Assembly (NCBI RefSeq): GCF_027625935.1
Contig: NZ_CP115300.1
Location: forward strand, 310,001 to 374,000
Length of the DNA: 64,000 nt
Direction of reading: 5' to 3'
Source of the DNA: Streptomyces camelliae
GTDB lineage: Bacteria; Actinomycetota; Actinomycetes; Streptomycetales; Streptomycetaceae
Part shown: in pieces, positions 1 through 64,000 of the stretch
How positions within the stretch are numbered: the stretch's first letter is position 1
Layout of the letters: each line of letters begins with the position of its first letter
Translations under genes and position numbers: made by a program
Notes under the pieces: generated by a model
Databases searched by the model: none
Seen by the model: the letters and a program-made list of their open reading frames with translations, nothing else
Told to the model about the DNA's origin: nothing

Positions 1-513
1 GCCCAGCTGTGACTCGCCCTGGCGGACGCCCTGCAGCGCGATCGACCCGACGGTGCCGAAGGCCGCGTGCTGCGGCGCGAGGCCGTCGGGCACCGGGGTG
101 TAGAGGTTCTTCGGCACCCAGTTCAGCTCGGCGTGCAGCGCGTGCTCGTTGCCGGCGCAGGCCACGAGGTCGCCGGCCTTCACGTCGTCGATCCCGGCGC
201 CGACCTGCTCGACGACCCCGCACAGCGAGTAGCCCAGCGGCGTGTAGGAGTCCAGCTTGCCCATCACCTTGCGGTAGGTGGCGGGCACCCCGTTGGTGGC
301 CACGCTCTGCATGACCTTGGCCACCTGGTCCGGCCGGGAGCGGGCCTTGCCCAGCATCGACATGCCGGCCTCGGACACCTTCATGAGCTCGGTCCCGGTG
401 GAGATCAGCGAGTAGGCGCTGCGGACCAGCACACCGCCCGGCTTGCACCCCGGCACCGGAACGTCGAGCATCGCCAGCTCGCCGGTCTTGTAGTTCTGTA
501 CAACCTGCTTCAC
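1..513 (-). CDS. Bi-domain zinc-type dehydrogenase/oxidoreductase, N-terminal part
   Basis: Only the first 171 codons are present; the gene continues beyond base 1. The start is GTG at 513 with AGGAG six bases upstream. The product opens VKQVVQNYKTGEL and contains YSLISTGTELMKVSEAG and a GroES-like segment (LGYSLCGVVEQVGAGIDDVK), as in the MDR-dehydrogenase half of bi-domain oxidoreductases found in polysaccharide clusters. In that family a GFO/IDH/MocA half follows, which cannot be checked here. It is the last visible gene of the minus-strand exopolysaccharide operon, 19 bases after the asparagine synthetase stop. Role in sugar modification is inferred from family and context. Confidence 0.8.
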   Translation of the reverse strand, partial: MKQVVQNYKTGELAMLDVPVPGCKPGGVLVRSAYSLISTGTELMKVSEAGMSMLGKARSRPDQVAKVMQSVATNGVPATYRKVMGKLDSYTPLGYSLCGVVEQVGAGIDDVKAGDLVACAGNEHALHAELNWVPKNLYTPVPDGLAPQHAAFGTVGSIALQGVRQGESQLG

Positions 514-532
514 CCGAACTCCTCTGAAATTC

Positions 533-2467
533 CTAAGCCGTCAACCGAGTGCTCTGGCCGGACCCAGAGGTCGCGTCGCGATACCAGTACTCGACGGTCA
601 GTACGTGCCACAGATGCTTGGAGAAGTCCCGCTGCCCGGCGGCGTCCTCGGCGACCATCCGCGCCAGCGCGTCGCGGCGCAGGATCCCGGAACGGACCAG
701 CTCGCCGTCGTTGACCACCTCGCGCACCAGCGGTGCCAGATCCCGGCTCATCCAGGCCCGCAGCGGGGCGCTGAACAGGCCCTTGGGCCGGTACACGATC
801 TCCCGGGGCAGGATCGAGGTGGCCGCCTCCTTGAGGACGGCCTTGCCCTGCCGTCCGACGATCTTGCGGTCGCCGGGCACGGCGAACGCCGCCTTGACCA
901 CCTCGACGTCCACGTACGGCACCCGCACCTCGGTCGACGCGGCCATGCTGGACCGGTCCGTGTACGTGAGGTTCAGGCCCGGCAGGAACATCCGGGCATC
1001 GGTCAGGCACATGCGGTTGACGAAGTCGTCGAGGTCGTTGTCCTGGTAGACGTCCGCATGTTCGGTCAGCACGTCCTCGACCGTCCCGGCCAGGTCCGGA
1101 TCGACCAGGGCGAGCAGCTCGTCCTGGTCGTACATGGTGTAGCTGCGCCGGAAGGCGGTCTCCTCGGGCAGGTCGGCGAAGGAGAGGAACCGCTTCGCGA
1201 AGCGCACCGATCGGTAGCCCCGGCGGGACGTGGCGACCGGCAGCCTGTCCACGGCCCCGGACAGGCCGCGCCGCAGGGACCGCGGGAGGCGCTGGTAGCG
1301 CAGGGCGATCAGGTTGGCCAGGTGCTTGCGATAACCGGCGAACAGCTCGTCGGCGCCCATCCCCGAGAGCATCACCTTGACCCCGGCCTCTCGTGCGGCC
1401 GAGCAGATCAGGTAGGTGTTGATCGCGGCGGGGTCGCCGATCGGCTCGTCCAGGTGGTACGTCATCTGCGGCAGCAGGTCGAGCACGTTCGGGGCGATCT
1501 CGATCTCGTGCAGATCGACGCCGAACCGCTCGGCCACCTGCCGGGCATGGCGCAGGTCGTCCGGCATCGCCTCGAACTTGGCGTCCTCGGCGCGGAACCC
1601 GATCGTGTAAGCGGAGATCCCTGGTTGCCGGCGGGCCGCCAGTGCGGTCAGGTAGCTGGAGTCGAGGCCGCCGGACAGGAAGGTCGCCACGGGTACGTCG
1701 GAGAGCAGGTGGCGCCGAGTCGACTCCTCGACGATGGCGGCCAGGTCCGGCTGCTCGCCGGCCCGGGCCCGCTCCCGGCCCTCGGCGGCGACGTCCTTCA
1801 GGTTCCAGAACCGGCCGCGCTCCACCCGGCCGTCGGGCCGGCACCGCAGCCAGCTCCCCGGCGGCAGCTTCTCCGCTTCGTGGAACACGCACCGTGAGTC
1901 CGGCACCCAGTAGTACAGCAGCGAGGCCACCAGCGCCGCATGGTCCACCTGCAGCGACCGGCCGGTCGCGGCGGCGAGCGCCTTGAGCTCCGAGGCGAAC
2001 ACCAGGCCCTCGCCGCGCCGGAGCAGAAACAGCGGCTTGATGCCGAGCTGGTCGCGGGCGAGCACCAGGTCACCGGTTCGCTCGTCGAAGATGCCGAACG
2101 CGAACATGCCGCGCAGCCGGGGCAGGCAGTCCGTGCCCCAGCGCCGCCAGGCCTCAAGGAGTACCTCGGTGTCGGAGGTACCGCGGAAGCGCACCCCGGC
2201 GGCTGCCAGTTCGGCACGCAGCTCCGGCGCGTTGTACAGCTCGCCGTTGTACGTCAGGGCGAGGCCGTCCGAGACCATCGGCTGGGCGCCGGTCTCGGAC
2301 AGGTCGATGATGGCCAGCCGGCGGTGCCCGAGGTGCACGTCGCCGTCACCGGCGGGGTGGCTGTATCGGCCCGCCCCGTCCGGACCGCGGTGGGCGAGGG
2401 TGTCGGTGAGCCGGTCGGTCACGGCCTTTCCGTCCGGCCACCGGTACGTGCCTGCGATGCCACACAT
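533..2467 (-). CDS. asnB: Asparagine synthase (glutamine-hydrolysing)-like amidotransferase
   Basis: 644 residues, normal for class B asparagine synthetases. The protein starts MCGIAGTYRW, so removal of Met exposes the catalytic Cys of a class II glutaminase. The glutaminase domain spans about residues 2-210 and the synthetase domain carries the PP-loop SGGLDSS at 265-271. The family transfers glutamine amide nitrogen to aspartate with ATP. AsnB-like proteins in polysaccharide clusters are often thought to amidate a sugar acid, which would fit the neighbouring nucleotide-sugar dehydrogenase; that substrate is inference. The ATG is three bases after the stop of the upstream Wzz-like gene, with AGGAGG inside that gene's end. 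Confidence 0.92.
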   Translation of the reverse strand: MCGIAGTYRWPDGKAVTDRLTDTLAHRGPDGAGRYSHPAGDGDVHLGHRRLAIIDLSETGAQPMVSDGLALTYNGELYNAPELRAELAAAGVRFRGTSDTEVLLEAWRRWGTDCLPRLRGMFAFGIFDERTGDLVLARDQLGIKPLFLLRRGEGLVFASELKALAAATGRSLQVDHAALVASLLYYWVPDSRCVFHEAEKLPPGSWLRCRPDGRVERGRFWNLKDVAAEGRERARAGEQPDLAAIVEESTRRHLLSDVPVATFLSGGLDSSYLTALAARRQPGISAYTIGFRAEDAKFEAMPDDLRHARQVAERFGVDLHEIEIAPNVLDLLPQMTYHLDEPIGDPAAINTYLICSAAREAGVKVMLSGMGADELFAGYRKHLANLIALRYQRLPRSLRRGLSGAVDRLPVATSRRGYRSVRFAKRFLSFADLPEETAFRRSYTMYDQDELLALVDPDLAGTVEDVLTEHADVYQDNDLDDFVNRMCLTDARMFLPGLNLTYTDRSSMAASTEVRVPYVDVEVVKAAFAVPGDRKIVGRQGKAVLKEAATSILPREIVYRPKGLFSAPLRAWMSRDLAPLVREVVNDGELVRSGILRRDALARMVAEDAAGQRDFSKHLWHVLTVEYWYRDATSGSGQSTRLTA

Positions 2468-2470
2468 GTC

Positions 2471-3991
2471 CTACCGCGCCTCCTGGTCGTTGCCCGGGAC
2501 GCGTGCGGCCCACATCGGCTGCCGCTCCGTCCGCGGCTGGCTCGTCCCGTTCTGCCGGGCCGGCCGCTCGGCACGGCCGCGCAGCGCTGTGTGCAGCCCG
2601 TCCCACAATGTGCCGTCGGTCCGGTCGCGCGGATCGGGATCGATCAGCACCACACCGATCACCGGAATGCTCTGGTCCGCGAGCTGTCGCGCCACGGTGT
2701 GCAGCCATGCGGCGCTGCCGTGGCCGGCACGCACCACGAGCACGGTCTGGGTTCCGAGGTACTGGAGGTCGGTCCACGCCGTGCCGGGCGCCACCGAGCC
2801 GACGCCGATCCGGCGCCCCTCGGGCGACGCGGTCGCGGCACGCTCGCCGCTGACCACGGTCGGGTCTCCCGGCTTCGGGCGCCGGCCTGCAAGCTGCGGG
2901 CCGGGCAAACCGTCGACGACGGTCACCGGCCCCTCCGCCGCCATAGCCCTGGCGAGGTCCAGGGCGATCAGGCTCGTGCTGTGCGCACAGCCCAGTTCCA
3001 GCAGCGACACCGGTTCCGCGGAGTCACGCGTGGTGCGGACCAGGGTCGCGGTGAGCCGTTCGCGTGTCACCCGGGTCCGTCGGCGCTGCCACAGCCGGCC
3101 CGACCGGCGGGGCAGCTCCGCGATGACCGAGGCGCCCAGGTTCGCCGCGATGTCCCGGCGCAGCACGGGGCGGTCCGCCACCACCGTGCCGACGGCGGCC
3201 AGCGCGAGCCCGAGGACGAGTCCGAGGACGAGCCCGATCGCGGCGTCGGTGACAGCGGCCTTGGGCAGGGAGTGGCGCACCGCGCGCGGGGCGTCCACGA
3301 TCTGCGTGCCGGCGATGACCTGGGGCGTGCCGGTGCGCGCGTCCGCGGCGCGCTGGTCGAAATCGGAGATGCGCGAGTTGAGTTCGGCCCTGCGGGCGAA
3401 GAGCGACTCGATGCTCGCCGCCGCTTTCGGGTTGCTGTCCGGCGATCGGTCTCCGATCTCCTTGTTGACCTGGGCGAGCTCGTCCCGCATGCGGTCACGC
3501 TGGTCGAGCAGGGCCTTGGCCTCGGCCTGCGCGGTTTCCTGCATCCGTTGGACATGATCCGCGACGAACGCGTCGGCCAGCGCCTTGGCGCGGGCCACCG
3601 CTTGCGCGTCGCTGTCCCCTGTCACGGTGATCTGCAGCAGGTTGTTGGTCAGGCCGGCACCCTTGTAGTCCCGCATGAAGTCCTCAGGTTTCACCGGGGA
3701 CTTGAGGGACTGCAGGGCCTTGTCGGCGATCCGCGTGGTCTGCAGCAGCTGGACGTCGGTGCGGATCAGCGTTCCGGTGTCGTTCGGCTGGTCCTCCGCG
3801 TGCGCGACCAGCACTTTGGTCACCGCGGTCGGCCTCGGCGGCATCAGGACCGCCAGCGCGCCGCCGGCCAGCAGGCCGAGGAGCGCCATGGCGTACCAGA
3901 GGCGGCGGCGCCTGCGCACCGCCACCACCAGCGCCTGCAGGTCGATGAGCGGAGTGGCGGCCGACGACTCGGAAGTCGTGCTCGTCGTCAC
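2471..3991 (-). CDS. Wzz-like chain-length protein with degenerate BY-kinase-like domain
   Basis: 506 residues. A transmembrane segment follows a basic run near the N-terminus (about residues 33-51), then a helical extracytoplasmic Wzz-type region (about 55-230), a second hydrophobic segment (about 235-265) and a cytoplasmic Rossmann-like domain. That last domain aligns with bacterial tyrosine kinases of capsule export, but the Walker A position reads LGCAHSTSLIALDLA, without GK[ST], while the following VTVVDG strand is kept. It is therefore probably not an active kinase. The GTG start at 3991 overlaps the upstream stop (GTGA), with GGGGAGG before it, so it is translationally coupled to the first Wzz-like protein. 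Expected role: setting polymer length or export. Confidence 0.85.
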   Translation of the reverse strand: MTTSTTSESSAATPLIDLQALVVAVRRRRRLWYAMALLGLLAGGALAVLMPPRPTAVTKVLVAHAEDQPNDTGTLIRTDVQLLQTTRIADKALQSLKSPVKPEDFMRDYKGAGLTNNLLQITVTGDSDAQAVARAKALADAFVADHVQRMQETAQAEAKALLDQRDRMRDELAQVNKEIGDRSPDSNPKAAASIESLFARRAELNSRISDFDQRAADARTGTPQVIAGTQIVDAPRAVRHSLPKAAVTDAAIGLVLGLVLGLALAAVGTVVADRPVLRRDIAANLGASVIAELPRRSGRLWQRRRTRVTRERLTATLVRTTRDSAEPVSLLELGCAHSTSLIALDLARAMAAEGPVTVVDGLPGPQLAGRRPKPGDPTVVSGERAATASPEGRRIGVGSVAPGTAWTDLQYLGTQTVLVVRAGHGSAAWLHTVARQLADQSIPVIGVVLIDPDPRDRTDGTLWDGLHTALRGRAERPARQNGTSQPRTERQPMWAARVPGNDQEAR

Positions 3992-5358
3992 GCTGAACCT
4001 CCCCTCGCATGGCCGTGCACCGCGAGCGCGAGAGTGGCGTCATCCGGGAGCCGGCCGGCAGACCGCGTGTCACGGGCGCGGACCGTGCCGGCGACGACGA
4101 TGCCGACGACCTCATGCCTGCCGTCCGCACACGCCCCGGCGATGCCGGCGAGCTCCTCCGCGGTCCAGCTGCCCGCGCTGAGGACGACCAGGGCACCGGA
4201 CTCGGTGGCGCGATCCGGCACGATCGGCCGGTCCATCGAAACTTCCACCACCCGCAGCTGCGGATCGCTCTTGGCCTCGGCGGCGAGCTGTCCGGCGGCC
4301 CGGCGGGCGATCTCGTCGCCGTCCGGTACGACCACCAGCAGCCGCCGGGGGGACGGCAGTTGGTCCCGCAGGTGAGCGCACACCCGCCGGTAGCGGAGCC
4401 GTCTGACGGCCTCGTCGTCGGACCTCTGCGGGGCCGGCAGGTCCCACCGGGTGTCGACGCCGAGGAGTCGGCGGATCCAGGCTCGTGGGCCACCGTCTTC
4501 CGGCTGGTGCCCGCCGTGCCGTTCATCGGGCACGTCGACGGTGCCCAGCAGCGCCGAGCCCAGCGCCGCGGCGATCTCCGGTTCGGTGCGCAGTCGGCGA
4601 TTCATCCGTGCGGCGACGAGATGGCCGATGACCGCGAGCAGGAAGAACAGCAGCGCCCCGGCGACGACGAGCTGCATCCTCGTCGGCGGCGCCTCGCCGG
4701 TCGGCCGGGCGGCCGGCCCCATGACGACCATGCCTGCCTTGTTGGTCGCCGGGCCGGCCTCGTCCAGCTTCTTCATGGCCTCCTCCAGCGAGGTGCGCAG
4801 GTTCTCAAGCGCGGTACGGGCCTGCACGCTCTCCACGGTCCGCCCCGGATCGGCCGCCTTGGCCAGGTCGGTGATGCGGCGGTTGGTCTCCTCGACCTTC
4901 TTCCGCAGCGCATCGGACTCCGTGGCTGCTGCGGAGTCGGTGCCGCCGCCTGCGATCCGCGCGGCGAACCCGACGAATTGCCGCGCCACTTCATCGGAGA
5001 GCTGCTGTGCGCGCTCCGGGGTGTCGGCCGTACCGGAGATCTTGATGATGTTCCCGTCGGCGGCCTTGGCGGTTACCCGATCCCGCAGGTCGGCGCCGCT
5101 GACACCCTTCCAGCCGAGCGTGGCGGCCGCGCTGTCGACCACCGTCGAACTGGTCGCTACGTCCACCTGGGTCAGCAGCTCGCGTTCTTCCCACTGCCCG
5201 GGCAGCAGGACCGATGCCGACGTCGTGTACCGCGGCGGAAAAACCACCGAGACGCCGTAGCCGACGAGCGCGCCCACGACGGCGAGGACGGCGAGAAGCC
5301 GCCAGCGCCGACGGAATATCCGCCCGATGGTGACCAGGCGTATCGTGTCCTCGCTCAA
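3988..5358 (-). CDS. Wzz-like polysaccharide chain-length/export protein
   Basis: 456 residues. It has an N-terminal membrane segment (LLAVLAVVGALVGYGVSVVF), a Wzz-type periplasmic-like domain with a coiled-coil stretch near residues 120-200, a second membrane segment (QLVVAGALLFFLLAVIGHLV) and a C-terminal cytoplasmic domain with no recognisable Walker A. The start appears to be TTG at 5358, which overlaps the glycosyltransferase stop (TTGA). It overlaps the second Wzz-like gene by four bases at its 3' end. Two tandem Wzz-like proteins without a clear kinase active site is unusual; they may form a hetero-oligomer. Function is from family and operon context. Confidence 0.83.
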   Translation of the reverse strand: MSEDTIRLVTIGRIFRRRWRLLAVLAVVGALVGYGVSVVFPPRYTTSASVLLPGQWEERELLTQVDVATSSTVVDSAAATLGWKGVSGADLRDRVTAKAADGNIIKISGTADTPERAQQLSDEVARQFVGFAARIAGGGTDSAAATESDALRKKVEETNRRITDLAKAADPGRTVESVQARTALENLRTSLEEAMKKLDEAGPATNKAGMVVMGPAARPTGEAPPTRMQLVVAGALLFFLLAVIGHLVAARMNRRLRTEPEIAAALGSALLGTVDVPDERHGGHQPEDGGPRAWIRRLLGVDTRWDLPAPQRSDDEAVRRLRYRRVCAHLRDQLPSPRRLLVVVPDGDEIARRAAGQLAAEAKSDPQLRVVEVSMDRPIVPDRATESGALVVLSAGSWTAEELAGIAGACADGRHEVVGIVVAGTVRARDTRSAGRLPDDATLALAVHGHARGGSA

Positions 5359-6674
5359 CTGCGCTGCCTCTTCCCTGTCCGGACCGGGTCGCCCGCCGAC
5401 ACCGGAGTGTGGTCACGGCAGGCGGCGGCGTAGGCGGCGAGCAGCGACGCTTGCGAGTTCTGCCAGGAGAGCGGCCCGCTGATCCGCTCCTGGCCGATCT
5501 TGCCCATCCGGGCCCGTTTCTCGGGATCGTCCAGGAGCAGCGCGATGAGCTCGGCGAATCGGGCCTCGTCGTTGGCGGGCGCGTAGACGGCGGCGTCACC
5601 GGCGGAGACGCGCGCCTCCTTCAGGTCGAACGAGACGATCGGCCGACCCATCGCCATGTACTCAAGGACCTTGTTCATGGTCGACACGTCGTTGAGCGGA
5701 TTGCGCGGGTCGGGGGAAAGACACACGTCCGCGGTGGACAGATAGCGCACCAGGTCGGCATCCGGAATGCGCCCGGTGAACTGCACCTGCTCACCGAGCC
5801 TGAGCCGCCGGGACATCTCCACCATCGCGTCGAAGGCGTCACCGGAGCCGACGAACACCGCATGCCAGTCGGTGCGCCCGTGCTCGTCGCGCAGCTTCGC
5901 GAGGGCCCTCAAGGCGTAGTCGACGCCGTCCTGAGGGCCCATGACGCCGAGGTAGCACAGCAGATAAGGCTTGCCGCGCTTCAACTCCGGCTCGGGCGGC
6001 ACCGGTTGGAACCGGTCGGTCTGGGGTGCGCTGCGCACCACGAAGACGTCCTCGGGCCGCCGACCGCCACGGCGCAGCGCGACGTCCCGGTAGCTCTCGT
6101 TCGTGGCGAGGACGACGTCCGCGGCTCGGTAGGTCCGCTTTTCCAGCGCGCACACGGCGCGGTAGAGCAGATCCTCGCCGCGGTCGAACCGGGAAAGGTA
6201 CAGCTCGGGTACCAGGTCGTGCTGGTCGAAGACGAACCGCGCGCCGCGCCGCTTCAGCCACAGTGCCGGCAGGAACAGCAGGTCGGGCGGGTTGCAGGCG
6301 TGGACCACGTCGACCGGGCCGACCTTGCGGGCCAGCCGGGCCGTGTGCCACAACGCCGATCCGTATTCCCTCACGTAGCCGGCCGGCCCTCCGGTGGCCG
6401 CGCGCAACGGGTAGCGGTGGATCCGCACCCCGTCGATCTCCGCCTCCGGCTCCGTGTCGCGCTTGGTCCCCTGCGGACAGATGACGTGTACCGTCCAGCC
6501 CGCGTCGCGCAGCGTCGTGCACTCCTGCCACACCCGCCGGTCGAACGGCACCGACAGGTTCTCCACCAGGATCAGCGCGCGCCGGTTCGCCCCGTCGCCG
6601 CTGGTTGCGTTACCAAGCAAGGCCCATGTACCCCGGTTCGGTTCGGCGCGCCTCGGCGTCGGGAAGGCGGACAA
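5355..6674 (-). CDS. GT4-family glycosyltransferase
   Basis: Up to 439 residues with a GT-B fold. The N-terminal acceptor domain contains LILVENLSVPFDRRVWQE, and the donor-site region has the EX7E-type segment KVLEYMAMGRPIVSFDLKEA. The family moves a sugar from a nucleotide donor to a lipid-linked glycan in the cytoplasm. The ATG at 6674 overlaps the upstream dehydrogenase by 65 bases; a TTG at 6620, overlapping by only 11 bases and placing the first strand close to the N-terminus, is an equally plausible start (421 residues). Sugar specificity cannot be read from sequence. Confidence 0.9.
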   Translation of the reverse strand: MSAFPTPRRAEPNRGTWALLGNATSGDGANRRALILVENLSVPFDRRVWQECTTLRDAGWTVHVICPQGTKRDTEPEAEIDGVRIHRYPLRAATGGPAGYVREYGSALWHTARLARKVGPVDVVHACNPPDLLFLPALWLKRRGARFVFDQHDLVPELYLSRFDRGEDLLYRAVCALEKRTYRAADVVLATNESYRDVALRRGGRRPEDVFVVRSAPQTDRFQPVPPEPELKRGKPYLLCYLGVMGPQDGVDYALRALAKLRDEHGRTDWHAVFVGSGDAFDAMVEMSRRLRLGEQVQFTGRIPDADLVRYLSTADVCLSPDPRNPLNDVSTMNKVLEYMAMGRPIVSFDLKEARVSAGDAAVYAPANDEARFAELIALLLDDPEKRARMGKIGQERISGPLSWQNSQASLLAAYAAACRDHTPVSAGDPVRTGKRQRS

Positions 6675-7935
6675 GGTCGACGATCACCGGTTCTCCGCCA
6701 TGGGGCAGCGCCGACAGCACGGCCGGGTCCCTGGTCCCGACCAGGCATACCTCGGCGTGCTGGAGCACCTCGCCGACGGAGTCCGCGAGCAGCTGCGCGA
6801 GGTGCGGCAGCCGGTTCTCGATGTACTCGCGGTTCGCGCCGAGCAGCCGGGAGAGGCTCACGTTGGCGTCGTAGATCTTGAGGTCGTACCCCTTGCCGAA
6901 GAGCCTCTCCGCCAGCTCGACGAGCGGGCTCTCGCGGAGGTCGTCGGTGCCGGGTTTGAAGGACAGCCCGAACAGGCCCACCTGGCGTTTGCCGGCGCGC
7001 TCGACCAGGTCCACCGCGCGCTGCAGATGGTCGGAGTTGGAGGACAGCACGTGGGAGAGGATGGGTATGGAGACGTCGGCCCGCTGTGCCGCGTGGACCA
7101 GGCTGCGCAGGTCCTTGGGCAGGCAGGAGCCTCCGAAGGCGAAGCCGGGCCGCAGGTAGGCGGGACTGATGTTCAGCTTGCGGTCGGCCAGGAACACGTC
7201 CATCACCTGGTGCGAGTCCACCCCGAGCGCCTGGTACACCGCGCCCAGCTCGTTCGCGAAGCCGATCTTGAGGCCGTGGAACGCGTTGTCCGCGTACTTG
7301 ATCGCCTCGGCCGTCGGGACCGGCACCCGGAACACCTCGCCGGGCAGGCCGTCGTACAGCGCCATCACCGCGTCGCCGCTTGCCGGGTCGAGCTCGCCGA
7401 TGACGGTCTTGGGCGGGTCGAAGAAGTCCCGCACGCTCGTGCCCTCGCGCAGGAACTCCGGGTTGACCACGACCCCGATCTCCACCCCGGCCGTGCCGCC
7501 GACGTTCTTCTCCAGGATCGGTACCAGCAGGTTCAGGCAGGTGCCCGGGAGCATGGTGCTGCGGAACACGACCGTGTGCCGGCCCCCTTGCTTGGCCCCC
7601 TCGGCCAGCGCGGTGCCGATCTGCTCGGTGACCCGCTCCAAGTATGTCGTGCACAGGCTGCCGTTGGGCTCCGACGGCGTGCCCACGCAGACCAGCGACA
7701 CCTCGCTGTCCATGATCGCCTCGCGGACGTCGCCTGTGGCGCGCAGCGCTCCGGTCCGCACGACCTCGGCGATGAGCTCGCCGATCCGCTCCTCGACCAC
7801 CGGGGCCTTGCCGTCGTTGACCAGGTCGACTTTCACCTGGTTCACGTCCACCCCGATGACCTCGTGTCCCATGCTGGCCAGGCACGCGGCCGATACGCAG
7901 CCCACGTAGCCGAGCCCGAAAACGCTCACTCTCAT
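6610..7935 (-). CDS. UDP-glucose/GDP-mannose dehydrogenase family protein, AlgD-like
   Basis: 441 residues. It has the N-terminal NAD-binding motif GLGYVG, the catalytic segment FAFGGSCLPKDLRSL with the family's nucleophilic Cys, and the C-terminal domain segment SFKPGTDDLRESPLVELAE. The overall pattern, including GANREYIENRLPHL near the C-terminus, is closer to GDP-mannose 6-dehydrogenase than to typical UDP-glucose dehydrogenase, as I remember those families. The reaction is a four-electron NAD-dependent oxidation of a nucleotide hexose to the uronic acid, giving an acidic sugar for the polymer. ATG at 7935 is preceded by GGGGGAGAG. Confidence 0.92.
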   Translation of the reverse strand: MRVSVFGLGYVGCVSAACLASMGHEVIGVDVNQVKVDLVNDGKAPVVEERIGELIAEVVRTGALRATGDVREAIMDSEVSLVCVGTPSEPNGSLCTTYLERVTEQIGTALAEGAKQGGRHTVVFRSTMLPGTCLNLLVPILEKNVGGTAGVEIGVVVNPEFLREGTSVRDFFDPPKTVIGELDPASGDAVMALYDGLPGEVFRVPVPTAEAIKYADNAFHGLKIGFANELGAVYQALGVDSHQVMDVFLADRKLNISPAYLRPGFAFGGSCLPKDLRSLVHAAQRADVSIPILSHVLSSNSDHLQRAVDLVERAGKRQVGLFGLSFKPGTDDLRESPLVELAERLFGKGYDLKIYDANVSLSRLLGANREYIENRLPHLAQLLADSVGEVLQHAEVCLVGTRDPAVLSALPHGGEPVIVDLVRLPDAEARRTEPGYMGLAW

Positions 7936-7952
7936 GTGTCTCTCCCCCCAGG

Positions 7953-7999
7953 CAGGCCCTTGTGGCCTGTGCTCCCCCTGTGCAGGCCCTTGTGACCTG
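7953..7999. repeat. Two tandem near-identical hairpins in the EPS operon
   Basis: CAGGCC-CTTGT-GGCCTG at 7953-7969 is a perfect six-base-pair hairpin. The same unit, with one stem mismatch, recurs at 7983-7999, exactly 30 bases later. They sit in the 100-base gap between the sugar-phosphate transferase and the dehydrogenase. A transcript-processing or partial-termination role is possible but not shown. Confidence 0.6.
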
Positions 8000-8035
8000 C
8001 GATCCGCGCGTCGGCCGGACGACGCCCCTCACCCA

Positions 8036-9514
8036 TCAGTAGGCCCCCTGCCCATGGAGCACGGCACGCATCGTCTTCCACAAGATCACTGTGTCGAGGG
8101 CGAGCGACCAGTCCTCCACGTACCGCAGGTCGAGGCGGACCGCCTCCTCCCACGGCAGGTCGCTGCGTCCGCTGATCTGCCACAGGCCGGTGAGCCCGGG
8201 CTTGACCAGCAGCCGCCGCCGGATGTCCGGGTCGTACGCGGCGCACTCTTCCGGTAGCGGAGGCCGCGGACCGACGAGCGACATCGATCCGGTAAGTACG
8301 TTGAAAAGCTGCGGGAGTTCGTCGATCGAGTACCGGCGCAGCACTGCTCCCACCCGGGTCACCCGCGGATCCCGGCGGACCTTGAACAGCAGCCCTGCGC
8401 CCTCGTTGCGCTCGGCGAGCTCGGCACGTGCCCCGTGAGCCCCGGCGATCATGGTACGGAATTTGAGAATGGTGAACTCGCGGCCGTCCTTGCCGACTCT
8501 GCGCTGACGGTAGAAGGCCCCGCCCCGGCTGTCCACCAGCACAAGCAGCGCGACGAACACCATCAGCGGCGCGAACAGCATCAGCAGGACCGCCGCGCCC
8601 ACCCGGTCGACGACCCCCTTGATCGCCCGGCGGCCCCCGGTGAAGGCCGGCATGCTGACCCGCAGCAGCGGTATCCCGAGCACCGCGTCGACGTGCAGCC
8701 GCGGGCCGGCCACCTCCATCAGCACCGGGGCCACGACCATCTCGGCATCGCTGCCTTCGAGGTTCCAGGCCAGCCGCTGCAGCCGGTCCGGCGTCCAGTG
8801 CGGGTCCGGTGTGACCGCGACGACGCGGTAACCGTCGTGGCGGACGTGCTTGGCGACGTCCGCCAGTTGACCGACGACCGGCACTCCGTCCAGTTGGTCA
8901 CCATCGAGCCCGCGACCGTCCGTCGTGCACACCGCCTCCACTCGCCAGCCGATGTGCGGAAACTTGCGGGTCCGGGTGATCAGGTCGCGCACGGTGGCCG
9001 GGCTCCCGGCAGCGAGCACCGGTCTCAGGCACCGGCCTTCCTTGCGCTGTTTGTGCAGCCAGAGGCGGAGCAGATACCGCGCGGTCATGGTGACGAGCGC
9101 GATCGCGGGGATCGCGACGAAGATCCAGAGCTTGATGTTGCGCGAGGTGAGGGCGATCCCGCCGAGTGCCAGTACGACGGTCGCCGCGAACAGTGCGCGT
9201 CCGAGCCGACGGAATTCCTCGGCGCCCTGGCCGAGCACGGCCGGAGCCCACGACCGGCTCACCGCAAGCGCTCCCAGCACCAGCAGCTCGGTGCCGAATG
9301 CGAGAATTCCCCATTTCTCGTGCCAGTTGGCCGCGTCCCGTGCCCCGAAGAAGTTGCCGATCGCCGCCACCACCAAGGCGGTGGCCACGGTATCGCTGGT
9401 GATCACGATACGGCGGTACAGCTGCTCCCAGTCGTTCGCGGGCCGGCTGATTGCCCCGTTCGCCAGACGCCCGCGCGCCGACGAAAAAGGGCCGACTAGT
9501 CCCCCCTGTCGCAC
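8036..9514 (-). CDS. Polyprenyl-phosphate glycosyl-1-phosphate transferase (WbaP/WcaJ type)
   Basis: 492 residues. Several hydrophobic segments fill about residues 35-150, a CoA-binding-like middle region follows, and the C-terminal bacterial sugar-transferase domain shows FYRQRRVGKDGREFTILKFR, SIDELPQLFNVLTGSMSLVG, GPRPPLPEE and KPGLTGLWQISGRS. The family attaches the first sugar-1-phosphate to undecaprenyl phosphate in the membrane, starting repeat-unit assembly. It is the first gene of the operon; GTG at 9514 follows a GGGGGG ribosome-binding stretch. It should set the priming sugar of the exopolysaccharide. Confidence 0.93.
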   Translation of the reverse strand: MRQGGLVGPFSSARGRLANGAISRPANDWEQLYRRIVITSDTVATALVVAAIGNFFGARDAANWHEKWGILAFGTELLVLGALAVSRSWAPAVLGQGAEEFRRLGRALFAATVVLALGGIALTSRNIKLWIFVAIPAIALVTMTARYLLRLWLHKQRKEGRCLRPVLAAGSPATVRDLITRTRKFPHIGWRVEAVCTTDGRGLDGDQLDGVPVVGQLADVAKHVRHDGYRVVAVTPDPHWTPDRLQRLAWNLEGSDAEMVVAPVLMEVAGPRLHVDAVLGIPLLRVSMPAFTGGRRAIKGVVDRVGAAVLLMLFAPLMVFVALLVLVDSRGGAFYRQRRVGKDGREFTILKFRTMIAGAHGARAELAERNEGAGLLFKVRRDPRVTRVGAVLRRYSIDELPQLFNVLTGSMSLVGPRPPLPEECAAYDPDIRRRLLVKPGLTGLWQISGRSDLPWEEAVRLDLRYVEDWSLALDTVILWKTMRAVLHGQGAY

Positions 9515-10025
9515 AGAACCCCCCGGTCCTCAGTGATTGGACGTGATCGCCTGACACCGTTCCTCCCGCAGGAGACCCCCCAGTCCCCCGGCGCATGACA
9601 TCCCGGCTACTTCAGCGCCACTTGAACAACCCGCCCTGGCCGCAGCTGACTCGCATGGCCTGCCAGACCCTCGAACTGCATGTGAACCCGTCGAAACCTC
9701 GGGTACTCCCCGCACCCAAAACCCCACTCGGGCTCCACGAATTGATCACCCCCACGTCCGGCGCCAGAGACGCGGCAGCTGGCCGTCTGTATCGCAGGAC
9801 CCATAGATCATCATTTGTCGCCTCGTGTCCCAGCATGCGAAGCACGGTCAATCTAGACCATCAGGGCCCGTCTGGAGAGAGGGATGTGTGGAATTCGTGC
9901 TCAAGATTTGAAGCCGGGTTCATGGATGGGTGACCGCCTGCGGGTGCCCCGGTGACGGAGGAGGCGCTTGTGACCTGTGATGAGGGAGTTCCCCAGGCTG
10001 CCGGCACCGGCAATCCCGAGGCTTC
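9515..10025. other. Leader/promoter region of the exopolysaccharide operon
   Basis: No convincing gene. The part nearest 9514 should carry the operon promoter, but no clear -35/-10 pair was recognised. Short open frames here lack ribosome-binding sites and protein-like composition. Confidence 0.5.
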
Positions 10026-10033
10026 CCGGCACT
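10026..10033. repeat. Left target-site duplication of IS256-family element
   Basis: CCGGCACT directly precedes the left inverted repeat and is repeated exactly at 11462-11469 after the right end. Eight bases is the usual IS256-family duplication length. Confidence 0.9.
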
Positions 10034-11461
10034 GGTTGCGTCCTGGGAAGTGGTGTACGGGTTCGACCTGATCCGGGGGTTTGCTCCCGCGTCGGGGTGA
10101 CGCCCGCATAGATGAACGGCCACCGGCTGATCTTCGAGATGTCGAGTCACGAAGGAGATCAGCACGATGACCGCACCCGACAGTCTGCCCCTGCACGCCC
10201 TCGCGGAGGACAACCTCGCAGCGGCGAGTCCCGATCTGCTGCGCGCGATGGTCAAGACGTTCGCGGACGCGCTCATGTCCGCCGAGGCCGATGCCCTCTG
10301 CAATGCTGAATACGGGCAGGTCAGCGACGAGCGAGTCAACCATCGCAACGGGTATCGCCTTCGCGAGTGGGACACCCGCGCGGGCACCGTCGAACTCGCC
10401 GTTCCCAAGCTGCGTCAGGGCAGTTACTTCCCGCACTGGCTGCTGGAGCGTCGCCGCCGGGCTGAGCAGGCCCTCATCAGCGTGGTCGCCACCGCCTATC
10501 TGCTCGGCGTCTCCACCCGCCGAGTGGAGAAGCTCGCCGAGAGCCTGGGCGTCACCCAGCTGTCGAAGTCCCAGGTCAGCGCCATGGCCAAGCATCTCGA
10601 CGAACAGGTCGCCGCGTTCCGCAACCGGCCCCTGGACGCCGGCCCCTACGCGTTCGTCTGGGTGGACGCGCTCACGCAGAAGGTTCGCGAGGGCGGCCGC
10701 ATCATCAACGTCCACGCGCTGATCGCGGTCGGCGTCAACGCCGATGGGCACCGTGAGATTCTCGGCCTGGACGTGGCCACTGCCGAGGACGGCGCCGGCT
10801 GGCTGGCCTTCCTGCGCTCCCTGATCGCCCGCGGCCTATCGGGCGTCCAACTGGTCATCTCAGACGCGCACATGGGCCTGGTCAACGCGATCGGGGCCAC
10901 CCTGCCCGGCGCGAGCTGGCAGCGATGTCGTACTCACTACGCCCGCGCGTTGCTGAGCCAGGTGCCCAAGTCGGCCCAGCCGTGGGTGGCCACGCTGCTG
11001 CGGACCGTCTTCGAACAACCCGACATCGATGCAGTCCAGTCCCAGATGCGGCACGTCCTGGACGCATTGGAGGCCAAGTTCCCCAAGGCGGCAGCCCACT
11101 TGGACGCCGCTCAGGGCGATGTGCTGGCGTTCACCGCGTTCCCGCGCGAGATCTGGCGGCAGATCTGGTCGAACAATCCGCAGGAACGGCTCAACAAGGA
11201 GATCCGCCGCCGCACCGACGTGGTCGGCATCTTCCCCGACCGCACCGCCCTGATCCGCCTGGTCGGCGCGGTGCTGGCCGAGCAGAACGACGAGTGGACC
11301 GAAGCCCGCCGCTACATGGGACTCGACCTGCTGGCCAAGGCCCGCCTCCACCCGATCGAGTCAGAAACCGACGACACAGTCATCCCGACGGAACTCACCG
11401 CATAGCCTCAAAGAAGAGATCACCGAGTGGCCGTCGATACACCACTCCCGCGGACGTGACC
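10034..11461 (+). mobile_element. Complete IS256-family insertion sequence
   Basis: The 1428-bp element is bounded by imperfect inverted repeats: GGTTGCGTCCTGGGAAGTGG at the left, and GGTCACGTCCGCGGGAGTGG when the right end is read on the opposite strand. Exact 8-bp direct repeats flank it. The right end is also defined independently by a second, truncated copy of the same IS end at 45590. The element sits inside an older IS5-type remnant that continues at 11462. Perfect flanks and an intact transposase suggest recent insertion. Confidence 0.93.
10167..11405 (+). CDS. IS256-family (Mutator-type) transposase
   Basis: 412 residues, full length for the family. The DDE catalytic core is visible as VWVDALTQKVREGG, VISDAHMGLVNAIG and the terminal acidic region around [20 protein letters not shown] at 10167 follows AAGGAG. 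The reading frame is uninterrupted, so the protein is probably active. It catalyses cut-out/copy-in movement of the surrounding element. A closely similar C-terminus is present as a remnant at 45646-45905. Confidence 0.95.
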   Translation: MTAPDSLPLHALAEDNLAAASPDLLRAMVKTFADALMSAEADALCNAEYGQVSDERVNHRNGYRLREWDTRAGTVELAVPKLRQGSYFPHWLLERRRRAEQALISVVATAYLLGVSTRRVEKLAESLGVTQLSKSQVSAMAKHLDEQVAAFRNRPLDAGPYAFVWVDALTQKVREGGRIINVHALIAVGVNADGHREILGLDVATAEDGAGWLAFLRSLIARGLSGVQLVISDAHMGLVNAIGATLPGASWQRCRTHYARALLSQVPKSAQPWVATLLRTVFEQPDIDAVQSQMRHVLDALEAKFPKAAAHLDAAQGDVLAFTAFPREIWRQIWSNNPQERLNKEIRRRTDVVGIFPDRTALIRLVGAVLAEQNDEWTEARRYMGLDLLAKARLHPIESETDDTVIPTELTA

Positions 11462-11620
11462 CCGGCACTGCCGACCGGATCGTCGCCGTCGACTCCACGA
11501 TCGTGCGCGCTCACCAGCACACCGCCGGAGCCCGCCCAGACGGGCCGCGGCCGTTTGGGGGCGTCCAGACGGATCGGCGGCCACCGCCACGACGCCAGAT
11601 GCGGTCCTGGCCGACAAGAC
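11462..11620 (+). pseudogene. IS5-type transposase fragment
   Basis: Translation gives DRIVAVDSTIVRAHQHTAGA, the first-aspartate region of a Streptomyces IS5-type transposase, and then becomes unrecognisable. The IS256 element inserted immediately upstream of this fragment. Confidence 0.65.
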
Positions 11621-11639
11621 ACCCCATGCTGCTACCCGG

Positions 11640-11807
11640 TCAAGCGGCTGCCGCGAGTGGGGAACACGTCGGCTGGTGGAAGGCGATGGTTTCGTCGAAC
11701 TTCTCGTGACGTGCCAGGCAGTGATGGAGTTGGCCAAGCATGCGGTTGAACGGGTCGCGGAGGGCTGCGTGGTAGCGATCGCCGTTGCTGCGTCGGCGGT
11801 TGTCGTC
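11640..11807 (-). pseudogene. IS110-family transposase C-terminal remnant
   Basis: The minus strand reads NGDRYHAALRDPFNRMLGQL and LHHCLARHEKFDETIAF, matching the C-terminal tail of IS110 transposases such as the intact copy ending at 25575. Only about 55 residues remain and there is no start. Confidence 0.7.
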
Positions 11808-11845
11808 GCCTGCGATGGACAGCTCCCGGTTGACGGTGTCGGCGT

Positions 11846-12216
11846 CCATCTCGTCCGCCCGTGCTGCCGCCAGCTCTGCTGGGTGGCCTGTACGTGTTCC
11901 TGCTGGCGGCCGGGGCGTGGGACTCGACGGGTGGCTGCGCTCCCGCCCGGACCAGCTGCGCGGCTTGTTGGTCGGAACCGCCGTCTCGGCTGCGCTGCTC
12001 GCCGTGATCGTGCTGCCGGTACTGCCGCCCCTCCAGCGCGGTCTGGACGTACGGCATCAGCTCGAATTCGGGGGACGTCCGCGTGGCCGCCACCCTCTCC
12101 AACCCCTACGGCGTGCACAACGTCGAATGGGGTGGCCACGTCTACGTCTCTACGTCTGTACAGGCCCCCGCCGCCCCTGGGCGAGATGGGGCCCGAACTG
12201 CGCAACTACGCGTGAC
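11846..12216 (+). pseudogene. Broken membrane protein, possibly glycosyltransferase-39-like C-terminus
   Basis: Coding-like segments occur in different plus frames. One is hydrophobic (LLVGTAVSAALLAVIVLPVL); another, after a frameshift, reads LSNPYGVHNVEWGGHVYV and then GEMGPELRNYA before a stop. I recall similar tails in Streptomyces ArnT/GT39-like membrane proteins, so this is probably the decayed 3' end of one. No start is visible. The family assignment is tentative. Confidence 0.4.
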
Positions 12217-12360
12217 GCCCCCGCTCCAACGGTAGGAGCCGGACGGCATGAAGCGTCCTCACAGCTGCATCACTGGTCCTCTCGCTGGGTCCAGCCCCGA
12301 GCATTACCCGGCGCTACATGTCCGTTCGCCGTAGCTGATACCAGAACAGGGCCCTGATCC

Positions 12361-12405
12361 CCGTGGGTTCAAAGAAGCCGAAGGCTCTTCAGCCGGAACC
12401 CACGG
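12361..12405. terminator. Long inverted repeat, probable terminator
   Basis: CCGTGGGTTC (12361-12370) pairs perfectly with GAACCCACGG (12396-12405). A smaller hairpin AGCC-GAA-GGCT lies inside the loop. It sits just downstream of the minus-strand gene ending at 12421 and could stop transcription from either side. Confidence 0.65.
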
Positions 12406-12420
12406 GCCCACCGGTCCGCT

Positions 12421-12930
12421 TCAGGTCGGTGCATCCGTGGGTTCGGCAGGAACACGAGGATGCTGTGCAAGCCGAAGAGCTTCGGCCGTGACATCGGCGT
12501 CGACCTGTGCCGGTGTTCTATCGCCGTATTCGAGGACGTCGTACTCGTCGTCCAGGTCGACGAGTCGCTCGGCCAGTGGCAGCTCGTGCCCGAAGCGCTG
12601 GTGGATCCGGAAGGCCAGCTCGCGTGGCGTCAGCTCGCCAGCCACCATCCGAGCGGCAAGTGCTCGTGTGGCGGCTTCTTGTCCGGCAACACTGTCCGCT
12701 GAGTAGAAGGTGAGGCCCAGTTCGTCGAGTGCCGGAGGGAGGAGGTCGGGGACGTCGTAATCCGCCTCCGCGCGTGTGCACGCCGCCAAGATCCGCAGGG
12801 CAGGACTGTCGAGGCCGGCAACGAGTGCATCACAGGCAGCAGCGACGACCTCGGCTGCGCGGATCTCGCCCATGCTCCAGAGAACGGCACGGTCCTGAAG
12901 CTCGCGGGCGGCTGGTTCGGTCGACGGCAT
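12421..12930 (-). CDS. Uncharacterised acidic cytoplasmic protein
   Basis: 169 residues, strongly acidic and mostly helical, with no signal peptide or membrane segment. It starts MPSTEPAARELQDRAV and contains LTPRELAFRIHQRFGHELPL and LVDLDDEYDVLEYGDRTP. I recognise it only as a Streptomyces hypothetical protein; size and composition resemble immunity-type small proteins, but there is no toxin beside it. Codon use is typical of the host, so it is probably a real gene, followed by the long inverted repeat at 12361-12405. Confidence 0.75.
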   Translation of the reverse strand: MPSTEPAARELQDRAVLWSMGEIRAAEVVAAACDALVAGLDSPALRILAACTRAEADYDVPDLLPPALDELGLTFYSADSVAGQEAATRALAARMVAGELTPRELAFRIHQRFGHELPLAERLVDLDDEYDVLEYGDRTPAQVDADVTAEALRLAQHPRVPAEPTDAPT

Positions 12931-13092
12931 CTGCCCATGATCTCGTCAGTGGGTTGAGCAGGTCGAGTGGGTTTCACTGCGATACGTGCTCGGGAGCTTC
13001 TCCCAGAAGCGCAAGGCAAGTTCCGGCCACCTGGCCCGGCTACGATCTCCGGCTGAAGCACGGGGGCCTCTTGGGAGGGAATGGGGCGGGGT

Positions 13093-13760
13093 ATGGCGCG
13101 ATGGAAGGAACTGCCCGGTGGCATGGACCCGGTCGTGGTGGAGTTCGTCGGGCCATTGCGTCGGCTCAAGGACGACAGTGGTCTGAGTCTGCCCAGGCTC
13201 GCCGCACGGACGGGTTACAGCGCGTCCTCGTGGGAACGATACTGAGCGGCCGCCTGATGCCGCCGAAGGCGGCGGTCGAGGCGCTGGCGGCGGTCACCGG
13301 CACCGATCCGGCACTGCTGATGGCGCTCCATGAGACGGCAGCCGATTCCTGGCAACGAGACCGGCCGCTTTCGGACACCGATGAGGAGCGCGGGGTACCG
13401 GACCGGGATTCCGTCGGGGACCACGGTGCGTCGGGCCACGAACCGCTGCACATGACCGTTACGGCAGGCCCTGTTCAGCGGCCCGTGACACGTCCGATGC
13501 TGTACCTGACCGCTGCGGCATCGGCCCTGGCGGGAGCGGCGATCGCCGTGGCGGTTCTGACGGCGGTCCACGGCCAGAGCCCGACCGCTTCGCCTCGCAC
13601 GGCGGCAGTGGCCCGTCCGATCGCCTACGCCTGCAAGGATGTCCGCAAGGACGGGGCGTGGCACGCCGGGAACAGCGACACCAGCAGCGACACGCTGGAA
13701 GTCGACATGTCGGGCCCGGAGGTCGCCGAACTGCGTGCGCGGTTGGTGCAAGCACAAGGT
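13093..13760 (+). pseudogene. Frameshifted XRE-family membrane regulator, truncated
   Basis: The ATG at 13093 begins MARWKELPGGMDPVV and runs through a helix-turn-helix (LSLPRLAARTGYSASSWERY), then hits TGA at about 13243. Deleting one base relative to the expected reading gives a continuation in the next frame, LSGRLMPPKAAVEALAAVTG, then a linker, one membrane helix (ALAGAAIAVAVLTAV) and AGNSDTSSDTLEVDMSGPEV. The family usually ends in a peptidoglycan-binding-like domain, which is missing here; homology is lost near 13750, where a DNA-ligase remnant begins. Confidence 0.75.
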
Positions 13761-13789
13761 CCCACCGAGGATGCCATCGTTGGTGCGGT

Positions 13790-14150
13790 CACCGACTCTC
13801 CGGCGGAGCCCCTACGCTGCTGCTGGGTCGGTACGACACCGGCGGGCGCCTGCGCTCCATCGGGCGCAGCACGTCGCTCCCCCACGCCGCCGGCCGGGCC
13901 CTGGCCCCACTGATCATCCCATCCGAAGCCGATCACCCCTGGACGGGCTGGACCTTCTCCGCCGGGTGGGGTGGGGCACCCGCGAGACCCTCCACGTCAC
14001 CCTTGTCCGGCCGGAGTTGGTCGTGGAAGTCGGGGTCGACGTCACCCGTGACAGTGCCGGACGTCGGCGGCACCCCGCAAGGTGGTACCGACCTCGTCCC
14101 GAGCTCACGCCCGCCGATGTCCGTCCGGCACTTCGCGGAGGCCTGAGTGC
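13790..14150 (+). pseudogene. ATP-dependent DNA ligase C-terminal remnant
   Basis: One frame reads LLGRYDTGGRLRSIGRSTSL and EADHPWTGWTFSAGWG; after an apparent five-base GGTGG duplication the next frame continues GTRETLHVTLVRPELVVEVG. These match the OB-fold end of actinobacterial ATP-dependent DNA ligases as I know them. The 5' part, including the adenylation domain, is absent. It is joined directly to the truncated XRE gene. Confidence 0.7.
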
Positions 14151-14159
14151 CTGCGGGCG

Positions 14160-14888
14160 GCGAGGGCGGTCGTACGAAAGCAGTACGCCCGACTCAGAGA
14201 CGAGTGGAGCGCAGATCCAATCTGGGATGACACGGGTCTTCCAGCTACCCCCTGAGGATGGCGTACGGGTCTGGGGCGTGGGTCGGGGAGTTCGTCCCGC
14301 CACTTTATGAAGCCGGTACCGTGGTGCTGCGGGTGGCGGGGTCCAGTGCGTGCAGGGCCGTACCGAAGGTCACGACGCGTTGCTCAGGCCTACAAGGCCG
14401 TTGCCCCCCCTTCCTCGACCACACCGACGCGGCGGTACGCGATGCCGCCCTCATCACCGCTCTCCCCCTGGCCGAACACCCCGACCTCACCCAGCACCAG
14501 GACCACCCCACCGCCCTGCAAACCGCAGACGACACCACCAGCCCCAGCACCGACCCATGGACCGGAGGCTTCACGGACGCCCCGCCCTTCTGACCACCCC
14601 CACGACCAGGCCGACGCGCGAGCATCAACCCGTGCTCCCGCCGCCATCCCACCCCGAGGACGGCCGACAACACGCCAGACCAAACCCCCGACCAGCCCGA
14701 ACACGCCCGGATCCTTTAGACCCCCGACAGAAACACCGACACACCGCAGCGTTCTCAATGAACCCCGAACAACCCGGCCGGACACCCCCGCCGCGTCATC
14801 ACCAACCCGCAGAACGCCCCGCACCGTTATCAGAAAACACCCAACACCCCAGCCAACACACCAACTACCAACCCCGGAATCACAGCGG
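14160..14888. other. Decayed spacer with C/A-rich, G-poor plus strand
   Basis: Short coding-like pieces occur (RKQYARLRDEWSADPIWDD near 14175-14240; LDHTDAAVRDAALITALPLA near 14410-14475, resembling a HEAT-like tail), but no complete gene. From about 14595 to 14880 the plus strand is strikingly rich in C and A and poor in G and T, which is the composition of Rho-loading RNA. Confidence 0.5.
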
Positions 14889-16895
14889 TCAGAGGACGGT
14901 GCCGTGCAGGGCGCGGCGTTCGTCGGACATCGCGTAGCGGCGGGCGGCGAGGCCATGATCGAGGGGCTCGCCGATCGCGTACGTGCTGGCGGCGAGGTCG
15001 TCGATGACGCGGCGCAGCGCGGCGAGCGCGGGATCCGCCGGCCCGCCGGCGGATCGGCGGGCGGCGCGGGCCCCGCGGCGCAGGGCCGCCAGCCGCTCCT
15101 GCGCCGTCTCGGTGGCGGCGGCCCGCTCCGTGCCGAACAGCCTCGGAAGGTCGTGGAAGCCGTAGGAACCCTGCCGAGGGCAAGTCAGCAGATGCGCGTC
15201 GACCAGCTCTTCGAGGATCTGCTCAGCGCGACGCTGCGGCAGATCGAGCATCGCGGAGGCGACGGACAGCGGCAGCGTCGCCGCGTTCGCGAGCGCCAGC
15301 AGTCGGAAGGCGCGGGCATTCGGCCCGGGCAGCGCCGCATAGCTGAGCATGAGGCTGGCCCGTACGTCCATGTCCTCGGCCCGCAGCTCGTCCATCCGGT
15401 GGCGGCGGTCGGCGAGCCGTTCGGCGATCTCCTGCACGCTCCAGGCTGGTCGGGCGGCCAGCCTGGCCCCGGCGATGCGTAGCGCCAGCGGCAGGTAGCC
15501 ACACCGGGCCGTGATCGCGGCGACGGCGTCCGGCTCGTCGTACCCACGTCCGGCGACCTTCCTGAACAGGTCGGCGGCTTCGGACTGTGAGAGGAGGCCC
15601 AGGTCGAACGGGCGGGCCCCAGCGAGGCCCGTGAGCCGGCGCCTGCTGGTGACCAGGACGGCGCTGCCCGGGCCGGGAAGCAGCGGGCGCACCTGCGAGC
15701 TGCCGGCGGCGTTGTCCAGTACCACCAGTAGCCGGCGCCCCGCAGCGAGGCTGTGATAGAGGGCCGCGCATGCCTCCCGTTCGGCTGGGATCGCGCTCCT
15801 CTCCGCGCCCAGGGCGCGGGCGAAGGCGGCCAGCACGTCGGCGGGGTCCGCTGATCGGCTCTGCTGACCCTGCAGGTCGGCGAAGAGCACGCCGTCGGCG
15901 AAGGTGTCGCGCAGTCGCCATGCTGCCTGCAGCGCAAGCTCGGTCTTGCCGCTGCCGGCCTGCCCTGACACCGCAGCGATCCGGGGGCCGTGGCCGCCAT
16001 CGGCGGTGAGCTCGGCGATCAGGGCCGCGGACTCCTCTTGGCGCCCGGTGAAGTCCGTGACACCAGGCGGAAGTTGGAAGGGCGCGCGCGGTGGCTCAGC
16101 ACGGGAGTGGGGCTGCGGGGGCCGGAGTCGGGCCGGCTGGTTCTGTGCCAGGCCGGGGTCCTGCCGCAGCAGGCTCTCGTGGAGCTGCTGGAGCGCGGGG
16201 CCCGGTTCGACGCCCAGCTCGTCCAGCAACGCGGTGCGCGCCTCCCGGAACACGCCCAAGGCGTCGGCCTGCCGCCCCGACCGGTAGAGCGCGCGCATGA
16301 GCTGGCCGTACAAGCTCTCCTGGAAGGGGCGTGCGGCCAGTAACTCCCGCAGCTCGGGGATCAGGGCTTCGCCGACCCCGCTCTCCAGGTCGTACTCGAT
16401 GCGCTGCTGCCAGACGACAAGTCGCAGCTCGTCGAGCTGCGCCCTCTCCTGGCTGTGCGCCGCGGTGGCGGGCACGTCGCTCAGGGCGTTCCCGCGCCAC
16501 AGTCCAAGGGCTTGGCGCAGCAGGGCGGCTGCCCTGTCGTAGTCGCCGTCCTGGGCCGTAGTCGCCGCGGCGGTGTGCAGTGCGCGGAAAGAAGCCAGGT
16601 CCAGCTCCTGGTCGTTCAGGATCTCCACGAGGTAACCCGGTGCCCGGGTCCGGACCCGGGCACCGGCCTCCTCGCCGAGCGAACGCCTCAGCCGGGCGAT
16701 GTGGTTGTGCAGCGTCGCTGTCGCGCTGGCCGGATGCTGATCGCCCCAAAGACGGTCCAGAAGATCCGCGACAGGGACGGCCTGGTTCGGCCGTAGGAGT
16801 AGCGACGCGAGGAGGGTTCGCTGCTTGGGGGCGGCGAGTGTCCGTGGCCCTTGACTGTCCTCGACCAGCAGCGGTCCCAAGATGCCGAAGATCAA
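14889..16895 (-). CDS. SARP/AfsR-type transcriptional regulator with NB-ARC ATPase
   Basis: 668 residues. An OmpR-like winged helix covers about residues 1-95 (start MIFGILGPLLVEDSQGP), a bacterial transcriptional activation domain about 98-245, and an NB-ARC ATPase from about 280 with P-loop GQAGSGKT at 311-318 and VLLVVLDNAAG-type Walker B region near 380. It ends soon after the winged-helix part of the ATPase module, so it lacks the TPR tail of AfsR. Such proteins bind direct repeats at secondary-metabolism promoters and activate them. No biosynthetic cluster is adjacent here, so its target is unknown. Confidence 0.9.
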   Translation of the reverse strand: MIFGILGPLLVEDSQGPRTLAAPKQRTLLASLLLRPNQAVPVADLLDRLWGDQHPASATATLHNHIARLRRSLGEEAGARVRTRAPGYLVEILNDQELDLASFRALHTAAATTAQDGDYDRAAALLRQALGLWRGNALSDVPATAAHSQERAQLDELRLVVWQQRIEYDLESGVGEALIPELRELLAARPFQESLYGQLMRALYRSGRQADALGVFREARTALLDELGVEPGPALQQLHESLLRQDPGLAQNQPARLRPPQPHSRAEPPRAPFQLPPGVTDFTGRQEESAALIAELTADGGHGPRIAAVSGQAGSGKTELALQAAWRLRDTFADGVLFADLQGQQSRSADPADVLAAFARALGAERSAIPAEREACAALYHSLAAGRRLLVVLDNAAGSSQVRPLLPGPGSAVLVTSRRRLTGLAGARPFDLGLLSQSEAADLFRKVAGRGYDEPDAVAAITARCGYLPLALRIAGARLAARPAWSVQEIAERLADRRHRMDELRAEDMDVRASLMLSYAALPGPNARAFRLLALANAATLPLSVASAMLDLPQRRAEQILEELVDAHLLTCPRQGSYGFHDLPRLFGTERAAATETAQERLAALRRGARAARRSAGGPADPALAALRRVIDDLAASTYAIGEPLDHGLAARRYAMSDERRALHGTVL

Positions 16896-17015
16896 CGACG
16901 GCCCCCCGTCAGTGTCATGGACACACCTTGGGCGAGCCTATCCGGTTCACGGCGGTGACGACAGGTCACGAACGATGCCGACGCCATCACCGGACCGGCG
17001 GCGGCACACCGGGCC

Positions 17016-17045
17016 CGGCCTCGGGCTGCGGTGGGCCGCAGGCCG
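17016..17045 (-). terminator. GC-rich hairpin after the small secreted-protein gene
   Basis: CTGCGG-TGGG-CCGCAG (17026-17041) is a perfect hairpin, extended by CGGC/GCCG outside. It begins 11 bases past the stop at 17056. There is no U-tract, as is common in Streptomyces. Confidence 0.55.
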
Positions 17046-17055
17046 CCGGCAGAGG

Positions 17056-17418
17056 TCAGTTGGCGGGGCCCCAGCCGGTGAGGCCGTTGGCCTCGTCGAG
17101 TACCTCGACCTGGAGGTTCTGGCCGGGGCCGTCGTAGATGTCGCCCTGGTTGCCGGCGGGCGACATCGACGAGTAGGCCGCGCGGCCGGCGTTGTTGTCC
17201 CAGATCACATAGAGGCACGAGCTCTGGTCGACCGTCGGGTCCACGTACATGTGGTCGTGACCCGATTCGATCCTGGTGAACTCCAAGGCCTGGCAAGCTG
17301 CGTCAGCCGTCACCGTGACCGGGGCCACGCTGGCGTTGGCTAGGCCCGGTGCGGCGAGCACCATTGCGGAGGCGGCCACTGCCAGCGCGCCGACCCGGAC
17401 GAAACCCTTGCGAGGCAT
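17056..17418 (-). CDS. Small secreted protein
   Basis: 120 residues with a Sec signal peptide (basic MPRKGFVRVG, hydrophobic LAVAASAMVLAAPGLA, cleavage near ANA-SVA). The mature part is about 90 residues with two Cys (TADAACQALEF and DQSSCLYVIWD) that could form a disulfide, and is rich in Asp, Gly and aromatic residues, suggesting a small beta-rich extracellular protein. ATG at 17418 is preceded by AGGAG. Function unknown. An IS5-type element lies about 110 bases upstream of the start and may affect its promoter. Confidence 0.82.
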   Translation of the reverse strand: MPRKGFVRVGALAVAASAMVLAAPGLANASVAPVTVTADAACQALEFTRIESGHDHMYVDPTVDQSSCLYVIWDNNAGRAAYSSMSPAGNQGDIYDGPGQNLQVEVLDEANGLTGWGPAN

Positions 17419-17529
17419 TTCTGCTCCTTCCGGCCTGCGGCCCGAGTGGCCGCCGGGCTCCCAAGATTCTTGGGGCTCGGCCTATCGCCTTCCGTGCCGA
17501 GGCCTATCGTGCGACCAACGGCGCCCTAA

Positions 17530-18555
17530 CGAGCTCGTGCATGGTAGGCGGTGAGACGTCGCGTCCTCGATCGTTGATCGTAGGTGTGTGGTGGGGAACG
17601 CGACTCGTGCAGCGATCATCAGCGACCGAAGGATCACAGGTCAGTCGGCCGGTGTGTGATCGCTGAACTCGTCCCGGAGATAGGCCCGTTGTGGCATGAG
17701 CGGCACCAGGCCAGGCTTGCTTCCCGGCCACGCAAGCGAGCCGTGGGCGCCGGCGCGAAGCACCAGCTGGTGTTCATCGACCGGCTGCTCGCCACGCTTG
17801 TGCATCTCCGCCGCGGGTCCACTCATGACGTGCTGGCCCGCTGGTTCGGCGTGGACCGCTCCACCATCACCCGGGCCATCAGCGAGGTGCGGCCCCTGCT
17901 TGCAGAGCGGGGATGCTCTGTCAGCCCAGGTGTTCGTCTTCAGACTCTGGCCAAGGTCGTGGACCGTCTCGGCACCACCGGGAAGACCGGCATCATCGTC
18001 GGCACCAAGATCCGGGTCCGGCGGCCGGCCACCGGACACAAGGACCAGGACAAGTTCATCTGCGGCAAGAACACACAGAATGCCGTCAAGAACATGGTGG
18101 TCACGGACCGGGAGGGCCAAGCCCGGCAGCTGCGCGGACATCACGCACGCCCGCCGGTTAGGGCTGGTCAGGCTCCTCTCTGACGGGCCCACAGTGGAGA
18201 TCCTCGCCGATGCCGGCCACCAGGGCCTGGGGGCACAGACCGGCGGGCTCGTGGTGACACCACCGCACCGCAAGTTCGAGAAGAACGCCCCTGACTGGTA
18301 CGAAGAGATGCACGAGCGACAGCGCAAAGCGCACTCCTCGCGACGCATCCGGGTCGAGCACGGCATCGCCCATCTCAAGAACTGGCGGGCCCTCGCCCGC
18401 CATCTGGATCACCGTGAGCACACGAGTGACACGTCCAGGCCATCGCCGGCCTCCTGTCTCATCAGCAGGCCACAGACCTGATCTCGACTCAGCAGAGGTG
18501 AACACCGCCCCTACCGAAGTCCTCGACGTCTCACCGCCTACCGCGCACGAGCTCG
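17530..18555 (+). mobile_element. Degenerate IS5-type element with recognisable inverted repeats
   Basis: Left end CGAGCTCGTGCATGGTAGGC and the right end read on the opposite strand CGAGCTCGTGCGCGGTAGGC match over more than 30 bases with few differences. No exact target duplication is left (flanks TAA and TCA). Its transposase is broken, so it can move only with help from another copy. Confidence 0.78.
17656..18484 (+). pseudogene. IS5-type transposase, frameshifted
   Basis: GTG at 17656 begins VIAELVPEIGPLWHERHQAR, followed by a helix-turn-helix region (LARWFGVDRSTITRAISEV). At about 18115 a short deletion shifts the frame; the C-terminal half continues as DITHARRLGLVRLLSDGP, LADAGHQGLGAQTGG and RRIRVEHGIAHLKNWRALAR. 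A second one-base loss near 18432 shifts the last residues. The protein is dead but the family is clear; it is related to the intact transposase at 29641. Confidence 0.85.
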
Positions 18556-18571
18556 TCAGGCGGCGACTCAG

Positions 18572-19294
18572 TCACCGCTCCGCCAAATGGCATCGAGGAG
18601 CTATCTCACCACCTCTTACTCCGTCCTCCTTCTGTTCCTGCTGTGGCGTGAGAATCGTATCGTCCCGCTCCCAAAAAGGTTTCACCGTAACCGTCTTGAG
18701 TATTTCTCGGTCGACATTTTTAGGCCAACAAGTACGTCCATTAACTTGCACTCCCGCATAATTCTGCGGTGCGGAACCGTTGACCGCTGCGTGGGTCAGA
18801 TCCGCGCTCTGCAAGAGTGCGTTCTTCAAATTGGAATCCATGAAGCTGGTCGACTCAAGATCTGCGCCTACGAAGTTCACCCCCTGCAGGTCGGCTCCGT
18901 CGAACACTGCACCCGTCAGGTCGGCATCCCGGAACTGCATACCATGCAGATCTTCATGAGTGAAGTCGGCATCATGGAGGCTCTTTCCGCTGAAGTTGAT
19001 GCCTCGGATGTCACGATGCCCCGGTGAGAAGCCCGGGATGCTGGTGGCGGCCTCGACGTCCGCCTTCCACGTCGCGTACTTCGTGGTCGCCTCGAAAGAC
19101 ATCTGCAGGTTCAGGGTCGCGAGTCCCACCGAGAGACCAGTGATGAGGCCTCCGCCGAGAGCCGAGAGGACGCCGATTCTGGAACCCTTTTCGGTCTGAT
19201 GGACGGCAAGCCTCCAGGCGTCGATTGCGAAGAGGCAACCGAGTACCAGAAGTGTGCAGATCAGAAGCCACTGCCATGGGCCGGTGGAAGTCAC
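18572..19294 (-). CDS. Membrane-anchored pentapeptide-repeat protein
   Basis: About 240 residues from GTG at 19294, chosen because GGAGG lies six bases upstream; an in-frame ATG at 19408 lacks such a site. Two membrane segments come first (LLICTLLVLGCLFAIDAW; GVLSALGGGLITGLSVGLAT), then a cytoplasmic pentapeptide-repeat quadrilateral helix with A(D/N)LXX units such as DADLTGAVFDGADLQGVNFV. Base composition is clearly less GC-rich than neighbours, a sign of transfer. Pentapeptide helices act as DNA mimics or scaffolds; the role here is unknown. Confidence 0.82.
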   Translation of the reverse strand: MTSTGPWQWLLICTLLVLGCLFAIDAWRLAVHQTEKGSRIGVLSALGGGLITGLSVGLATLNLQMSFEATTKYATWKADVEAATSIPGFSPGHRDIRGINFSGKSLHDADFTHEDLHGMQFRDADLTGAVFDGADLQGVNFVGADLESTSFMDSNLKNALLQSADLTHAAVNGSAPQNYAGVQVNGRTCWPKNVDREILKTVTVKPFWERDDTILTPQQEQKEDGVRGGEIAPRCHLAER

Positions 19295-19763
19295 ATCGAT
19301 CCTCCACTTGCCTGCAAACGTCTGAAATTGCAGACTGTAATACCCCCTCTCTTCTCTGTACACCTGGCGGCCCTTGATCGCAACGCGACGTGGAAGTTGC
19401 CACGGCAACTACATAGTTGAATCAACTCAGCGCCCCAACGCGTGCAGAGATCCCTGCCCGGATCTCCAATACTCCGATTAGGTCAACTGCCGAGGGTTCG
19501 CCAGGACTTTGACCGGTGGATCTCGTACTGGTCCAGGAAGCATGCTGTGTGCCGACGGATTCGGACGCATGTCTACAGGGTCCGGGTGTTCATTGGCGGC
19601 GACACCTTGCCGATGAGACAGCCGCCCGGGCCGCCGTGAGTGAAGTGATCGGCGACTGAAAACCTGCTGTTGAAGAGGCATGCCCTGGAGTCCCCCGCCG
19701 ACGCTCTCCACACCGTCCATATTTCGCTCGCGACGTCCGCCCAGGCTCACATACGGTTTCAGC
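19295..19763. other. Intergenic region
   Basis: Relatively AT-rich around 19330-19500, as expected for the divergent promoters of the pentapeptide gene and the phosphotransferase gene. No gene, hairpin or clear operator was found. Confidence 0.5.
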
Positions 19764-20705
19764 GTGTCCGCTACCACAGCGCTGCCGCCGGCGATGGCCG
19801 AGGAACTCCTGCACCCCGTCCTTCCCACCGAGTCCGTCGGGGAGACCGTTCTACGCACGGGCGGGGAGCTGAGCACGATCTTCGAGATCCGGTTCGTCGG
19901 GGCGGCCGAGCCGGTCGTCATCAAGATCTATGACGATCGATGGCGGTGGAAACAGGAGAAGGAGATCTACGTCTACCAGCTGCTTCAGCAGCACCGTGTC
20001 GGGCCGGTGCCTGCAGTGTTGCACCATGGGGACGCCGACAACGCGCTCGGCCGCTGCTACACGGTGATGACGATGCTCAGGGGCCAGCCGTTGTCCGCCG
20101 TCAGCCACGCCCTCGACAGGGCATCGCTGCGGGAGATCTACCGCCAGATCGGAAGCTGCATGGCTGCAGTCCACCAGATCCCGCAGGGCGCCTACGGATA
20201 CCTCACCACGCAGGTTCTGGATCCCGAACCGACGAACACCGCCTACATGACACGGCAGTTCCACAAGAAACTCAGGGAGTACGACGAACACGGGGGCGAT
20301 GCGGCGCTCGCGACGGCCATCGAAGCGAAGGTCGCCGGGCAGGCCGAGCTGCTCGGCGCGTGTCGGCATGCCGTGCTGTGTCACAACGACTTCCACGAGG
20401 GCAACGTCCTGGTCGCTGGGGACGGCAGCGGATGGCAGGTCAGCGGCTTCATCGACGTGGAGAACGCGATCGCCGCGGATCCACTGATGGACCTGGCCAA
20501 GACCGACTACTACTCCGTCCACGGCGACCAGGACAAGCGCGAAGCGCTTTGCGACGGCTACGGCACGCTGCCTGCCGACTGGAGCGAGCGGGTCGGCCTC
20601 TACCGCCTCTACCACGCTCTGGAGCTGTGGGACTGGTTCGCCTCCATCGGCAACAGGGCGCCGCTGGAGGGCATCGCCAGCGACATCCGGCGGATGACGG
20701 CATGA
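19764..20705 (+). CDS. Phosphotransferase-family (aminoglycoside/choline kinase-like) protein
   Basis: About 313 residues from GTG at 19764; ATG at 19794 (MAEELLHPVL) is the alternative. Neither has a good ribosome-binding site, and a leaderless start is possible. Kinase features are visible: VVIKIYDDRWRWKQEKEIYV (ATP-site Lys), the catalytic-loop motif CHNDFHEGNVLV and the metal-binding segment FIDVENAIAADPLMDLA. The family phosphorylates small hydroxylated substrates, including some antibiotics; substrate unknown. Not evidence of resistance by itself. Confidence 0.85.
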   Translation: MSATTALPPAMAEELLHPVLPTESVGETVLRTGGELSTIFEIRFVGAAEPVVIKIYDDRWRWKQEKEIYVYQLLQQHRVGPVPAVLHHGDADNALGRCYTVMTMLRGQPLSAVSHALDRASLREIYRQIGSCMAAVHQIPQGAYGYLTTQVLDPEPTNTAYMTRQFHKKLREYDEHGGDAALATAIEAKVAGQAELLGACRHAVLCHNDFHEGNVLVAGDGSGWQVSGFIDVENAIAADPLMDLAKTDYYSVHGDQDKREALCDGYGTLPADWSERVGLYRLYHALELWDWFASIGNRAPLEGIASDIRRMTA

Positions 20706-21153
20706 TCTTGGGTATTGGATACAGGTTCTGACCCACCGACACCTCGCCGAAGAAAACGACACCTTGCCGAGGACAGCCCCGCCGGAGCACCCACTGGTGG
20801 GGCGTCGCCGTCAGAGTTCATCGGCATCGTGAACACCGCCTTTGTCGGCATGTTCAACGCCGGGCACCAGTCAGGACCCGCTGGTGAGCGCGTCTGCGGC
20901 CACCGGTTGGGAGGCACGGTCAGTCGAGGCCGCCGATCTCCTCGACGTGCTGCACGAGCGCTGCCACGATCCGGGGACGAGTGGCGTCGGGGACGAGGAT
21001 GGGTTCCAGACCTTCCTCGATTCCCCAGTCCGTGTTGGACATGACGGGAACGTCAGCCGGTGCCACGTTGTTCCGGAGCCACAGGGCGACCCGGGCCGCC
21101 ATGTGGGCGTTGCACTCCCGGACGGACACGCCCTCGGGTTCCAGGCTGGCTAA

Positions 21154-22038
21154 GAGGTCCTAACAAATGCGTTGGACGTGTCGGTAGGTGATGAGACATG
21201 TAGCGAGCCCGAGGAAGGCTTCATGGATGTCGTCCCGGCGCTCCCACCGGATGCGCAGGCGTCGGAAGCCGTGCAGCCAGGCGATCGTCCGCTCGACGAC
21301 ATACCGGAAGATGCCCAGGCCGGAGCCGTGTGGCTGGCCTCGCCTCGCGATCACGGGACGGATGCCGCGCTGCCACAGCAGGCGCCGGTACTTGTCGTGG
21401 TCGTAGCCGCGGTCGGCGAGCAGTGCGTCGGGTCGGCGGCGGGGCCGGCCGACAACCCCGGCGACAGGGGGGATCTTGTCGAGCAGGGGCAGAAGCTGGG
21501 TGACGTCGTTGCGGTTGCCGCCGGTCAGCGACACCGCGAGCGGGATGCCCTGGCCGTCGGTGACGACGTGGTGCTTGCTGCCCGGCCGTGCGCGGTCGAC
21601 CGGGCTGGGACCGCTTTTGGGCCCCTGCGGGCCGCCCGCACATGGGAGGAGTCGATCACCGCCCGCGACCAGTCCAGCTTCTTCGCCGACCGCAGCTTCT
21701 TCAACAGCAGCACATGCAGCTGGTCCCACACCCCGGCCTCGTTCCACGCGGCCAGCCGCCGCCAGCAGGTCATGCCCGAACCGAAGCCCAGCTCCTGTGG
21801 CAGGTACTCCCACTGAATGCCGGTGTGCAGCACGAACAGGATCCCGCACAATGCCCGCCGGTCCGGCACCCTCGGCCGTCCCTCGACCAGCTTCGGCCCC
21901 GACTTGGGCAGCAACGGCTCGACCAGGGCCCACAGTTCATCCGACACGATCCACGGCCGCGACTGACGATTCCCCACGAGCAGACCAACGAGCGGATAGA
22001 CCAACAGTCACATGATCAACCACTTCTGTTAGGACCTC
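21154..22038 (-). mobile_element. Complete IS5-family element with 3-bp target duplication
   Basis: 885 bp. Both ends begin GAGGTCCTAACA, a perfect 12-bp inverted repeat, and TAA flanks both sides (21151-21153 and 22039-22041). A TNA-type three-base target is usual for some IS5 subgroups. The element carries one transposase encoded in two overlapping frames. Confidence 0.93.
21160..21977 (-). CDS. IS5-family transposase made by programmed -1 frameshift
   Basis: GTG at 21977 begins VGNRQSRPWIVSDELWALVE; the first frame includes DWSRAVIDSSHVRAARRGPK with the first catalytic Asp. The second frame continues PKSGPSPVDRARPGSKHHVV, LLADRGYDHDKYRRLLWQRG and RYVVERTIAWLHGFRRLRI with the remaining catalytic residues. 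The frames meet at C-CCA-AAA (complement of 21615-21621), a classic slippery heptamer for a -1 shift. Continuity in both frames and intact IS ends suggest an active element. Confidence 0.9.
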
Positions 22039-22233
22039 TAAGCCTTCCAAGGTCTCGTCGTCGAAAGTGATCCCGAAGATCATCGATGCCCCGCGGACCG
22101 GTCCGTCTCCTTCGTCATCGATACGGACGAATGTGTCCGGATTCCGCTCACGCAGCCGTACCTCGAATCCCTCGAAGGTCAGGCCCCAGCTCTGGGCCGG
22201 GCCGTCGGCCGCGGGGTCGCCTCCGTTGGACTG

Positions 22234-22554
22234 TTGCTGCTGGGACTGCTGCTGTTCTTCTTCGCCTTCGCCGCCGTCCAACACGCCGCGCATCCAGGCC
22301 GCTCTCCCGGCATGCAGAAAAACACCGCCCCCATATCGGCCGTCATGCTGGGGCTGAGGACGCTTGCGGTCGCCGGGGCTTGGTGGCTCGTACGGCGCAT
22401 GACCGCCATGCGGATCGTGACCGCAGTGCGCGCCGCTCTTGTCCTGCTGGCCGGTGGCACCACCCTGTACCGCGTTGTGCCGATGCTCCCCTGCTGGGGC
22501 TCGGACCGGATCGCCCGCAGGTCCGAGGGCGCCTACGTCTGCTACGACTTCTGA
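22234..22554 (+). CDS. Small membrane protein, start uncertain or lost
   Basis: About 106 residues with three hydrophobic stretches (LLLLGLLLFFFAFAAV; LRTLAVAGAWWLVRRM; AALVLLAGGTTLYRVV) and the tail SEGAYVCYDF. There is no ATG or GTG at a sensible place, and the upstream sequence overlaps the 5' end of the IS-split gene on the other strand, so its 5' end may have been replaced. Function unknown. Confidence 0.5.
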   Translation: MLLGLLLFFFAFAAVQHAAHPGRSPGMQKNTAPISAVMLGLRTLAVAGAWWLVRRMTAMRIVTAVRAALVLLAGGTTLYRVVPMLPCWGSDRIARRSEGAYVCYDF

Positions 22555-22945
22555 GCGGGCCACGGTCTCCGAGCGGGCCCGGAGATCATCTCTCTGCGGC
22601 GGGCCGCAGAAGCCGCCCAGTCAGCGGGGCGGTAAGAACCCATCTTTGAACCTCTGACGATTTTGAACCTCTGAAGATCTCGTCCTCGCGCCTCGTTGGG
22701 CGGTCTGGTGCGCATCGGGCCCTCCAGGCAGTGGAGTCTCAGCGGTACGGCAGAGGCTTTACGGAAAGCTTTCCAGTGCTCCACACGCCGTGGTGGCGCG
22801 CCTTTCGGGTGTGGGACGGCGGGCGGATTCTGCCCAGTGCCGGGCGGGCCGGAGTTCCCCTTTGCGGCCGCGGCGCCACGTCCAGAAGTCGCACTTCGAG
22901 CCGTTTGACCTCCGGTTACCTCGCCCTGATGACAGGCGTTGTCCT

Positions 22946-22976
22946 GGTCGTGGCGGCGACCACTGCCGCCACGACC
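22946..22976. terminator. Strong terminator hairpin
   Basis: GGTCGTGGCGGC and GCCGCCACGACC form a perfect 12-bp stem with a seven-base loop, 55 bases past the stop of the quinone-reductase gene. It probably ends that minus-strand transcript. Confidence 0.75.
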
Positions 22977-23030
22977 CTCGGGCTGCTCCTCGGGTTCGCA
23001 CCCCCAGCTCGTCCTGTTCGGCGTCGGCGG

Positions 23031-23810
23031 TCAGCTGCGAACATGCAGCCCGAAACCCGTGGAGCCCGCGGGCTCCAGTCCCTCCTTCAGGTGCAGCGAC
23101 GGGATCTCGTAGTCGCCGAAGTTCTGCCGCCGGAATGCGATCGGCTCGGTCGACTCCAAGGTGAGCAGGCGCTGCTCCCAGGCCTTGGCAACGTTCGAGT
23201 AGTCCTCGCCGGTCATCCGGTCGGTGCCGTACAGCACGAACGGGGGCAGCACCTCGATGCCCGGGTAGTAGAGGATGCCGTGGTGGATCGGGAACAGCAG
23301 ATCGTCGATGGGGCCGTTGATCCCGCGAGGGGCGTAATGCGACTCCGGGCCGCCGGCGGTCACCGACAGCAGAGCCTTCCTGCCCGCGAGGGTGCCTTCG
23401 CCGAAGCGCTCGCCGTATTTGGTGTCGCTGTGCTCGCCGACGCCGTACGCGAAGTGGTAGGTGAACACCCGGTCCACCCAGCCTTTGAGGATCGCGGGCA
23501 TCGTGTACCACCACAGCGGGAACTGGAAGATGATCGTGTCGGCCCACAGCAGCTTCTCCTGCTCAGCGAGGACGTCCGGGGTGAGCGTCCCGGCGTCGAA
23601 GGCCCGGCCCGAGTCCAGGGCGACCTTCAGCGGACTTGAGGCGTCAGGGCCGTAGTCCGCAGCGTCCACGACCGCCTTCCAGTTCATCGCGTACAGATCG
23701 CTCACCCGTACCTCGTGACCGGCCCTCTCCAATGTGGACACTGCGAGGTCCTTCAGCGAGCCGTTGAGCGACTTCGGCTCCGGGTGGGCATAGACGATCA
23801 GCGTCTTCAT
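23031..23810 (-). CDS. NAD(P)H dehydrogenase (quinone), flavodoxin-like
   Basis: 259 residues. The flavodoxin-type N-terminus MKTLIVYAHPEPKSLNGSLK, the segment FQFPLWWYTMPAILKGWVDR and the Gly-rich SVTAGGPESHYAPRG match the NQO1/MdaB/KefF family, which uses FAD or FMN and NAD(P)H to reduce quinones by two electrons in the cytoplasm. ATG at 23810 is preceded by GGAG. It is divergent from an MmyB-type regulator 138 bases away, a common regulator-oxidoreductase pairing, so expression is probably controlled by that protein in response to a ligand such as a quinone. Confidence 0.93.
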   Translation of the reverse strand: MKTLIVYAHPEPKSLNGSLKDLAVSTLERAGHEVRVSDLYAMNWKAVVDAADYGPDASSPLKVALDSGRAFDAGTLTPDVLAEQEKLLWADTIIFQFPLWWYTMPAILKGWVDRVFTYHFAYGVGEHSDTKYGERFGEGTLAGRKALLSVTAGGPESHYAPRGINGPIDDLLFPIHHGILYYPGIEVLPPFVLYGTDRMTGEDYSNVAKAWEQRLLTLESTEPIAFRRQNFGDYEIPSLHLKEGLEPAGSTGFGLHVRS

Positions 23811-23948
23811 GGGAACTCCTTCGGATCGGGTGCCTTCGATCCTGGGCGCCGCGGCGTCCGGCGTTCAGGGACGCCTCTTCCGTCGGAGGGGACTTCCTGG
23901 TATAAGCAGGACCACCTTCACGGGCGCCACCGGGGCCATACTGGGGGC

Positions 23949-24824
23949 ATGGACGATCTTGCGGGCTTCCTTCGGACCCGGCGTTCCCGGGTCGACCCGG
24001 CGGCCGTCGGCATCCCCACCGACAGCCGCCGCCGGGTCGAAGGGCTGCGCCGCGAAGAGGTCGCGCACCTGTCCGGAGTCAGCGTCGACTACTACGTACG
24101 CCTGGAGCAGGGCCGCGCGACCCAGCCCTCCGAGCAGGTCCTCGACGCGCTCGCCCGCGTCCTCGGCCTCGACGAGACCGAACGCGGGCACCTCGACCGG
24201 CTCGCCCGGCAGCGCCGCCGCCGCGCGAAGACGCCGGGCGGGCGGGTTCGGCCGGAACTGCTGCGCGTCCTCGACCTGGTCGCCGACGCACCCGCGCTGA
24301 TCATGGACCACCGCCTGGACGTGCTCGCCGGGAACCGGCTCGCCGGGCTCCTCTTCGGCCGGCCGATGCCGGGCCTGAACACCGCCCGGCACATCTTCCT
24401 TGAGGAGGCCGAGCGCGGTCTTTACGCGGACTGGGAGAAATGCACCCTCGACGTGGTCGGGCACCTGCGCCTGGCCGCCGGGAAATACCCCGAGGACCCC
24501 CAGCTGGCCTCGCTCATCGGCGAGCTGGCGATGGGCAGCGAGCGCTTTCGCCGCCTGTGGGCCCGCGCGGACGTGCGCGCCCGCACACATGGACGCAAGG
24601 CGTACCGGCACCCGCTGGTCGGACTGCTGGAACTGCACCAGGAGAACTTCGCACTACCGGATGAATCAGGCATCGAGCTACTCGTGCTGTCCGCGGCCCC
24701 CGGCAGCCCCGCCAAGGACGGGCTGCGCCTGCTCGCAGGCCTGGGCACAGACAGCGGTGACACGCATCCCACAGTGAACGCCCAGGTACGCGAGTACCCA
24801 CAGCCCGGAACGCCTCAGCACTGA
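23949..24824 (+). CDS. Helix-turn-helix regulator with MmyB-like ligand-binding domain
   Basis: 291 residues from ATG at 23949. An XRE-type helix-turn-helix is near the N-terminus (RREEVAHLSGVSVDYYVRLE), followed by the MmyB-like PAS domain (ALIMDHRLDVLAGNRLAGLL; FRRLWARADVRARTHGRKAY; LHQENFALPDESGIELLVLS). The family binds a hydrophobic ligand and regulates a neighbouring oxidoreductase. It is divergent from the quinone reductase, which is the likely target. Confidence 0.92.
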   Translation: MDDLAGFLRTRRSRVDPAAVGIPTDSRRRVEGLRREEVAHLSGVSVDYYVRLEQGRATQPSEQVLDALARVLGLDETERGHLDRLARQRRRRAKTPGGRVRPELLRVLDLVADAPALIMDHRLDVLAGNRLAGLLFGRPMPGLNTARHIFLEEAERGLYADWEKCTLDVVGHLRLAAGKYPEDPQLASLIGELAMGSERFRRLWARADVRARTHGRKAYRHPLVGLLELHQENFALPDESGIELLVLSAAPGSPAKDGLRLLAGLGTDSGDTHPTVNAQVREYPQPGTPQH

Positions 24825-24982
24825 CGGTTTTCCGGTCCCCGGACCACTGTGCGGCTGGTCACGATCCTGCTGGCCTATTGCGTGACACTGGTGAGCTCGC
24901 TTGGAACTCCGAACAAAATGAGATGAAGGACGGCCTCAGGTCGGGCGAGGATCGCTCGGTACTCTCCGACGAAAGGGCAGCC

Positions 24983-25411
24983 ATGGGCGACAGTCCCCCG
25001 AGGGAGCTCATCTCGCTCGCTGATGACGAGGGCAGCAGCGTCTCGGTCAACGTTCTGGGGCGTAGCCCCAGGTGGACCGCCGGGCTCGACGCGGAGATCG
25101 TCGTCAAGACGCCCTTCGTGTCCGGCCGTATCGACCTGGCGCTGTACGTTGCGAGGTTGGAGAGCTGGGCCGATGCACTGGACCGGCTTGACGCCGGCGA
25201 AGACGTGGCCTGGATGGAGATGAGCAGCGGGCCGTCCATCTTCGTCCAGCTCACAGGCGAGCGTGACTGCCCGGAGGTGGTAGTGGAGGACGAGTCCGGG
25301 TCCATGGTGACCGTGCGGGTCCCGCTCGTCCCGCCGGACGACTGGATTGCTGATCATCGCCAGCGTCTGCGCCAGGTGATGGATCACTGGGTTCCGATGC
25401 TGTCAGGGTAG
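24983..25411 (+). CDS. DUF5959-like protein
   Basis: 142 residues from ATG at 24983 (MGDSPPRELISLADDEGSSV), preceded by AAAGGGC. It has alternating strands and motifs such as VNVLGRSPRWTAGLDAEIVV and LESWADALDRLDAGEDVAWM, matching a family of short Streptomyces proteins that I recall as DUF5959. No signal peptide, no membrane segment, no catalytic motif. Function unknown; such proteins are scattered in accessory regions and may be immunity-like. Confidence 0.8.
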   Translation: MGDSPPRELISLADDEGSSVSVNVLGRSPRWTAGLDAEIVVKTPFVSGRIDLALYVARLESWADALDRLDAGEDVAWMEMSSGPSIFVQLTGERDCPEVVVEDESGSMVTVRVPLVPPDDWIADHRQRLRQVMDHWVPMLSG

Positions 25412-25420
25412 GGAGACAAG

Positions 25421-25560
25421 TCGCCGCCAGCAGATGAGGGCGCATCCGAGAATCAGGAAGGCTTCGTGGATGCGGAATGAGCCGCGTTGACGTCGTTGCG
25501 GTTGCCGCCGGTCAGGGTGACGGCGAGCGGGATGCCGGTGCGTCGGTGATCAGACATCCG
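25421..25560 (-). pseudogene. IS5-type transposase scrap
   Basis: Two short stretches match parts of the intact IS5 transposase at 21160-21977: the region near IHEAFLIL and the segment TGGNRNDVN. The intervening coding sequence is deleted. Confidence 0.65.
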
Positions 25561-25574
25561 ATGGGGTTAAGCGG

Positions 25575-26816
25575 TCAAGCTGCGGCAATGAGGATGGGTT
25601 CGGGGCGGGTGGGGAAGGCGATGGCTTCGTCGTAGCGGACGTGCTTGTCGAGGCAGTGGTGCAGGCACCCGATCATGCGGTTGAAGAGATTGCGCATGGC
25701 TGCGATGTGTCGGTCGCCATTGATACGTCTGCGGTCGTAGTGGGCCCTGGCGCCCTTTGAGACCGTCAGGGAAGCGAATGCCCAGACGTAGCCGGCGGCA
25801 GCGAGACGCTGGTTCTTGATCCGGCGGGCCTTGACGGAAACGCTCTTGCCGGATGCCCGGGTCACCGGTGCAGCTCCGGCGTAGGACTTGAGGGCCCTGG
25901 CATCGGCAAAGCGGGATCGGTCGTCTCCGATCTCGGCGAGCACACGGGCGCCGGTGAGGGAGCCGAGTCCTGGGAAGCTGGTGATGATGTCGGCGTCCGG
26001 GTGTGCCTCAAAAGCCTCCACCGCAGCCTCGGCGAGCCCGTCCGCGCGGGTGCAGGCGGCGTCCAGCTTCCGCAGCAGTGTCAGGGCCTGGTGGGCCATC
26101 GCGTTTTCGACCAGCAGGAGTTGGCGCATTTGAGGGGCGCGTAGGACCGCGTGCAGGCGCGTGACCTCGGCCTCGATCCCGCGTTGGCGTCCGGCCTTCT
26201 TCAGTGCGGCCCGCAGCTGGGTCTTGGTCAGCCGGACGGCGCGGGCCGGGGTGGGTGCGGCTGCCAGCAGCGCGCGGGCGACGGATGAGCACAGGCCGCC
26301 GGGGATCGGCTGGACGGCGGCGAGGTAGCCGGGGAAGTATTCGCGTAGGTGGGACCGGAGTTTGTTGGCAGCCTGGGTGCGGTCCCAGACGGCGTCTTGC
26401 TGGGCGCGAGCCAAGACGGCGATGGCCTGGGCGAGTTCGGTGTCGGCAGGCAGCGTTCGGTGCGCTGCGGCGTCGGTGCGCAAGATATTGGCGAGGACCA
26501 TGGCACCGAGGTGGTCTGACTTCTTGCGTGCGATGGTGTGGCGATCACGGTAACGGGACGCTGCCATCGGATTGATCGCATAGACGGGGCATCCGGTGGC
26601 TCGCAGGCAGGCCACCAACAGTCCTCGGGATGTCTCGATGGCCGCCGGTATGCGGGTTTCCGGGGTGTCCCCGTGTTCGGCCAGGAGGTCCAGCAGTTGC
26701 TGGAGGCCGGTGGCGTCGTCGGCGATCCTGGCCCGGGCGACCAGCCTGCCGTCAGCGTCGACGAGGGCGACGTCATGGTGGTCGCCGGCCCAGTCGATAC
26801 CGCAGAAGATGCTCAT
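25575..26816 (-). CDS. IS110-family transposase
   Basis: 413 residues from ATG at 26816 (MSIFCGIDWAGDHHDVALVD). The N-terminal DEDD RuvC-like domain is complete, including the CGIDWA aspartate, IETSRGLLVACL and DHLGAMVLANIL. The C-terminal transposase_20 region has ITSFPGLGSLTGARVLAEIG with the conserved serine region SYAGAAPVTRASGK. IS110 elements lack inverted repeats, so element ends cannot be fixed by eye; they carry a bridge RNA in a flanking non-coding region. Intact and possibly active. Confidence 0.94.
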   Translation of the reverse strand: MSIFCGIDWAGDHHDVALVDADGRLVARARIADDATGLQQLLDLLAEHGDTPETRIPAAIETSRGLLVACLRATGCPVYAINPMAASRYRDRHTIARKKSDHLGAMVLANILRTDAAAHRTLPADTELAQAIAVLARAQQDAVWDRTQAANKLRSHLREYFPGYLAAVQPIPGGLCSSVARALLAAAPTPARAVRLTKTQLRAALKKAGRQRGIEAEVTRLHAVLRAPQMRQLLLVENAMAHQALTLLRKLDAACTRADGLAEAAVEAFEAHPDADIITSFPGLGSLTGARVLAEIGDDRSRFADARALKSYAGAAPVTRASGKSVSVKARRIKNQRLAAAGYVWAFASLTVSKGARAHYDRRRINGDRHIAAMRNLFNRMIGCLHHCLDKHVRYDEAIAFPTRPEPILIAAA

Positions 26817-27029
26817 GAGGTTGTCTCGCGCCCTTCCTGTCAGTTGCCCCTCGCGCTTGCTGGCCCACAGCCGTGCAGGCACGCGACTCCCTCATGGAAG
26901 GGCTCTGACGGCCCAGCATCCGATTAGCCGTTCGTGACCCCAGCTACCCAGGTCCTCTGTCTTTTCAGGAGCTTGAAGGCTCCCGGTGAGCTGGGAGGTG
27001 TTCCTCGCGAACGGCTCAGACCACGAACA

Positions 27030-27335
27030 TCCTCGACTCGGTTGCAGGCGCACGACGAAATCGTGAAGACGGACGAGGGCATCCGACGGGCCTCGGGCCG
27101 GTCCGGCGGCACCGAGGGCGGTCTGTCCACGGGCGAACTGCTGCGCGCGCGGGCCGCGATGAAGCCGATCGCGACCGTGCTGCGCGCCCTGAAGACGGTC
27201 GACGTGAGCAGCGGCGAGGCGGCACAGGTGCACCACCAGCGCTCCGACGTCTCCGCAGTGGTAGCCGCCGGCATCGTCGCCGAGGCCATGGTCGCGCTGG
27301 TGCTGGCCGACGCGGTCTCGGACGGGAGGGCGAGC
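27030..27335 (+). pseudogene. aroC: Internal fragment of chorismate synthase
   Basis: The frame reads [60 protein letters not shown] and [20 protein letters not shown], an excellent match to the C-terminal half of actinobacterial chorismate synthase as I know it. There is no start, no N-terminal half, and the sequence diverges after LADAVSDG. A second, essential copy elsewhere in the genome is expected. Confidence 0.8.
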
Positions 27336-27491
27336 GGAAGCTTCGCGTGGCGCCGGCGAGACCCGGCGCTGATCGCGGGCCGGTCGTGCTCCGTCGGCCA
27401 GGGCCACGCTCGGGCACGTCCGACACCTTACGAGGATGTTCGCAGTTGAAGTTGGAGGTGGCTCCGGTGAGGGGCGCCGATGGAATTCGCG

Positions 27492-27845
27492 CTATCCCTG
27501 TGCGCTGACGGCGCGGGCAGCCTGGATGTCGGCAAGGTAGTTTTCGGCCCACCGGCACACTTCGGTCAGCAGCGGGGAAAGGGACTCTCCGAGAGCGGTG
27601 AGTGAGTACTCGACGTGGGGCGGTACGACGGGGAACGCGACCCGTCGGACGAGCCCGTCGGTTTCCAGGGAGCGCAGCGTCTGGGTGAGCATCTTCTGGC
27701 TGATCCCGCCGATGGCTCGTCGCAGTTCGGCGTGGCGGAGGGTACGACCTCGCAGCGCATACAGGATCAGGGCGCTCCATTTGTCGGCGATCAGGTCGAG
27801 TACCTCCCGTGAGCCGCAGTTCGGGTCGAACACGTCAGGTTCCAT
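27492..27845 (-). CDS. HxlR-family transcriptional regulator
   Basis: 117 residues from ATG at 27845 (MEPDVFDPNCGSREVLDLIA), with AAGGGGG upstream. The winged helix is typical: DKWSALILYALRGRTLRHAE, RRAIGGISQKMLTQTLRSLE and VRRVAFPVVPPHVEYSLTAL. A conserved N-terminal Cys (PNCGS) is present, which in some HxlR proteins senses quinones or electrophiles. It is divergent from a broken metallo-hydrolase gene and an oxidoreductase, with a palindrome between them. Confidence 0.92.
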   Translation of the reverse strand: MEPDVFDPNCGSREVLDLIADKWSALILYALRGRTLRHAELRRAIGGISQKMLTQTLRSLETDGLVRRVAFPVVPPHVEYSLTALGESLSPLLTEVCRWAENYLADIQAARAVSAQG

Positions 27846-27862
27846 CGGGCCCCCTTGGACAG

Positions 27863-27876
27863 GCACCAAATGGTGC
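27863..27876. promoter_or_regulatory. Palindrome, candidate HxlR operator
   Basis: GCACCA-AA-TGGTGC is a perfect inverted repeat 18 bases upstream of the HxlR start, in the 102-base divergent region. Position and symmetry suit autoregulation and control of the plus-strand genes. Confidence 0.5.
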
Positions 27877-27947
27877 GTACTTCCGCGCACGACGGTATCC
27901 GCCTACGGTCCCGTACATCAGCTGCCCAACCGAATCCGGGGAACCAG

Positions 27948-28790
27948 ATGTCCGACCTGACCATCCATACGCACACCGCCGGTGAGGCCGGACTGTACGT
28001 GAACTCCTTACCTGGTGGAGACCGCTCAGGGTGTCGTCGTGGTGGACACCAGCCTGCTCAACTCCGACATCGCCGCGCTGGAGGCGCGCCTGGTGGCGCT
28101 GGACAAGCCGCTGCTCGGCGTGTTCGTCACCCACGCCCACCCCGACCACTTCAACGGCGTGCATGCCCTGGTCGCCGACCGCCGGGACGTCCCGGTCTAC
28201 GCGACCGCGGGGGTTGCCAAGACGATCGGGGAAATCGCCGACGCCAAGCGCGCACAGTGGGGACCGTCTACGGTGACCAGTGGCCGACGGTGACCACGTA
28301 CCCGACCGTCGAGTTGGCCGATCGTGGCCAGGTCGTCCTGGACGGCGTGACGTACACGGCCAGGGAGCTCGGGGCGGCGGAGAGCCACGCCGACAGCATC
28401 TTCCTGGTCCAGCCGGTCGATGGGCGACCGGTCGCCTTCATCGGCGACCTCGCCTTCCACGCCGTCCACTCCTACACGGCAGACGGGCACGGTGCTCAGT
28501 GGCTGGATGTCCTGGACCAGCTGAGCGGTGAGCTGGCCGAGGTCACCCTGCTGTTCCCAGGACACGGAGCGCCGGGTGGGCCGGAGTTGTTCGCCGCACA
28601 GCGCCAGTACCTGCTGTTCTACCGGGAGGTGGTACGCCGGATCGCTGGTGGTCGGCTCACCCTCGATGACGCGGCCAGGGCCGAGCTGGAGCGCACGATG
28701 CAGGAATTCCTCCCGGACGCGCCGCTGACCTGGATGATTGGCCTGGGCGCCGACGCTGCAGCCGCTGAACTGGCCACAGCCGCACAGTGA
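27948..28790 (+). pseudogene. Metallo-beta-lactamase-fold hydrolase with two opposing frameshifts
   Basis: ATG at 27948 begins MSDLTIHTHTAGEAGLYVN. An extra T near 28008 throws translation out of frame; the metal-binding stretch VFVTHAHPDHFNGVHALVAD is only in the shifted frame. A missing G near 28265 restores the original frame for the last 175 residues (TVELADRGQVVLDGVTYTAR; LLFPGHGAPGGPELF; ending AELATAAQ). As written the protein lacks the HxHxDH site. If both indels are sequencing errors the gene is intact. It runs with the downstream reductase, 24 bases away. Confidence 0.8.
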
Positions 28791-28814
28791 TTTCGCACGA
28801 GAGGGAACGAACAC

Positions 28815-29462
28815 ATGAAGATCGCGGTACTGGGCACGGGTGAGGTCGGGCGAAGGCTCGCCACCAAGCTCGCCTCCCTGGGGCATGAAGTCACGATCGG
28901 CTCCAGGACGGCGGACAACGCCGAAGCCAAGCAGTGGGCCGCGGACAACGGCGGCGCGCATGGCACCTTCGCCGACGCGGCCGGCGCTGCCGAACTGGTG
29001 GTGAACGCGACTGGCGGCCTGGTCTCACTCGCCGTGCTGGAAGCCGCGGGTGCCGACAATCTCCGCGGCAAGGTGCTTGTCGACGTGTCCAACGCACTTG
29101 ACTTCTCCAGCGGGTTCCCGCCCAAGGTCGTCACTCCGGACGGCGGCAGCCTCGCCGAGCAACTCCAAAAGGCGTTCCCTGAAACGCGAATCGTCAAGAC
29201 CCTCAACACGATGAACAATACGGTCATGGTCGAGCCCAGCCGGGTCCCCGGCCACCACAACGTCTTCCTCAGCGGCAACGACGAGCACGCCAAGGCTGAG
29301 GTGGCAGCTCTTCTGCGGTCCTTCGGCTGGGCCTCCGCCCAGATCACAGACCTCGGGGATCTGTCCAGCGCCCGTGCGACGGAACTGCTCATGCCGCTGT
29401 GGCTGCGGCTGTACGGGGTCCTTGGCCCTGTGGACTTCAACATCTCGGTCGTCACCGCATAG
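28815..29462 (+). CDS. NAD(P)-binding/F420-dependent NADP oxidoreductase-like protein
   Basis: 215 residues. The Rossmann start MKIAVLGTGEVGRRLATKLA and the fold segments ELVVNATGGLVSLAVLEAAG and VKTLNTMNNTVMVEPSRVPG match the NADPH:F420 reductase-like family. It has the short length of these single-domain proteins. Follows the metallo-hydrolase by 24 bases with GAGGGA before the ATG, so they form one transcription unit, probably under HxlR. Whether F420 or another cofactor is used cannot be told here. Confidence 0.9.
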   Translation: MKIAVLGTGEVGRRLATKLASLGHEVTIGSRTADNAEAKQWAADNGGAHGTFADAAGAAELVVNATGGLVSLAVLEAAGADNLRGKVLVDVSNALDFSSGFPPKVVTPDGGSLAEQLQKAFPETRIVKTLNTMNNTVMVEPSRVPGHHNVFLSGNDEHAKAEVAALLRSFGWASAQITDLGDLSSARATELLMPLWLRLYGVLGPVDFNISVVTA

Positions 29463-29592
29463 CCCGCGCAAGTCTCGGGCACACCCCAGGGTTCGGGGTC
29501 GGCTGAGGACCGATCGTCGCCAAGCGCAAGGACGGATCCAAGGTGACTCCCGTCCCTTCGGTCGGCCGCCAAGGCATCCGTGACGTGGGTAG

Positions 29593-29640
29593 GGCCGTAC
29601 GGGTTCATGGGATATGTCGTCTCAATGAGCCCGTACGGCC
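29593..29640. repeat. Inverted repeat before IS5-type transposase
   Basis: GGCCGTACGGG (29593-29603) pairs with CCCGTACGGCC (29630-29640); each arm is itself nearly palindromic. It could be a terminator of the upstream reductase gene or part of the IS left end. Confidence 0.5.
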
Positions 29641-30531
29641 TTGTCTCACTCCGCCTTCACGGGCCTGTCCCGTGCCCATCTTGGCGTTTTGATCGAGGAG
29701 TTGGCCGCCCCGTGGTCAGCTCAGCGCGAGGGTCGCCTGCACGAGCGACGTCAGGGTGAACGCCGTCGGGCCGCTGGTGCGGGCCGCCGGTACGAGCTGG
29801 TCTTCGTCGACCGGGTGCTGGTCACCCTCGCGTACCTGCGGCTGGACCTCACCCACGCGGCCCTGGCAGAGCTGTTCGACGTCGACCGCTGCACCGTGAC
29901 CAAGGCCATCGGCGAGATCCGGCCGCTGCCGGCCGCCCGCGGCTGCGCCACCCCCATCGGGGCTCGCCTGCGCACTCTGGCCGATGTCTTCGCCTACGCC
30001 CAGGCCGAAGGCGTGCGCCTGCGGTGGGACGGCACCGAGATCCAGGTCCGCCGACCCACAGCCCACCAGCCCGGACGGCGCCGATTCGTCTCAGGCAAGC
30101 GGCGGCAGAACACCCATAAATGCACCGTCGCTTCCGACAGCGAGGGCCGCCCGCTGTGGGTCGGCGCCCACCGGCAGGGCCGGATGCACGACCAAACCGC
30201 ACTCAAGACTGAAGGAATCGAGGACCTGCTCACCCAGTTCCCCCAGGTCGAACGATCCATGGACTCCGGCTACTGGGGCCTGGCCGGGCTCGCCCCGCAA
30301 CGGATCGTGGTCCCGCCGCCCAAGCCCGGCAAGGGCCCTACCGCAGAGGAGACCGCCACCCACGAGCGCGAGCGACGACATCAGTCGTCGGAGCGGATCT
30401 GCGTCGAGCATGCCATCGCCGAGACGAAGACCTGGAGGGTCCTCAAGCGCTACCACGGCAAGCGGGAGCACCTGGCCCAGATCATCGACGCCGTCGCAAG
30501 CCTGGCCTCTGACCTGGCCGCCCGCCGCTGA
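29641..30531 (+). CDS. IS5-type transposase
   Basis: 296 residues, uninterrupted. The start is a non-ATG codon (TTG at 29641) with no clear ribosome-binding site, so the true start is uncertain. Motifs: LAELFDVDRCTVTKAIGEIR (helix-turn-helix), LRWDGTEIQVRRPTAHQPGR (first Asp), MDSGYWGLAGLAPQRIVVPP (second Asp) and RICVEHAIAETKTWRVLKRY (Glu). The right end of the element may lie near 30594 (CTAACGACGATGTTCGCATG on the minus strand), but no matching left repeat was found, so the left end may be lost. Confidence 0.85.
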   Translation: MSHSAFTGLSRAHLGVLIEELAAPWSAQREGRLHERRQGERRRAAGAGRRYELVFVDRVLVTLAYLRLDLTHAALAELFDVDRCTVTKAIGEIRPLPAARGCATPIGARLRTLADVFAYAQAEGVRLRWDGTEIQVRRPTAHQPGRRRFVSGKRRQNTHKCTVASDSEGRPLWVGAHRQGRMHDQTALKTEGIEDLLTQFPQVERSMDSGYWGLAGLAPQRIVVPPPKPGKGPTAEETATHERERRHQSSERICVEHAIAETKTWRVLKRYHGKREHLAQIIDAVASLASDLAARR

Positions 30532-31163
30532 TCACCTAACCGGCGACCCGCCAGGCCAACACGTCCCAAACTCACATGCGAACATCGTCGTTAGGTCTGG
30601 TCTCAAGGCATCAGGTGGCACGTGAGTCGGACAGGCCGCCGCTGAGAGGCAGGTACGTCAACTACGACACGGCCGCCGAGGCATTCGTGATCTTCCCTGG
30701 AGGTCTTCCGCCACCCCGCGGACAGGCCGAAGGTCGCCACGCGGCACAGGCCCATGGCCGCTCCATCGGCATCCCCGAAGCACAACTGGACTGGCAAGAC
30801 CGACCCCACCGGGGAAACCGGACTTCCCTCAGAACGAGCTGACCCGAGGGCGATGGTCCACTCCCGCACCTCGCCCCCGTCCACCACCTGCATACCTCGC
30901 AAGACAACGCGTCGGTTGAACACCCATCGGACCGGCCACCGGCCACCACACCGGGCGGAGACACACGGAATAATGTCCGATTTGGTCCCATATATCGGAA
31001 AGTCCCGTTAAGGCGCGATTTAAGTCGTGAGTCGCTTCACTCGAAGGCGCGTGACCCAATTCACTTACGAAGCTCCCTAGTGCCTGACACGGTCCTTAAC
31101 TCCCTGAATGCCTACCCATCGGCACCCCTCGACACCGGGAAACAACTAGCCGAGTTAGTAAAC
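30532..31163. other. Spacer with IS right flank and distal leader
   Basis: No gene supported. The part to about 30600 belongs to the IS flank. The stretch 30600-30950 has short open frames without start signals. From about 30960 the DNA becomes AT-richer, as expected for the promoter and leader of the LysM transglycosylase gene. Confidence 0.5.
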
Positions 31164-31258
31164 AGGGGAATTGCCGCAATATTCCCCTCGCGGCTAAGAA
31201 TGTCTCCACCGCAGCGCACCGCCCGACAAATGCGGTGCAGTTTGCCGAGGGAAACCGG
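31164..31258 (+). promoter_or_regulatory. Structured 5' leader of the LysM transglycosylase gene
   Basis: Three successive stem-loops can form: AGGGGAAT/ATTCCCCT (31164-31188), GCACCGC/GCGGTGC (31216-31238) and TGCCG/CGGCA within about 31241-31258. They lie just before the ribosome-binding site AAAAAGGA. Streptomyces cell-wall hydrolase genes often have RNA-controlled leaders, but the conserved ydaO (c-di-AMP) core was not recognised here. Confidence 0.45.
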
Positions 31259-31298
31259 CATCTGCGGGTGATGCAATTCCCGGAAAAAGGACCGCTCC

Positions 31299-31988
31299 AT
31301 GCCTCTCCACGCCCGCAAGCGCCCCTCCCGGGCGCGCCGGTTCCTCGCCGGTGGCGCCACCACCGCCGGCATGTTCGCCCTGGCCTGCTCGGCCGCGCTC
31401 GGGGCGGCCCAGACCGCCGAGGCCGCTCCTGCCGCCAGCACGCCGACCGTCTACACGGTCCAGCCCGGCGACCACCTCGCCTCGATCGCCCGGACCCTGC
31501 ACGTGCCGGGCGGCTGGCAGGCCATCGCAACGGCCAACCACATCTCCAGCCCCTACAGCATCCAGCCGGGACAGGCCCTGACCCTGCCCACCGGATCGAC
31601 CCCCGCCACCCCGGCCTCCTCCGCCCCGGCGCCGTCCAGCACGCCGCCCTCCAGCGGCCAGACCTACGCCAACAACCTGGACGGCTGGATCAGGCACGCG
31701 CTGGCGATCATGGCGCAGAACGGCATCCCCGGGACCTACAACGGCATCCACCGCAACATCATCCGGGAGTCCTCCGGCAACCCCAACGCCGTCAACAACT
31801 GGGACTCCAACGCCGCCGCCGGCCACCCCTCCATCGGCCTGCTGCAGGTGATCCAGCCGACGTTCAACGCCTACCACGTACCCGGCACCTCGTCGAACAT
31901 CTACGACCCCGTCGCCAACATCACCGCCGCCTGCAACTACGCCTACCACCGCTACGGCTCCATCGACAACGTCAACAGCGCCTACTGA
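31299..31988 (+). CDS. Secreted LysM-SLT lytic transglycosylase
   Basis: 229 residues. A signal peptide (RRFLAGGATTAGMFALACSA, cleavage near AEAAPA) is followed by one LysM domain (residues about 50-97, YTVQPGDHLASIARTLHVPG), a Pro/Ser/Ala linker and a C-terminal SLT/goose-lysozyme-like domain with catalytic Glu157 in HRNIIRESSGNPNAVNNWDS and GHPSIGLLQVIQPTFNAYHV. It binds peptidoglycan and cleaves glycan strands outside the cell, a role linked to growth and spore germination. ATG at 31299 follows AAGGA. Ends before a strong terminator. Confidence 0.95.
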   Translation: MPLHARKRPSRARRFLAGGATTAGMFALACSAALGAAQTAEAAPAASTPTVYTVQPGDHLASIARTLHVPGGWQAIATANHISSPYSIQPGQALTLPTGSTPATPASSAPAPSSTPPSSGQTYANNLDGWIRHALAIMAQNGIPGTYNGIHRNIIRESSGNPNAVNNWDSNAAAGHPSIGLLQVIQPTFNAYHVPGTSSNIYDPVANITAACNYAYHRYGSIDNVNSAY

Positions 31989-32015
31989 CAGGCAATTCCC
32001 GCCACGTCCCGGTCA

Positions 32016-32059
32016 GCAATGCGCAGCGGCACATCAACATCACCGTCGCTGCGCATTGC
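32016..32059. terminator. Perfect 13-bp terminator hairpin
   Basis: GCAATGCGCAGCG pairs exactly with CGCTGCGCATTGC across an 18-base loop, 28 bases after the transglycosylase stop. Confidence 0.8.
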
Positions 32060-32228
32060 AGTGGCAAAAAGCCCCGGGCTTGAATGCCGATCTTTCCCCA
32101 ACACATCCGAGCAGCCCCAGTAAGAGGCCCTGCCGCATACCTTCCCGGCAGCACCGGGCCGCGTCCCGAATCACACATCCCTCAATGGAAGTTAAGTCCG
32201 GTCTTCCCTGGTTCGTGATCGCTCGATC

Positions 32229-32510
32229 GTGGTACTGATCACGGCCTGGAAGCAGGGCCGGGTGGCGCGGTCGGCGACCGGTGGTCCCGGGTCCTGTGGT
32301 CTGTGGGAGGTCGTCAACGCGATCTTCTACCAGAGCCGGAAGGGCTGCCAGTGGCGCTGCCTACCCCATGACCTGCCGGCCTGGTCGGCGGTGTTCTACT
32401 ACGTCGCGCTGTGGCGCCAGGACGGCCTCGACCAACGGATCCAGGAACTCCTGCGCGGCCGGGTACGGGAGAGAGCCCGCCGATGAGAGGACCCGTCCCT
32501 CGTGATCACA
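32229..32510 (+). pseudogene. IS5-type transposase N-terminal remnant
   Basis: The frame reads LWEVVNAIFYQSRKGCQWRC, LPHDLPAWSAVFYYVALWRQ and DGLDQRIQELL, the N-terminal domain of IS5-type transposases. It is cut before the catalytic residues and followed by unrelated sequence. Confidence 0.75.
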
Positions 32511-33009
32511 ACACCGCCGGCACCGCCTTGCTCGACCAGGCCGTGAGCGCAGGAGTGACCGGTGACGCGACGAGCAGGTCGATCAGGCCGGGGACCGGCG
32601 GCGCGGTGCTCGATGCGCCCCCAGTCGCTGCCCCACGCGCGAACACTTCCGTCGGACAGGCGCAAGGAGGCGCTCGCACCACACGTCGTCGAGGACGGCG
32701 CCGCTGGACGACGGGCTACGAACGCTTTTCGAGCGACCAACTCGGGCTGGTCGCCTGTGACTCGGTGAGCGCCTCCTTGCTGGTGGCCTCCTGGCCGGCC
32801 AGGCTTCCTACCATGTGAGCGCACCACGCGTCCGTCGAGGATGGTCGAGTTCCAGGAGATGTAGCAGAGCAGGCGTCGAATTCAGCTCGCCCACAACTCT
32901 GGACCATGGCTCTGGGCGCGGTCGGCCTCGACGAGGGCACAGGCCAGGGCGTAGAGGTACCAGCCGGCCTGGGTATGGGCGCGGCACCCGACGGTGATTC
33001 ACTGGCCCG
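32511..33009. other. Decayed spacer
   Basis: No gene supported. The minus strand has a short coding-like stretch near 32815-32865 (YISWNSTILDGRVVRSH) that I do not recognise. Confidence 0.4.
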
Positions 33010-33441
33010 ATGAGCGCGTTCGACGAGTACCTCACGGACTGGGAGTTCGGCGAGGACTGGCGGCCAGTGGTCGAGCACCTGGCGGCCCGCGTCACGAGCT
33101 GGCCCAGTGGGGCGCCGGAACCTGAAGACTTTTACGTGGACTTCCCCGCCGACGTCCTCTGGACAGACGGCCTGCTGGTGTGGACGAGCCTGGTGGTCCC
33201 CGTGCGCAACATGATCAGCACCTGCTTGGGCGGCCAGATCGACCGTGCGGGTCTTCGTTGCGGCATCCTGAACCCCCACAATCCGGGAGACCATCTCGAC
33301 TGCCGCTTCGTCCTTCTCGGCGAAGGAAGATCTCTTTCTGATCTGGCAGATGTGTTTCTGGATTGGGTGGCCGCCGAGGCCGCACGTCTCTCGGGCACTT
33401 GGCCGCAGGGGCCGCGGTCGCCGAGATCCGTGCACCGGTAA
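33010..33441 (+). CDS. Uncharacterised small protein
   Basis: 143 residues from ATG at 33010 (MSAFDEYLTDWEFGEDWRPV). Acidic, no signal or membrane segment; includes ADVLWTDGLLVWTSLVVPVR and GDHLDCRFVLLGEGRSLSDL. Predicted to be a compact alpha/beta protein. The size, acidity and solitary position resemble orphan immunity proteins, but I do not recognise the family. Codon use is host-like. Confidence 0.68.
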   Translation: MSAFDEYLTDWEFGEDWRPVVEHLAARVTSWPSGAPEPEDFYVDFPADVLWTDGLLVWTSLVVPVRNMISTCLGGQIDRAGLRCGILNPHNPGDHLDCRFVLLGEGRSLSDLADVFLDWVAAEAARLSGTWPQGPRSPRSVHR

Positions 33442-33640
33442 GGCAGCTCAGCCGCACAGCGCGCTGCGGACTCGCGCGAGTCGAGCGACGAAACGACGAT
33501 CAGGTCCGGCTCCGACCGCGGAGCCGGCCGAGCCGTTGCGACGGTGTGTGCACTGGATCACCCGCAGCCGCCCGTAGGGGTCGGTGGCCTTCACGCCCGC
33601 GCCCAGGTCGCCGGCTCCTTCTGGAACCCATTGCCCCGCC

Positions 33641-34235
33641 CGACCCGGCGATCATCTGGATACGGCCGCCGACACCCTGGTCGAACACCTCAGCACTCTC
33701 ACCCGGCGCCAGCACGAACACCGCGCCCGCACCGTCGCCCGGCTCATCGCCGTACTCGACGACATCCGCCTCCTGCCCGCCGGACTCGAAGTGATGGCCT
33801 TGTACGACCGGGCCAAGGCCTACCGCGGCACGGCACACACCGCCGCCCAGACTCTCGGTTGGGAAGGGGGCCACCGGCGCGTCCTGGACGACCTGCGGTG
33901 GCTGCAGGGGAGAACACGCGACCATCGCCTACCTCGGCGGGCTCACCGAAGCCGAACAGCACAGCGTCGCCGGGGCAGCCGCACACAACCAAGCCCTGCG
34001 CACCCTCACGGTCGCCTTCTATGACCCCTGCCAGGCCGACGACGAAATCCCCCTTCTGGGTCTGTTCGCGCAGCTGGGAGAGTGTGGCGGCGAGTTCGTC
34101 GTGGTCGTCGAGGACGGCCTGGTGGAACGCGATGGCGAGTTCGAGGGTGGAGGTCATGACTACGCCTGCTACATCGGCATCGCGTCCTTCATGGCCGGCC
34201 TCCCCCTTCCCGCCGACCGCACGGCACCGCAGTGA
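33641..34235 (+). pseudogene. Frameshifted uncharacterised helical protein
   Basis: The first half reads DHLDTAADTLVEHLSTLTRR, QHEHRARTVARLIAVLDDIR and KAYRGTAHTAAQTLGWEGGH. An extra G near 33910 breaks it; in the next frame it continues EHATIAYLGGLTEAEQHSVA and HNQALRTLTVAFYDP. No proper start is visible. The stretch after about 34045 has equally plausible coding on the minus strand (MTSTLELAIAFHQAVLDDHD), so the 3' boundary is uncertain. Family unknown. Confidence 0.5.
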
Positions 34236-34541
34236 CTGGATGGCGAACAGGCCACCCGCACCCGATGACGCACGCTCGTCACCACCCGCCAGTACCGTCT
34301 CCACAACAACCAGTAGCAGCTGGGGGGACACGGAAGCCGTCCCGCAGCCTTCAGGAAGATCAGCCGATTCAGATGGCGTCCGGATCGACGCCCTGCGTGC
34401 CAGCGAGAGCGAACTCGTTCAATGGTGTCCAGACGCTGGGCGATCGGCCGATCCCCCGGCGCGCCGACGGCGCTGGCGAGAAGGTCGTCTCCACCACGGA
34501 ACACCCTCCACCAGGCGCCCGCTCCTGCGGTAGGTCTGGCG

Positions 34542-34814
34542 TCAGGTGGAGGGGGGCGGCTGGTGGCCGAAGACAGTGCCCTCTGCCTTGGCACGCTCCA
34601 GCAGGTCGTACAGCACCGCCTCGATCGCGGCCTCGGAGACCAGCAACCAGTACGCGTCCGAGCCGGGCTCCAGCTCTGCGGCACGGCGCCCCACATCGTC
34701 CCGGATCGCGGGCATCACTCTGTGTTCGTCGGCTCGGCCGAAGCACCACAGGAGGGTTCTGGCGTCCGGTACCCAGTGCTCAGCGTCGGCCATGGCAGCC
34801 ACCGTAGCGGCCAT
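34542..34814 (-). CDS. Small uncharacterised protein
   Basis: 90 residues from ATG at 34814, or 83 from ATG at 34793 (MADAEHWVPDARTLLWCFGR). Contains DEHRVMPAIRDDVGRRAAEL and EAAIEAVLYDLLERAKAEGT. Helical and acidic, with no signal peptide. Not recognised. No strong ribosome-binding site at either start. Confidence 0.6.
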   Translation of the reverse strand: MAATVAAMADAEHWVPDARTLLWCFGRADEHRVMPAIRDDVGRRAAELEPGSDAYWLLVSEAAIEAVLYDLLERAKAEGTVFGHQPPPST

Positions 34815-34850
34815 CGACCGCCGGCGCCGGAGTGACCTGCTGCAGACCGC

Positions 34851-35314
34851 TCACCTCTGTACGTAGACGTAGTTTCCTTGCCCGTGACCCACGGTGCCGA
34901 GGGCCGGGGAGACGATCTGGAAGGTCACCGAGCCGACGTACGTACCCGCCGCAGTGATCTTCTTGGGGTCGTCCAGCACCGGCGTGTAGTACGTGACCTG
35001 CTGTCCATTCGTCGGCACGGTCTGGGTCTGGTCGGAAGTCGCGGCAGCGCCCGGCGGCCCCTGCGCCTGATGACCGGGCGAGCCACCGGGGACGTAGCCC
35101 AGGGTCGCCCAGACCCGGAGATTGACCGCGGGCACGTACCGTTGGAGAAGTGCGGGTTGTCGATCTGGGCGGTGCATACCGCGACGTCCTCGGCCGATGC
35201 CGGCACGGGGGCCCTTGGGGAGGCCGAAGCAGCGGCAGAAGCCGTAGACAAGGCCAGCAGTGCGGCGGTCGTGACGACAGCACCGCGCGGAGCAGCGGCG
35301 GAGGCGGTGAGCAC
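34851..35314 (-). pseudogene. Frameshifted secreted protein
   Basis: GTG at 35314 is well placed after GAGAGGAG and encodes a signal peptide (VLTASAAAPRGAVVTTAALL, ending near ASAAAS). The mature start VAVCTAQIDNPHFSNG is followed by a one-base loss near 35150; the rest continues in the next frame as VPAVNLRVWATLGYVPGGSP, YYTPVLDDPKKITAAGTYVG and VGHGQGNYVYVQR. Function unknown. Either a recent mutation or a sequencing error. Confidence 0.7.
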
Positions 35315-35355
35315 GGATCTCCTCTCACGCGTCGTAAGACGCGAAGCGCACGATG

Positions 35356-35525
35356 TCAGCCGCAGTTCGCGCTGATGTGGTTGGACGCGTGGAACTCGTA
35401 GCTGCCGTCGGCATGCTGCGAATTGATGTACGTGCGGAAGTCGTGGACGCCAGTACCCGCACAGTTGTAGGTAATGGTTTGGGAGTGCTGCCCTGTGAAG
35501 TTCACGGTGGCCATGTCCTCCCAGC
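35356..35525 (-). pseudogene. C-terminal remnant of a secreted-type protein fused to an IS scrap
   Basis: The tail MATVNFTGQHSQTITYNCAG, VHDFRTYINSQHADGSYEFH and NHISANCG has paired cysteines and looks extracellular. In the same frame it is preceded by an IS5 transposase piece (GKVRWVVERAFAWLHQ), so the 5' part of the original gene was replaced by the IS. It lies upstream of the secreted-protein gene at 34851-35314. Confidence 0.6.
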
Positions 35526-36000
35526 ACTGGTGAAGCCAGGCGAAGGCGCGCTCGACTACCCAGCGGACCTTGCCCAGTCCGGAGCCGTGGGCGGCACCGC
35601 GTCGGGCGATCACGGGTTTGATGCCGCGTTTCCACAGCAGGCGGCGGCACTTGTCGAAGTCATAGCCCCGGTCGGCGTACAGTCGCCGGGGGCTTGCGCC
35701 GAGGGCGTCCCCGCAGGACAGTCGTTCAGGTCCAGCAGGTCGGCGCGGCGCAGCTCGCCCAGCAGGGTGGCGTGCAGGCGGGGCCAGACACCGACCTCGG
35801 TCCAGTCCCGCAGCCGGCGCCAGACCGTCACACCGGAGCAGCCCACACTCTCCGTGGGAACGTCATGCCAGGCGACACCGGTCCGCATCACATACATGAC
35901 GCCCAGCAAGCGCTGTTCGGTCAGGAACACACAACCGCCCCGGACGTACCCCCGGACACCCTGCCGACCAAGATCGCCGAGCACAAGACCCACAGCTCAG
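35526..36000 (-). pseudogene. IS5-type transposase, internally deleted
   Basis: N-terminal pieces are clear (RLLGVMYVMRTGVAWHDVPT; SGVTVWRRLRDWTEVGVWPR; LHATLLGELRRADLLDL), followed by a frameshift and deletion, then the C-terminal ARRGAAHGSGLGKVRWVVER. The central catalytic region is missing. Confidence 0.78.
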
Positions 36001-36084
36001 CTCATTCTGAAACGATCAGATGGAGGGCATCTGATCTAGGCCGTGTATCGAAAGTGGATCTTGAGCTATGAATGATCACGGTTC

Positions 36085-36575
36085 ATGGCGCGGGCAGATC
36101 TCACGGACGAGCAGTGGGCGGTGTTGGAGCCGTTGTTGCCGAGGGGGATGAAGGCGGGGCGGCCGCCCGTCTGGCCTCGGCGGCGGCTGATCGACGGCAT
36201 ACGGTTCAGGGTCAGGACCGGTGTGCCGTGGCGGGACGTGCCCGTCGAGTACGGACCGTGGGGTCGGATCTACGACCTGTTCCGCCGCTGGCAGCGAGAT
36301 GGCACCTGGCACCGGGTCCTCACCCGGCTGCAGTCCCTGGTCGCATCGCGCACAAGGGCGAGAAGGCGCCGATCCAGGCCAGTCAGCGATGGCATGTCGA
36401 GCGCACGCACGCCTGGCAGAACGCCTTCCACCGCCTTGCCCGCTGCTACGAGCGGCGCGCGATCGTCGTCGACGCCTTCTTCGATCTCGCCGACGCTGTG
36501 ATCATCGTGCGCAGTCTGATCCGGCGGTCATGGACGACCCACCGCTGGGACAACCGCCCGTGCCGACGACCGTGA
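36085..36575 (+). pseudogene. IS5-type transposase with catalytic core deleted
   Basis: ATG at 36085 begins MARADLTDEQWAVLEPLLPR and runs through VRTGVPWRDVPVEYGPWGRI to about residue 88. It then jumps, in another frame, to HVERTHAWQNAFHRLARCYE and RAIVVDAFFDLADAVIIVRS. The missing middle holds the first catalytic aspartates, so the protein is inactive. Confidence 0.85.
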
Positions 36576-36582
36576 GCCTCAC

Positions 36583-37116
36583 TCATTCACCGCGCGCGCC
36601 GTCAGCCATCTCGCGGAGCAGGTCCATGTGGCCGACATGACGAGCCGTCTCCTGGATGACGTGGCTGAGCAGCCATCGCACGGTGTACTCCTTGCCGCTG
36701 ACGCTCCGTGTTGCGCGGTCGTCGGCGGTCTTGTGGGCCAGTGCCTGCTCCGACCGGGACCACTCTGCCCTGTAGGCGGCGACGATGCCGGACGGGGTGT
36801 CGCTCTCGTGCAGTTGCCAGTCCGCGTTGACGTCTTGTGCCTCCCACAGGGGCGGCAGGTCTGATCCGCCTCCAACGATCGACATCCAAAAGCGCTCTAC
36901 TGCTGTGAGGTGCTTGACCACTCCGGCCAGGCTCATGAACGGAGATGTCGGCAGCGGGGTGGCCGCCGCCTGGCCGGTGTCCAGGCCAGCGATCTTGTTG
37001 ACGACGGTGGTGCGCAGGAAAGAAAGGAACTCCCACTGCAGACGGAGTTCGTCATCCGCCGACGTGGACGGCCATTGGCGCTCCAGCGAATCAGCCATCG
37101 GGCCTGCGTTCGACAT
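36583..37116 (-). CDS. DinB/DUF664-family protein
   Basis: 177 residues. DinB four-helix bundle with metal-ligand-type histidines: LAGVVKHLTAVERFWMSIVG, WLLSHVIQETARHVGHMDLL. Similar to DUF664 proteins of actinobacteria, related to mycothiol-dependent enzymes. The family binds a divalent metal and may act in thiol-dependent detoxification; substrate unknown. The ATG at 37116 has no ribosome-binding site but TAGACT sits about ten bases upstream, suggesting a leaderless mRNA. Confidence 0.9.
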   Translation of the reverse strand: MSNAGPMADSLERQWPSTSADDELRLQWEFLSFLRTTVVNKIAGLDTGQAAATPLPTSPFMSLAGVVKHLTAVERFWMSIVGGGSDLPPLWEAQDVNADWQLHESDTPSGIVAAYRAEWSRSEQALAHKTADDRATRSVSGKEYTVRWLLSHVIQETARHVGHMDLLREMADGARGE

Positions 37117-37252
37117 GCGGGCAGTCTATGCGCGTCAGGAGGGCAGCTTCGCGATGTCAGCGCAGGCACAGCCTCCAAGTGATCACAGAGCGTCGCAACT
37201 CCATGATCACCAGGACCCGTCCCTGCCTTGCCCCTGGGGTGCCCCATCACGC

Positions 37253-37690
37253 CTATCTGCGCGGCCTCTTAGGTAGTCGGGTTCTGGGATCCCGGCGCCG
37301 GACGGCCCCCCGCACGGGCGGGAACGTCATCGGCAGCGCGGGGGTCCACCGCCCGCTCCGGTCGGTGCGCACTTCCCCGGCTGCGAACTTGCCGGCCATC
37401 AGCCCGACCGACCCGTACAGGATCTTCAACGCCCGGTGCGGCAACTGCATGACCTCTGCCACGGCGCCCAGGACCGCGGTGTTCTCGCACACGAACACTC
37501 CGTACGAACGGCTGGTGAAGGGGTGCAGCCATTCAGCCGCCTGGACCCGGCCGGGCCCAGAACGTCTCGGCCTTGACGTCCGGGACCTCCCCGGCCGCCT
37601 CGTATACCGTCCAGCCGGTCAACTCCCGGGCGACGGAAGGCGCGAGGTAGGGGCAGTGCGCCATGACGGCCGCCGTGTATCCCATGACGT
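37253..37690 (-). pseudogene. Frameshifted uncharacterised protein downstream of P450
   Basis: The first part reads MGYTAAVMAHCPYLAPSVAR and ELTGWTVYEAAGEVPDVKAE. After a one-base shift near 37555 it continues QAAEWLHPFTSRSYGVFVCE, NTAVLGAVAEVMQLPHRALK and ILYGSVGLMAGKFAAGEV. Both halves look coding and host-like. Family not recognised. It directly follows the P450 gene and may have shared its transcript. Confidence 0.45.
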
Positions 37691-37750
37691 CCGCGCCGGC
37701 CGGGTTCGTGGTGCGGGCCTCAACGAGGCGGAGCGCCGCAGCACTCTGCG

Positions 37751-38995
37751 TCAGCCGGGTCGGCGCATAGGCCGCAGCTGCACGGGCACTGTGCGATGCC
37801 CGTTGACCAGGAGGCTCGCCACCGGCTCAAGCTCCTCGTGCGGCACGGCGAGGGCCATGTCCGGGAAGGCGTTGAAGAGGGCGGGGAGCGCGGACCGCGC
37901 TTCGGCGCGGGCGAGTGGAGCACCGAGGCAGAAGTGCGCGCCATGTCCGAAAGCGAGATGCTGCTTGTCCTCTCGCATGACGTCGAACGCTCCCGCGGTG
38001 GCTCCGTGCAGGTTCGGATGGCGGCCGGCGGCGCCGTACGAGGCAAGGATCGCCTCGCCCTGGCGGATCACGATCCCGTCCGGGAGGGAGATGTCCTCGA
38101 CCGCGTACCGAAGCGGCAGGTGGCTGATGGGCGCCGCGTAGCGGAGGGACTCCTCGATCACGTCGTCCCACGACGCGCGCCCCGCGCGGACGTGAGCGAT
38201 CTGGTCAGGGCTGGTGAGCAGCGCGCTGACGGATTGATCGAGCAGATTGACGGTCGTCTCGTAGCCTGCGCTGATGACCAGGAGCAGCGTGTCCAGGAGC
38301 TCCTGCTCCGTGAGAACGGAACCGTCGCCCTCGTCGTCGCGTACGTCGATGAGCGCCGACGTCATGTCCTCGCCGGGGGCGGCCCGCTTAGCTGCGACCA
38401 GTTCGGTGAGAATGCCGTACAGGGCCACGGTATTGGCACGGGCTTCTTCGCTGCTGAGAGTGGTGTCGAAGACTCCGTCGACCACCGTCCGGAAGCGGGG
38501 CCACACGTCCTGTGGCAGACCCATGAGGACGCCGATGACCTGGATAGGAAGGGGGAAGGCGAAGGCCTCGCGCAGTTCGACGACCTCGCCGGGCTCGGCC
38601 AGGTCCATCTGCTGAATGAGGCGGTCCGTGATCTGTTCGATGCGCGGCACCATCTCGACGGTGCGTCGGGCGGTGAACGCCTTGCTGACGAGACGCCTCA
38701 GCCGCCGGTGGTTGTCTCCGTAGGCGGTGAACATGTTGTCCACGCCGACCCACAGAGCCAGGGGCCACGTCTCGGCGACCTCGCCGCTGATGAACGCCGG
38801 CCAGTGCTTGCTGGCGTCCTTGGACACCCGGGGATCGTTCAGGAGACTTTTGAGGACGCCCGGGTCGCTGACCGACCAGGCGGCCACGCCGAGGATGTCC
38901 ACGAGGGTGGCGGGACCAGCGGCGTGGAGAGCGGCTTCCTCGGTCGCGCGGGCACGGCCGGTGGGGTCGAGGACAAGGGGCAGGGTGCGGTCCAT
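37751..38995 (-). CDS. Cytochrome P450, CYP154-like
   Basis: 414 residues from ATG at 38995 ([20 protein letters not shown]) with GGAGA upstream. All P450 marks are present: I-helix [13 protein letters not shown], ExxR in [20 protein letters not shown], and heme loop [18 protein letters not shown] with the axial Cys. Wording such as [15 protein letters not shown] and [20 protein letters not shown] is typical of CYP154, the P450 that pairs with CYP157 in Streptomyces conservons. A CYP157-like C-terminal remnant lies immediately upstream, supporting that origin. Soluble monooxygenase; substrate unknown. Confidence 0.92.
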
Positions 38996-39232
38996 GTCGG
39001 TTCTCCGTAGGTCAGAGTGAGGCGCGGCGACGGGGCGAAGTGGACCGGCAGGCCGGTCAGGGAACCATGGAAGGGGCCGGGTCGGTAGGTGAGGTGGCCG
39101 GCGGGGAGGCACAGTTCCATTTCGGGGAGGGCGTCGAGGATCTGCTCGATGGCCACCTGGGCGATGAGGTGGGCCGGGGGCTGAGCGGGGCAGGCGTGGG
39201 ACGCGGCGCTCCATGTCAGGTCGGTGGTGGCC
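38839..39232 (-). pseudogene. CYP157-like P450 C-terminal remnant
   Basis: The frame starting near 39232 reads [40 protein letters not shown] and [20 protein letters not shown]. This is the heme-loop-to-end part of a P450 of the CYP157 type (HACPAQ). It overlaps the start of the CYP154-like gene. Everything upstream has been replaced by an IS701-type fragment joined at [11 protein letters not shown]. Boundaries are approximate. Confidence 0.75.
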
Positions 39233-40116
39233 ACGATCAGGCGGCGAGGTGGGTCGGGGCCGTAGCCGCCCAGGCTGGCATCGGCGGCCCACCAGGACTC
39301 GGTGTGCCCGTCGCGGACGTGACAGGCCCCGGGTGTCCAGTCGCCGGGACGCCTGGCATCCTTCCAGGCCAGGGCGTGTCCGGCGTCGATGCGGGTGTGA
39401 GGCTGGTCGGCCGGGGCCCAGACACCGTTGCGAGGCTTGACAGCCACCACGTAAGCCAGCCCGGCCTCGCATAGCGCGAGGCACCGGCCGTCACTGACCG
39501 AGTAGGTGCAGTCGGCGACCGCCGCCCGGCGGTCGAAGCCCGCCTCCTTCCTGCGGGCCGCGAGAGCGGTGGCCAGCGGCGGGTTCGTGCGGAAGGCCGG
39601 GGCGGAACGGCCGCGGGCCACGTGGTGGGCGGGGGGTGTAAGGAGTCGCGTCCAGCGGGTAGTTCACGTGACCGTCGGTCCACACCGTGGTCACCGTGAC
39701 GATGCCGTTGTCCATCTTGCCCAACCGGCCCAGCCACCGCCGGCCCACGTGCCCGGTCGCCGGGCCGTCCTTGCGGTCCCCGGAGTCGTCGATCCCGATG
39801 ACCCCACCCTCGTGCGGAGCCGTTGCCCGCTGCTCGCGCGGCAGCTCAAGCCGCCGGTCGTTGACCTGCTCGACCCCCAGGGAGACTCGGACAAGAAGAA
39901 CTGCAACCACTGCACCCCCGGCATCCCCGCGCCCGCCACCGGCTCCGCCCCTGCCAGACAGATGATGGTCTTCTTCCGCTCCCGCGGCGCCAGCAGCCCG
40001 GTCGGACACCCACGAAAACCCTGCCGCTGTGCCAGGCTGAAGAGGAGATCGTCGAACCGGGTTGCGTACTCCTCCAACGGCCCCGGCGCAGGCGGACAGG
40101 CACGGCGAGCGGTCAT
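39233..40116 (-). pseudogene. IS701/IS4-type transposase, frameshifted and truncated
   Basis: ATG at 40116 begins MTARRACPPAPGPLEEYATR; the next pieces lie in other frames: APHEGGVIGIDDSGDRKDGP, VTVTTVWTDGHVNYPLDATP, then [40 protein letters not shown] and [20 protein letters not shown]. The order matches an IS701-type transposase. It breaks off at RRLIVATTD, where the P450 remnant starts. Confidence 0.8.
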
Positions 40117-40341
40117 CTGCAGCCCCCAGCAAAGCAGTTGACTCCTATCACCGGCCTACGGCCAATCCGACCTGCTGTCAACCCACACCACCGCCGGATT
40201 TGACGAACTACCGGTAACGGGCATCAACTCGCCGCACGCGGCGAAGCCAGGGTCCGCAAGGCGGTCAACGACACGGCGTCGAGAGCGGGTTCGGCCAGCG
40301 GCTGTGGGGTCCTACGGATGGCGTTGTCCGGAGTGCCGGCG

Positions 40342-40690
40342 TCATGGGAATCCTTCGTGCTTGCCGGCGGGGTTGCCGCGGCTAAGCATCAGGTCGAGGC
40401 GCCCGTCGGCGAGGTGCTGGAGTACCGCGTAGTCCTCGGCGACCTTGAACCGGGTCGCTGGTGGTGATGAGGGTCGTCGAGGTGGACAGGATGATCCGGC
40501 TGGTCTTCGCGGCGATGTGGGACAGCAGGGTGGTCGGCGAGGAGGAGCCGTACAGCGGGTTGTGGTGCTCGCCGGTCGCGAAGACGTCGAGACCGACCTG
40601 TTCGGCCTTGACGGCGATCGCGACCATCGCCTTCAGACGCTCCTGCTCGGTCGGCGGCCTGCCGGTGGCGGGGGTCGAGGTGACGTCACC
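40342..40690 (-). pseudogene. Luciferase-like monooxygenase fragment
   Basis: The minus strand reads QERLKAMVAIAVKAEQVGLD, VFATGEHHNPLYGSSSPTTL and SHIAAKTSRIILSTSTTLIT, the N-terminal barrel of flavin-dependent luciferase-like oxidoreductases. An extra T near 40455 shifts the frame; it then continues VAEDYAVLQHLADGRLDLML and stops at GNPAGKHEGFP. Both the very N-terminus and most of the C-terminus are missing. Confidence 0.78.
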
Positions 40691-41044
40691 GCCGCACACC
40701 GGCTGATCCACTTCGCCGAGAGCCAGGGCCGACAGCACGACATGGTCCAGCGGCTCTTCCGCGCCTACTTCACCGATGGAGTCAACGTCGGCGGCCACGA
40801 CGTCCTCGTCGGCCTGGCCGCGGAGATCGGACTCGACCGGGCCGCCGCCCGCGAGGCGCTGGACAGTGACGCGTTCGACGCCGACGCCGACGCCGATGTC
40901 CGACAGGCCGGACACCTCGGCATCACCGGCGTCCCGTTCTTCGTCTTCGACGGGCAGTACGCCATGTCCGGTGCTCAGCCGGTCGAGGCGTTCCTCAGCG
41001 CACTCGACCGCACCTGGAAGGGTAAATCCGCGACGAGAGCATGA
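40690..41044 (+). pseudogene. DsbA/FrnE-family oxidoreductase, 5' truncated
   Basis: Reads AAHRLIHFAESQGRQHDMVQ, LFRAYFTDGVNVGGHDVLVG, LGITGVPFFVFDGQYAMSGA and ends WKGKSATRA. This is the C-terminal two-thirds of a FrnE-like thioredoxin-fold protein, including the cis-Pro loop (GVPFFVFD); the N-terminal CxxC-type strand is lost. The frame is open to the stop at 41044. Confidence 0.78.
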
Positions 41045-41165
41045 GAATGAGCTCCACCTCCAGTGATCCGAGTCGGCGACTCGTCGTTTGGTGCGGTATG
41101 CGTCGTCAGGTCCGAAGGTGCCGCCGTTGTCGGTGACTGATGGCCAGCGGACTGTGTCGGAGGGT

Positions 41166-41742
41166 TGCGCTTCGTCGCGGGCGCCCCCGAGCACCCCGAC
41201 CAGGACGCCACCCGCCGCGCCGAGACCGCACCGGCCCGGCAGCCCTTCGCCGTGCTGTTCGGGTGTTCCGACTCCCGGCTGGCCGCCGAGATCATCTTCG
41301 ACCGCGGTCTGGGCGACCTTTTCGTGGTGCGCACCGCAGGCCATGTGGTGGGTGCGGAGGTGCTGGGCAGCATCGAGTACGGCGTGGACGTGCGGGGCTG
41401 CCCGCTGGCCGCGGTCCTCGGTCACGACTCGTGCGGCGCGGTCGGCGCAGCCTGCGCCGCCCTGGAGAACGGCATGACACCAGCCGGATACGTCCGTGAC
41501 GTCGTCGAGCGAGTCCCCCCAAGCGTGCTGGCAGCTCTGGCCGCCGGACAGGTCGAGTCCGAGGAGTCCTCACCGAGCACATACGGCACACCGCCGACCT
41601 GCTCCCGGACCGCTCCCGGGTACTCGCCTGTCAGGCCCCAGCCGGGCACGCCGCCGTGGTGGGCCTGTGCTACCGCTGGGCCGGCGGCAGTGCACAGCTC
41701 GTCGCCTCACACGGCCTGGATGCGGTCCCCGCCGCATCCTGA
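41166..41742 (+). pseudogene. Beta-carbonic anhydrase, truncated and frameshifted
   Basis: Reads RFVAGAPEHPDQDATRRAET, PFAVLFGCSDSRLAAEIIFD and VLGHDSCGAVGAACAALENG, with the zinc-binding Cys, Asp, His and Cys of beta-carbonic anhydrases all visible. The first 20-25 residues are absent. A one-base loss near 41565 shifts the frame; the end continues HIRHTADLLPDRSRVLACQA and HGLDAVPAAS. Probably inactive. Confidence 0.8.
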
Positions 41743-42174
41743 TCGCCCCGGCGGTGGCCGCTCAGCGTCATGTATTGGTACGTGCGGTCACCATCGCAAT
41801 GCCAGGTGCACGTCAAGGACCGGCGACGACCATGATCACACGGGTTCACGCGCCGCCTCACCGTCGGCCAGGTGCCGACTGCCCCAGGCACCGGCGGGTC
41901 AGGGCGTCTCCATTTCGTCGGGCTCAGGAGGCGGTGGGCCCAGGCACCGACGCCGTTCGGGGGGCCTGCCTGGGCGCCCACCGGATGCGCCTCTGGTGCG
42001 CTGCACAGCTGTCCGGCCCACATCCGACTGTCCGCACCGCCCATCCACGCATAAGCCCCTTCCCGCGACGCCGTCGCACACCGCCCGGCGCCATCGCCGC
42101 GGGGCAGAGGTGCCACCCGCTGCCCACGGGCGAGCTCGGCGGGCGCGGGAGCTGGACCTTTCGTAGATTGAAGA
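41743..42174. other. Spacer before SpoIIE phosphatase gene
   Basis: No gene or repeat was identified. It should hold the promoter of the phosphatase gene. Confidence 0.4.
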
Positions 42175-43458
42175 GTGAGCGACTGGCAGGCAATGCGTGT
42201 GACACCGAAGATCGACTACACAGGGGTGTTCGCAGCCCTTCCGAGCCCGTGCCTGGTGCTCAGCACGGACCTGGTGATCGCCGATGCCAACCGGGCCTTC
42301 TGCGAGGTGACCGGACGGCGCCGGGCCGAGCTGCTCGGGCAGTACCTCTTCGACGCCTTCCCGGACAACCCCGCCGACGCGGAGGCCGACGGGGTGGCGA
42401 CGCTGAAAACCTCACTGCACCGTGTCCTGTCCTCCGGCCAGACCGATCACATGGCGTTGCAGAAGTACGACATCCCGGTCGCCGGCAACCCTGAGGTGTT
42501 CAAGGAGCGGTGGTGGAGCGCGATCAACGTGCCTGTCCTCGGCCCGGGCGGTAAGGTCGCCTGGATCATCCACCGGTCCGAGGACATGACCGACGTCGTC
42601 CGCGCCCGCCGCACCGCGCACCTGCCGTCGGTCAGCCCCGGCCGGGAGGCGGCCATGGAAGCCGAGCTGTACGTCCGGGCGCGGCAGCTGCAGCAGCTGA
42701 ACGAGGAACTGCGGCAGGCCCACGCCCGTGAACGGCGCATCGCCGTCGCCCTGCAAGAAGCCATGCTCCACTCCCCGGACCTGGCCCGGCACCCGAACAT
42801 CGCCGTGCGCTACCTGCCCGCGACCGGGTCACTGAACGTGTGCGGCGACTGGTACGACGCGGTCGACCTGCCCGCGGACCGCTTCACCGTCGCGGTCGGC
42901 GACGTGGTCGGCCACGGGCTGATGGCCGCCACCGTCATGGGCAGGCTCCGCAGCGCGCTGAGCGCCGCCACCCGCACCGTCCACGGCCCCGCCCAAGCAC
43001 TGGAGGTCCTGGGGCTCTACGCCCGCTCGGTCGAGGGAGCACTGGCCGCCACCGCCGTCCAGGTCCTTGTCGACTGCCACAGCCAACTGCTCATCTACAG
43101 CAGCGCCGGCCACCCCCCGCCCGTCCTGCTGCACCCGGACGGCTCCTGCGAGCTGCTCGACCGGGCCACCGACCCACCGCTGGGCGCCCGCCCCGAACAC
43201 GTCCCCCGCCCCCAGGCCAACACGCCCTACAACCCTGGCGACACCCTCATCCTCTACACCGACGGCCTGATCGAACGCCGCGGTGAGGACATCGACGCCG
43301 GCCTGACCCGCCTGACCTCGACGCTCGCCACCTGCACCGAGTTCGGCGCCGAACACCTCGCCGACGCCCTTCTCTCCCGCCTGGGCCTCGCCAGCGGCGC
43401 CGACGACGACATCGCCATCGTCGTCGTCCGCCTGGACCGAACGACCCGACCGTACTGA
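42175..43458 (+). CDS. PAS-domain PP2C/SpoIIE-type serine phosphatase
   Basis: 427 residues from GTG at 42175; ATG at 42193 is an alternative. An N-terminal PAS domain spans about residues 10-140 (LPSPCLVLSTDLVIADANRA), a coiled-coil linker about 150-195 (VRARQLQQLNEELRQAHARE) and a SpoIIE phosphatase domain about 200-420 with CGDWYDAVDLPADRFTVAVG, DVVGHGLMAATVMGRLRSAL, ILYTDGLIERRGEDIDAGLT and ADDDIAIVVV. The metal-binding aspartates are in place. Such proteins sense a signal through PAS and dephosphorylate anti-sigma-factor antagonists. No partner anti-sigma gene is adjacent. Confidence 0.93.
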   Translation: MSDWQAMRVTPKIDYTGVFAALPSPCLVLSTDLVIADANRAFCEVTGRRRAELLGQYLFDAFPDNPADAEADGVATLKTSLHRVLSSGQTDHMALQKYDIPVAGNPEVFKERWWSAINVPVLGPGGKVAWIIHRSEDMTDVVRARRTAHLPSVSPGREAAMEAELYVRARQLQQLNEELRQAHARERRIAVALQEAMLHSPDLARHPNIAVRYLPATGSLNVCGDWYDAVDLPADRFTVAVGDVVGHGLMAATVMGRLRSALSAATRTVHGPAQALEVLGLYARSVEGALAATAVQVLVDCHSQLLIYSSAGHPPPVLLHPDGSCELLDRATDPPLGARPEHVPRPQANTPYNPGDTLILYTDGLIERRGEDIDAGLTRLTSTLATCTEFGAEHLADALLSRLGLASGADDDIAIVVVRLDRTTRPY

Positions 43459-44032
43459 TCAGGCCGATGTCGTCGCCGGTGTGCATGCCACTTGGGAGAG
43501 TGCCTTGTCCTGTACGGTCTGTCAGCGCAACGTCAGGGGTTCGTGCCCGAGGGTGGCTGTTGCGAGCGCGGAGGCACTGCTTGATCAAGTCGCTGGAGGC
43601 GCTGTCCCGCGGTTGCATTCGGTGGAGCCTTGCTGAGGGGGCCTTCCCGCGGCGAAGCCCCCCGATCGGCGTCGGCAGCGGCAAGCACCCACACGGCGCT
43701 CCTCCGACGGCAGCGCCGAACCACGTCGGCAGCCGACTGACCAGCTTCAAGTCCCGTCCCCGCCTGGCACGATACGGACGTCGTCGGACCAGCCCAGGAG
43801 AGCGACCGTACTCATCGGTGCCCCGCTGCGGACGATGTCGAGCCGGGAATGGTTCATCCGGCAGGGTGCGGCGTTCCTCACGAGGCGCCATCGGCAATCC
43901 GCTACCGGAAGCACTCGAAGATCACGTAACATCCAGGTCGAATTGACCAACTGCCGCAGTTACCCACTTAGTTGGAGATATCTCCACGCCTCGACCAAGG
44001 GTGACCGCGCAAGGGGGAAAGAAGAAACCAAG
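43459..44032. other. Intergenic region
   Basis: No gene supported. The last 100 bases are AT-richer and hold the likely promoter of the secreted-protein gene and a perfect palindrome. Confidence 0.5.
43973..43986. promoter_or_regulatory. 14-bp perfect palindrome upstream of secreted-protein gene
   Basis: TGGAGATATCTCCA lies 46 bases before the ATG at 44033, in an AT-richer stretch. A repressor operator is plausible. Confidence 0.45.
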
Positions 44033-44461
44033 ATGACGTCATCCACTCTCCGCCGACGCGTCGTGGGAACCGCAGCCACCGTTCTTCTGATCGGTGCCGG
44101 CGCTCTGGCGACCGCGCCTTCGGCGGCGGCCAAGGCCAACCTGCTGTCCATCGACAAGGTGTCGCTGCACACCCCCGGCCTGCAGGTGAAGGTCACCTAC
44201 TCCTGCGACATCGGCATAGACCACGAACTCGTGGCCAACGCGACGACGCTCAACCACAGCCCCCACGACCAGTCCATCGCTGCGGGCACCGTCAAGAAGG
44301 ACCATCTGGTCTGCGACTACAACGACCATGTCGCGCTGGTGACCATGCGCCCGGCCGCAGGCTCGCACTTCGACAAGGGGGACAAGGTCAAGGTCACCGT
44401 CTTCTACTTCGACAACGACGGCTTCAGGTACAGCGACGAGGAGACAGTCGCCGTCCTGTAG
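44033..44461 (+). CDS. Small secreted protein
   Basis: 142 residues from ATG at 44033, chosen because the codons upstream are not signal-like and GAAAGAAG precedes it. Signal peptide: RRRVVGTAATVLLIGAGALA, cleavage near SAAAKA. The mature domain of about 110 residues (KANLLSIDKVSLHTPGLQVK; VKVTVFYFDNDGFRYSDEET) looks like an all-beta immunoglobulin-like fold with two Cys (YSCDIGI; HLVCDYN) that probably form a disulfide. Function unknown; extracellular. Confidence 0.85.
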   Translation: MTSSTLRRRVVGTAATVLLIGAGALATAPSAAAKANLLSIDKVSLHTPGLQVKVTYSCDIGIDHELVANATTLNHSPHDQSIAAGTVKKDHLVCDYNDHVALVTMRPAAGSHFDKGDKVKVTVFYFDNDGFRYSDEETVAVL

Positions 44462-44677
44462 GAGGGCAGTACGCCTAGCCACCTACCCCCAGGGCCTCGC
44501 GCCTCCCGGGGCAGGTGAACTCCTACTCCGTCGGGTGAAGCGAACCCGGACGGAGAACCTCTCCCGGCGCCGACACGAGGTGTCCTTCCAGGCCCGGGCC
44601 GTCGACAATCCGCGCGGCGGCCGGGGCCCCGTGTCGGGGATACGGTCGACGTACGCGACGATGGCGGCTTCGCGGGT

Positions 44678-44700
44678 GGGAGGGCGCGTTGGGCCCTCCC
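44678..44700. terminator. Bidirectional terminator between convergent genes
   Basis: GGGAGGGC and GCCCTCCC form an eight-base-pair stem with a seven-base loop between the convergent secreted-protein and collagen-like genes. Confidence 0.7.
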
Positions 44701-44757
44701 ATCCCTTCCTTGTAAAGAGGGCTCGGTGCTCAGCGCCCGAGTCCTGGGCTTTCTGTC

Positions 44758-45381
44758 CTACGGGCAGAACACCGCGAGGTTGAAGTCGAATCCCAGGGTC
44801 TGGCCGCCGCTGTTGGTGGTCAGGACGGAGACTTCGTTCGGGTGGCTGTCGTCGTGGAAGGTGTTGGCGTACCCCCTGAAGATCCCGAACTCGGATCCGA
44901 TGGGTTCTGTCGTGGCGGTGAAGACGCACTTGCTGATGTCCCGGTCGAAGACGACCCGGTAGAACCCGTCGGAGACCACGGTCACGGATGTCGCGCCGCT
45001 GGACCGTTCCGCCACAAGTGTGCCGTCGCGTTGCACGAAGGCGAAGAGTTTCGTCGCGGGCGCACCCGCCGGGCCCTGGGGTCCGGCTGGTCCCACCGGG
45101 CCCGCCGGTCCGGCTGGTCCGGCCGGACCCTGAGGACCGGTCTGGTTCCACGTCACCGTGGTCTCGCCCGACCGGCACCGCTGGCCGGCCTCGAAGTCGA
45201 TGAGCCTGAGCACGCCATTGGTGCGGGAGTAGCAGCCGGTGTAGACCCCGTTGGCGCCGGGGATATCGGCTCGCGCGACACCCCCGAGCAGGGTGGTGGT
45301 CAGGCCCAGCGCCAGGAAGGCGGTGGCGACCGGCTTGGCAGGCCTGAACCGGGACACCGGCGAGCGTGGATGTCGAGACAT
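44758..45381 (-). CDS. Secreted protein with collagen-like Gly-X-Y segment
   Basis: 207 residues from ATG at 45381 (MSRHPRSPVSRFRPAKPVAT), GGAG ten bases upstream. A signal peptide (ATAFLALGLTTTLLGGVARA) is followed by a short domain (GVYTGCYSRTNGVLRLIDFE), about eight collagen-like triplets (GPQGPAGPAGPAGPVGPAGP), and a C-terminal beta domain (FAFVQRDGTLVAERSSGATS; FNLAVFCP). Proteins of this layout are common in Streptomyces; the triplets may drive trimerisation. Extracellular, role unknown. Confidence 0.88.
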   Translation of the reverse strand: MSRHPRSPVSRFRPAKPVATAFLALGLTTTLLGGVARADIPGANGVYTGCYSRTNGVLRLIDFEAGQRCRSGETTVTWNQTGPQGPAGPAGPAGPVGPAGPQGPAGAPATKLFAFVQRDGTLVAERSSGATSVTVVSDGFYRVVFDRDISKCVFTATTEPIGSEFGIFRGYANTFHDDSHPNEVSVLTTNSGGQTLGFDFNLAVFCP

Positions 45382-45589
45382 GGCGACGATCTCCAGGGAA
45401 GGAATGGTTGGGCCGGGATCCTCGCAAGGGGTACCCGGCCTTTCTCGCACCTTCGACCGAGCGGTCGCACTGCACCCCTCGAACGCAGCAGCGCCGTGCC
45501 GCCACCTGGAGCACTGTCCACCTGAGGCATTCAGCGTTCAACTGATCGTTTCAGAATGCCGAGCCTGGTCAGAGGGGACCGCGGGCAAA

Positions 45590-45905
45590 GGTCACGTCCG
45601 CTGGAGTGGTGTATCGACGGCCACTCGGTGATCTCTTCCTTGAGGCTATGCGGTGAGTTCGGTGGGCAGGACGGTCTCGTCGGTTTGCGACTCGATCGGG
45701 TGGAGGCGGGCCTTGGCCAGCAGGTCGAGTCCCATGTATCGGCGGGCTTCGGTCCACTCGTCGTTCTGCTCGGCCAGGACAGCGCCGACCAGGCGGATCA
45801 GGGCGGTACGGTCGGGGACGATGCCGACCATGTCCGTGCGACGCCTGATCTCCTTGTTCAGCCGTTCTTGCGGATTGTTGGACCAGATGATGCTCCAGAC
45901 ACTTA
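45590..45905 (-). pseudogene. IS256 right-end remnant (second copy)
   Basis: Reads [40 protein letters not shown] and [19 protein letters not shown], nearly the C-terminus of the transposase at 10167-11405, and retains the same terminal GGTCACGTCCGC end at 45590. The rest of the element is gone. Confidence 0.88.
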
Positions 45906-45934
45906 AGAAGGCTTCCCTGCCCCGCAGTTACCCG

Positions 45935-46035
45935 CACGAACTTGTTGCACGACGACAGATCGCGGAACTGGAGGCGGAACTGGCCGTCCACCGCCGTGCA
46001 GCGGACCTGAGAGGCATGGTGGTGCCCCCACTACG
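45935..46035 (+). pseudogene. IS3-type orfA-like scrap
   Basis: The short frame HELVARRQIAELEAELAVHR RAADLRGMVVPP resembles the coiled-coil end of an IS3 orfA product. Too short for certainty. Confidence 0.35.
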
Positions 46036-46039
46036 GAAC

Positions 46040-46290
46040 AAAGTGCCCCAAAGTCGCCGCGAAGATCACCGATGACCTGGACCACCTGCTGGCGTACTAC
46101 CACTTCCCTGCCGAGCACTGGATCCCTCTGCGGGCCACGAACCCGATCGAGTCGACGTTCTCCACAGCCAAGCTGCGGACCAAGGTCACCCGCGGGGCCG
46201 GAAGCCCGGCTGCAGCCCTCGCGAAGGTGTTCAAGCTCTTCGAGTCCGCCCAGGCCCGCCGGCGGGCGATCACCGGATCCCACCCTGGTG
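46040..46290 (+). pseudogene. Second IS256-family transposase C-terminal fragment
   Basis: Reads KITDDLDHLLAYYHFPAEHW, IPLRATNPIESTFSTAKLRT and KVTRGAGSPAAALAKVFKLF, the end of a different IS256-family transposase from the one beside it. No start. Confidence 0.75.
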
Positions 46291-46316
46291 TCCCCGGGCA
46301 GCCTCCCCAGATTCCA

Positions 46317-46494
46317 GCTCACCGCAGCAGAGCAGACCGAACTGGGACACCATGCCGAACTCGACCCGAGCGCCGACTACGAGGTGTTCCAGCACAGATA
46401 CCGATGGATGCGGTATCGCGGTGAGGAACCGAGCAACCTCACGGCCGACCAACGAAACAAGCCGTACCCAGGCCGGCTCATCCACGCGTATTGA
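46317..46494 (+). pseudogene. C-terminal scrap of an unknown protein
   Basis: The frame LTAAEQTELGHHAELDPSAD, YEVFQHRYRWMRYRGEEPSN and QRNKPYPGRLIHAY ends in a stop at 46494. It looks coding but has no start and is unrecognised. Confidence 0.4.
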
Positions 46495-46777
46495 CAACTG
46501 CTCGACGCCAGTTTCCGGGTCTTCGATCACGCGAGCGGTCACGAACGGTCCGGATGCCGGGCAGGTCGCGGATCACTTCAAAGACACTCATGAGCACATC
46601 CGACTTTCCCGGCATCGGCGATGTCCCGCTCGCCGTCGGCCAGGCCCGCCAGTCGGCGCTGGCCCGGTTCGGTGCGCTCGGTGCGGCGGTGCGCTGCCTT
46701 CGGCTTCCTCGCCGTCGACCGCGAGTCCCGGCTGGTGCTGATGGCGGGCTGGGTGGCGGATCCGGCGCCGGAAGCCG

Positions 46778-47227
46778 TCAGGAGCTTCCCGGGCGCTGTT
46801 CCTCCAGGACGCTGACACAGCGGGCGAGCAACCCGGTCAGAGCGTCCCGCTCGGCATCGGTGAACTCGGCGGCGAGGGCCCGCTCGACGCGTACGGCGGC
46901 GCTGTCGGCCTCGGTCATGACGGCACGGCCCTCGTTCGTGAGACGGGTCTCCAGGACGTTGCGGTGCCACTCGTGCGGGCTGCGCACGATCAGGCCACGG
47001 TCCTGGAGATTCTTCAGGACCGTGTTCATCGTCGGCGGAGTGACACCGCACAGCCGGGCCAAGGCTGCCGCGGAGATCCCGGGGTTCTCGGAAAGGTGGA
47101 CCAGCGCGGCGTACTGGGGCACGGTCAGCCCCGCCGGTTTCAGGACCGCCGTCTTGGTCGCGTTGAGGGCCTGCTCGGCCCGCTTGAGGTGGGAGCCGAG
47201 GCGCTCGGAGACGGGCATGGAGGTCAC
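46778..47227 (-). CDS. MarR-family transcriptional regulator
   Basis: 149 residues from GTG at 47227, or ATG at 47218. The winged helix is clear: GLTVPQYAALVHLSENPGIS, AAALARLCGVTPPTMNTVLK, NLQDRGLIVRSPHEWHRNVL. TACTAA about ten bases upstream of the GTG suggests a leaderless transcript, with the half-site AGATTAG at 47234-47240 over the promoter. Divergent from the SMP-30-like gene, which it probably represses through the palindrome at 47305-47322. Confidence 0.92.
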   Translation of the reverse strand: MTSMPVSERLGSHLKRAEQALNATKTAVLKPAGLTVPQYAALVHLSENPGISAAALARLCGVTPPTMNTVLKNLQDRGLIVRSPHEWHRNVLETRLTNEGRAVMTEADSAAVRVERALAAEFTDAERDALTGLLARCVSVLEEQRPGSS

Positions 47228-47304
47228 CGGCCCAGATTAGTACGCCTCGACTCGTCGTACGCGACCGAAGGTAAATACACGAACGATGATTAATGCATTG
47301 CTGA

Positions 47305-47322
47305 AGATTAGAGTTCTAATCT
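47305..47322. promoter_or_regulatory. Candidate MarR operator
   Basis: AGATTAGA-GT-TCTAATCT is a perfect inverted repeat in the divergent region; the half-site AGATTAG recurs at 47234-47240 by the MarR start. Typical size and placement for a MarR dimer site. Confidence 0.7.
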
Positions 47323-47380
47323 ACGGTTGCACTCATCACCACTCATCACAGAGTTCACACCTCGACCGAGAGGCACTGCC

Positions 47381-48367
47381 GTGTCCATGTCCCGTTCGAT
47401 CCACCGCCGTACGTTCCTGACCGGAGCGGCCGCAGCAGCCGTCGCCGTGGCCGCCCCCGGGGCGAGCGCGGCCACCGACGCCCCCCGCATCTCCACGGCC
47501 TTCACCCTCCCCGACGACCGTCCCTACCCCGAGGGCATCGCACTCGACCCGCGCACGGGCGACGCGTATGTCGGTTCCTTCACGACCGGCGCCGTCTACC
47601 GGGCCCCGGCCGGCAGCCGCGCGGCAGAGGTCTTCCTGCCGGCGGGCACGGACGGCCGTACGACGGCCAACGGGCTGAAGGCCGACCGGGCGGGCCGCCT
47701 GTGGGTCATCGACCACACCACCGGGATCGACGTCTACGACCTGCGCGACCGCTCCCTGCTGGCCCGCTTCGAGGTACCGGAGGGCGAAGCGCGCTTCCTG
47801 AACGACCTCGTGATCACCCGGGACGGCACGGTGTACGCCACCGACAGCGTGCGTCCGGTGGTCTACCGGATCACCCCCGCAGAGGTGACCCGCGGCACCC
47901 GCGCACCACTGAGGGCACGCTACGACCTGAGCGGCTCGGTCCCGTCGCACGGCCCGGACGCCTACACCCTGAACGGCATCGCCGCCGACCCCACCGGACG
48001 CCTGCTGTTCGTGGTCGACATGACCGGCGGCGGTCTGTACCGGATCGACACGCGCGACGACTCGGTCCGCCAAGTCACCCTGTACGGCGGCGACTTGACC
48101 CACGGCGACGGCCTGATCCTTTCCCACCGCACCCTGTGGGCCGCCCAGAACGCGATCAACACCCTGTCCCGCTGGCACCTGTCCCCGACCGGCACCGAGG
48201 CCTACCTGACCCACACCCTGACCGACCCGGCCCTCCAGATCCCCACCACCCTGGCCCACACCCCCCACGGCCTTCTGGTCGTCCGCTCCCAGTTCGACAA
48301 GGGCGGCCCCCTGGGCCCGGGGACGCCTACCCGACCGTTCACGGTGGCTCGGGTGACGGGGTTGTGA
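47381..48367 (+). CDS. Tat-exported SMP-30/gluconolactonase-like protein
   Basis: 328 residues from GTG at 47381, with GAGAGG seven bases upstream (ATG at 47387 also possible). A twin-arginine signal, SIHRRTFLTGAAAAAVAVAA, is followed by a beta-propeller with SMP-30/LRE motifs: DRPYPEGIALDPRTGDAYVG, TTANGLKADRAGRLWVIDHT, DAYTLNGIAADPTGRLLFVV and LTHGDGLILSHRTLW. The family binds Ca/Zn and hydrolyses lactones or acts as a scaffold. Likely extracytoplasmic and controlled by the divergent MarR protein. Confidence 0.9.
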   Translation: MSMSRSIHRRTFLTGAAAAAVAVAAPGASAATDAPRISTAFTLPDDRPYPEGIALDPRTGDAYVGSFTTGAVYRAPAGSRAAEVFLPAGTDGRTTANGLKADRAGRLWVIDHTTGIDVYDLRDRSLLARFEVPEGEARFLNDLVITRDGTVYATDSVRPVVYRITPAEVTRGTRAPLRARYDLSGSVPSHGPDAYTLNGIAADPTGRLLFVVDMTGGGLYRIDTRDDSVRQVTLYGGDLTHGDGLILSHRTLWAAQNAINTLSRWHLSPTGTEAYLTHTLTDPALQIPTTLAHTPHGLLVVRSQFDKGGPLGPGTPTRPFTVARVTGL

Positions 48368-48440
48368 TCGCCACGCCTCACCGACCAGGCTTCACCACCG
48401 GCGAGATCGACGGCTTCCACGGGGCAGCCGAAATGGCGTC

Positions 48441-49127
48441 CTAACCTGCGGCCGTCTCGGCGAACTGGTTGGTGTCGAAGAGCTTGTTGATGTGTCCGCC
48501 GAGTTCGGACCAGTGCCGTCCGGAGAGTTCGGCGGCAGCTCGGGCGTCACCGGTGGCGCAGACCTCCACGAGCTGGTCGTGGTGCTCGATGGTGTTGCGT
48601 CCGCCCAGCAACGTGGAGAACTTGCGGTACAGAATGCGGTGGATCTGCGGATGCAACTGCTCGACGATCCGGCTCAGTACGGGGTTGTCGGCCGCCATGA
48701 TCGGCACGGCGTGGAAGCGGTCGTCGGCGGCGAGGGCGGCGTCGGTGTCGTTGGCGGCGACGGCCCGCTCGAAGTCGCGGTTGGCCTCGCGCATGCGCCG
48801 CAGGTCCTGCCCGGTCATGGCCGGCACGGCGGTCTCGATGGCCAGCTGGTCGAGGGAGCGCAGGACGGCCAGGGTCTTCTCCACATCGCGGCGATTGAGG
48901 GTGGTGATACGGGTGTAGACGCCAGGCTTGGCCTCGACCAGGCCGATGTCGGCGAGCCGGGCGAGCGCCTCGCGCACCGGTGTGCGGCTGAGGCCGAGGC
49001 GCTCGGCGAGCTCCCCGTCCTTGACCTTCTCGCCGGGAACGAGTTCGCCACGCACGATGGAGTCGCGCAGGCGATGGAACACCTCGTCGCTGAGGAGACG
49101 GCGGGAGACAGGGCGGTCAAGTGACAT
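48441..49127 (-). CDS. GntR-family regulator, FadR/FCD type
   Basis: 228 residues. N-terminal winged helix (FHRLRDSIVRGELVPGEKVK; LAERLGLSRTPVREALARLA) and C-terminal FCD ligand domain with metal-site histidines (DDRFHAVPIMAADNPVLSRI; IEHHDQLVEVCATGDARAAA; SGRHWSELGGHI). FCD proteins sense small organic acids. TGTACAGTACA lies five bases before the ATG. Placed downstream of the racemase and symporter genes on the same strand, it is the likely regulator of that aspartate/dicarboxylate locus. Confidence 0.93.
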   Translation of the reverse strand: MSLDRPVSRRLLSDEVFHRLRDSIVRGELVPGEKVKDGELAERLGLSRTPVREALARLADIGLVEAKPGVYTRITTLNRRDVEKTLAVLRSLDQLAIETAVPAMTGQDLRRMREANRDFERAVAANDTDAALAADDRFHAVPIMAADNPVLSRIVEQLHPQIHRILYRKFSTLLGGRNTIEHHDQLVEVCATGDARAAAELSGRHWSELGGHINKLFDTNQFAETAAG

Positions 49128-49131
49128 ATTG

Positions 49132-49142
49132 TGTACAGTACA
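49132..49142. promoter_or_regulatory. Candidate GntR operator at gntR start
   Basis: TGTAC-A-GTACA is perfectly symmetric and sits just upstream of the regulator's start codon, in the 24-base gap after the racemase gene. Suits autorepression. Confidence 0.6.
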
Positions 49143-49151
49143 TCGCCGCTT

Positions 49152-49883
49152 TCACTCGTCCTGTGGGGTGCTGCCTTCAGTCGTGGCCCGACGGACCAGC
49201 GCCTGGGCCAGGACGAGCGCCGGGTCGATGACGGGGACGTCCACGGCCTCCGCGGGAAGTCCGAGCGGGATTTCGGTGCAGCCGGCTATCACCGCCTGCG
49301 CGCCCTGCTCGGTCAGGCGCTGCGCAGCGCGGACCAGCAGCGCGGTCGTCGTATCGTCGCCGGTGCCGGCTTTCACGGCTCGGATGGCGGTCATGACCTC
49401 TCGGTCCTGGCTGGCACCTTCGGGCAGGACAAGGCGGATTCCGAAACGGTCCAGCCACTCCTGGTACAGGCCTGCGCGGACGGTGCCGGTGGTGGCGAGC
49501 AGTCCGGCGGTGTGGATGCGCGGGCTCATGGTGCTCAGGTGCCGGGCGGCTTCGCCGATCATGTGGACGATGGGCAGGCCGACATGTTCTTCGATGCGCG
49601 GGACGAAGGCATGGGCCGTGTTGCACGGGATGGCGATGACGGTGGCGCCGGCCTGGCGCAGGACACGGCTGCCGTCGAGGAGCCAGGGGGTGGGGTCGGG
49701 GCCGTCACCGAGCAGGGCCTCGGTGCGGTCGGGGATGGTGGGGTCGGACCAGATGACCGTACGGAGGTGGTCCTGGTCGCTGGAGCCGGGGGTGGTCGCG
49801 ACGAGCTTGGCGTAGAAGTCGGCGGTGGCTGCCGGGCCCATGCCGCCGAGGATGCCGATGATCTCGGTGGTGGGGGTGGTCAC
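49152..49883 (-). CDS. Aspartate/glutamate racemase-family protein
   Basis: 243 residues from GTG at 49883. Motifs: GILGGMGPAATADFYAKLVA, VIAIPCNTAHAFVPRIEEHV (first catalytic Cys) and AVIAGCTEIPLGLPAEAVDV (second catalytic Cys). The two-Cys, cofactor-free mechanism interconverts L- and D-amino acids. The GTG overlaps the symporter stop (GTGA), so the proteins are translationally coupled; the cell probably imports and uses aspartate or D-aspartate. Confidence 0.93.
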   Translation of the reverse strand: MTTPTTEIIGILGGMGPAATADFYAKLVATTPGSSDQDHLRTVIWSDPTIPDRTEALLGDGPDPTPWLLDGSRVLRQAGATVIAIPCNTAHAFVPRIEEHVGLPIVHMIGEAARHLSTMSPRIHTAGLLATTGTVRAGLYQEWLDRFGIRLVLPEGASQDREVMTAIRAVKAGTGDDTTTALLVRAAQRLTEQGAQAVIAGCTEIPLGLPAEAVDVPVIDPALVLAQALVRRATTEGSTPQDE

Positions 49884-51226
49884 GGTGCGGGTTCCTTCTG
49901 CAGGGCCGCGGTCTCGGGCTCGGCCGGGGTGTGGGGGGTTTCGCGGCTGACGCGTTTGGCTTCGCGCCGGTTCTCGGAGCTGTCGACGACGACGGCGGCG
50001 AGCGAGTTGCCGATGACGTTCACGCCGGTGCGGGCCATGTCGACGATGAAGTCCACGCCGAGGAGCAGAGCGATGCCTTCGGCGGGCAGGCCGATGGAGT
50101 TGCCGGCGGCGATGAGGACCACGATGGAGGCCGAGGCGACCCCGGCCATGCCCTTGGAGAGGATCACCAGCACGCCGACCATGAGCAGCAGGGCGGGCAA
50201 GGACGTGTCGGCGCCGTAGGCATTGGCGAGGAAGACGAGGGCCGCGGCCTGGTAGAGGACGGAGCCGTCGGTGTTGAAGGAGTAGCCGAGCGGGACGACG
50301 AACGAGGTCGTCGACCGGCTGACGCCGAACGCTTCGAGCTTGCCCATCAGCGGGGCCAGCACCGACTCGGAGCTGCGGGTGACGAAGGCGATCCCGGCCA
50401 GTCCCCCGATCGACTTCAGCAGTTCGACGTAGCGGATGCGGTAGACCGCGGCGATGAGCGGGAAGAGCACGCCGACCACGATGACCAGGCCGGCGTAGAC
50501 GACGGCGATGAAGCCCAGCAGGCTGCGCAGGTTGCCGAAGCCGTAGTGGGCGACGTCGTAGGAGATGAAGCCGAGCACGCCCAGCGGCGCAATGCGGATG
50601 ACGTAGCCGACGACCTTGAACATCACCGAGGCGACGGATTCCAGCACGGAGGCGAAGGGCTCGGACTTCTCTCCGATCGCGGCCATCGCGACGCCCACGA
50701 GGAGGGCGAAGACGATCGCGCCGAGCAGGTTGCCCTCGCCGAACGCGGCGAAGATGTTCTTCGGGAAGGCGTGCAGGACGAGTTCGTGGAAGTCGATGCC
50801 CTTGCTCAGGCCGTTCAGGTCCTTGGCGTCGACCGAGTGGACGGGGGCGCCCTTGCCGATGCCCGTGAGTCTGGCCAGGCCCACCGCGATCAGCAGGATG
50901 ACGGTGGTGACGAGTTCGAAGTAGAGGATGGCCTTGCCTGCGATCCGGCCGACCTTCTTGACCGACTCCATGCGGGCGATGCCCAGCACGATGAGCGGGA
51001 AGACCAGGGGCAGGACGACGACCTGCACCAGGTTGAGGAAGACGTCTCCGAGGATCTTCATCTGCTCGCCCGCGGACGGGGCGAGGGATCCAATGAGTGC
51101 TCCGAGGCCGACGGCGACGACCGACTGGATGCCGATCGGCATCTTCAGACATCGCCGCCAGAAACCTGACGGCCCGGCGGGTGGGGCGTCTTCGCCGGCC
51201 GGGCTGGGGTGGATGGTGGTGTCCAT
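49880..51226 (-). CDS. Dicarboxylate/amino acid:cation symporter (DctA/GltP family)
   Basis: 448 residues from ATG at 51226, chosen because AGGAGG lies five bases upstream. Eight or so membrane segments; family motifs include the serine-rich FVTRSSESVLAPLMGKLEAF, VVPLGYSFNTDGSVLYQAAA and LLLGVDFIVDMARTGVNVIG with the substrate-binding Asp/Arg/Thr/Asn. Imports aspartate, glutamate or C4-dicarboxylates with sodium or protons. First gene of a racemase operon. The palindrome at 51244-51255 is upstream. Confidence 0.94.
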   Translation of the reverse strand: MDTTIHPSPAGEDAPPAGPSGFWRRCLKMPIGIQSVVAVGLGALIGSLAPSAGEQMKILGDVFLNLVQVVVLPLVFPLIVLGIARMESVKKVGRIAGKAILYFELVTTVILLIAVGLARLTGIGKGAPVHSVDAKDLNGLSKGIDFHELVLHAFPKNIFAAFGEGNLLGAIVFALLVGVAMAAIGEKSEPFASVLESVASVMFKVVGYVIRIAPLGVLGFISYDVAHYGFGNLRSLLGFIAVVYAGLVIVVGVLFPLIAAVYRIRYVELLKSIGGLAGIAFVTRSSESVLAPLMGKLEAFGVSRSTTSFVVPLGYSFNTDGSVLYQAAALVFLANAYGADTSLPALLLMVGVLVILSKGMAGVASASIVVLIAAGNSIGLPAEGIALLLGVDFIVDMARTGVNVIGNSLAAVVVDSSENRREAKRVSRETPHTPAEPETAALQKEPAP

Positions 51227-51243
51227 GAGACCTCCTGCCATAT

Positions 51244-51255
51244 GCAATATATTGC
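51244..51255. promoter_or_regulatory. Palindrome upstream of symporter, candidate GntR site
   Basis: GCAATATATTGC is a perfect 12-bp palindrome in an AT-rich patch 18 bases before the symporter start. FCD-type GntR regulators often use such sites. Confidence 0.55.
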
Positions 51256-51362
51256 GTTCTGCATGTTGGCGGATAACACTGGCCTCGCAGGCGGTGGCCT
51301 GTCAAGGGGCCCCGCACCGGCATCCCGGCCCTTGGCCGGGCGGCAGTGACGAGGAGCAGCAG

Positions 51363-52300
51363 ATGGCGCAGGCCACCCGCGTGGAGCACGACCTGGTGGG
51401 AGACAAGGAGGTCCCGGCCGACGCCTACTCCGGGGTGCACACCCCGTGCGGGCCGTGGAGAACTTCGCGATCAGGAGCGCCCATCGCCCGGTTCCCCGAC
51501 CTGATCACGTCACTGGCCGCCGTCAAGCAGGCGGCCGCGCAGGCCAACCGCGGGCTGGGCCTGCTGCCGCCGGTCCTCGCCCGGGCGATCATCAGCACGT
51601 ACAGGGAGAGCCGCGCCGGACGGCTGAGGAAGCAGTTCGTCGTCGACCCAGTCCAGGGCGGGCCCGGCACCTCCACGGACAGGAAAACGCCAACGAGGTC
51701 ACCGCCAACCGGGCACTGGAGATCCTCGGCCACCCCCGCGGCCGCTACGAAGTGATCCACCCGCTCGACCACGTCAACCCCGGCCAGAGCACCAACGACG
51801 TCTACCCCACCGCCGTCCGCCTGGCCCTGGTCACCTCACCTCGCCGACTCGGCGGCTCCCTGGGCACCCTGGCCACGGCATTCACCGAGAAGGCGGCGGA
51901 GTTCAGCGGCGTGCTGAAAATGGGTCGTACACAACTGCAGGACGCCGTCCCCATGACGCTGGGCCAGAAGTTCACCACCTATGCCGTCATGATCGAGGAC
52001 GACCGCCAGCGCCTGACCGAGGCCGCCGCCCTGCTGCCGGAGTCCCACCTCGGTGACACGGCCATCGGCACGGACATCAACGGCCACCCCCGCTACGCCG
52101 CACTCGCCTGCGCGTATCTCGCCGAGATCAGCGGCGACCCGTCCGGCCCGCGGGCGACCGCATCGAGGCCACCAACGACCTGACCGTCACCATGGCTGCC
52201 GAGGCGGGACAGCTCCAGCTCAACGCCTTCGAACCCGTCATCCCCTACAGCTTTCTGCGCTCCCTGAGCCACCTGCGCGCGGCCTGCGACACCCTGGCAA
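51363..52300 (+). pseudogene. aspA: Aspartate ammonia-lyase, multiply frameshifted
   Basis: ATG at 51363 begins MAQATRVEHDLVGDKEVPAD. Further pieces in changing frames read LITSLAAVKQAAAQANRGLG, ALEILGHPRGRYEVIHPLDH, VNPGQSTNDVYPTAVRLALV and LKMGRTQLQDAVPMTLGQKF, all standard aspartase sequence. The signature loop containing SSxMPxKxN is missing by deletion around 52150, after which EAGQLQLNAFEPVIPY follows. The enzyme would convert aspartate to fumarate; the copy is dead. Confidence 0.85.
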
Positions 52301-52537
52301 CCCGCTGCGTTCAGTATCTGGGCGTCCCCGAACTCTACGACCGCCTGCACACCGTCGACGCGCGCCTACGACGATGTGCCGCTGTGGAACCGCCGGGACG
52401 CTCGGGTCAGTTGGGACTGCCAACTCGGCGAGGGCCGCCGGGACACCGCCGACTTACGGTCGACCAGCCGTCCAGGTTCTCGCGCCAGGCCGACCGATGT
52501 CCGCATCTGCGAGCTTTACCCCAAGGAGAAGCCCAGC

Positions 52538-52783
52538 ATGACCACGTCCACCGACCCGTCCTACGTCGACCCGGCACTGATCCATCCTCGCGCGGTTCGT
52601 CTCGTCAACGCATTCAAGGATGCTCTGGCCCGCATGCGCGACGAGGAGGGACTGACCTTCGACGACCTCAAGGAAGTCGTCGGCCGCGGTGACGTGGCAG
52701 CGCACGTTCAGATCTGGAGCCGGGTGGGGTGGTCGTTGCCGATGCGTCGGCGGAGCCGGCGCATATGGTGCCAGACCGCATAG
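52538..52783 (+). CDS. Short N-terminal fragment of an unknown protein
   Basis: ATG at 52538 with AAGGAG upstream encodes MTTSTDPSYVDPALIHPRAV and LARMRDEEGLTFDDLKEVVG. After about residue 58 the sequence becomes an unrelated tail that on the minus strand reads RILHAYAVWHHMRRLRRRIG, resembling a transposase or recombinase end. So a good start region has been cut by a mobile-element scrap. Family not recognised. Confidence 0.45.
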   Translation: MTTSTDPSYVDPALIHPRAVRLVNAFKDALARMRDEEGLTFDDLKEVVGRGDVAAHVQIWSRVGWSLPMRRRSRRIWCQTA

Positions 52784-52924
52784 GCATGCAGGATCCGGCG
52801 CTCGGCCAGATCGGTGCGGGCCAGGACCACGGTGGTGATCCTGAACAACACCCTGAACGTCACAGCGAGTTGACCACGAGCCGCATCACGCGAAGCAACA
52901 CCTTGATTCCCTGCGAGCCCTTGG

Positions 52925-54130
52925 CTAGGCGGGGTTGTCGCGGATCCAGTCGAGGCGCTCGGCGGTCTTGCGGACCAGCGGGTGGCCGGGGCCGAACACC
53001 CGGCGGTAGCCGTCGAGGCAGCTTTGCAGCAGTTGAGCCGCCTCCTGCCGTTGCCCGGCGTCCGTCAGGACGTTCGCCAGGTTGTCCCGGGCGTGGAGGG
53101 TGTCGGGGTGGGTGTCGCCGCACTGCCGGACCTTGCTGGCCTCGACCTCGCGCAGCAGGGGCACGGCTTCCGCGTAGCGTCCCATGGCGTGGAGCACGGC
53201 GGCGAGGTTGTTGCGGACCATGAGAGCGTCCTGGTGATCCCGGCCCCGGGCGTGCTCGTACTCGGCCAGGACGGTGCGCAGCACCGCTTGCGCCTCCTCC
53301 AGGCGGCCGAGCCGGACCAGGGCGGCGCCGAGGTTGCCCCGTGCGGTGAGCAGGGCTTCTTCATCGCGTTCGCTCTGGCGCTCCAGACGGACGATCAGCT
53401 CCCGCAGTTCCCGTTCGGCCTCCTGCCACCGACCCGCCTTGATCAGGGAGATCGCGTGGCCGTTGGCGGCGGACAGTGTGTCGGGGTGGTCCGGTCCGAA
53501 CGTGTGCCTGCGGCGTTCCAGAACGTCCCTGCGCAGCGCGGTGGCCTCCGGCACGCGCCGCAGGTCCTCCAGCACCTCGGCGAGACGGACCGCGCCGGCG
53601 AGCGTGTCGGGATGATCGCGGCCCAGCAGCTCCGCTCGGTTGGTCCACACACTCCGCCACACCTCCTCCGCAGCACCGAGCTCGCCCGTCGTCTGCAGCA
53701 GCGCGGCCAGGTCGGCGGCGGTCGTGAGGGTGTCCGCGTGCGCGTAGCCCAGCACCCGCGCCTGCGCCCGCACCACTTCCGTCAGCCGCTCCCGGGCCTC
53801 CTCGCGGCGCCCCTTCACCCGCCCGAGAACCCGGGCGTAGTCGCGGAAGGCGGCCAGCGTCTCGGGGTGGTCCGGCCCGAGACGCTGCAGTTTGGCGTTG
53901 GCGATCAGGCCGAAGTGCTGGTCGGCGGGGACGGGGACCCGGGCGACCTCGTTCTCGGTCCCGTCCGGGCCGGTCAGCGTGGCGACCAACTCGGCCGCTG
54001 GCGCAAACTCCGACTCCGGATCCGCCTCGGGGCCGGGGTCGGGCTCGGTCGCACGGCCGGGCTCACGGCCGGGGTCGGGGTCGGGCGGGTCGTCCGGAGT
54101 CCTCGAACGGTCACGCCACCATCGGGCCAT
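52925..54130 (-). CDS. TPR-repeat protein next to CHAT protein
   Basis: 401 residues. After a Pro/Asp/Glu-rich N-terminus (about residues 10-45), it has about seven tetratricopeptide repeats of the kinesin-light-chain/NPHP type, seen as recurring GPDHPETLAAFRDYARVLGR, GRDHPDTLAGAVRLAEVLED, GPDHPDTLSAANGHAISLIK and GDTHPDTLHARDNLANVLTD. It has no catalytic domain or membrane segment. Starts 48 bases after the CHAT gene stop with GGGAG before ATG, so both are one transcription unit. Probably a scaffold or sensor binding the CHAT protein or its target. Confidence 0.92.
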   Translation of the reverse strand: MARWWRDRSRTPDDPPDPDPGREPGRATEPDPGPEADPESEFAPAAELVATLTGPDGTENEVARVPVPADQHFGLIANAKLQRLGPDHPETLAAFRDYARVLGRVKGRREEARERLTEVVRAQARVLGYAHADTLTTAADLAALLQTTGELGAAEEVWRSVWTNRAELLGRDHPDTLAGAVRLAEVLEDLRRVPEATALRRDVLERRRHTFGPDHPDTLSAANGHAISLIKAGRWQEAERELRELIVRLERQSERDEEALLTARGNLGAALVRLGRLEEAQAVLRTVLAEYEHARGRDHQDALMVRNNLAAVLHAMGRYAEAVPLLREVEASKVRQCGDTHPDTLHARDNLANVLTDAGQRQEAAQLLQSCLDGYRRVFGPGHPLVRKTAERLDWIRDNPA

Positions 54131-54178
54131 GTCGGATCAGCTCCCTTCGATCGGGTATCAGCAGATACCGGTGGTTCG

Positions 54179-57100
54179 TCAGGGCCCGGAGTGCACATGG
54201 GCGGCCCACAGGCTGGGAGTGCGGGGGAAGGCGGCACGGCACTCCCGGACGGCGTGGTGCAGGGCGACGGCGCTCCGCCCGGTGTCGAGGCCCGGGGAGT
54301 CGGCGGAGCGGCCCTCGCGCAGGCGGCGGTACAGGCTCCTGGCCACCCGGACGGCCACCGCGTCGTGCACCGGCCAGAGGGTTCCGATGGCGTGCGGGTA
54401 TCCGGCGATCAGGAACGCGGAGGTGATGTGGATGGACTCGTCCGCCAGCCGTTGCGCGCCCCGCGCGGTCTCGCAGGCCGACAGGACCGCGAGCCGCGCC
54501 CCCGGCAGGTCCAGCCGGGAGATCTGCCGTACCGTCAGCGGCGCTCGTTGATGGTCGTGGACGAGCAGGCGGGCGTTCGACGGATCGTCCGGATCGCTCA
54601 CCCCGTGGCAGGCGAAGTGCGCGTAAGGGTGCTCGGGCAGGGCCCGCACCACCCGGGCGAGTGTCGCGTCAGGGCCGGTGACCAGATCGCACGGCAGGAG
54701 TTTCGCCAGCTCCGCGACCTCCCGCCGGGCACCGTGCAACGGCCGCGCGCCTGGCGTCTCCGGCTGTGCCACTGCCAGCAGTCGGCCCGGTGGCACCGGC
54801 CCCGCGGCCCGCGCCCGGGCGTACGCCAGCGCGCGTACGGTCGGTGTGTAGGAGGAGATCACCCGGTCCAGGACGGCGCGGTGTCCGTCGTGATGGCCGG
54901 CCGCGTGCAACGGCAGCGCCGAGAGCGCGCCGCCCGGCGACCACCACAGCCGGGGCCAGTCGTCGCCGGACGGCGGGCCGAGCAGGCCGAGGCGGGCGAG
55001 AACGGGTTCGGCGACGTGGTCCCACGCCCAGCCCAGCACCTCGCCGAGCGTCCGCTGGGCCCGTTGTTCCCCAGCCGGGTCGGTGGCCGCCGTGAGGGCG
55101 TCGTCCAGCCGGGCCACCTGGTGGGCCACCGTCGCCGGGGTGACCTGCGGCAGCGGCACCACTTGCACTCCGTCCGGCCTCAGGACCAGCGCGTCGCTGC
55201 GATACCGGCTGCAGTACGCGAGCACCACCGGTCCTCTGTCGGCGCAGGCCAGCAGGCTGCCGAGGGCCGGTGCCGCGAGGAAGTCGGCGAAGCCGGGCAG
55301 GGTGCGGATGTGGGTGACGAGTCCTTCCCACTGGGCGGCCAGCCGGTGCCGTTCGTCGTCCTGCTGCTCCCCGTCCTGCTGCTCGTCCACCGCGTCCAGC
55401 TCGTCGATCCGGTCCCGTAACCGAAGGAAGAGCCCGGCCGCCTCCGGGTGGGCGCCGCGCAGGCGCTCCCAGTCGCCACGCAAGGCGATGGCCTGCCCGA
55501 GCAGCACGCCCCGGCCCTGCTCCAGCAGCAGAACGGCCCGTTCCGGCTCCCCGGCGTGGACGGCACACGCCGCCGCGTCGGCGGCCAGCCCGTGGACACC
55601 CGTGAGCCGGTGCTCCTGGTCGCTGCGCGCGAGCCGCCGCGTGACGCCGAACGGCAGCAGCTCCACGGCCAGCCGATATCCCCGCAGCGCCTCCTCCCAG
55701 CGGCCGGCGTCCGCCGCGGCCGCGCCCCAGTCGCGGGCCGCCCCGATCCGCCGGCCGGCCGGGAGGGCGGCGATCCGGGCGACCTGCCGGTAGGCATCCT
55801 CGGCCGCCAGCAGCACGCCCGGATCACCGGCGACGTCGTGCAGGGTGCGCAGGGCGCTCGCGTACGTCTGCAGATGGTTGGCGTGCTCGGCCTCGTTCTC
55901 GTCGGGCGCCCACACCGCCCGGCCGAGCGTGGTCACCGCCTGGTCCAGCACGGCCGGATCCTCCCGGGCTTCCGCCTTCGTGAGCAGCGCCTTGCCGAGG
56001 TTGTGCAGCAGCACGGGCAGACTCGGGTCGCCGTACGCCGTCGCGTCGACGGCCCGTGTCTGCAGCGCGATCCCCTCCTCCAGGTCGGCCGGGTCACCGG
56101 CCGCGCGGTACCGCTCGTACAGGGCGTTGGCGAGGTGGTTCGCCCGGCCGGTCCAGTGCGGGCTGTCCTCCGGGGTGCGGGCCAGCACCTCACGGGCTAC
56201 CGTGACGGCCTCGGCCGCCGCCGAGGTGTCCCCGGTCCGGTTGTACCAGGTCTGGAGGACCACCCCGAGGTTGGCCAGATGGCTCGTGGATTCCAGCGGC
56301 AGGTCGCAGGACCGGACGGACTGCCGGGCCAGCTCGGCGGCCTCGCGCAGGGCGGCGAGGTCCCCGGTCTGGTGGTAGCGCTCGCGCAGGGCGACCGCGA
56401 GGTTCGCCACCTGGGTGGAAACGGCGTTCGCCAGCAGGAAGGGCTGGTCGGGCCGGCCGTCGGCCAGGGCCTCCCGCAGCGCCTCGATGGCCTCGTCCAG
56501 CAAGGCCGCGTCGCCCGTCCGCTCTCCGAGCCGGTGCAGGGCGTTGCCCAGGCTGTTCAGTCTCAGCCGTCTGTCCCGGCCGCCTGGGGGTGTGTGCCGG
56601 ACCGCGGCGCGCAGCAGGTCCACCGCCTCGTGCAGCAGCGCCGTACCCCCGCCGTTCTCGGCGGCCAGCCTCAGTGCCACGCCCAGACTGGTCTGCGCGG
56701 TCAGCCGCGCCGGGGCGTCGGTCCGCCCTGGGGCCTCCGCCAGGGCCGTCCTGGTGACACGGAGCAGTTCGTCGACCGCGGACTCGTCGGGCGAGACCTC
56801 CACCCACGTGCGCAGCGCCGCACCGAGACCGTTCAGCACGGAAGCGCGGTACCGCGCCCCCGGCGGGCTCTCCGCCAGTGCCGCACGCCGCAGTTCGAGC
56901 CCTTCGATCAGAGTCTCCGGGTCTCCTGTCCGGTCGAAGGCGTGTTCGCGGGCCAGCGCGAGACCGTCCATGACCGACGGGCGTTCCGGGGCGCCGGGCG
57001 GGAGGTGGCTCAGCGAACCCCGGAACGCGCGCTCCGCCTCCGCCAGGTCGCACGGGTCGCCCGCGTGCTCGAACCGGATGACGAGCGCCTGGCCGAGGGA

Positions 57101-57529
57101 GTCCAGTGCCATCGCCCGGTTGTGGCTGCGGTCCGGCGGGACGGCCACGGTCCGGCGCAGCGCCCCGATCGCCCGGTCCAGGTCCTCCCGGCGCCGCTCG
57201 TCGTCGAAACGTCGGCCCAGCGCGACCCCGAGGAAGAGCAGGTCCTGCTCCGCCGCATCGTCCTCGGTCGTCGCCTCGCCGCACAGCGCGATCAGCTCGT
57301 CCCGGTCGTGGTCGTCGCTGAACGCCGACCAGCGGAGCCACAGGCCCACCCGCAGATTCGCCGAGGAGCTGCGACGGCCGCGTTCGTCCGGCGCCTCGCG
57401 CAGGGCGGCCCGGTACCACTCGACCGCCCGGTCCAGATCCCGGCGATCGTGCGTGCGCCACCAGTGGTCCAGGTGCGCGTTGGCCGCATCCGTCGGATCC
57501 GGCGAAGCGGTCCGCTCCTCGTACGACAT
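54179..57529 (-). CDS. TPR-CHAT (caspase-like) protease
   Basis: 1116 residues. Residues about 1-700 are helical TPR/SEL1-like repeats, with repeated RTGDxxxLxEA units (RTGDAALLDEAIEALREALA; QTGDLAALREAAELARQSVR). The C-terminal third is a CHAT domain with catalytic His975 in YAHFACHGVSDPDDPSNARL and Cys1019 in LAVLSACETARGAQRLADES, plus HITSAFLIAGYPHAIGTLWP, all typical. CHAT proteases are caspase/separase-like peptidases used in bacterial conflict and regulated death. The ATG at 57529 follows GGGGGG. Divergent from a small Cys protein and membrane protein. Confidence 0.95.
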   Translation of the reverse strand: MSYEERTASPDPTDAANAHLDHWWRTHDRRDLDRAVEWYRAALREAPDERGRRSSSANLRVGLWLRWSAFSDDHDRDELIALCGEATTEDDAAEQDLLFLGVALGRRFDDERRREDLDRAIGALRRTVAVPPDRSHNRAMALDSLGQALVIRFEHAGDPCDLAEAERAFRGSLSHLPPGAPERPSVMDGLALAREHAFDRTGDPETLIEGLELRRAALAESPPGARYRASVLNGLGAALRTWVEVSPDESAVDELLRVTRTALAEAPGRTDAPARLTAQTSLGVALRLAAENGGGTALLHEAVDLLRAAVRHTPPGGRDRRLRLNSLGNALHRLGERTGDAALLDEAIEALREALADGRPDQPFLLANAVSTQVANLAVALRERYHQTGDLAALREAAELARQSVRSCDLPLESTSHLANLGVVLQTWYNRTGDTSAAAEAVTVAREVLARTPEDSPHWTGRANHLANALYERYRAAGDPADLEEGIALQTRAVDATAYGDPSLPVLLHNLGKALLTKAEAREDPAVLDQAVTTLGRAVWAPDENEAEHANHLQTYASALRTLHDVAGDPGVLLAAEDAYRQVARIAALPAGRRIGAARDWGAAAADAGRWEEALRGYRLAVELLPFGVTRRLARSDQEHRLTGVHGLAADAAACAVHAGEPERAVLLLEQGRGVLLGQAIALRGDWERLRGAHPEAAGLFLRLRDRIDELDAVDEQQDGEQQDDERHRLAAQWEGLVTHIRTLPGFADFLAAPALGSLLACADRGPVVLAYCSRYRSDALVLRPDGVQVVPLPQVTPATVAHQVARLDDALTAATDPAGEQRAQRTLGEVLGWAWDHVAEPVLARLGLLGPPSGDDWPRLWWSPGGALSALPLHAAGHHDGHRAVLDRVISSYTPTVRALAYARARAAGPVPPGRLLAVAQPETPGARPLHGARREVAELAKLLPCDLVTGPDATLARVVRALPEHPYAHFACHGVSDPDDPSNARLLVHDHQRAPLTVRQISRLDLPGARLAVLSACETARGAQRLADESIHITSAFLIAGYPHAIGTLWPVHDAVAVRVARSLYRRLREGRSADSPGLDTGRSAVALHHAVRECRAAFPRTPSLWAAHVHSGP

Positions 57530-57625
57530 GTCCGGCCCCCCGTATGCCGTGATGACGCCTTACGATATCCAACTGCCCGCAACCGCACGGTCGTTATGCT
57601 GACCGCACAGCGGAGGGAGGCAGTG
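57530..57625. promoter_or_regulatory. Divergent promoter region of the CHAT module
   Basis: This 96-base gap drives both arms. TATGCT at 57595-57600 is a possible -10 for the plus genes. A TTGCGG hexamer on the minus strand is a possible -35 for the CHAT gene. No strong operator seen. Confidence 0.45.
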
Positions 57626-58030
57626 GTGGTGGAATCCGGACCGGGCCACGAGCGACTCGGGGAACTGTGCCGCAGGCTGACGGCGACGCCGGCCGAGCTG
57701 ACCGCGGACGCCCGTATGCGCGGACTCGTCGACCACATCCTCGCCGAGGTGCGCGCCAGCCGTCCGCCGGAGGAACTGGAGGACTCCTTCGACGAGGTGG
57801 AGGAGCTACTCCTCGCCGCCGGGCACAGCGCCGGCCTCGGCTCCTACCGGACCACCCCCGGCTCGTACGAGCGCCTCCCGGGCGCCGGCCACGGCCACCC
57901 GCCGCTGTATGTGCTCGCCTGCCCCCTGGGCCACTGCGCACGCGTCGAGGCGCCCGCCGCCGACGCAGACCGGCCGCCGCGATGCCGTGTCTTCGAGCAG
58001 CCGCTGCGCGAGATCACCCTGCGGCCGTGA
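57626..58030 (+). CDS. Small cysteine-motif protein, CHAT-module partner
   Basis: 134 residues from one of three adjacent in-frame GTG codons; 57626 is taken because AGGGAGG ends five bases upstream. N-terminal helical part (GPGHERLGELCRRLTATPAE; VRASRPPEELEDSFDEVEEL) then a C-terminal stretch YVLACPLGHCARVEAP...PPRCRVFEQPL whose three Cys and one His could bind zinc. Its stop overlaps the next start (GTGA). Family not known to me by function. Confidence 0.78.
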   Translation: MVESGPGHERLGELCRRLTATPAELTADARMRGLVDHILAEVRASRPPEELEDSFDEVEELLLAAGHSAGLGSYRTTPGSYERLPGAGHGHPPLYVLACPLGHCARVEAPAADADRPPRCRVFEQPLREITLRP

Positions 58031-58938
58031 CCGCCTTCCTCAACACGCTCGGCGGGCGGCTCGCCGAACGCTGGATGTCGCTGCTGGCGATCCCCGGTCT
58101 GATCTACCTGGCAGCGCTCGCCTGCGCCATCACCCTCGGCCAGCGCCACTGGAACGAACCCGGACGGCTGCGCGCCCGGCTCGACGCCCTGGCCGCCGCC
58201 CCGGGCGCCCACAGCCCGGGCGGCGTCGCGGTCGCCGCGATCGCCGTCCTGGCCGGTTCCGCGGCCGTCGGAGTCGGCGTCCAGGCGGTGGGCACGTGGT
58301 GGGAGAGGGCCTGGCTCACCGATACGCGCGGGCCCGTCACCCGTCGGCTGACGGCCCGTCGCCGACGCCGCTGGGAGGCCGCCGACAGCGCCTACCGCGC
58401 CGCCCTGGTGGCCGCCGGACGCGCCACGATCGCCGGCGCCGACGACGCCGGTCCGCTCACCGAGGCCGCCGAACGCCACTATGCCGCCCGCGCCCGCATC
58501 GCGTTCGCCGTGCCCCGCTACCCGTTCTGGGCCGGCGACCGCATCACCGCCCCCGAACACCGCGTCTGGCGCGCCTACCGCCTCAACCTCACCGCCGCCT
58601 GGCCCCACCTGTGGCTGCTCGCCCCGGACGGCACCCGCCAAGAACTCTCCACCGCGCGTACCGCCTTCACCTCGGCCTGCCGTCTGCACGCCTGGGCCGT
58701 CGCCTATCTCCTGCTCGGCGCCTGCTGGTGGCCCGCCGCGGTCATCGGCGTGCTGGCCGCCGCCACCGCGGTCCCCCGGGGCCGCTCCGCCGCCTCCGCC
58801 TTCGCCGACCTCGCCGAAGCACTGACCGACCTGCACGGCAAGGACCTCGCCCTGGCCCTCGGCATCCCGTGCGACAGCGGCCTCACCCAGGAGGTGGGCA
58901 CGGAGATGACGCGCGTGCTGAACAAGGGCGTCGCCTAG
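58027..58938 (+). CDS. Multi-pass membrane protein, CHAT-module partner
   Basis: 303 residues from GTG at 58027, overlapping the preceding stop. Membrane helices at about 18-37 (SLLAIPGLIYLAALACAITL), 66-88 and a hydrophobic hairpin at 222-249 (LLLGACWWPAAVIGVLAAAT); between them a basic cytoplasmic region (RRLTARRRRRWEAADSAYRA) and FAVPRYPFWAGDRITAPEHR, LNLTAAWPHLWLLAPD. It resembles a Streptomyces family sometimes mislabelled as a cell-wall protein. In this context it may be the membrane target or effector of the module. Its stop overlaps that of a toxin remnant on the other strand. Confidence 0.82.
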   Translation: MTAFLNTLGGRLAERWMSLLAIPGLIYLAALACAITLGQRHWNEPGRLRARLDALAAAPGAHSPGGVAVAAIAVLAGSAAVGVGVQAVGTWWERAWLTDTRGPVTRRLTARRRRRWEAADSAYRAALVAAGRATIAGADDAGPLTEAAERHYAARARIAFAVPRYPFWAGDRITAPEHRVWRAYRLNLTAAWPHLWLLAPDGTRQELSTARTAFTSACRLHAWAVAYLLLGACWWPAAVIGVLAAATAVPRGRSAASAFADLAEALTDLHGKDLALALGIPCDSGLTQEVGTEMTRVLNKGVA

Positions 58939-59165
58939 AGGTCTTGAACGGCGCGCAGGGCCCGGTCCACCCGGAGCATGGCCGCAGCGTCGACGGGGCC
59001 GAGGCGCTTTGCTCCCTCGAACCGGTTGACCCGTAGGTGCGTGATGCTGACGGCGACCGCGGTGCACGGGATCGGATCGCCGATCACCACTGACATGGCC
59101 GTGTCGCGGTACCGGCCGCTCTCGTGCAGCTTCCTGTCGGATGGGGCGATGCCGAACCGGCCCAC
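58935..59165 (-). pseudogene. PemK/MazF-like toxin C-terminal remnant
   Basis: The tail VAVSITHLRVNRFEGAKRLG PVDAAAMLRVDRALRAVQDL resembles the end of PemK/MazF endoribonuclease toxins. The region before it is unlike the family and there is no antitoxin gene. Identification rests on about 45 residues. Confidence 0.4.
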
Positions 59166-59252
59166 CCAGGGTGGCCGTTGGCTGTCCTACTCGGTCGGAC
59201 TGACATTCACCGGCTGTCCTCGCTGAGCCGTTCAGGCGGCCGGCCGAGCAGA

Positions 59253-59285
59253 GGCGCCCCCCGTCCTGGCTGGACGGGGGGTGCC
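59253..59285. terminator. Strong terminator hairpin
   Basis: GGCGCCCCCCGTC pairs with GACGGGGGGTGCC (one G-T pair) across a seven-base loop, 17 bases past the stop of the surface-protein gene. Confidence 0.8.
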
Positions 59286-59301
59286 TGCGCTGCTTCCTGG
59301 G

Positions 59302-60528
59302 TCAGGCCCGCGTGCGGCGGCGGCGCAGGCCCACGACGCCCAGTGCCCCGGCTCCGGCCAGGAGGAAGGCGCCGGCCGCCGCGGCGATCGTGGACGTCCC
59401 GCTGCTTCCGGTCTTGGCCAGCTGCGAGCTCGCCCCGGACGTGCCGGAGGTCGTGCCCGAGGTCGCGGACGGGGCCTCGGCCGAGGTGGACGGCGAGCCG
59501 GAGGGGGCCGGGGTCGCGGAGGCCGTCGGGCTCGGGACGGGCGTGCCCGGGTTGGATCCGGTGGAACCCGCCGCGAGCACCGTCAAGGTCGCGCGGTCTC
59601 CGCAGGAGGTGGTGCCGCGGAACGGTATCGACCCCTCGTTGACGAATACACAGGGCTGCACAGTGGCCTTCCCGGTGGGCGTGTCCTTGCGGTAGGTCAC
59701 CCGGACCTTGGCGACCGTGCTGCTGTGCGCGGCGAGGGAGGCGTCCTTGCCGATCACGTCGAACCCGTACACATCGGCCTCGGCGTTCGAGGTGAGGGGT
59801 TTGAGGGTCTTCCAGGTCCCGGAGCGCAGCACCTGCACGGAGGCGTACCTGTTGGTGATCAGCGTGTCCGTGACGTTCTCGTACCTCGACGCGGTGGGGT
59901 TGGTCACCGTGGCCTCGAAGCTGACGGCGGAGCCGCCGGCGGTCACGGTAGCAGGGACGCCGGACAGCCCGGTGCTGAGGCCGTCGACCTTGATGGTGTC
60001 GTCGTCGGTGCCGGTGGCTGCTCCGGAGGAGCCGTAGGAGACGAGAGTGGTCAGCTTCAGCCGCTGGGTGCCGCCGTTGCTGTCACCGTTGTGCGGGGTG
60101 CCCATGGGTACCCCGATCCGCAGCTGCACGGTGCGGGACCGGCCCGCGGCGAGCGGGAAGGTCTCGGGTATCTCGCCGGAGAACTTCTCGTCGGCGTACG
60201 TCAGCGGCACCGTCTTCCACGCCGTGCCGCTGAGCCGGTACTGCAGGCTGACGGCGTTCGACGGCAGGCCGGCTCCCCCGTCGATCCGGTAGATCAGCCG
60301 CGCCGACGAGGTGTCGTACGCGCCGGTGTTGGAGACCTTGGTGGTGAAGGCAACCGGCAGGCCGGCCAGTCCGACCTCCGCGGGCGCGGCGGTGGCGACC
60401 GCCAGCGTCGGCGGCTGCGGTTCGCCGGCGGAAGCGGTCGGCGCGAGGCCGAAGCCCGCGGCGGCCAGCAGCAGGGCCGTCCCCGACACCGTGACCGACG
60501 AACGGACCTTGTGTGCAAGCGTGTTCAA
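59302..60528 (-). CDS. Sortase-anchored cell-surface protein
   Basis: 408 residues. Signal peptide (VTVSGTALLLAAAGFGLAPT, cleavage near ASAGEP), two beta-sandwich repeats (ATAAPAEVGLAGLPVAFTTK; GVPATVTAGGSAVSFEATVT), a Ser/Thr/Pro stalk (TPVPSPTASATPAPSGSPST), then the class E-type sorting signal LAKTGSSG, a membrane helix (AAAAGAFLLAGAGALGVVGL) and RRRRTRA. It should be linked to the cell wall by sortase. Adhesion or aerial-growth role possible. No sortase gene in the window. Confidence 0.92.
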   Translation of the reverse strand: MNTLAHKVRSSVTVSGTALLLAAAGFGLAPTASAGEPQPPTLAVATAAPAEVGLAGLPVAFTTKVSNTGAYDTSSARLIYRIDGGAGLPSNAVSLQYRLSGTAWKTVPLTYADEKFSGEIPETFPLAAGRSRTVQLRIGVPMGTPHNGDSNGGTQRLKLTTLVSYGSSGAATGTDDDTIKVDGLSTGLSGVPATVTAGGSAVSFEATVTNPTASRYENVTDTLITNRYASVQVLRSGTWKTLKPLTSNAEADVYGFDVIGKDASLAAHSSTVAKVRVTYRKDTPTGKATVQPCVFVNEGSIPFRGTTSCGDRATLTVLAAGSTGSNPGTPVPSPTASATPAPSGSPSTSAEAPSATSGTTSGTSGASSQLAKTGSSGTSTIAAAAGAFLLAGAGALGVVGLRRRRTRA

Positions 60529-60643
60529 CGTATCCCCCCGGGTGCGTGTCGCGCAGTGTCGCCGCGCTCGGTGGCGGCGGGCAGTGTGCCGTCGTCACGC
60601 ACAGTTGGACCCAAGGGCCCGGCAGCCAGTTGTGCTCTGCCGT

Positions 60644-60659
60644 GTGACAGTTCTGTCAC
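60644..60659. promoter_or_regulatory. Palindrome upstream of surface-protein gene
   Basis: GTGACAG-TT-CTGTCAC is a perfect inverted repeat 116 bases before the start at 60528. It could be an operator. Confidence 0.45.
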
Positions 60660-60740
60660 CGAAGGAATCGAGCTTGCTGCGGCTGTCTCCGACAACCGAC
60701 GGACTGGCCTCGCGCTTTCGCGAGGTGAGCCGTCCGATAA

Positions 60741-60850
60741 TTGATCGAACCGCAGCTTGATCCCCTCCGCGGCCGCGTAGCCGAACACGTCGACCAGGGT
60801 CCGCGGCCGCAGGCCGGGCTGGTCGGGGACGGCGAAGCCGCGCTCGCCGA
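60741..60850 (-). pseudogene. IS5-type transposase scrap
   Basis: Reads VGERGFAVPDQPGLRPRTLV and DVFGYAAAEGIKLRFD, equivalent to the LADVFAYAQAEGVRLRWD region of the intact transposase at 29641. About 35 residues only. Confidence 0.65.
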
Positions 60851-61410
60851 CAGCGGGTGGCTCGCCGCTTGCGCGTACGACTACGACCTGCGGCGCCTGT
60901 TCACCTTTCTCGCTGCCGAGGGGATGACCTGACGGGAGTTCCGCGACCCGGACGCCTTGCACCTGCCGGCGTTCCTCAGGCGGGCGCCGTCGCGTCGACC
61001 CGCCCAGCAACTGGCCCTGACGATCGTGATCGGCGCCCCGCAGGCGCCGGGCAGCCTGCTGACGCGGCGACGGTGAACCGAATCCTGGCCGCCGTTTCCA
61101 ACTTCTACGACTGGACGGTGGTCGCCGAGGGGTACGACGGTGACTCGGCGATGCAGAAGCGGCTTGACCCGGCGCTCGCTCAGGTACCGGACCGGCACCA
61201 GCCGTTCGTGGGCCGCGCGAGCCCTCAGCAGCCGACGCGCCGCACGGTGTCGGTCAAGCAGCCGAGGCGGCTGCCGCGTCCGGTGGACGAGGCAGTGCTG
61301 GAGCAGCTCATCGGGAGTCTGAAGCGGCTGCGTGACCTGGCTGTGTTTCTGCTGATGCTGGACGGTGGGCTGCGGCCGGGCGAGGTGCTGTCGCCGCACC
61401 AACGTGACTC
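60851..61410 (+). pseudogene. Tyrosine recombinase/integrase, N-terminal part, broken
   Basis: Reads LAACAYDYDLRRLFTFLAAE, then an in-frame TGA near 60930, REFRDPDALHLPAFLRRAPS, and after a frameshift ATVNRILAAVSNFYDWTVVA, RLPRPVDEAVLEQLIGSLKR and LAVFLLMLDGGLRPGEVLS. This is the core-binding domain and the first catalytic Arg (GLRPGEV) region. The second Arg, His and catalytic Tyr are missing. It points to a former integrated element. Confidence 0.8.
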
Positions 61411-62231
61411 GCCGCCAGCAGGTTCGTCCAGCACACCCCGAGGCTCGGGACGGACCTGAACCTGGTCGACGGGCTGAACGAACGCCAGCAGCAACTCGGC
61501 TATCGCAGTGGCCGGTCTCCGCTGACCTGGGGAATCGCCCGCGTGTCAAGTAGCTCGCCGTCGTGCCTACGTCCCCCGGCTCGGTACGGAGTCGCTCCCG
61601 TGAACGTGCGTCGGAGCCCCGCCCGGGCTGGGGATGAACCGCGGGCACCCTCCCGCCCGGTAACCCCGTGAACCTGTTCAACGGGATCCCAGAAAACATG
61701 TCGACACCCGCGAACGCTAGGGTGACGGGCGCCTGGCGGTTGCCCGTCCAGGCAGCCGGGCTGTCGGCACAGGACCTCTTCGCACACGCGCGGGGGCTCT
61801 CGGCAGCTTCGGCCCAGCGCCCGACGACGACGTCGCCCTGCTCCTGCCGAGCGCGCCGACGTGGTGAGAGAAAGGTACGTGTGTTCCATGTGCAGCGCTC
61901 GCCAGCGCACTGGTATGACGCATGTCGCACCCAGGCCGCACCTTGGTGAAGTCCGTCCCGGGAGCCATCCCCTGCAGCAGACATCCACGGCCCGGACCGG
62001 CTCTGCTCGGCGTCGGCCGACGCCGGGGATGGTCCCGAGCGAGTTCCGCAACTCGTCCAGGCTGGATGTCGTCCTCTCCGCGCGGAAACGAGCGAGCGGC
62101 GTGGGTGGACGATTCCGTCTCGCAGTGATTCGGACTCAGCCGGCACACCTTGCGCGCACCACGGAGCTGGAGGAGAGGCTCTGCCTTCACGCCAGTGTGA
62201 CGTCGGCGACGGAACACGCCTGGGATCAACG
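61411..62231. other. Non-coding or decayed region before flavohemoglobin
   Basis: The first 140 bases have a coding-like scrap (LGTDLNLVDGLNERQQQLGY) that I do not recognise. From 61560 on no gene, repeat or hairpin of note was found; promoter of the flavohemoglobin gene is expected near 62150-62230. Confidence 0.45.
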
Positions 62232-63548
62232 GTGACGGGCAGATTCCGGTCCATGCAGCACACCCGGCACCCGGACACGCCGCAGGGGCTGGCGGACGGA
62301 TCGCACAGGGCCGCCCCAGCCGGCCCGGTCCCCGCCCCGGTGGCCCATCACGCCGCACCCGCCCAGTCCCCTGTCAGTGCTGAGGACGTCGCGCTGGTGC
62401 GAGCCAGCCTGGCGATTGTCGCACCTCACGTCGCCGAGCTGGCCGTGTACTTCTACGACATCCTCTTCGCGCGTTATCCACAGGTCAGGAACTTGTTCCC
62501 GGCCGAACTCGACGTCCAGCGGGAACGTCTGGTCCGCGCTCTGCTGCGCATCGTGGAACTGGTCGACGACCCCGGTAACCTCATCGCGCTCTGCTCCCGT
62601 CTGGGGCGTGGCCACCGTAAGTTCGGCACGCAAAGCTCTCATTACCCGGCCGTCGGCGAGTGCCTGCTGCACGCCCTCTCCCACTACGCGGGCCCGGCCT
62701 GGACCGCGGAGTTGGCGGCGGCTTGGCAGCGTGCCTACACGGCTGCCGCGGACGTGATGGTCCGCGCCGCCGAGGAGGACGCGCGTCACCGGCCGGCCGT
62801 GTGGAACGCCCACATCGTCCAGCACGTGCACTGCGGACACGGAATCGCTGAGCTTACCGTCCAGCCACAGCTGCCGTACCCCTTCGTGGCGGGCCAGTAC
62901 GTGAGCATCGAGACGCCCTGGGCGCCGAGGCTGTGGCGGCATTACTCCCCCGCGCACGCCCCACGGCCCAACTCCCAGCTGACCTTCCACGTCCGTGCGG
63001 TGCCCGGAGGCACGGTCAGCAACGCGCTGGTCCACCACGCCCGTCCGGGAGACCCCGTCCGGCTGGGCCCGCCGGAAGGCGATATGGTGCTGCGTCCGAC
63101 CGCCGGACGGGACCTGCTCTTCGTCGCCGGCGGCACCGGCCTGGCTCCGATACGCGCCCTGATCGAGCAGGCGGCCCGGAACGGCGTCGGTGACGCTCGG
63201 GAGGTCAGTCTGTTCATCGGCGCCAGAACGGCGGACGAACTGTACGGGCTCGATGACATGCTGCGCATGTCCCAGCGCTACCACTGGCTCCGCGTCCGGG
63301 CCGCGGTCTCCCACGAGCGCATCGCGGGACTGGAGGGCACGCTGCCCGAGGTACTGGCGGAATTCGGCCCCTTTTACCGGCACGAGGCGTACCTGTGCGG
63401 CCCACCGCAGATGCTCGACGAAGCCGTGCAGGCCCTGCGACGTCACGGTGTCCCGCCTCATCACATCCACTACGACCCCTGGGACGTCCCCGTCCTGACC
63501 GCCCCTCTGGGGCCGCCCCCGTCTGAAGAGGAGACCGACCAGCTGTGA
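62232..63548 (+). CDS. Flavohemoglobin-type globin/flavin reductase
   Basis: 438 residues from GTG at 62232, or 431 from ATG at 62253. After about 45 disordered residues comes a globin domain with B10 Tyr in VYFYDILFARYP, proximal-His region SRLGRGHRKFGTQ, SSHYPAVGECLL, then a ferredoxin-reductase module: FAD motif LWRHYSPAHA, GGTVSNALVHHARPGD, NAD motif LFVAGGTGLAPIRALIE and YLCGPPQML. The family uses NAD(P)H and oxygen to turn nitric oxide to nitrate. The extended N-terminus is unusual. Stop overlaps the next start (GTGA). Confidence 0.92.
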   Translation: MTGRFRSMQHTRHPDTPQGLADGSHRAAPAGPVPAPVAHHAAPAQSPVSAEDVALVRASLAIVAPHVAELAVYFYDILFARYPQVRNLFPAELDVQRERLVRALLRIVELVDDPGNLIALCSRLGRGHRKFGTQSSHYPAVGECLLHALSHYAGPAWTAELAAAWQRAYTAAADVMVRAAEEDARHRPAVWNAHIVQHVHCGHGIAELTVQPQLPYPFVAGQYVSIETPWAPRLWRHYSPAHAPRPNSQLTFHVRAVPGGTVSNALVHHARPGDPVRLGPPEGDMVLRPTAGRDLLFVAGGTGLAPIRALIEQAARNGVGDAREVSLFIGARTADELYGLDDMLRMSQRYHWLRVRAAVSHERIAGLEGTLPEVLAEFGPFYRHEAYLCGPPQMLDEAVQALRRHGVPPHHIHYDPWDVPVLTAPLGPPPSEEETDQL

Positions 63549-64000
63549 ACAGCCCCGAGACGACCGGCTCCTTCGGTGAACGACTGCTGCAGCAGCAGCT
63601 CGGCACCACTGACCGAGCGGCCGACTTCTACGACCGTCAGGTACATCCCTACCTGACGCCCGCCATGCGGGAGTTCATAGCCCGGCAGACCATGATGTTC
63701 CTGTCGACCGCCGACTCCCGAGGAGCCTGCGACAGCAGCTTCCGCTCCGGGCCGCCAGGATTCTGCGTCGCCCTCGACGACCGCACTCTGACCTACCCCG
63801 AATACCGGGGCAACGGTGTCCTGGCCAGTGCGGGCAACATGACCGAGAACCCCCACCTCGGCATGCTGTTCATGGACTTCACTCATGATCACATAGGGCT
63901 GCACGTCAATGGCACAGTGAAGCTGTACACCGACCGCGACCTCCGCGCGTGGTACCCGCATCTGCCGACCGACACCGCGCCCGGGCGCCAACCCCACCTG
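63545..64000 (+). CDS. Pyridoxamine 5'-phosphate oxidase-fold flavoprotein, 3' part beyond window
   Basis: 152 codons visible from GTG at 63545, open to the window end. Reads VNSPETTGSFGERLLQQQLG, REFIARQTMMFLSTADSRGA, YRGNGVLASAGNMTENPHLG and MLFMDFTHDHIGLHVNGTVK, the split-barrel FMN-binding fold. The four-base overlap with the flavohemoglobin stop indicates translational coupling, so it probably works with that protein in nitric-oxide or redox defence; that partnership is inference. Confidence 0.88.
   Translation, partial: MNSPETTGSFGERLLQQQLGTTDRAADFYDRQVHPYLTPAMREFIARQTMMFLSTADSRGACDSSFRSGPPGFCVALDDRTLTYPEYRGNGVLASAGNMTENPHLGMLFMDFTHDHIGLHVNGTVKLYTDRDLRAWYPHLPTDTAPGRQPHL

Follow-up and report, generated by a model that had tools for sequence, protein, structure and literature searches.

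Results

Four genes in two divergent arms

The DNA analyzed here, referred to as the window, is a stretch of 64,000 nucleotides from Streptomyces camelliae and corresponds to positions 310001-374000 of the 9.3 Mb contig NZ_CP115300.1 in a genome of 9.6 Mb. In an initial annotation made from the sequence alone, positions 52925-58938 of the window were assigned to four genes proposed to act as one system, i.e. the genes for a TPR protein, a CHAT (caspase-like) protein, a small Cys protein (SM), and a membrane protein (MEM). All four open reading frames were recovered, and each has coding-type GC content by codon position (Table 1). The start of MEM overlaps the end of SM by four bases (GTGA). 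The gap of 96 bases previously given for the divergent region is obtained if the second GTG codon of SM is used as start; from the first GTG, the gap is 93 bases.

The ten flanking frames that were scanned include those for a SpoIIE-type protein, a GntR regulator, a dicarboxylate symporter, a racemase, a partial lyase, and a flavohaemoglobin-type protein. Metabolic and regulatory functions predominate among these neighbours.

Table 1. Genes of the locus (positions in the window) and segments of the encoded proteins (residue numbers)
Feature	Position	Strand	Remarks
TPR protein	52925..54130	-	401 aa; 48 bases downstream of CHAT, same strand
CHAT (caspase-like) protein	54179..57529	-	1116 aa
CHAT/SM divergent intergenic region	57530..57622	.	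93 bases; read from sequence
SM (small Cys protein)	57623..58030	+	135 aa if the first GTG in a tandem of three is the start
MEM (membrane protein)	58027..58938	+	303 aa; GTG start
CHAT domain	residues 831-1115 of CHAT protein		PF12770
SM helical N-terminus	residues 7-65		AlphaFold2 model
SM Cys-rich, ribbon-like C-terminus	C100, C105, C121; C16 perhaps fourth ligand		Cys conservation
MEM hydrophobic segments	near residues 20-34, 65-88, 222-241 (last broken at 232-234)		model and family hydrophobicity

The CHAT protein is a candidate protease

The CHAT protein matches Pfam PF12770 with 172.3 bits (E 2e-50) at a curated cut-off of 24 and thus belongs to the CHAT protease family. Its N-terminal part is long and contains weak TPR matches, with TPR_10 below its cut-off. 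His975 and Cys1019 are located in the 1116-residue protein as initially annotated, and both residues of this catalytic dyad are kept in 76 of 77 aligned CHAT sequences, a set that counts the window twice and includes the genome's other CHAT; the sole exception, in locus L049, has gaps at both columns. Based on these conserved catalytic residues, CHAT is an intact candidate protease. Against PADLOC, only weak BovA matches were obtained (E 0.027 and 0.072).

The separate TPR protein matches TPR_10 (E 2.6e-44) and TPR_12 (E 1.6e-40) in Pfam and has no PADLOC match at E up to 0.1. Moreover, it resembles part of the FxSxx_TPR model NF040586 (positions 488-684 of 830) with 222 bits, which is below the cut-off of 300.

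SM has a conserved Cys-rich C-terminus and MEM is a predicted multi-pass membrane protein

Neither SM, for which there are 69 homologues with the window's own among them, nor MEM, for which there are 41, has a match in Pfam (E up to 1), NCBIfam or PADLOC (E up to 0.1). The Cys motif pointed out in the initial annotation of the small protein is nearly invariant: in a set of 71 SM sequences, inside which the numbering runs two lower than in the window's SM, C100 and C105 are present in 71/71, C121 in 70/71, and C16 in 68/70. From this pattern, we infer that SM probably binds zinc. In the AlphaFold2 model of SM (mean pLDDT 84.4, pTM 0.53), the C-terminus contains two short strands, and residues ~70-90, which form a linker, are poorly predicted. 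In 15 of the 16 distant small proteins adjoining MEM, at least two Cys lie within the last 50 residues; the sixteenth (L076) had been counted in the wrong frame, and the right frame carries CxxxxC...CxxH. For comparison, at least two Cys in the last 50 residues were counted for 110 of 415 genes called with a length of 80-200 aa, SM genes being among these 415.

The N-terminus of SM varies between homologues and is helical, alpha/beta-like as judged by eye, of a longer 200-residue form, or almost absent. When the profile of the core SM was compared with that of the cyanobacterial set, only the C-terminal ribbon aligned (columns 77-128, probability 92.8). Moreover, in locus L071 the ribbon is the end of a 532-residue protein that has a weak TCAD9 match and adjoins an HTH-NTPase-TPR protein. 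Because the N-termini differ, the profiles align in the ribbon only and the ribbon occurs in the L071 fusion, we read SM as an adaptor in which the ribbon is constant and the front exchangeable.

Arg R76 in the SM linker, which is present in 51/51 aligned sequences, was considered as a cleavage site and dropped because its presence is explained by composition: in 23 non-redundant SM, Arg was observed in 23/23 linkers and the shuffle mean was 23.0. A post hoc pattern, Arg plus a small residue, was found in 23/23 linkers compared to a shuffle mean of 19.3; 27 of the 2000 shuffles gave a count as high, and the pattern was dropped as well. The 51 aligned SM linkers examined thus yielded no cleavage site. 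Similarly, an assignment of SM to EAD7 (L038, E 0.055) was rejected because the match is too weak.

MEM had been annotated as a multi-pass membrane protein, and the AlphaFold2 model together with family hydrophobicity agrees with this. The model is all-helical and confident (mean pLDDT 94.2), and it predicts at least three and probably four membrane helices; should the last two be a single broken helix, the number would be three. The middle part of MEM, residues 92-205, is basic with 20 Lys/Arg vs 11 Asp/Glu and is probably cytoplasmic. With four helices, we read the predicted topology as one in which the N-terminus, the middle part, and the C-terminus are all cytoplasmic. Given its charge and probable location, the middle part of MEM could be accessible to a protease in the cytosol. 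MEM has 34 invariant columns in 27 closer sequences; in 56 diverse sequences, 3 columns are invariant and 24 more are conserved at 90% or above. Structural matches to MEM are partial and helical only, and none of them reveals what MEM does; a match to a transducer (2f95, E 0.024) was discarded as too weak.

The four-base overlap between SM and MEM recurs in 48 of 71 pairs. Gaps of 275-512 bases from SM to MEM were also recorded and probably arise from MEM starts that were set too far downstream by the script.

CHAT, SM and MEM form a fixed core

Eighty loci were collected from GTDB species genomes by MEM alone, and CHAT was therefore no part of the selection. Rare co-occurrence of the two arms in other genomes had been named in the initial annotation as evidence against a single system; instead, a CHAT match was present in 74 of the 80 loci. 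SM was detected by profile (E up to 0.01) in 70/80 loci and in 76/80 when reads by eye of a small protein with a Cys-rich C-terminus were added (L038, L076, L077, L078, L080, and L081). The loci without CHAT are L036, L052, L064, L069, L072, and L073. MEM lies at a contig end in L036, L069 and L072, and L052 is a contig of 5.2 kb. In L071, ~7 kb separate CHAT from MEM.

When neighbouring genes were clustered, only the CHAT, MEM, TPR, and SM clusters occurred in more than 10 loci, and the next largest cluster occurred in 10. SM-MEM can be divergent from CHAT, CHAT can be first or last, and the genes can be convergent, while the trio stays together; in the cyanobacterial loci L077 and L078, CHAT, SM, and MEM are consecutive genes with the same orientation. 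The pairwise distances of MEM are correlated with those of CHAT (r = 0.94), a value without a baseline that shared descent alone raises. A similar TPR gene is present in 43/80 loci and absent from 37/80, and its orientation differs in some of them.

We also surveyed 295 Streptomyces genomes, of which 105 contain MEM (E up to 1e-6) and 231 contain CHAT. CHAT lies within 7 kb for 80 of 91 MEM matches with E below 1e-40, some of which are partial; this count combines 52 from the 150 CHAT matches listed, 26 of 33 from fuller genome lists, and 2 of 6 (G122 and G196). By comparison, a random position would be near a CHAT gene in ~1% of cases, a rough value that assumes five CHAT genes per genome, and chance is thus excluded as the source of the grouping.

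Five of the 11 exceptions lie at contig ends (G083, G114, G017-C366, G271-C7, and G152-C348), and for G083 and G114, the truncated divergent gene at the contig end has a match to the region that precedes the CHAT domain in CHAT proteins. In G186 (L085), SM-MEM is kept and CHAT remnants are found in pieces, and in G049 (L084), two IS4/5-type transposase genes adjoin SM; the absence of CHAT in these two loci looks like loss. No trace of CHAT was detected at the locus in G181 (L086). Finally, in G112, G178, and G241, CHAT is absent within 7 kb of MEM; the G112 genome is without CHAT. For these three and for G181, neither a contig end nor another visible cause accounts for the absence. A narrow SM profile detected SM in 26/295 Streptomyces genomes vs 105 for MEM, with 13 candidates per genome scored and SM being a short protein; SM may be less constant than MEM.

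The four genes could be adjacent by accident and represent two unrelated pairs, as might be suspected from the arms lying on opposite strands in the window and from the TPR gene missing in 37/80 loci. However, the co-occurrence in 74/80 loci and for 80/91 matches, in several layouts and in two phyla, refutes this for CHAT, SM, and MEM, and we regard an accidental arrangement as extremely improbable. In total, these observations support that CHAT, SM, and MEM are a fixed core and that the two divergent arms have evolved as a single unit. Of the four genes initially grouped, these three are thus retained as a unit; the TPR protein, as an exchangeable putative sensor or scaffold, falls outside the core, and the divergent layout is one of several.

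CATRA systems are the nearest described kind

No description of the SM-MEM pair was found in searches of open-licence PMC papers. CATRA (Caspase And TPR Repeat-Associated) systems, a kind already named in the literature (PMC12657218), are a partial precedent for the combination of CHAT with a small and a third protein (PMC8195603); in passages of PMC10907252, CHAT appears only as one effector domain. Like the locus described here, CATRA systems contain a CHAT/caspase protein whose N-terminal region is long, together with two further proteins, one of them small, and the combination of CHAT/caspase with TPR is found here as well (CHAT E 2e-50 with TPR_10 inside, and a separate TPR protein). By contrast, SM and MEM match none of the Pfam models CATRA-N (PF20269), CATRA-C (PF20270), and CATASP (PF20271). 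CATRA-N and CATRA-C are absent among the Pfam matches listed for the four proteins, and CATASP had no match in the window's genome, with SM lacking any Pfam match at E up to 1.

CATASP was detected in 6 of 101 Streptomyces genomes, in one of them below the cut-off. In two of four CATASP loci (L131 and L132), consecutive genes encode CHAT, CATASP, and a protein of 238 residues that has one membrane helix. In L129, CATASP adjoins a CATRA-N protein and a short CHAT-like fragment, and a fuller CHAT match lies 7.5 kb away; in L130, there was no CHAT match. SM and MEM had no match in the four CATASP loci examined. Moreover, the CATASP proteins that we read have no Cys ribbon, unlike SM, and the CATRA protein of L129 has no membrane helix, unlike MEM. 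In a tree of 109 CHAT domains, which was midpoint-rooted and read as leaf order without support values, two CATASP-adjoining CHATs fall among the MEM-linked ones, and partners therefore seem to have been swapped. The simplest reading of these sequence comparisons is that CHAT proteases form a single pool in which the small and the third partner can be of alternative kinds; SM-MEM would be an unnamed, common partner set. Altogether, CATRA is the nearest described kind, with a similar plan and different partners.

Three other systems were compared. EACC1 is described (Kaur et al. 2020, PMC7159879) as having one membrane helix, and the caspase of these systems lies at the N-terminus and is followed by variable domains. 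The likeness is that a membrane component stays constant next to a caspase-type protein while domains are exchanged; by contrast, MEM has a predicted three or four helices rather than one, and the CHAT domain is C-terminal. Craspase Csx29 of type III-E CRISPR also combines a TPR region with a CHAT domain and is described as a CHAT protease that cuts a partner protein after activation. The relation of our CHAT to the Csx29 model is weak, with 37.9 bits compared to the cut-off of 300 for NF041237 in NCBIfam, the partners differ, and no Cas models were matched among the ten window neighbours scanned.

In bacteria, a caspase-like protease can also be encoded beside a membrane-acting gasdermin. The likeness is the pairing of such a protease with a neighbouring gene whose product may act on the membrane; however, MEM is predicted to be an integral helical membrane protein rather than a soluble gasdermin and has no Pfam or PADLOC match. 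Csx29 and the caspase-gasdermin pairs are analogies for how CHAT might act and are not evidence for it.

Distribution and genomic context

In a wide sample of Actinomycetota, MEM was found in 4 of 296 genomes, the window's own included, and the module is thus concentrated in Streptomyces and relatives. Among 12 distant MEM loci (L089-L100), CHAT adjoins MEM in nine (L090-L095 and L098-L100) and is missing from L089, L096, and L097; this set was not blind, as CHAT was already listed beside L092, L099, and L100, and the L089 genome was listed without CHAT. L096 and L097 have a different neighbourhood in common, which includes genes of 820 and 584 aa, and a branch of the MEM family therefore lives without CHAT. 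Partial matches covering 24-47% of MEM were present in 11 plasmid records (ten from Streptomyces and one from Embleya), and there was no MEM match in a phage collection.

From 285 neighbour genes, 140 were drawn, and 100 of these were scanned against PADLOC at E up to 1e-10. The 100 neighbour genes matched 36 PADLOC families vs 17 for 100 random Streptomyces genes. Among the 25 of the 36 neighbour families listed, most rows belong to the PD-T4-6 model group with one member each, and the largest family listed has 2 members for the neighbours and 3 for the control. We saw no enrichment of defence genes in this comparison of 100 neighbours with 100 controls, the controls being unmatched for chromosome position and species.

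These data bear on the idea that the module acts in anti-phage abortive infection, with CHAT activation leading MEM to damage the membrane as in the caspase and gasdermin pairs. The accessory pattern of MEM, with its presence in 105/295 Streptomyces and 4/296 Actinomycetota genomes and on plasmid records as partial matches, is in line with this idea, as is the proposal of caspase-type proteases as conflict effectors in multicellular bacteria (PMC7159879 and PMC8195603). However, the phage collection had no match, the window neighbours are mostly metabolic, TPR, SM and MEM have no PADLOC match, and CHAT has only the weak matches to BovA. Because no defence enrichment was seen, we consider a role in abortive infection unlikely.

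Discussion

We propose that the locus encodes a compact CHAT-centred signalling module in which CHAT is coupled through the adaptor SM to MEM as a membrane effector or anchor, and we give this reading a probability of roughly one half. The TPR-like part of CHAT, aided by the separate TPR protein, would keep the protease inactive until a cue is received. SM, which would be produced in step with MEM, would connect the two proteins CHAT and MEM on the inner side of the membrane. Cleavage of SM, of MEM or of both by active CHAT would then alter the membrane state, either by opening the membrane or by releasing the cytoplasmic part. The likely outcome would be self-damage, dormancy or a stress response. 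We infer complex formation, activation, cleavage, and outcome alike.

MEM could also be merely an anchor. SM and MEM would then place CHAT at the membrane, the substrate, e.g. a regulator or an envelope protein, would be elsewhere, and the module would serve regulation by proteolysis and not killing. The trio is nearly always together and yet MEM belongs to no recognizable pore or toxin family, its structural matches are partial and helical only, SM is adaptor-like with its exchangeable N-terminus and constant ribbon, and the neighbours lack defence enrichment, all of which fits a protease that is merely tethered. On the other hand, most loci have no conserved fourth gene that could encode a substrate, and MEM is strongly conserved, with its 34 invariant columns in the closer sequences (only 3 in the diverse ones). 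We view a pure anchor role with doubt.

If CHAT is coupled through SM to MEM as an effector, the module might go further and represent a new class of caspase-to-membrane execution, in which CHAT opens or releases a four-helix MEM through a zinc-ribbon adaptor independently of gasdermin; we offer this as a speculative possibility, held with still less confidence than the anchor reading. If true, it would be a bacterial counterpart of caspase-driven lytic death in Actinomycetota and Cyanobacteria, with exchangeable sensors on a fixed core. The module makes it testable whether bacterial caspase-like proteases use dedicated membrane proteins other than gasdermin.

To our knowledge, most Streptomyces CHAT proteins have no known partner. 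Near-fixed partners would give a candidate target and a candidate site of action for a good share of CHAT proteases: CHAT occurs in 231 of 295 Streptomyces genomes, and for 61 of the 150 CHAT matches listed, MEM is matched no more than 7 kb away. Yet another partner set is present in 7 of the 20 other CHAT loci that were fetched.

Related CHAT, SM and MEM loci

The CATASP-linked CHAT gene sets of two fetched loci, L131 and L132, are intermediate between the SM-MEM set and CATRA. The product of the third gene beside these CHATs is 238 residues long and has a single membrane helix, at its N-terminus; it had no Pfam match and is not a CATRA protein.

In L071, a protein of 532 residues ends in the SM-type Cys ribbon and matches TCAD9 weakly; it adjoins MEM and an HTH-NTPase-TPR (STAND-like) protein. 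The likeness of the Streptomyces small protein in L102 to cyanobacterial SM (L077) suggests that SM adaptor types are old or were exchanged between phyla. Two distant MEM relatives (L096 and L097, from two species) lie without CHAT in a common neighbourhood of genes for 820, 420-423, 259, 584 and 160 aa; some members of the MEM family therefore have a different partner.

Coordinates of the features described
Feature	Locus or genome	Position	Detail
CHAT	L131	2695-6462	CATASP-linked
Small gene	L131	6495-6872
Third gene	L131	6882-7598
CHAT	L132	10021-13764	CATASP-linked
Small gene	L132	9631-9987
Third gene	L132	8904-9620
Region with SM-type Cys ribbon in larger protein, STAND-like protein and MEM	L071	5472-9723
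Small protein, cyanobacterial SM type	L102	9464-9880	C...YxWYR...C..H
SM, cyanobacterial	L077	7966-8355	compared with L102
Neighbourhood of distant MEM relative	L096	5510-15714	no CHAT
Neighbourhood of distant MEM relative	L097	4349-14306	no CHAT
Only other CHAT of window's genome	G000 (L152)	C1:1368466-1369203
CHAT + MEM, first copy	G253	C1:18448-23062
CHAT + MEM, second copy	G253	C1:11315391-11320005
Lyase_1-matching gene	window	51446-52183	profile positions 84-229 of 312 only

Other CHAT genes in Streptomyces

No MEM or SM match was found within the 18 kb fetched around the second CHAT of the window's genome. CHAT-domain frames of 883-885 residues are present in several Streptomyces genomes. 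In one genome (G253), a CHAT + MEM pair is present at both ends of one chromosome, and the coordinates of the copies mirror each other, as expected if they are located in terminal inverted repeats.

Another gene set recurs around Streptomyces CHAT (L136, L138, L139, L141, L143, L147 and L149), in which CHAT is adjoined by two genes for 205-226 aa, followed in six of the seven loci by a gene for 348-364 aa. On the opposite side lies a convergent gene for 611-632 aa, which is longer in L141 (1011 aa) and L143 (1001 aa).

Within the window, the neighbouring Lyase_1-matching gene is possibly a truncated lyase.
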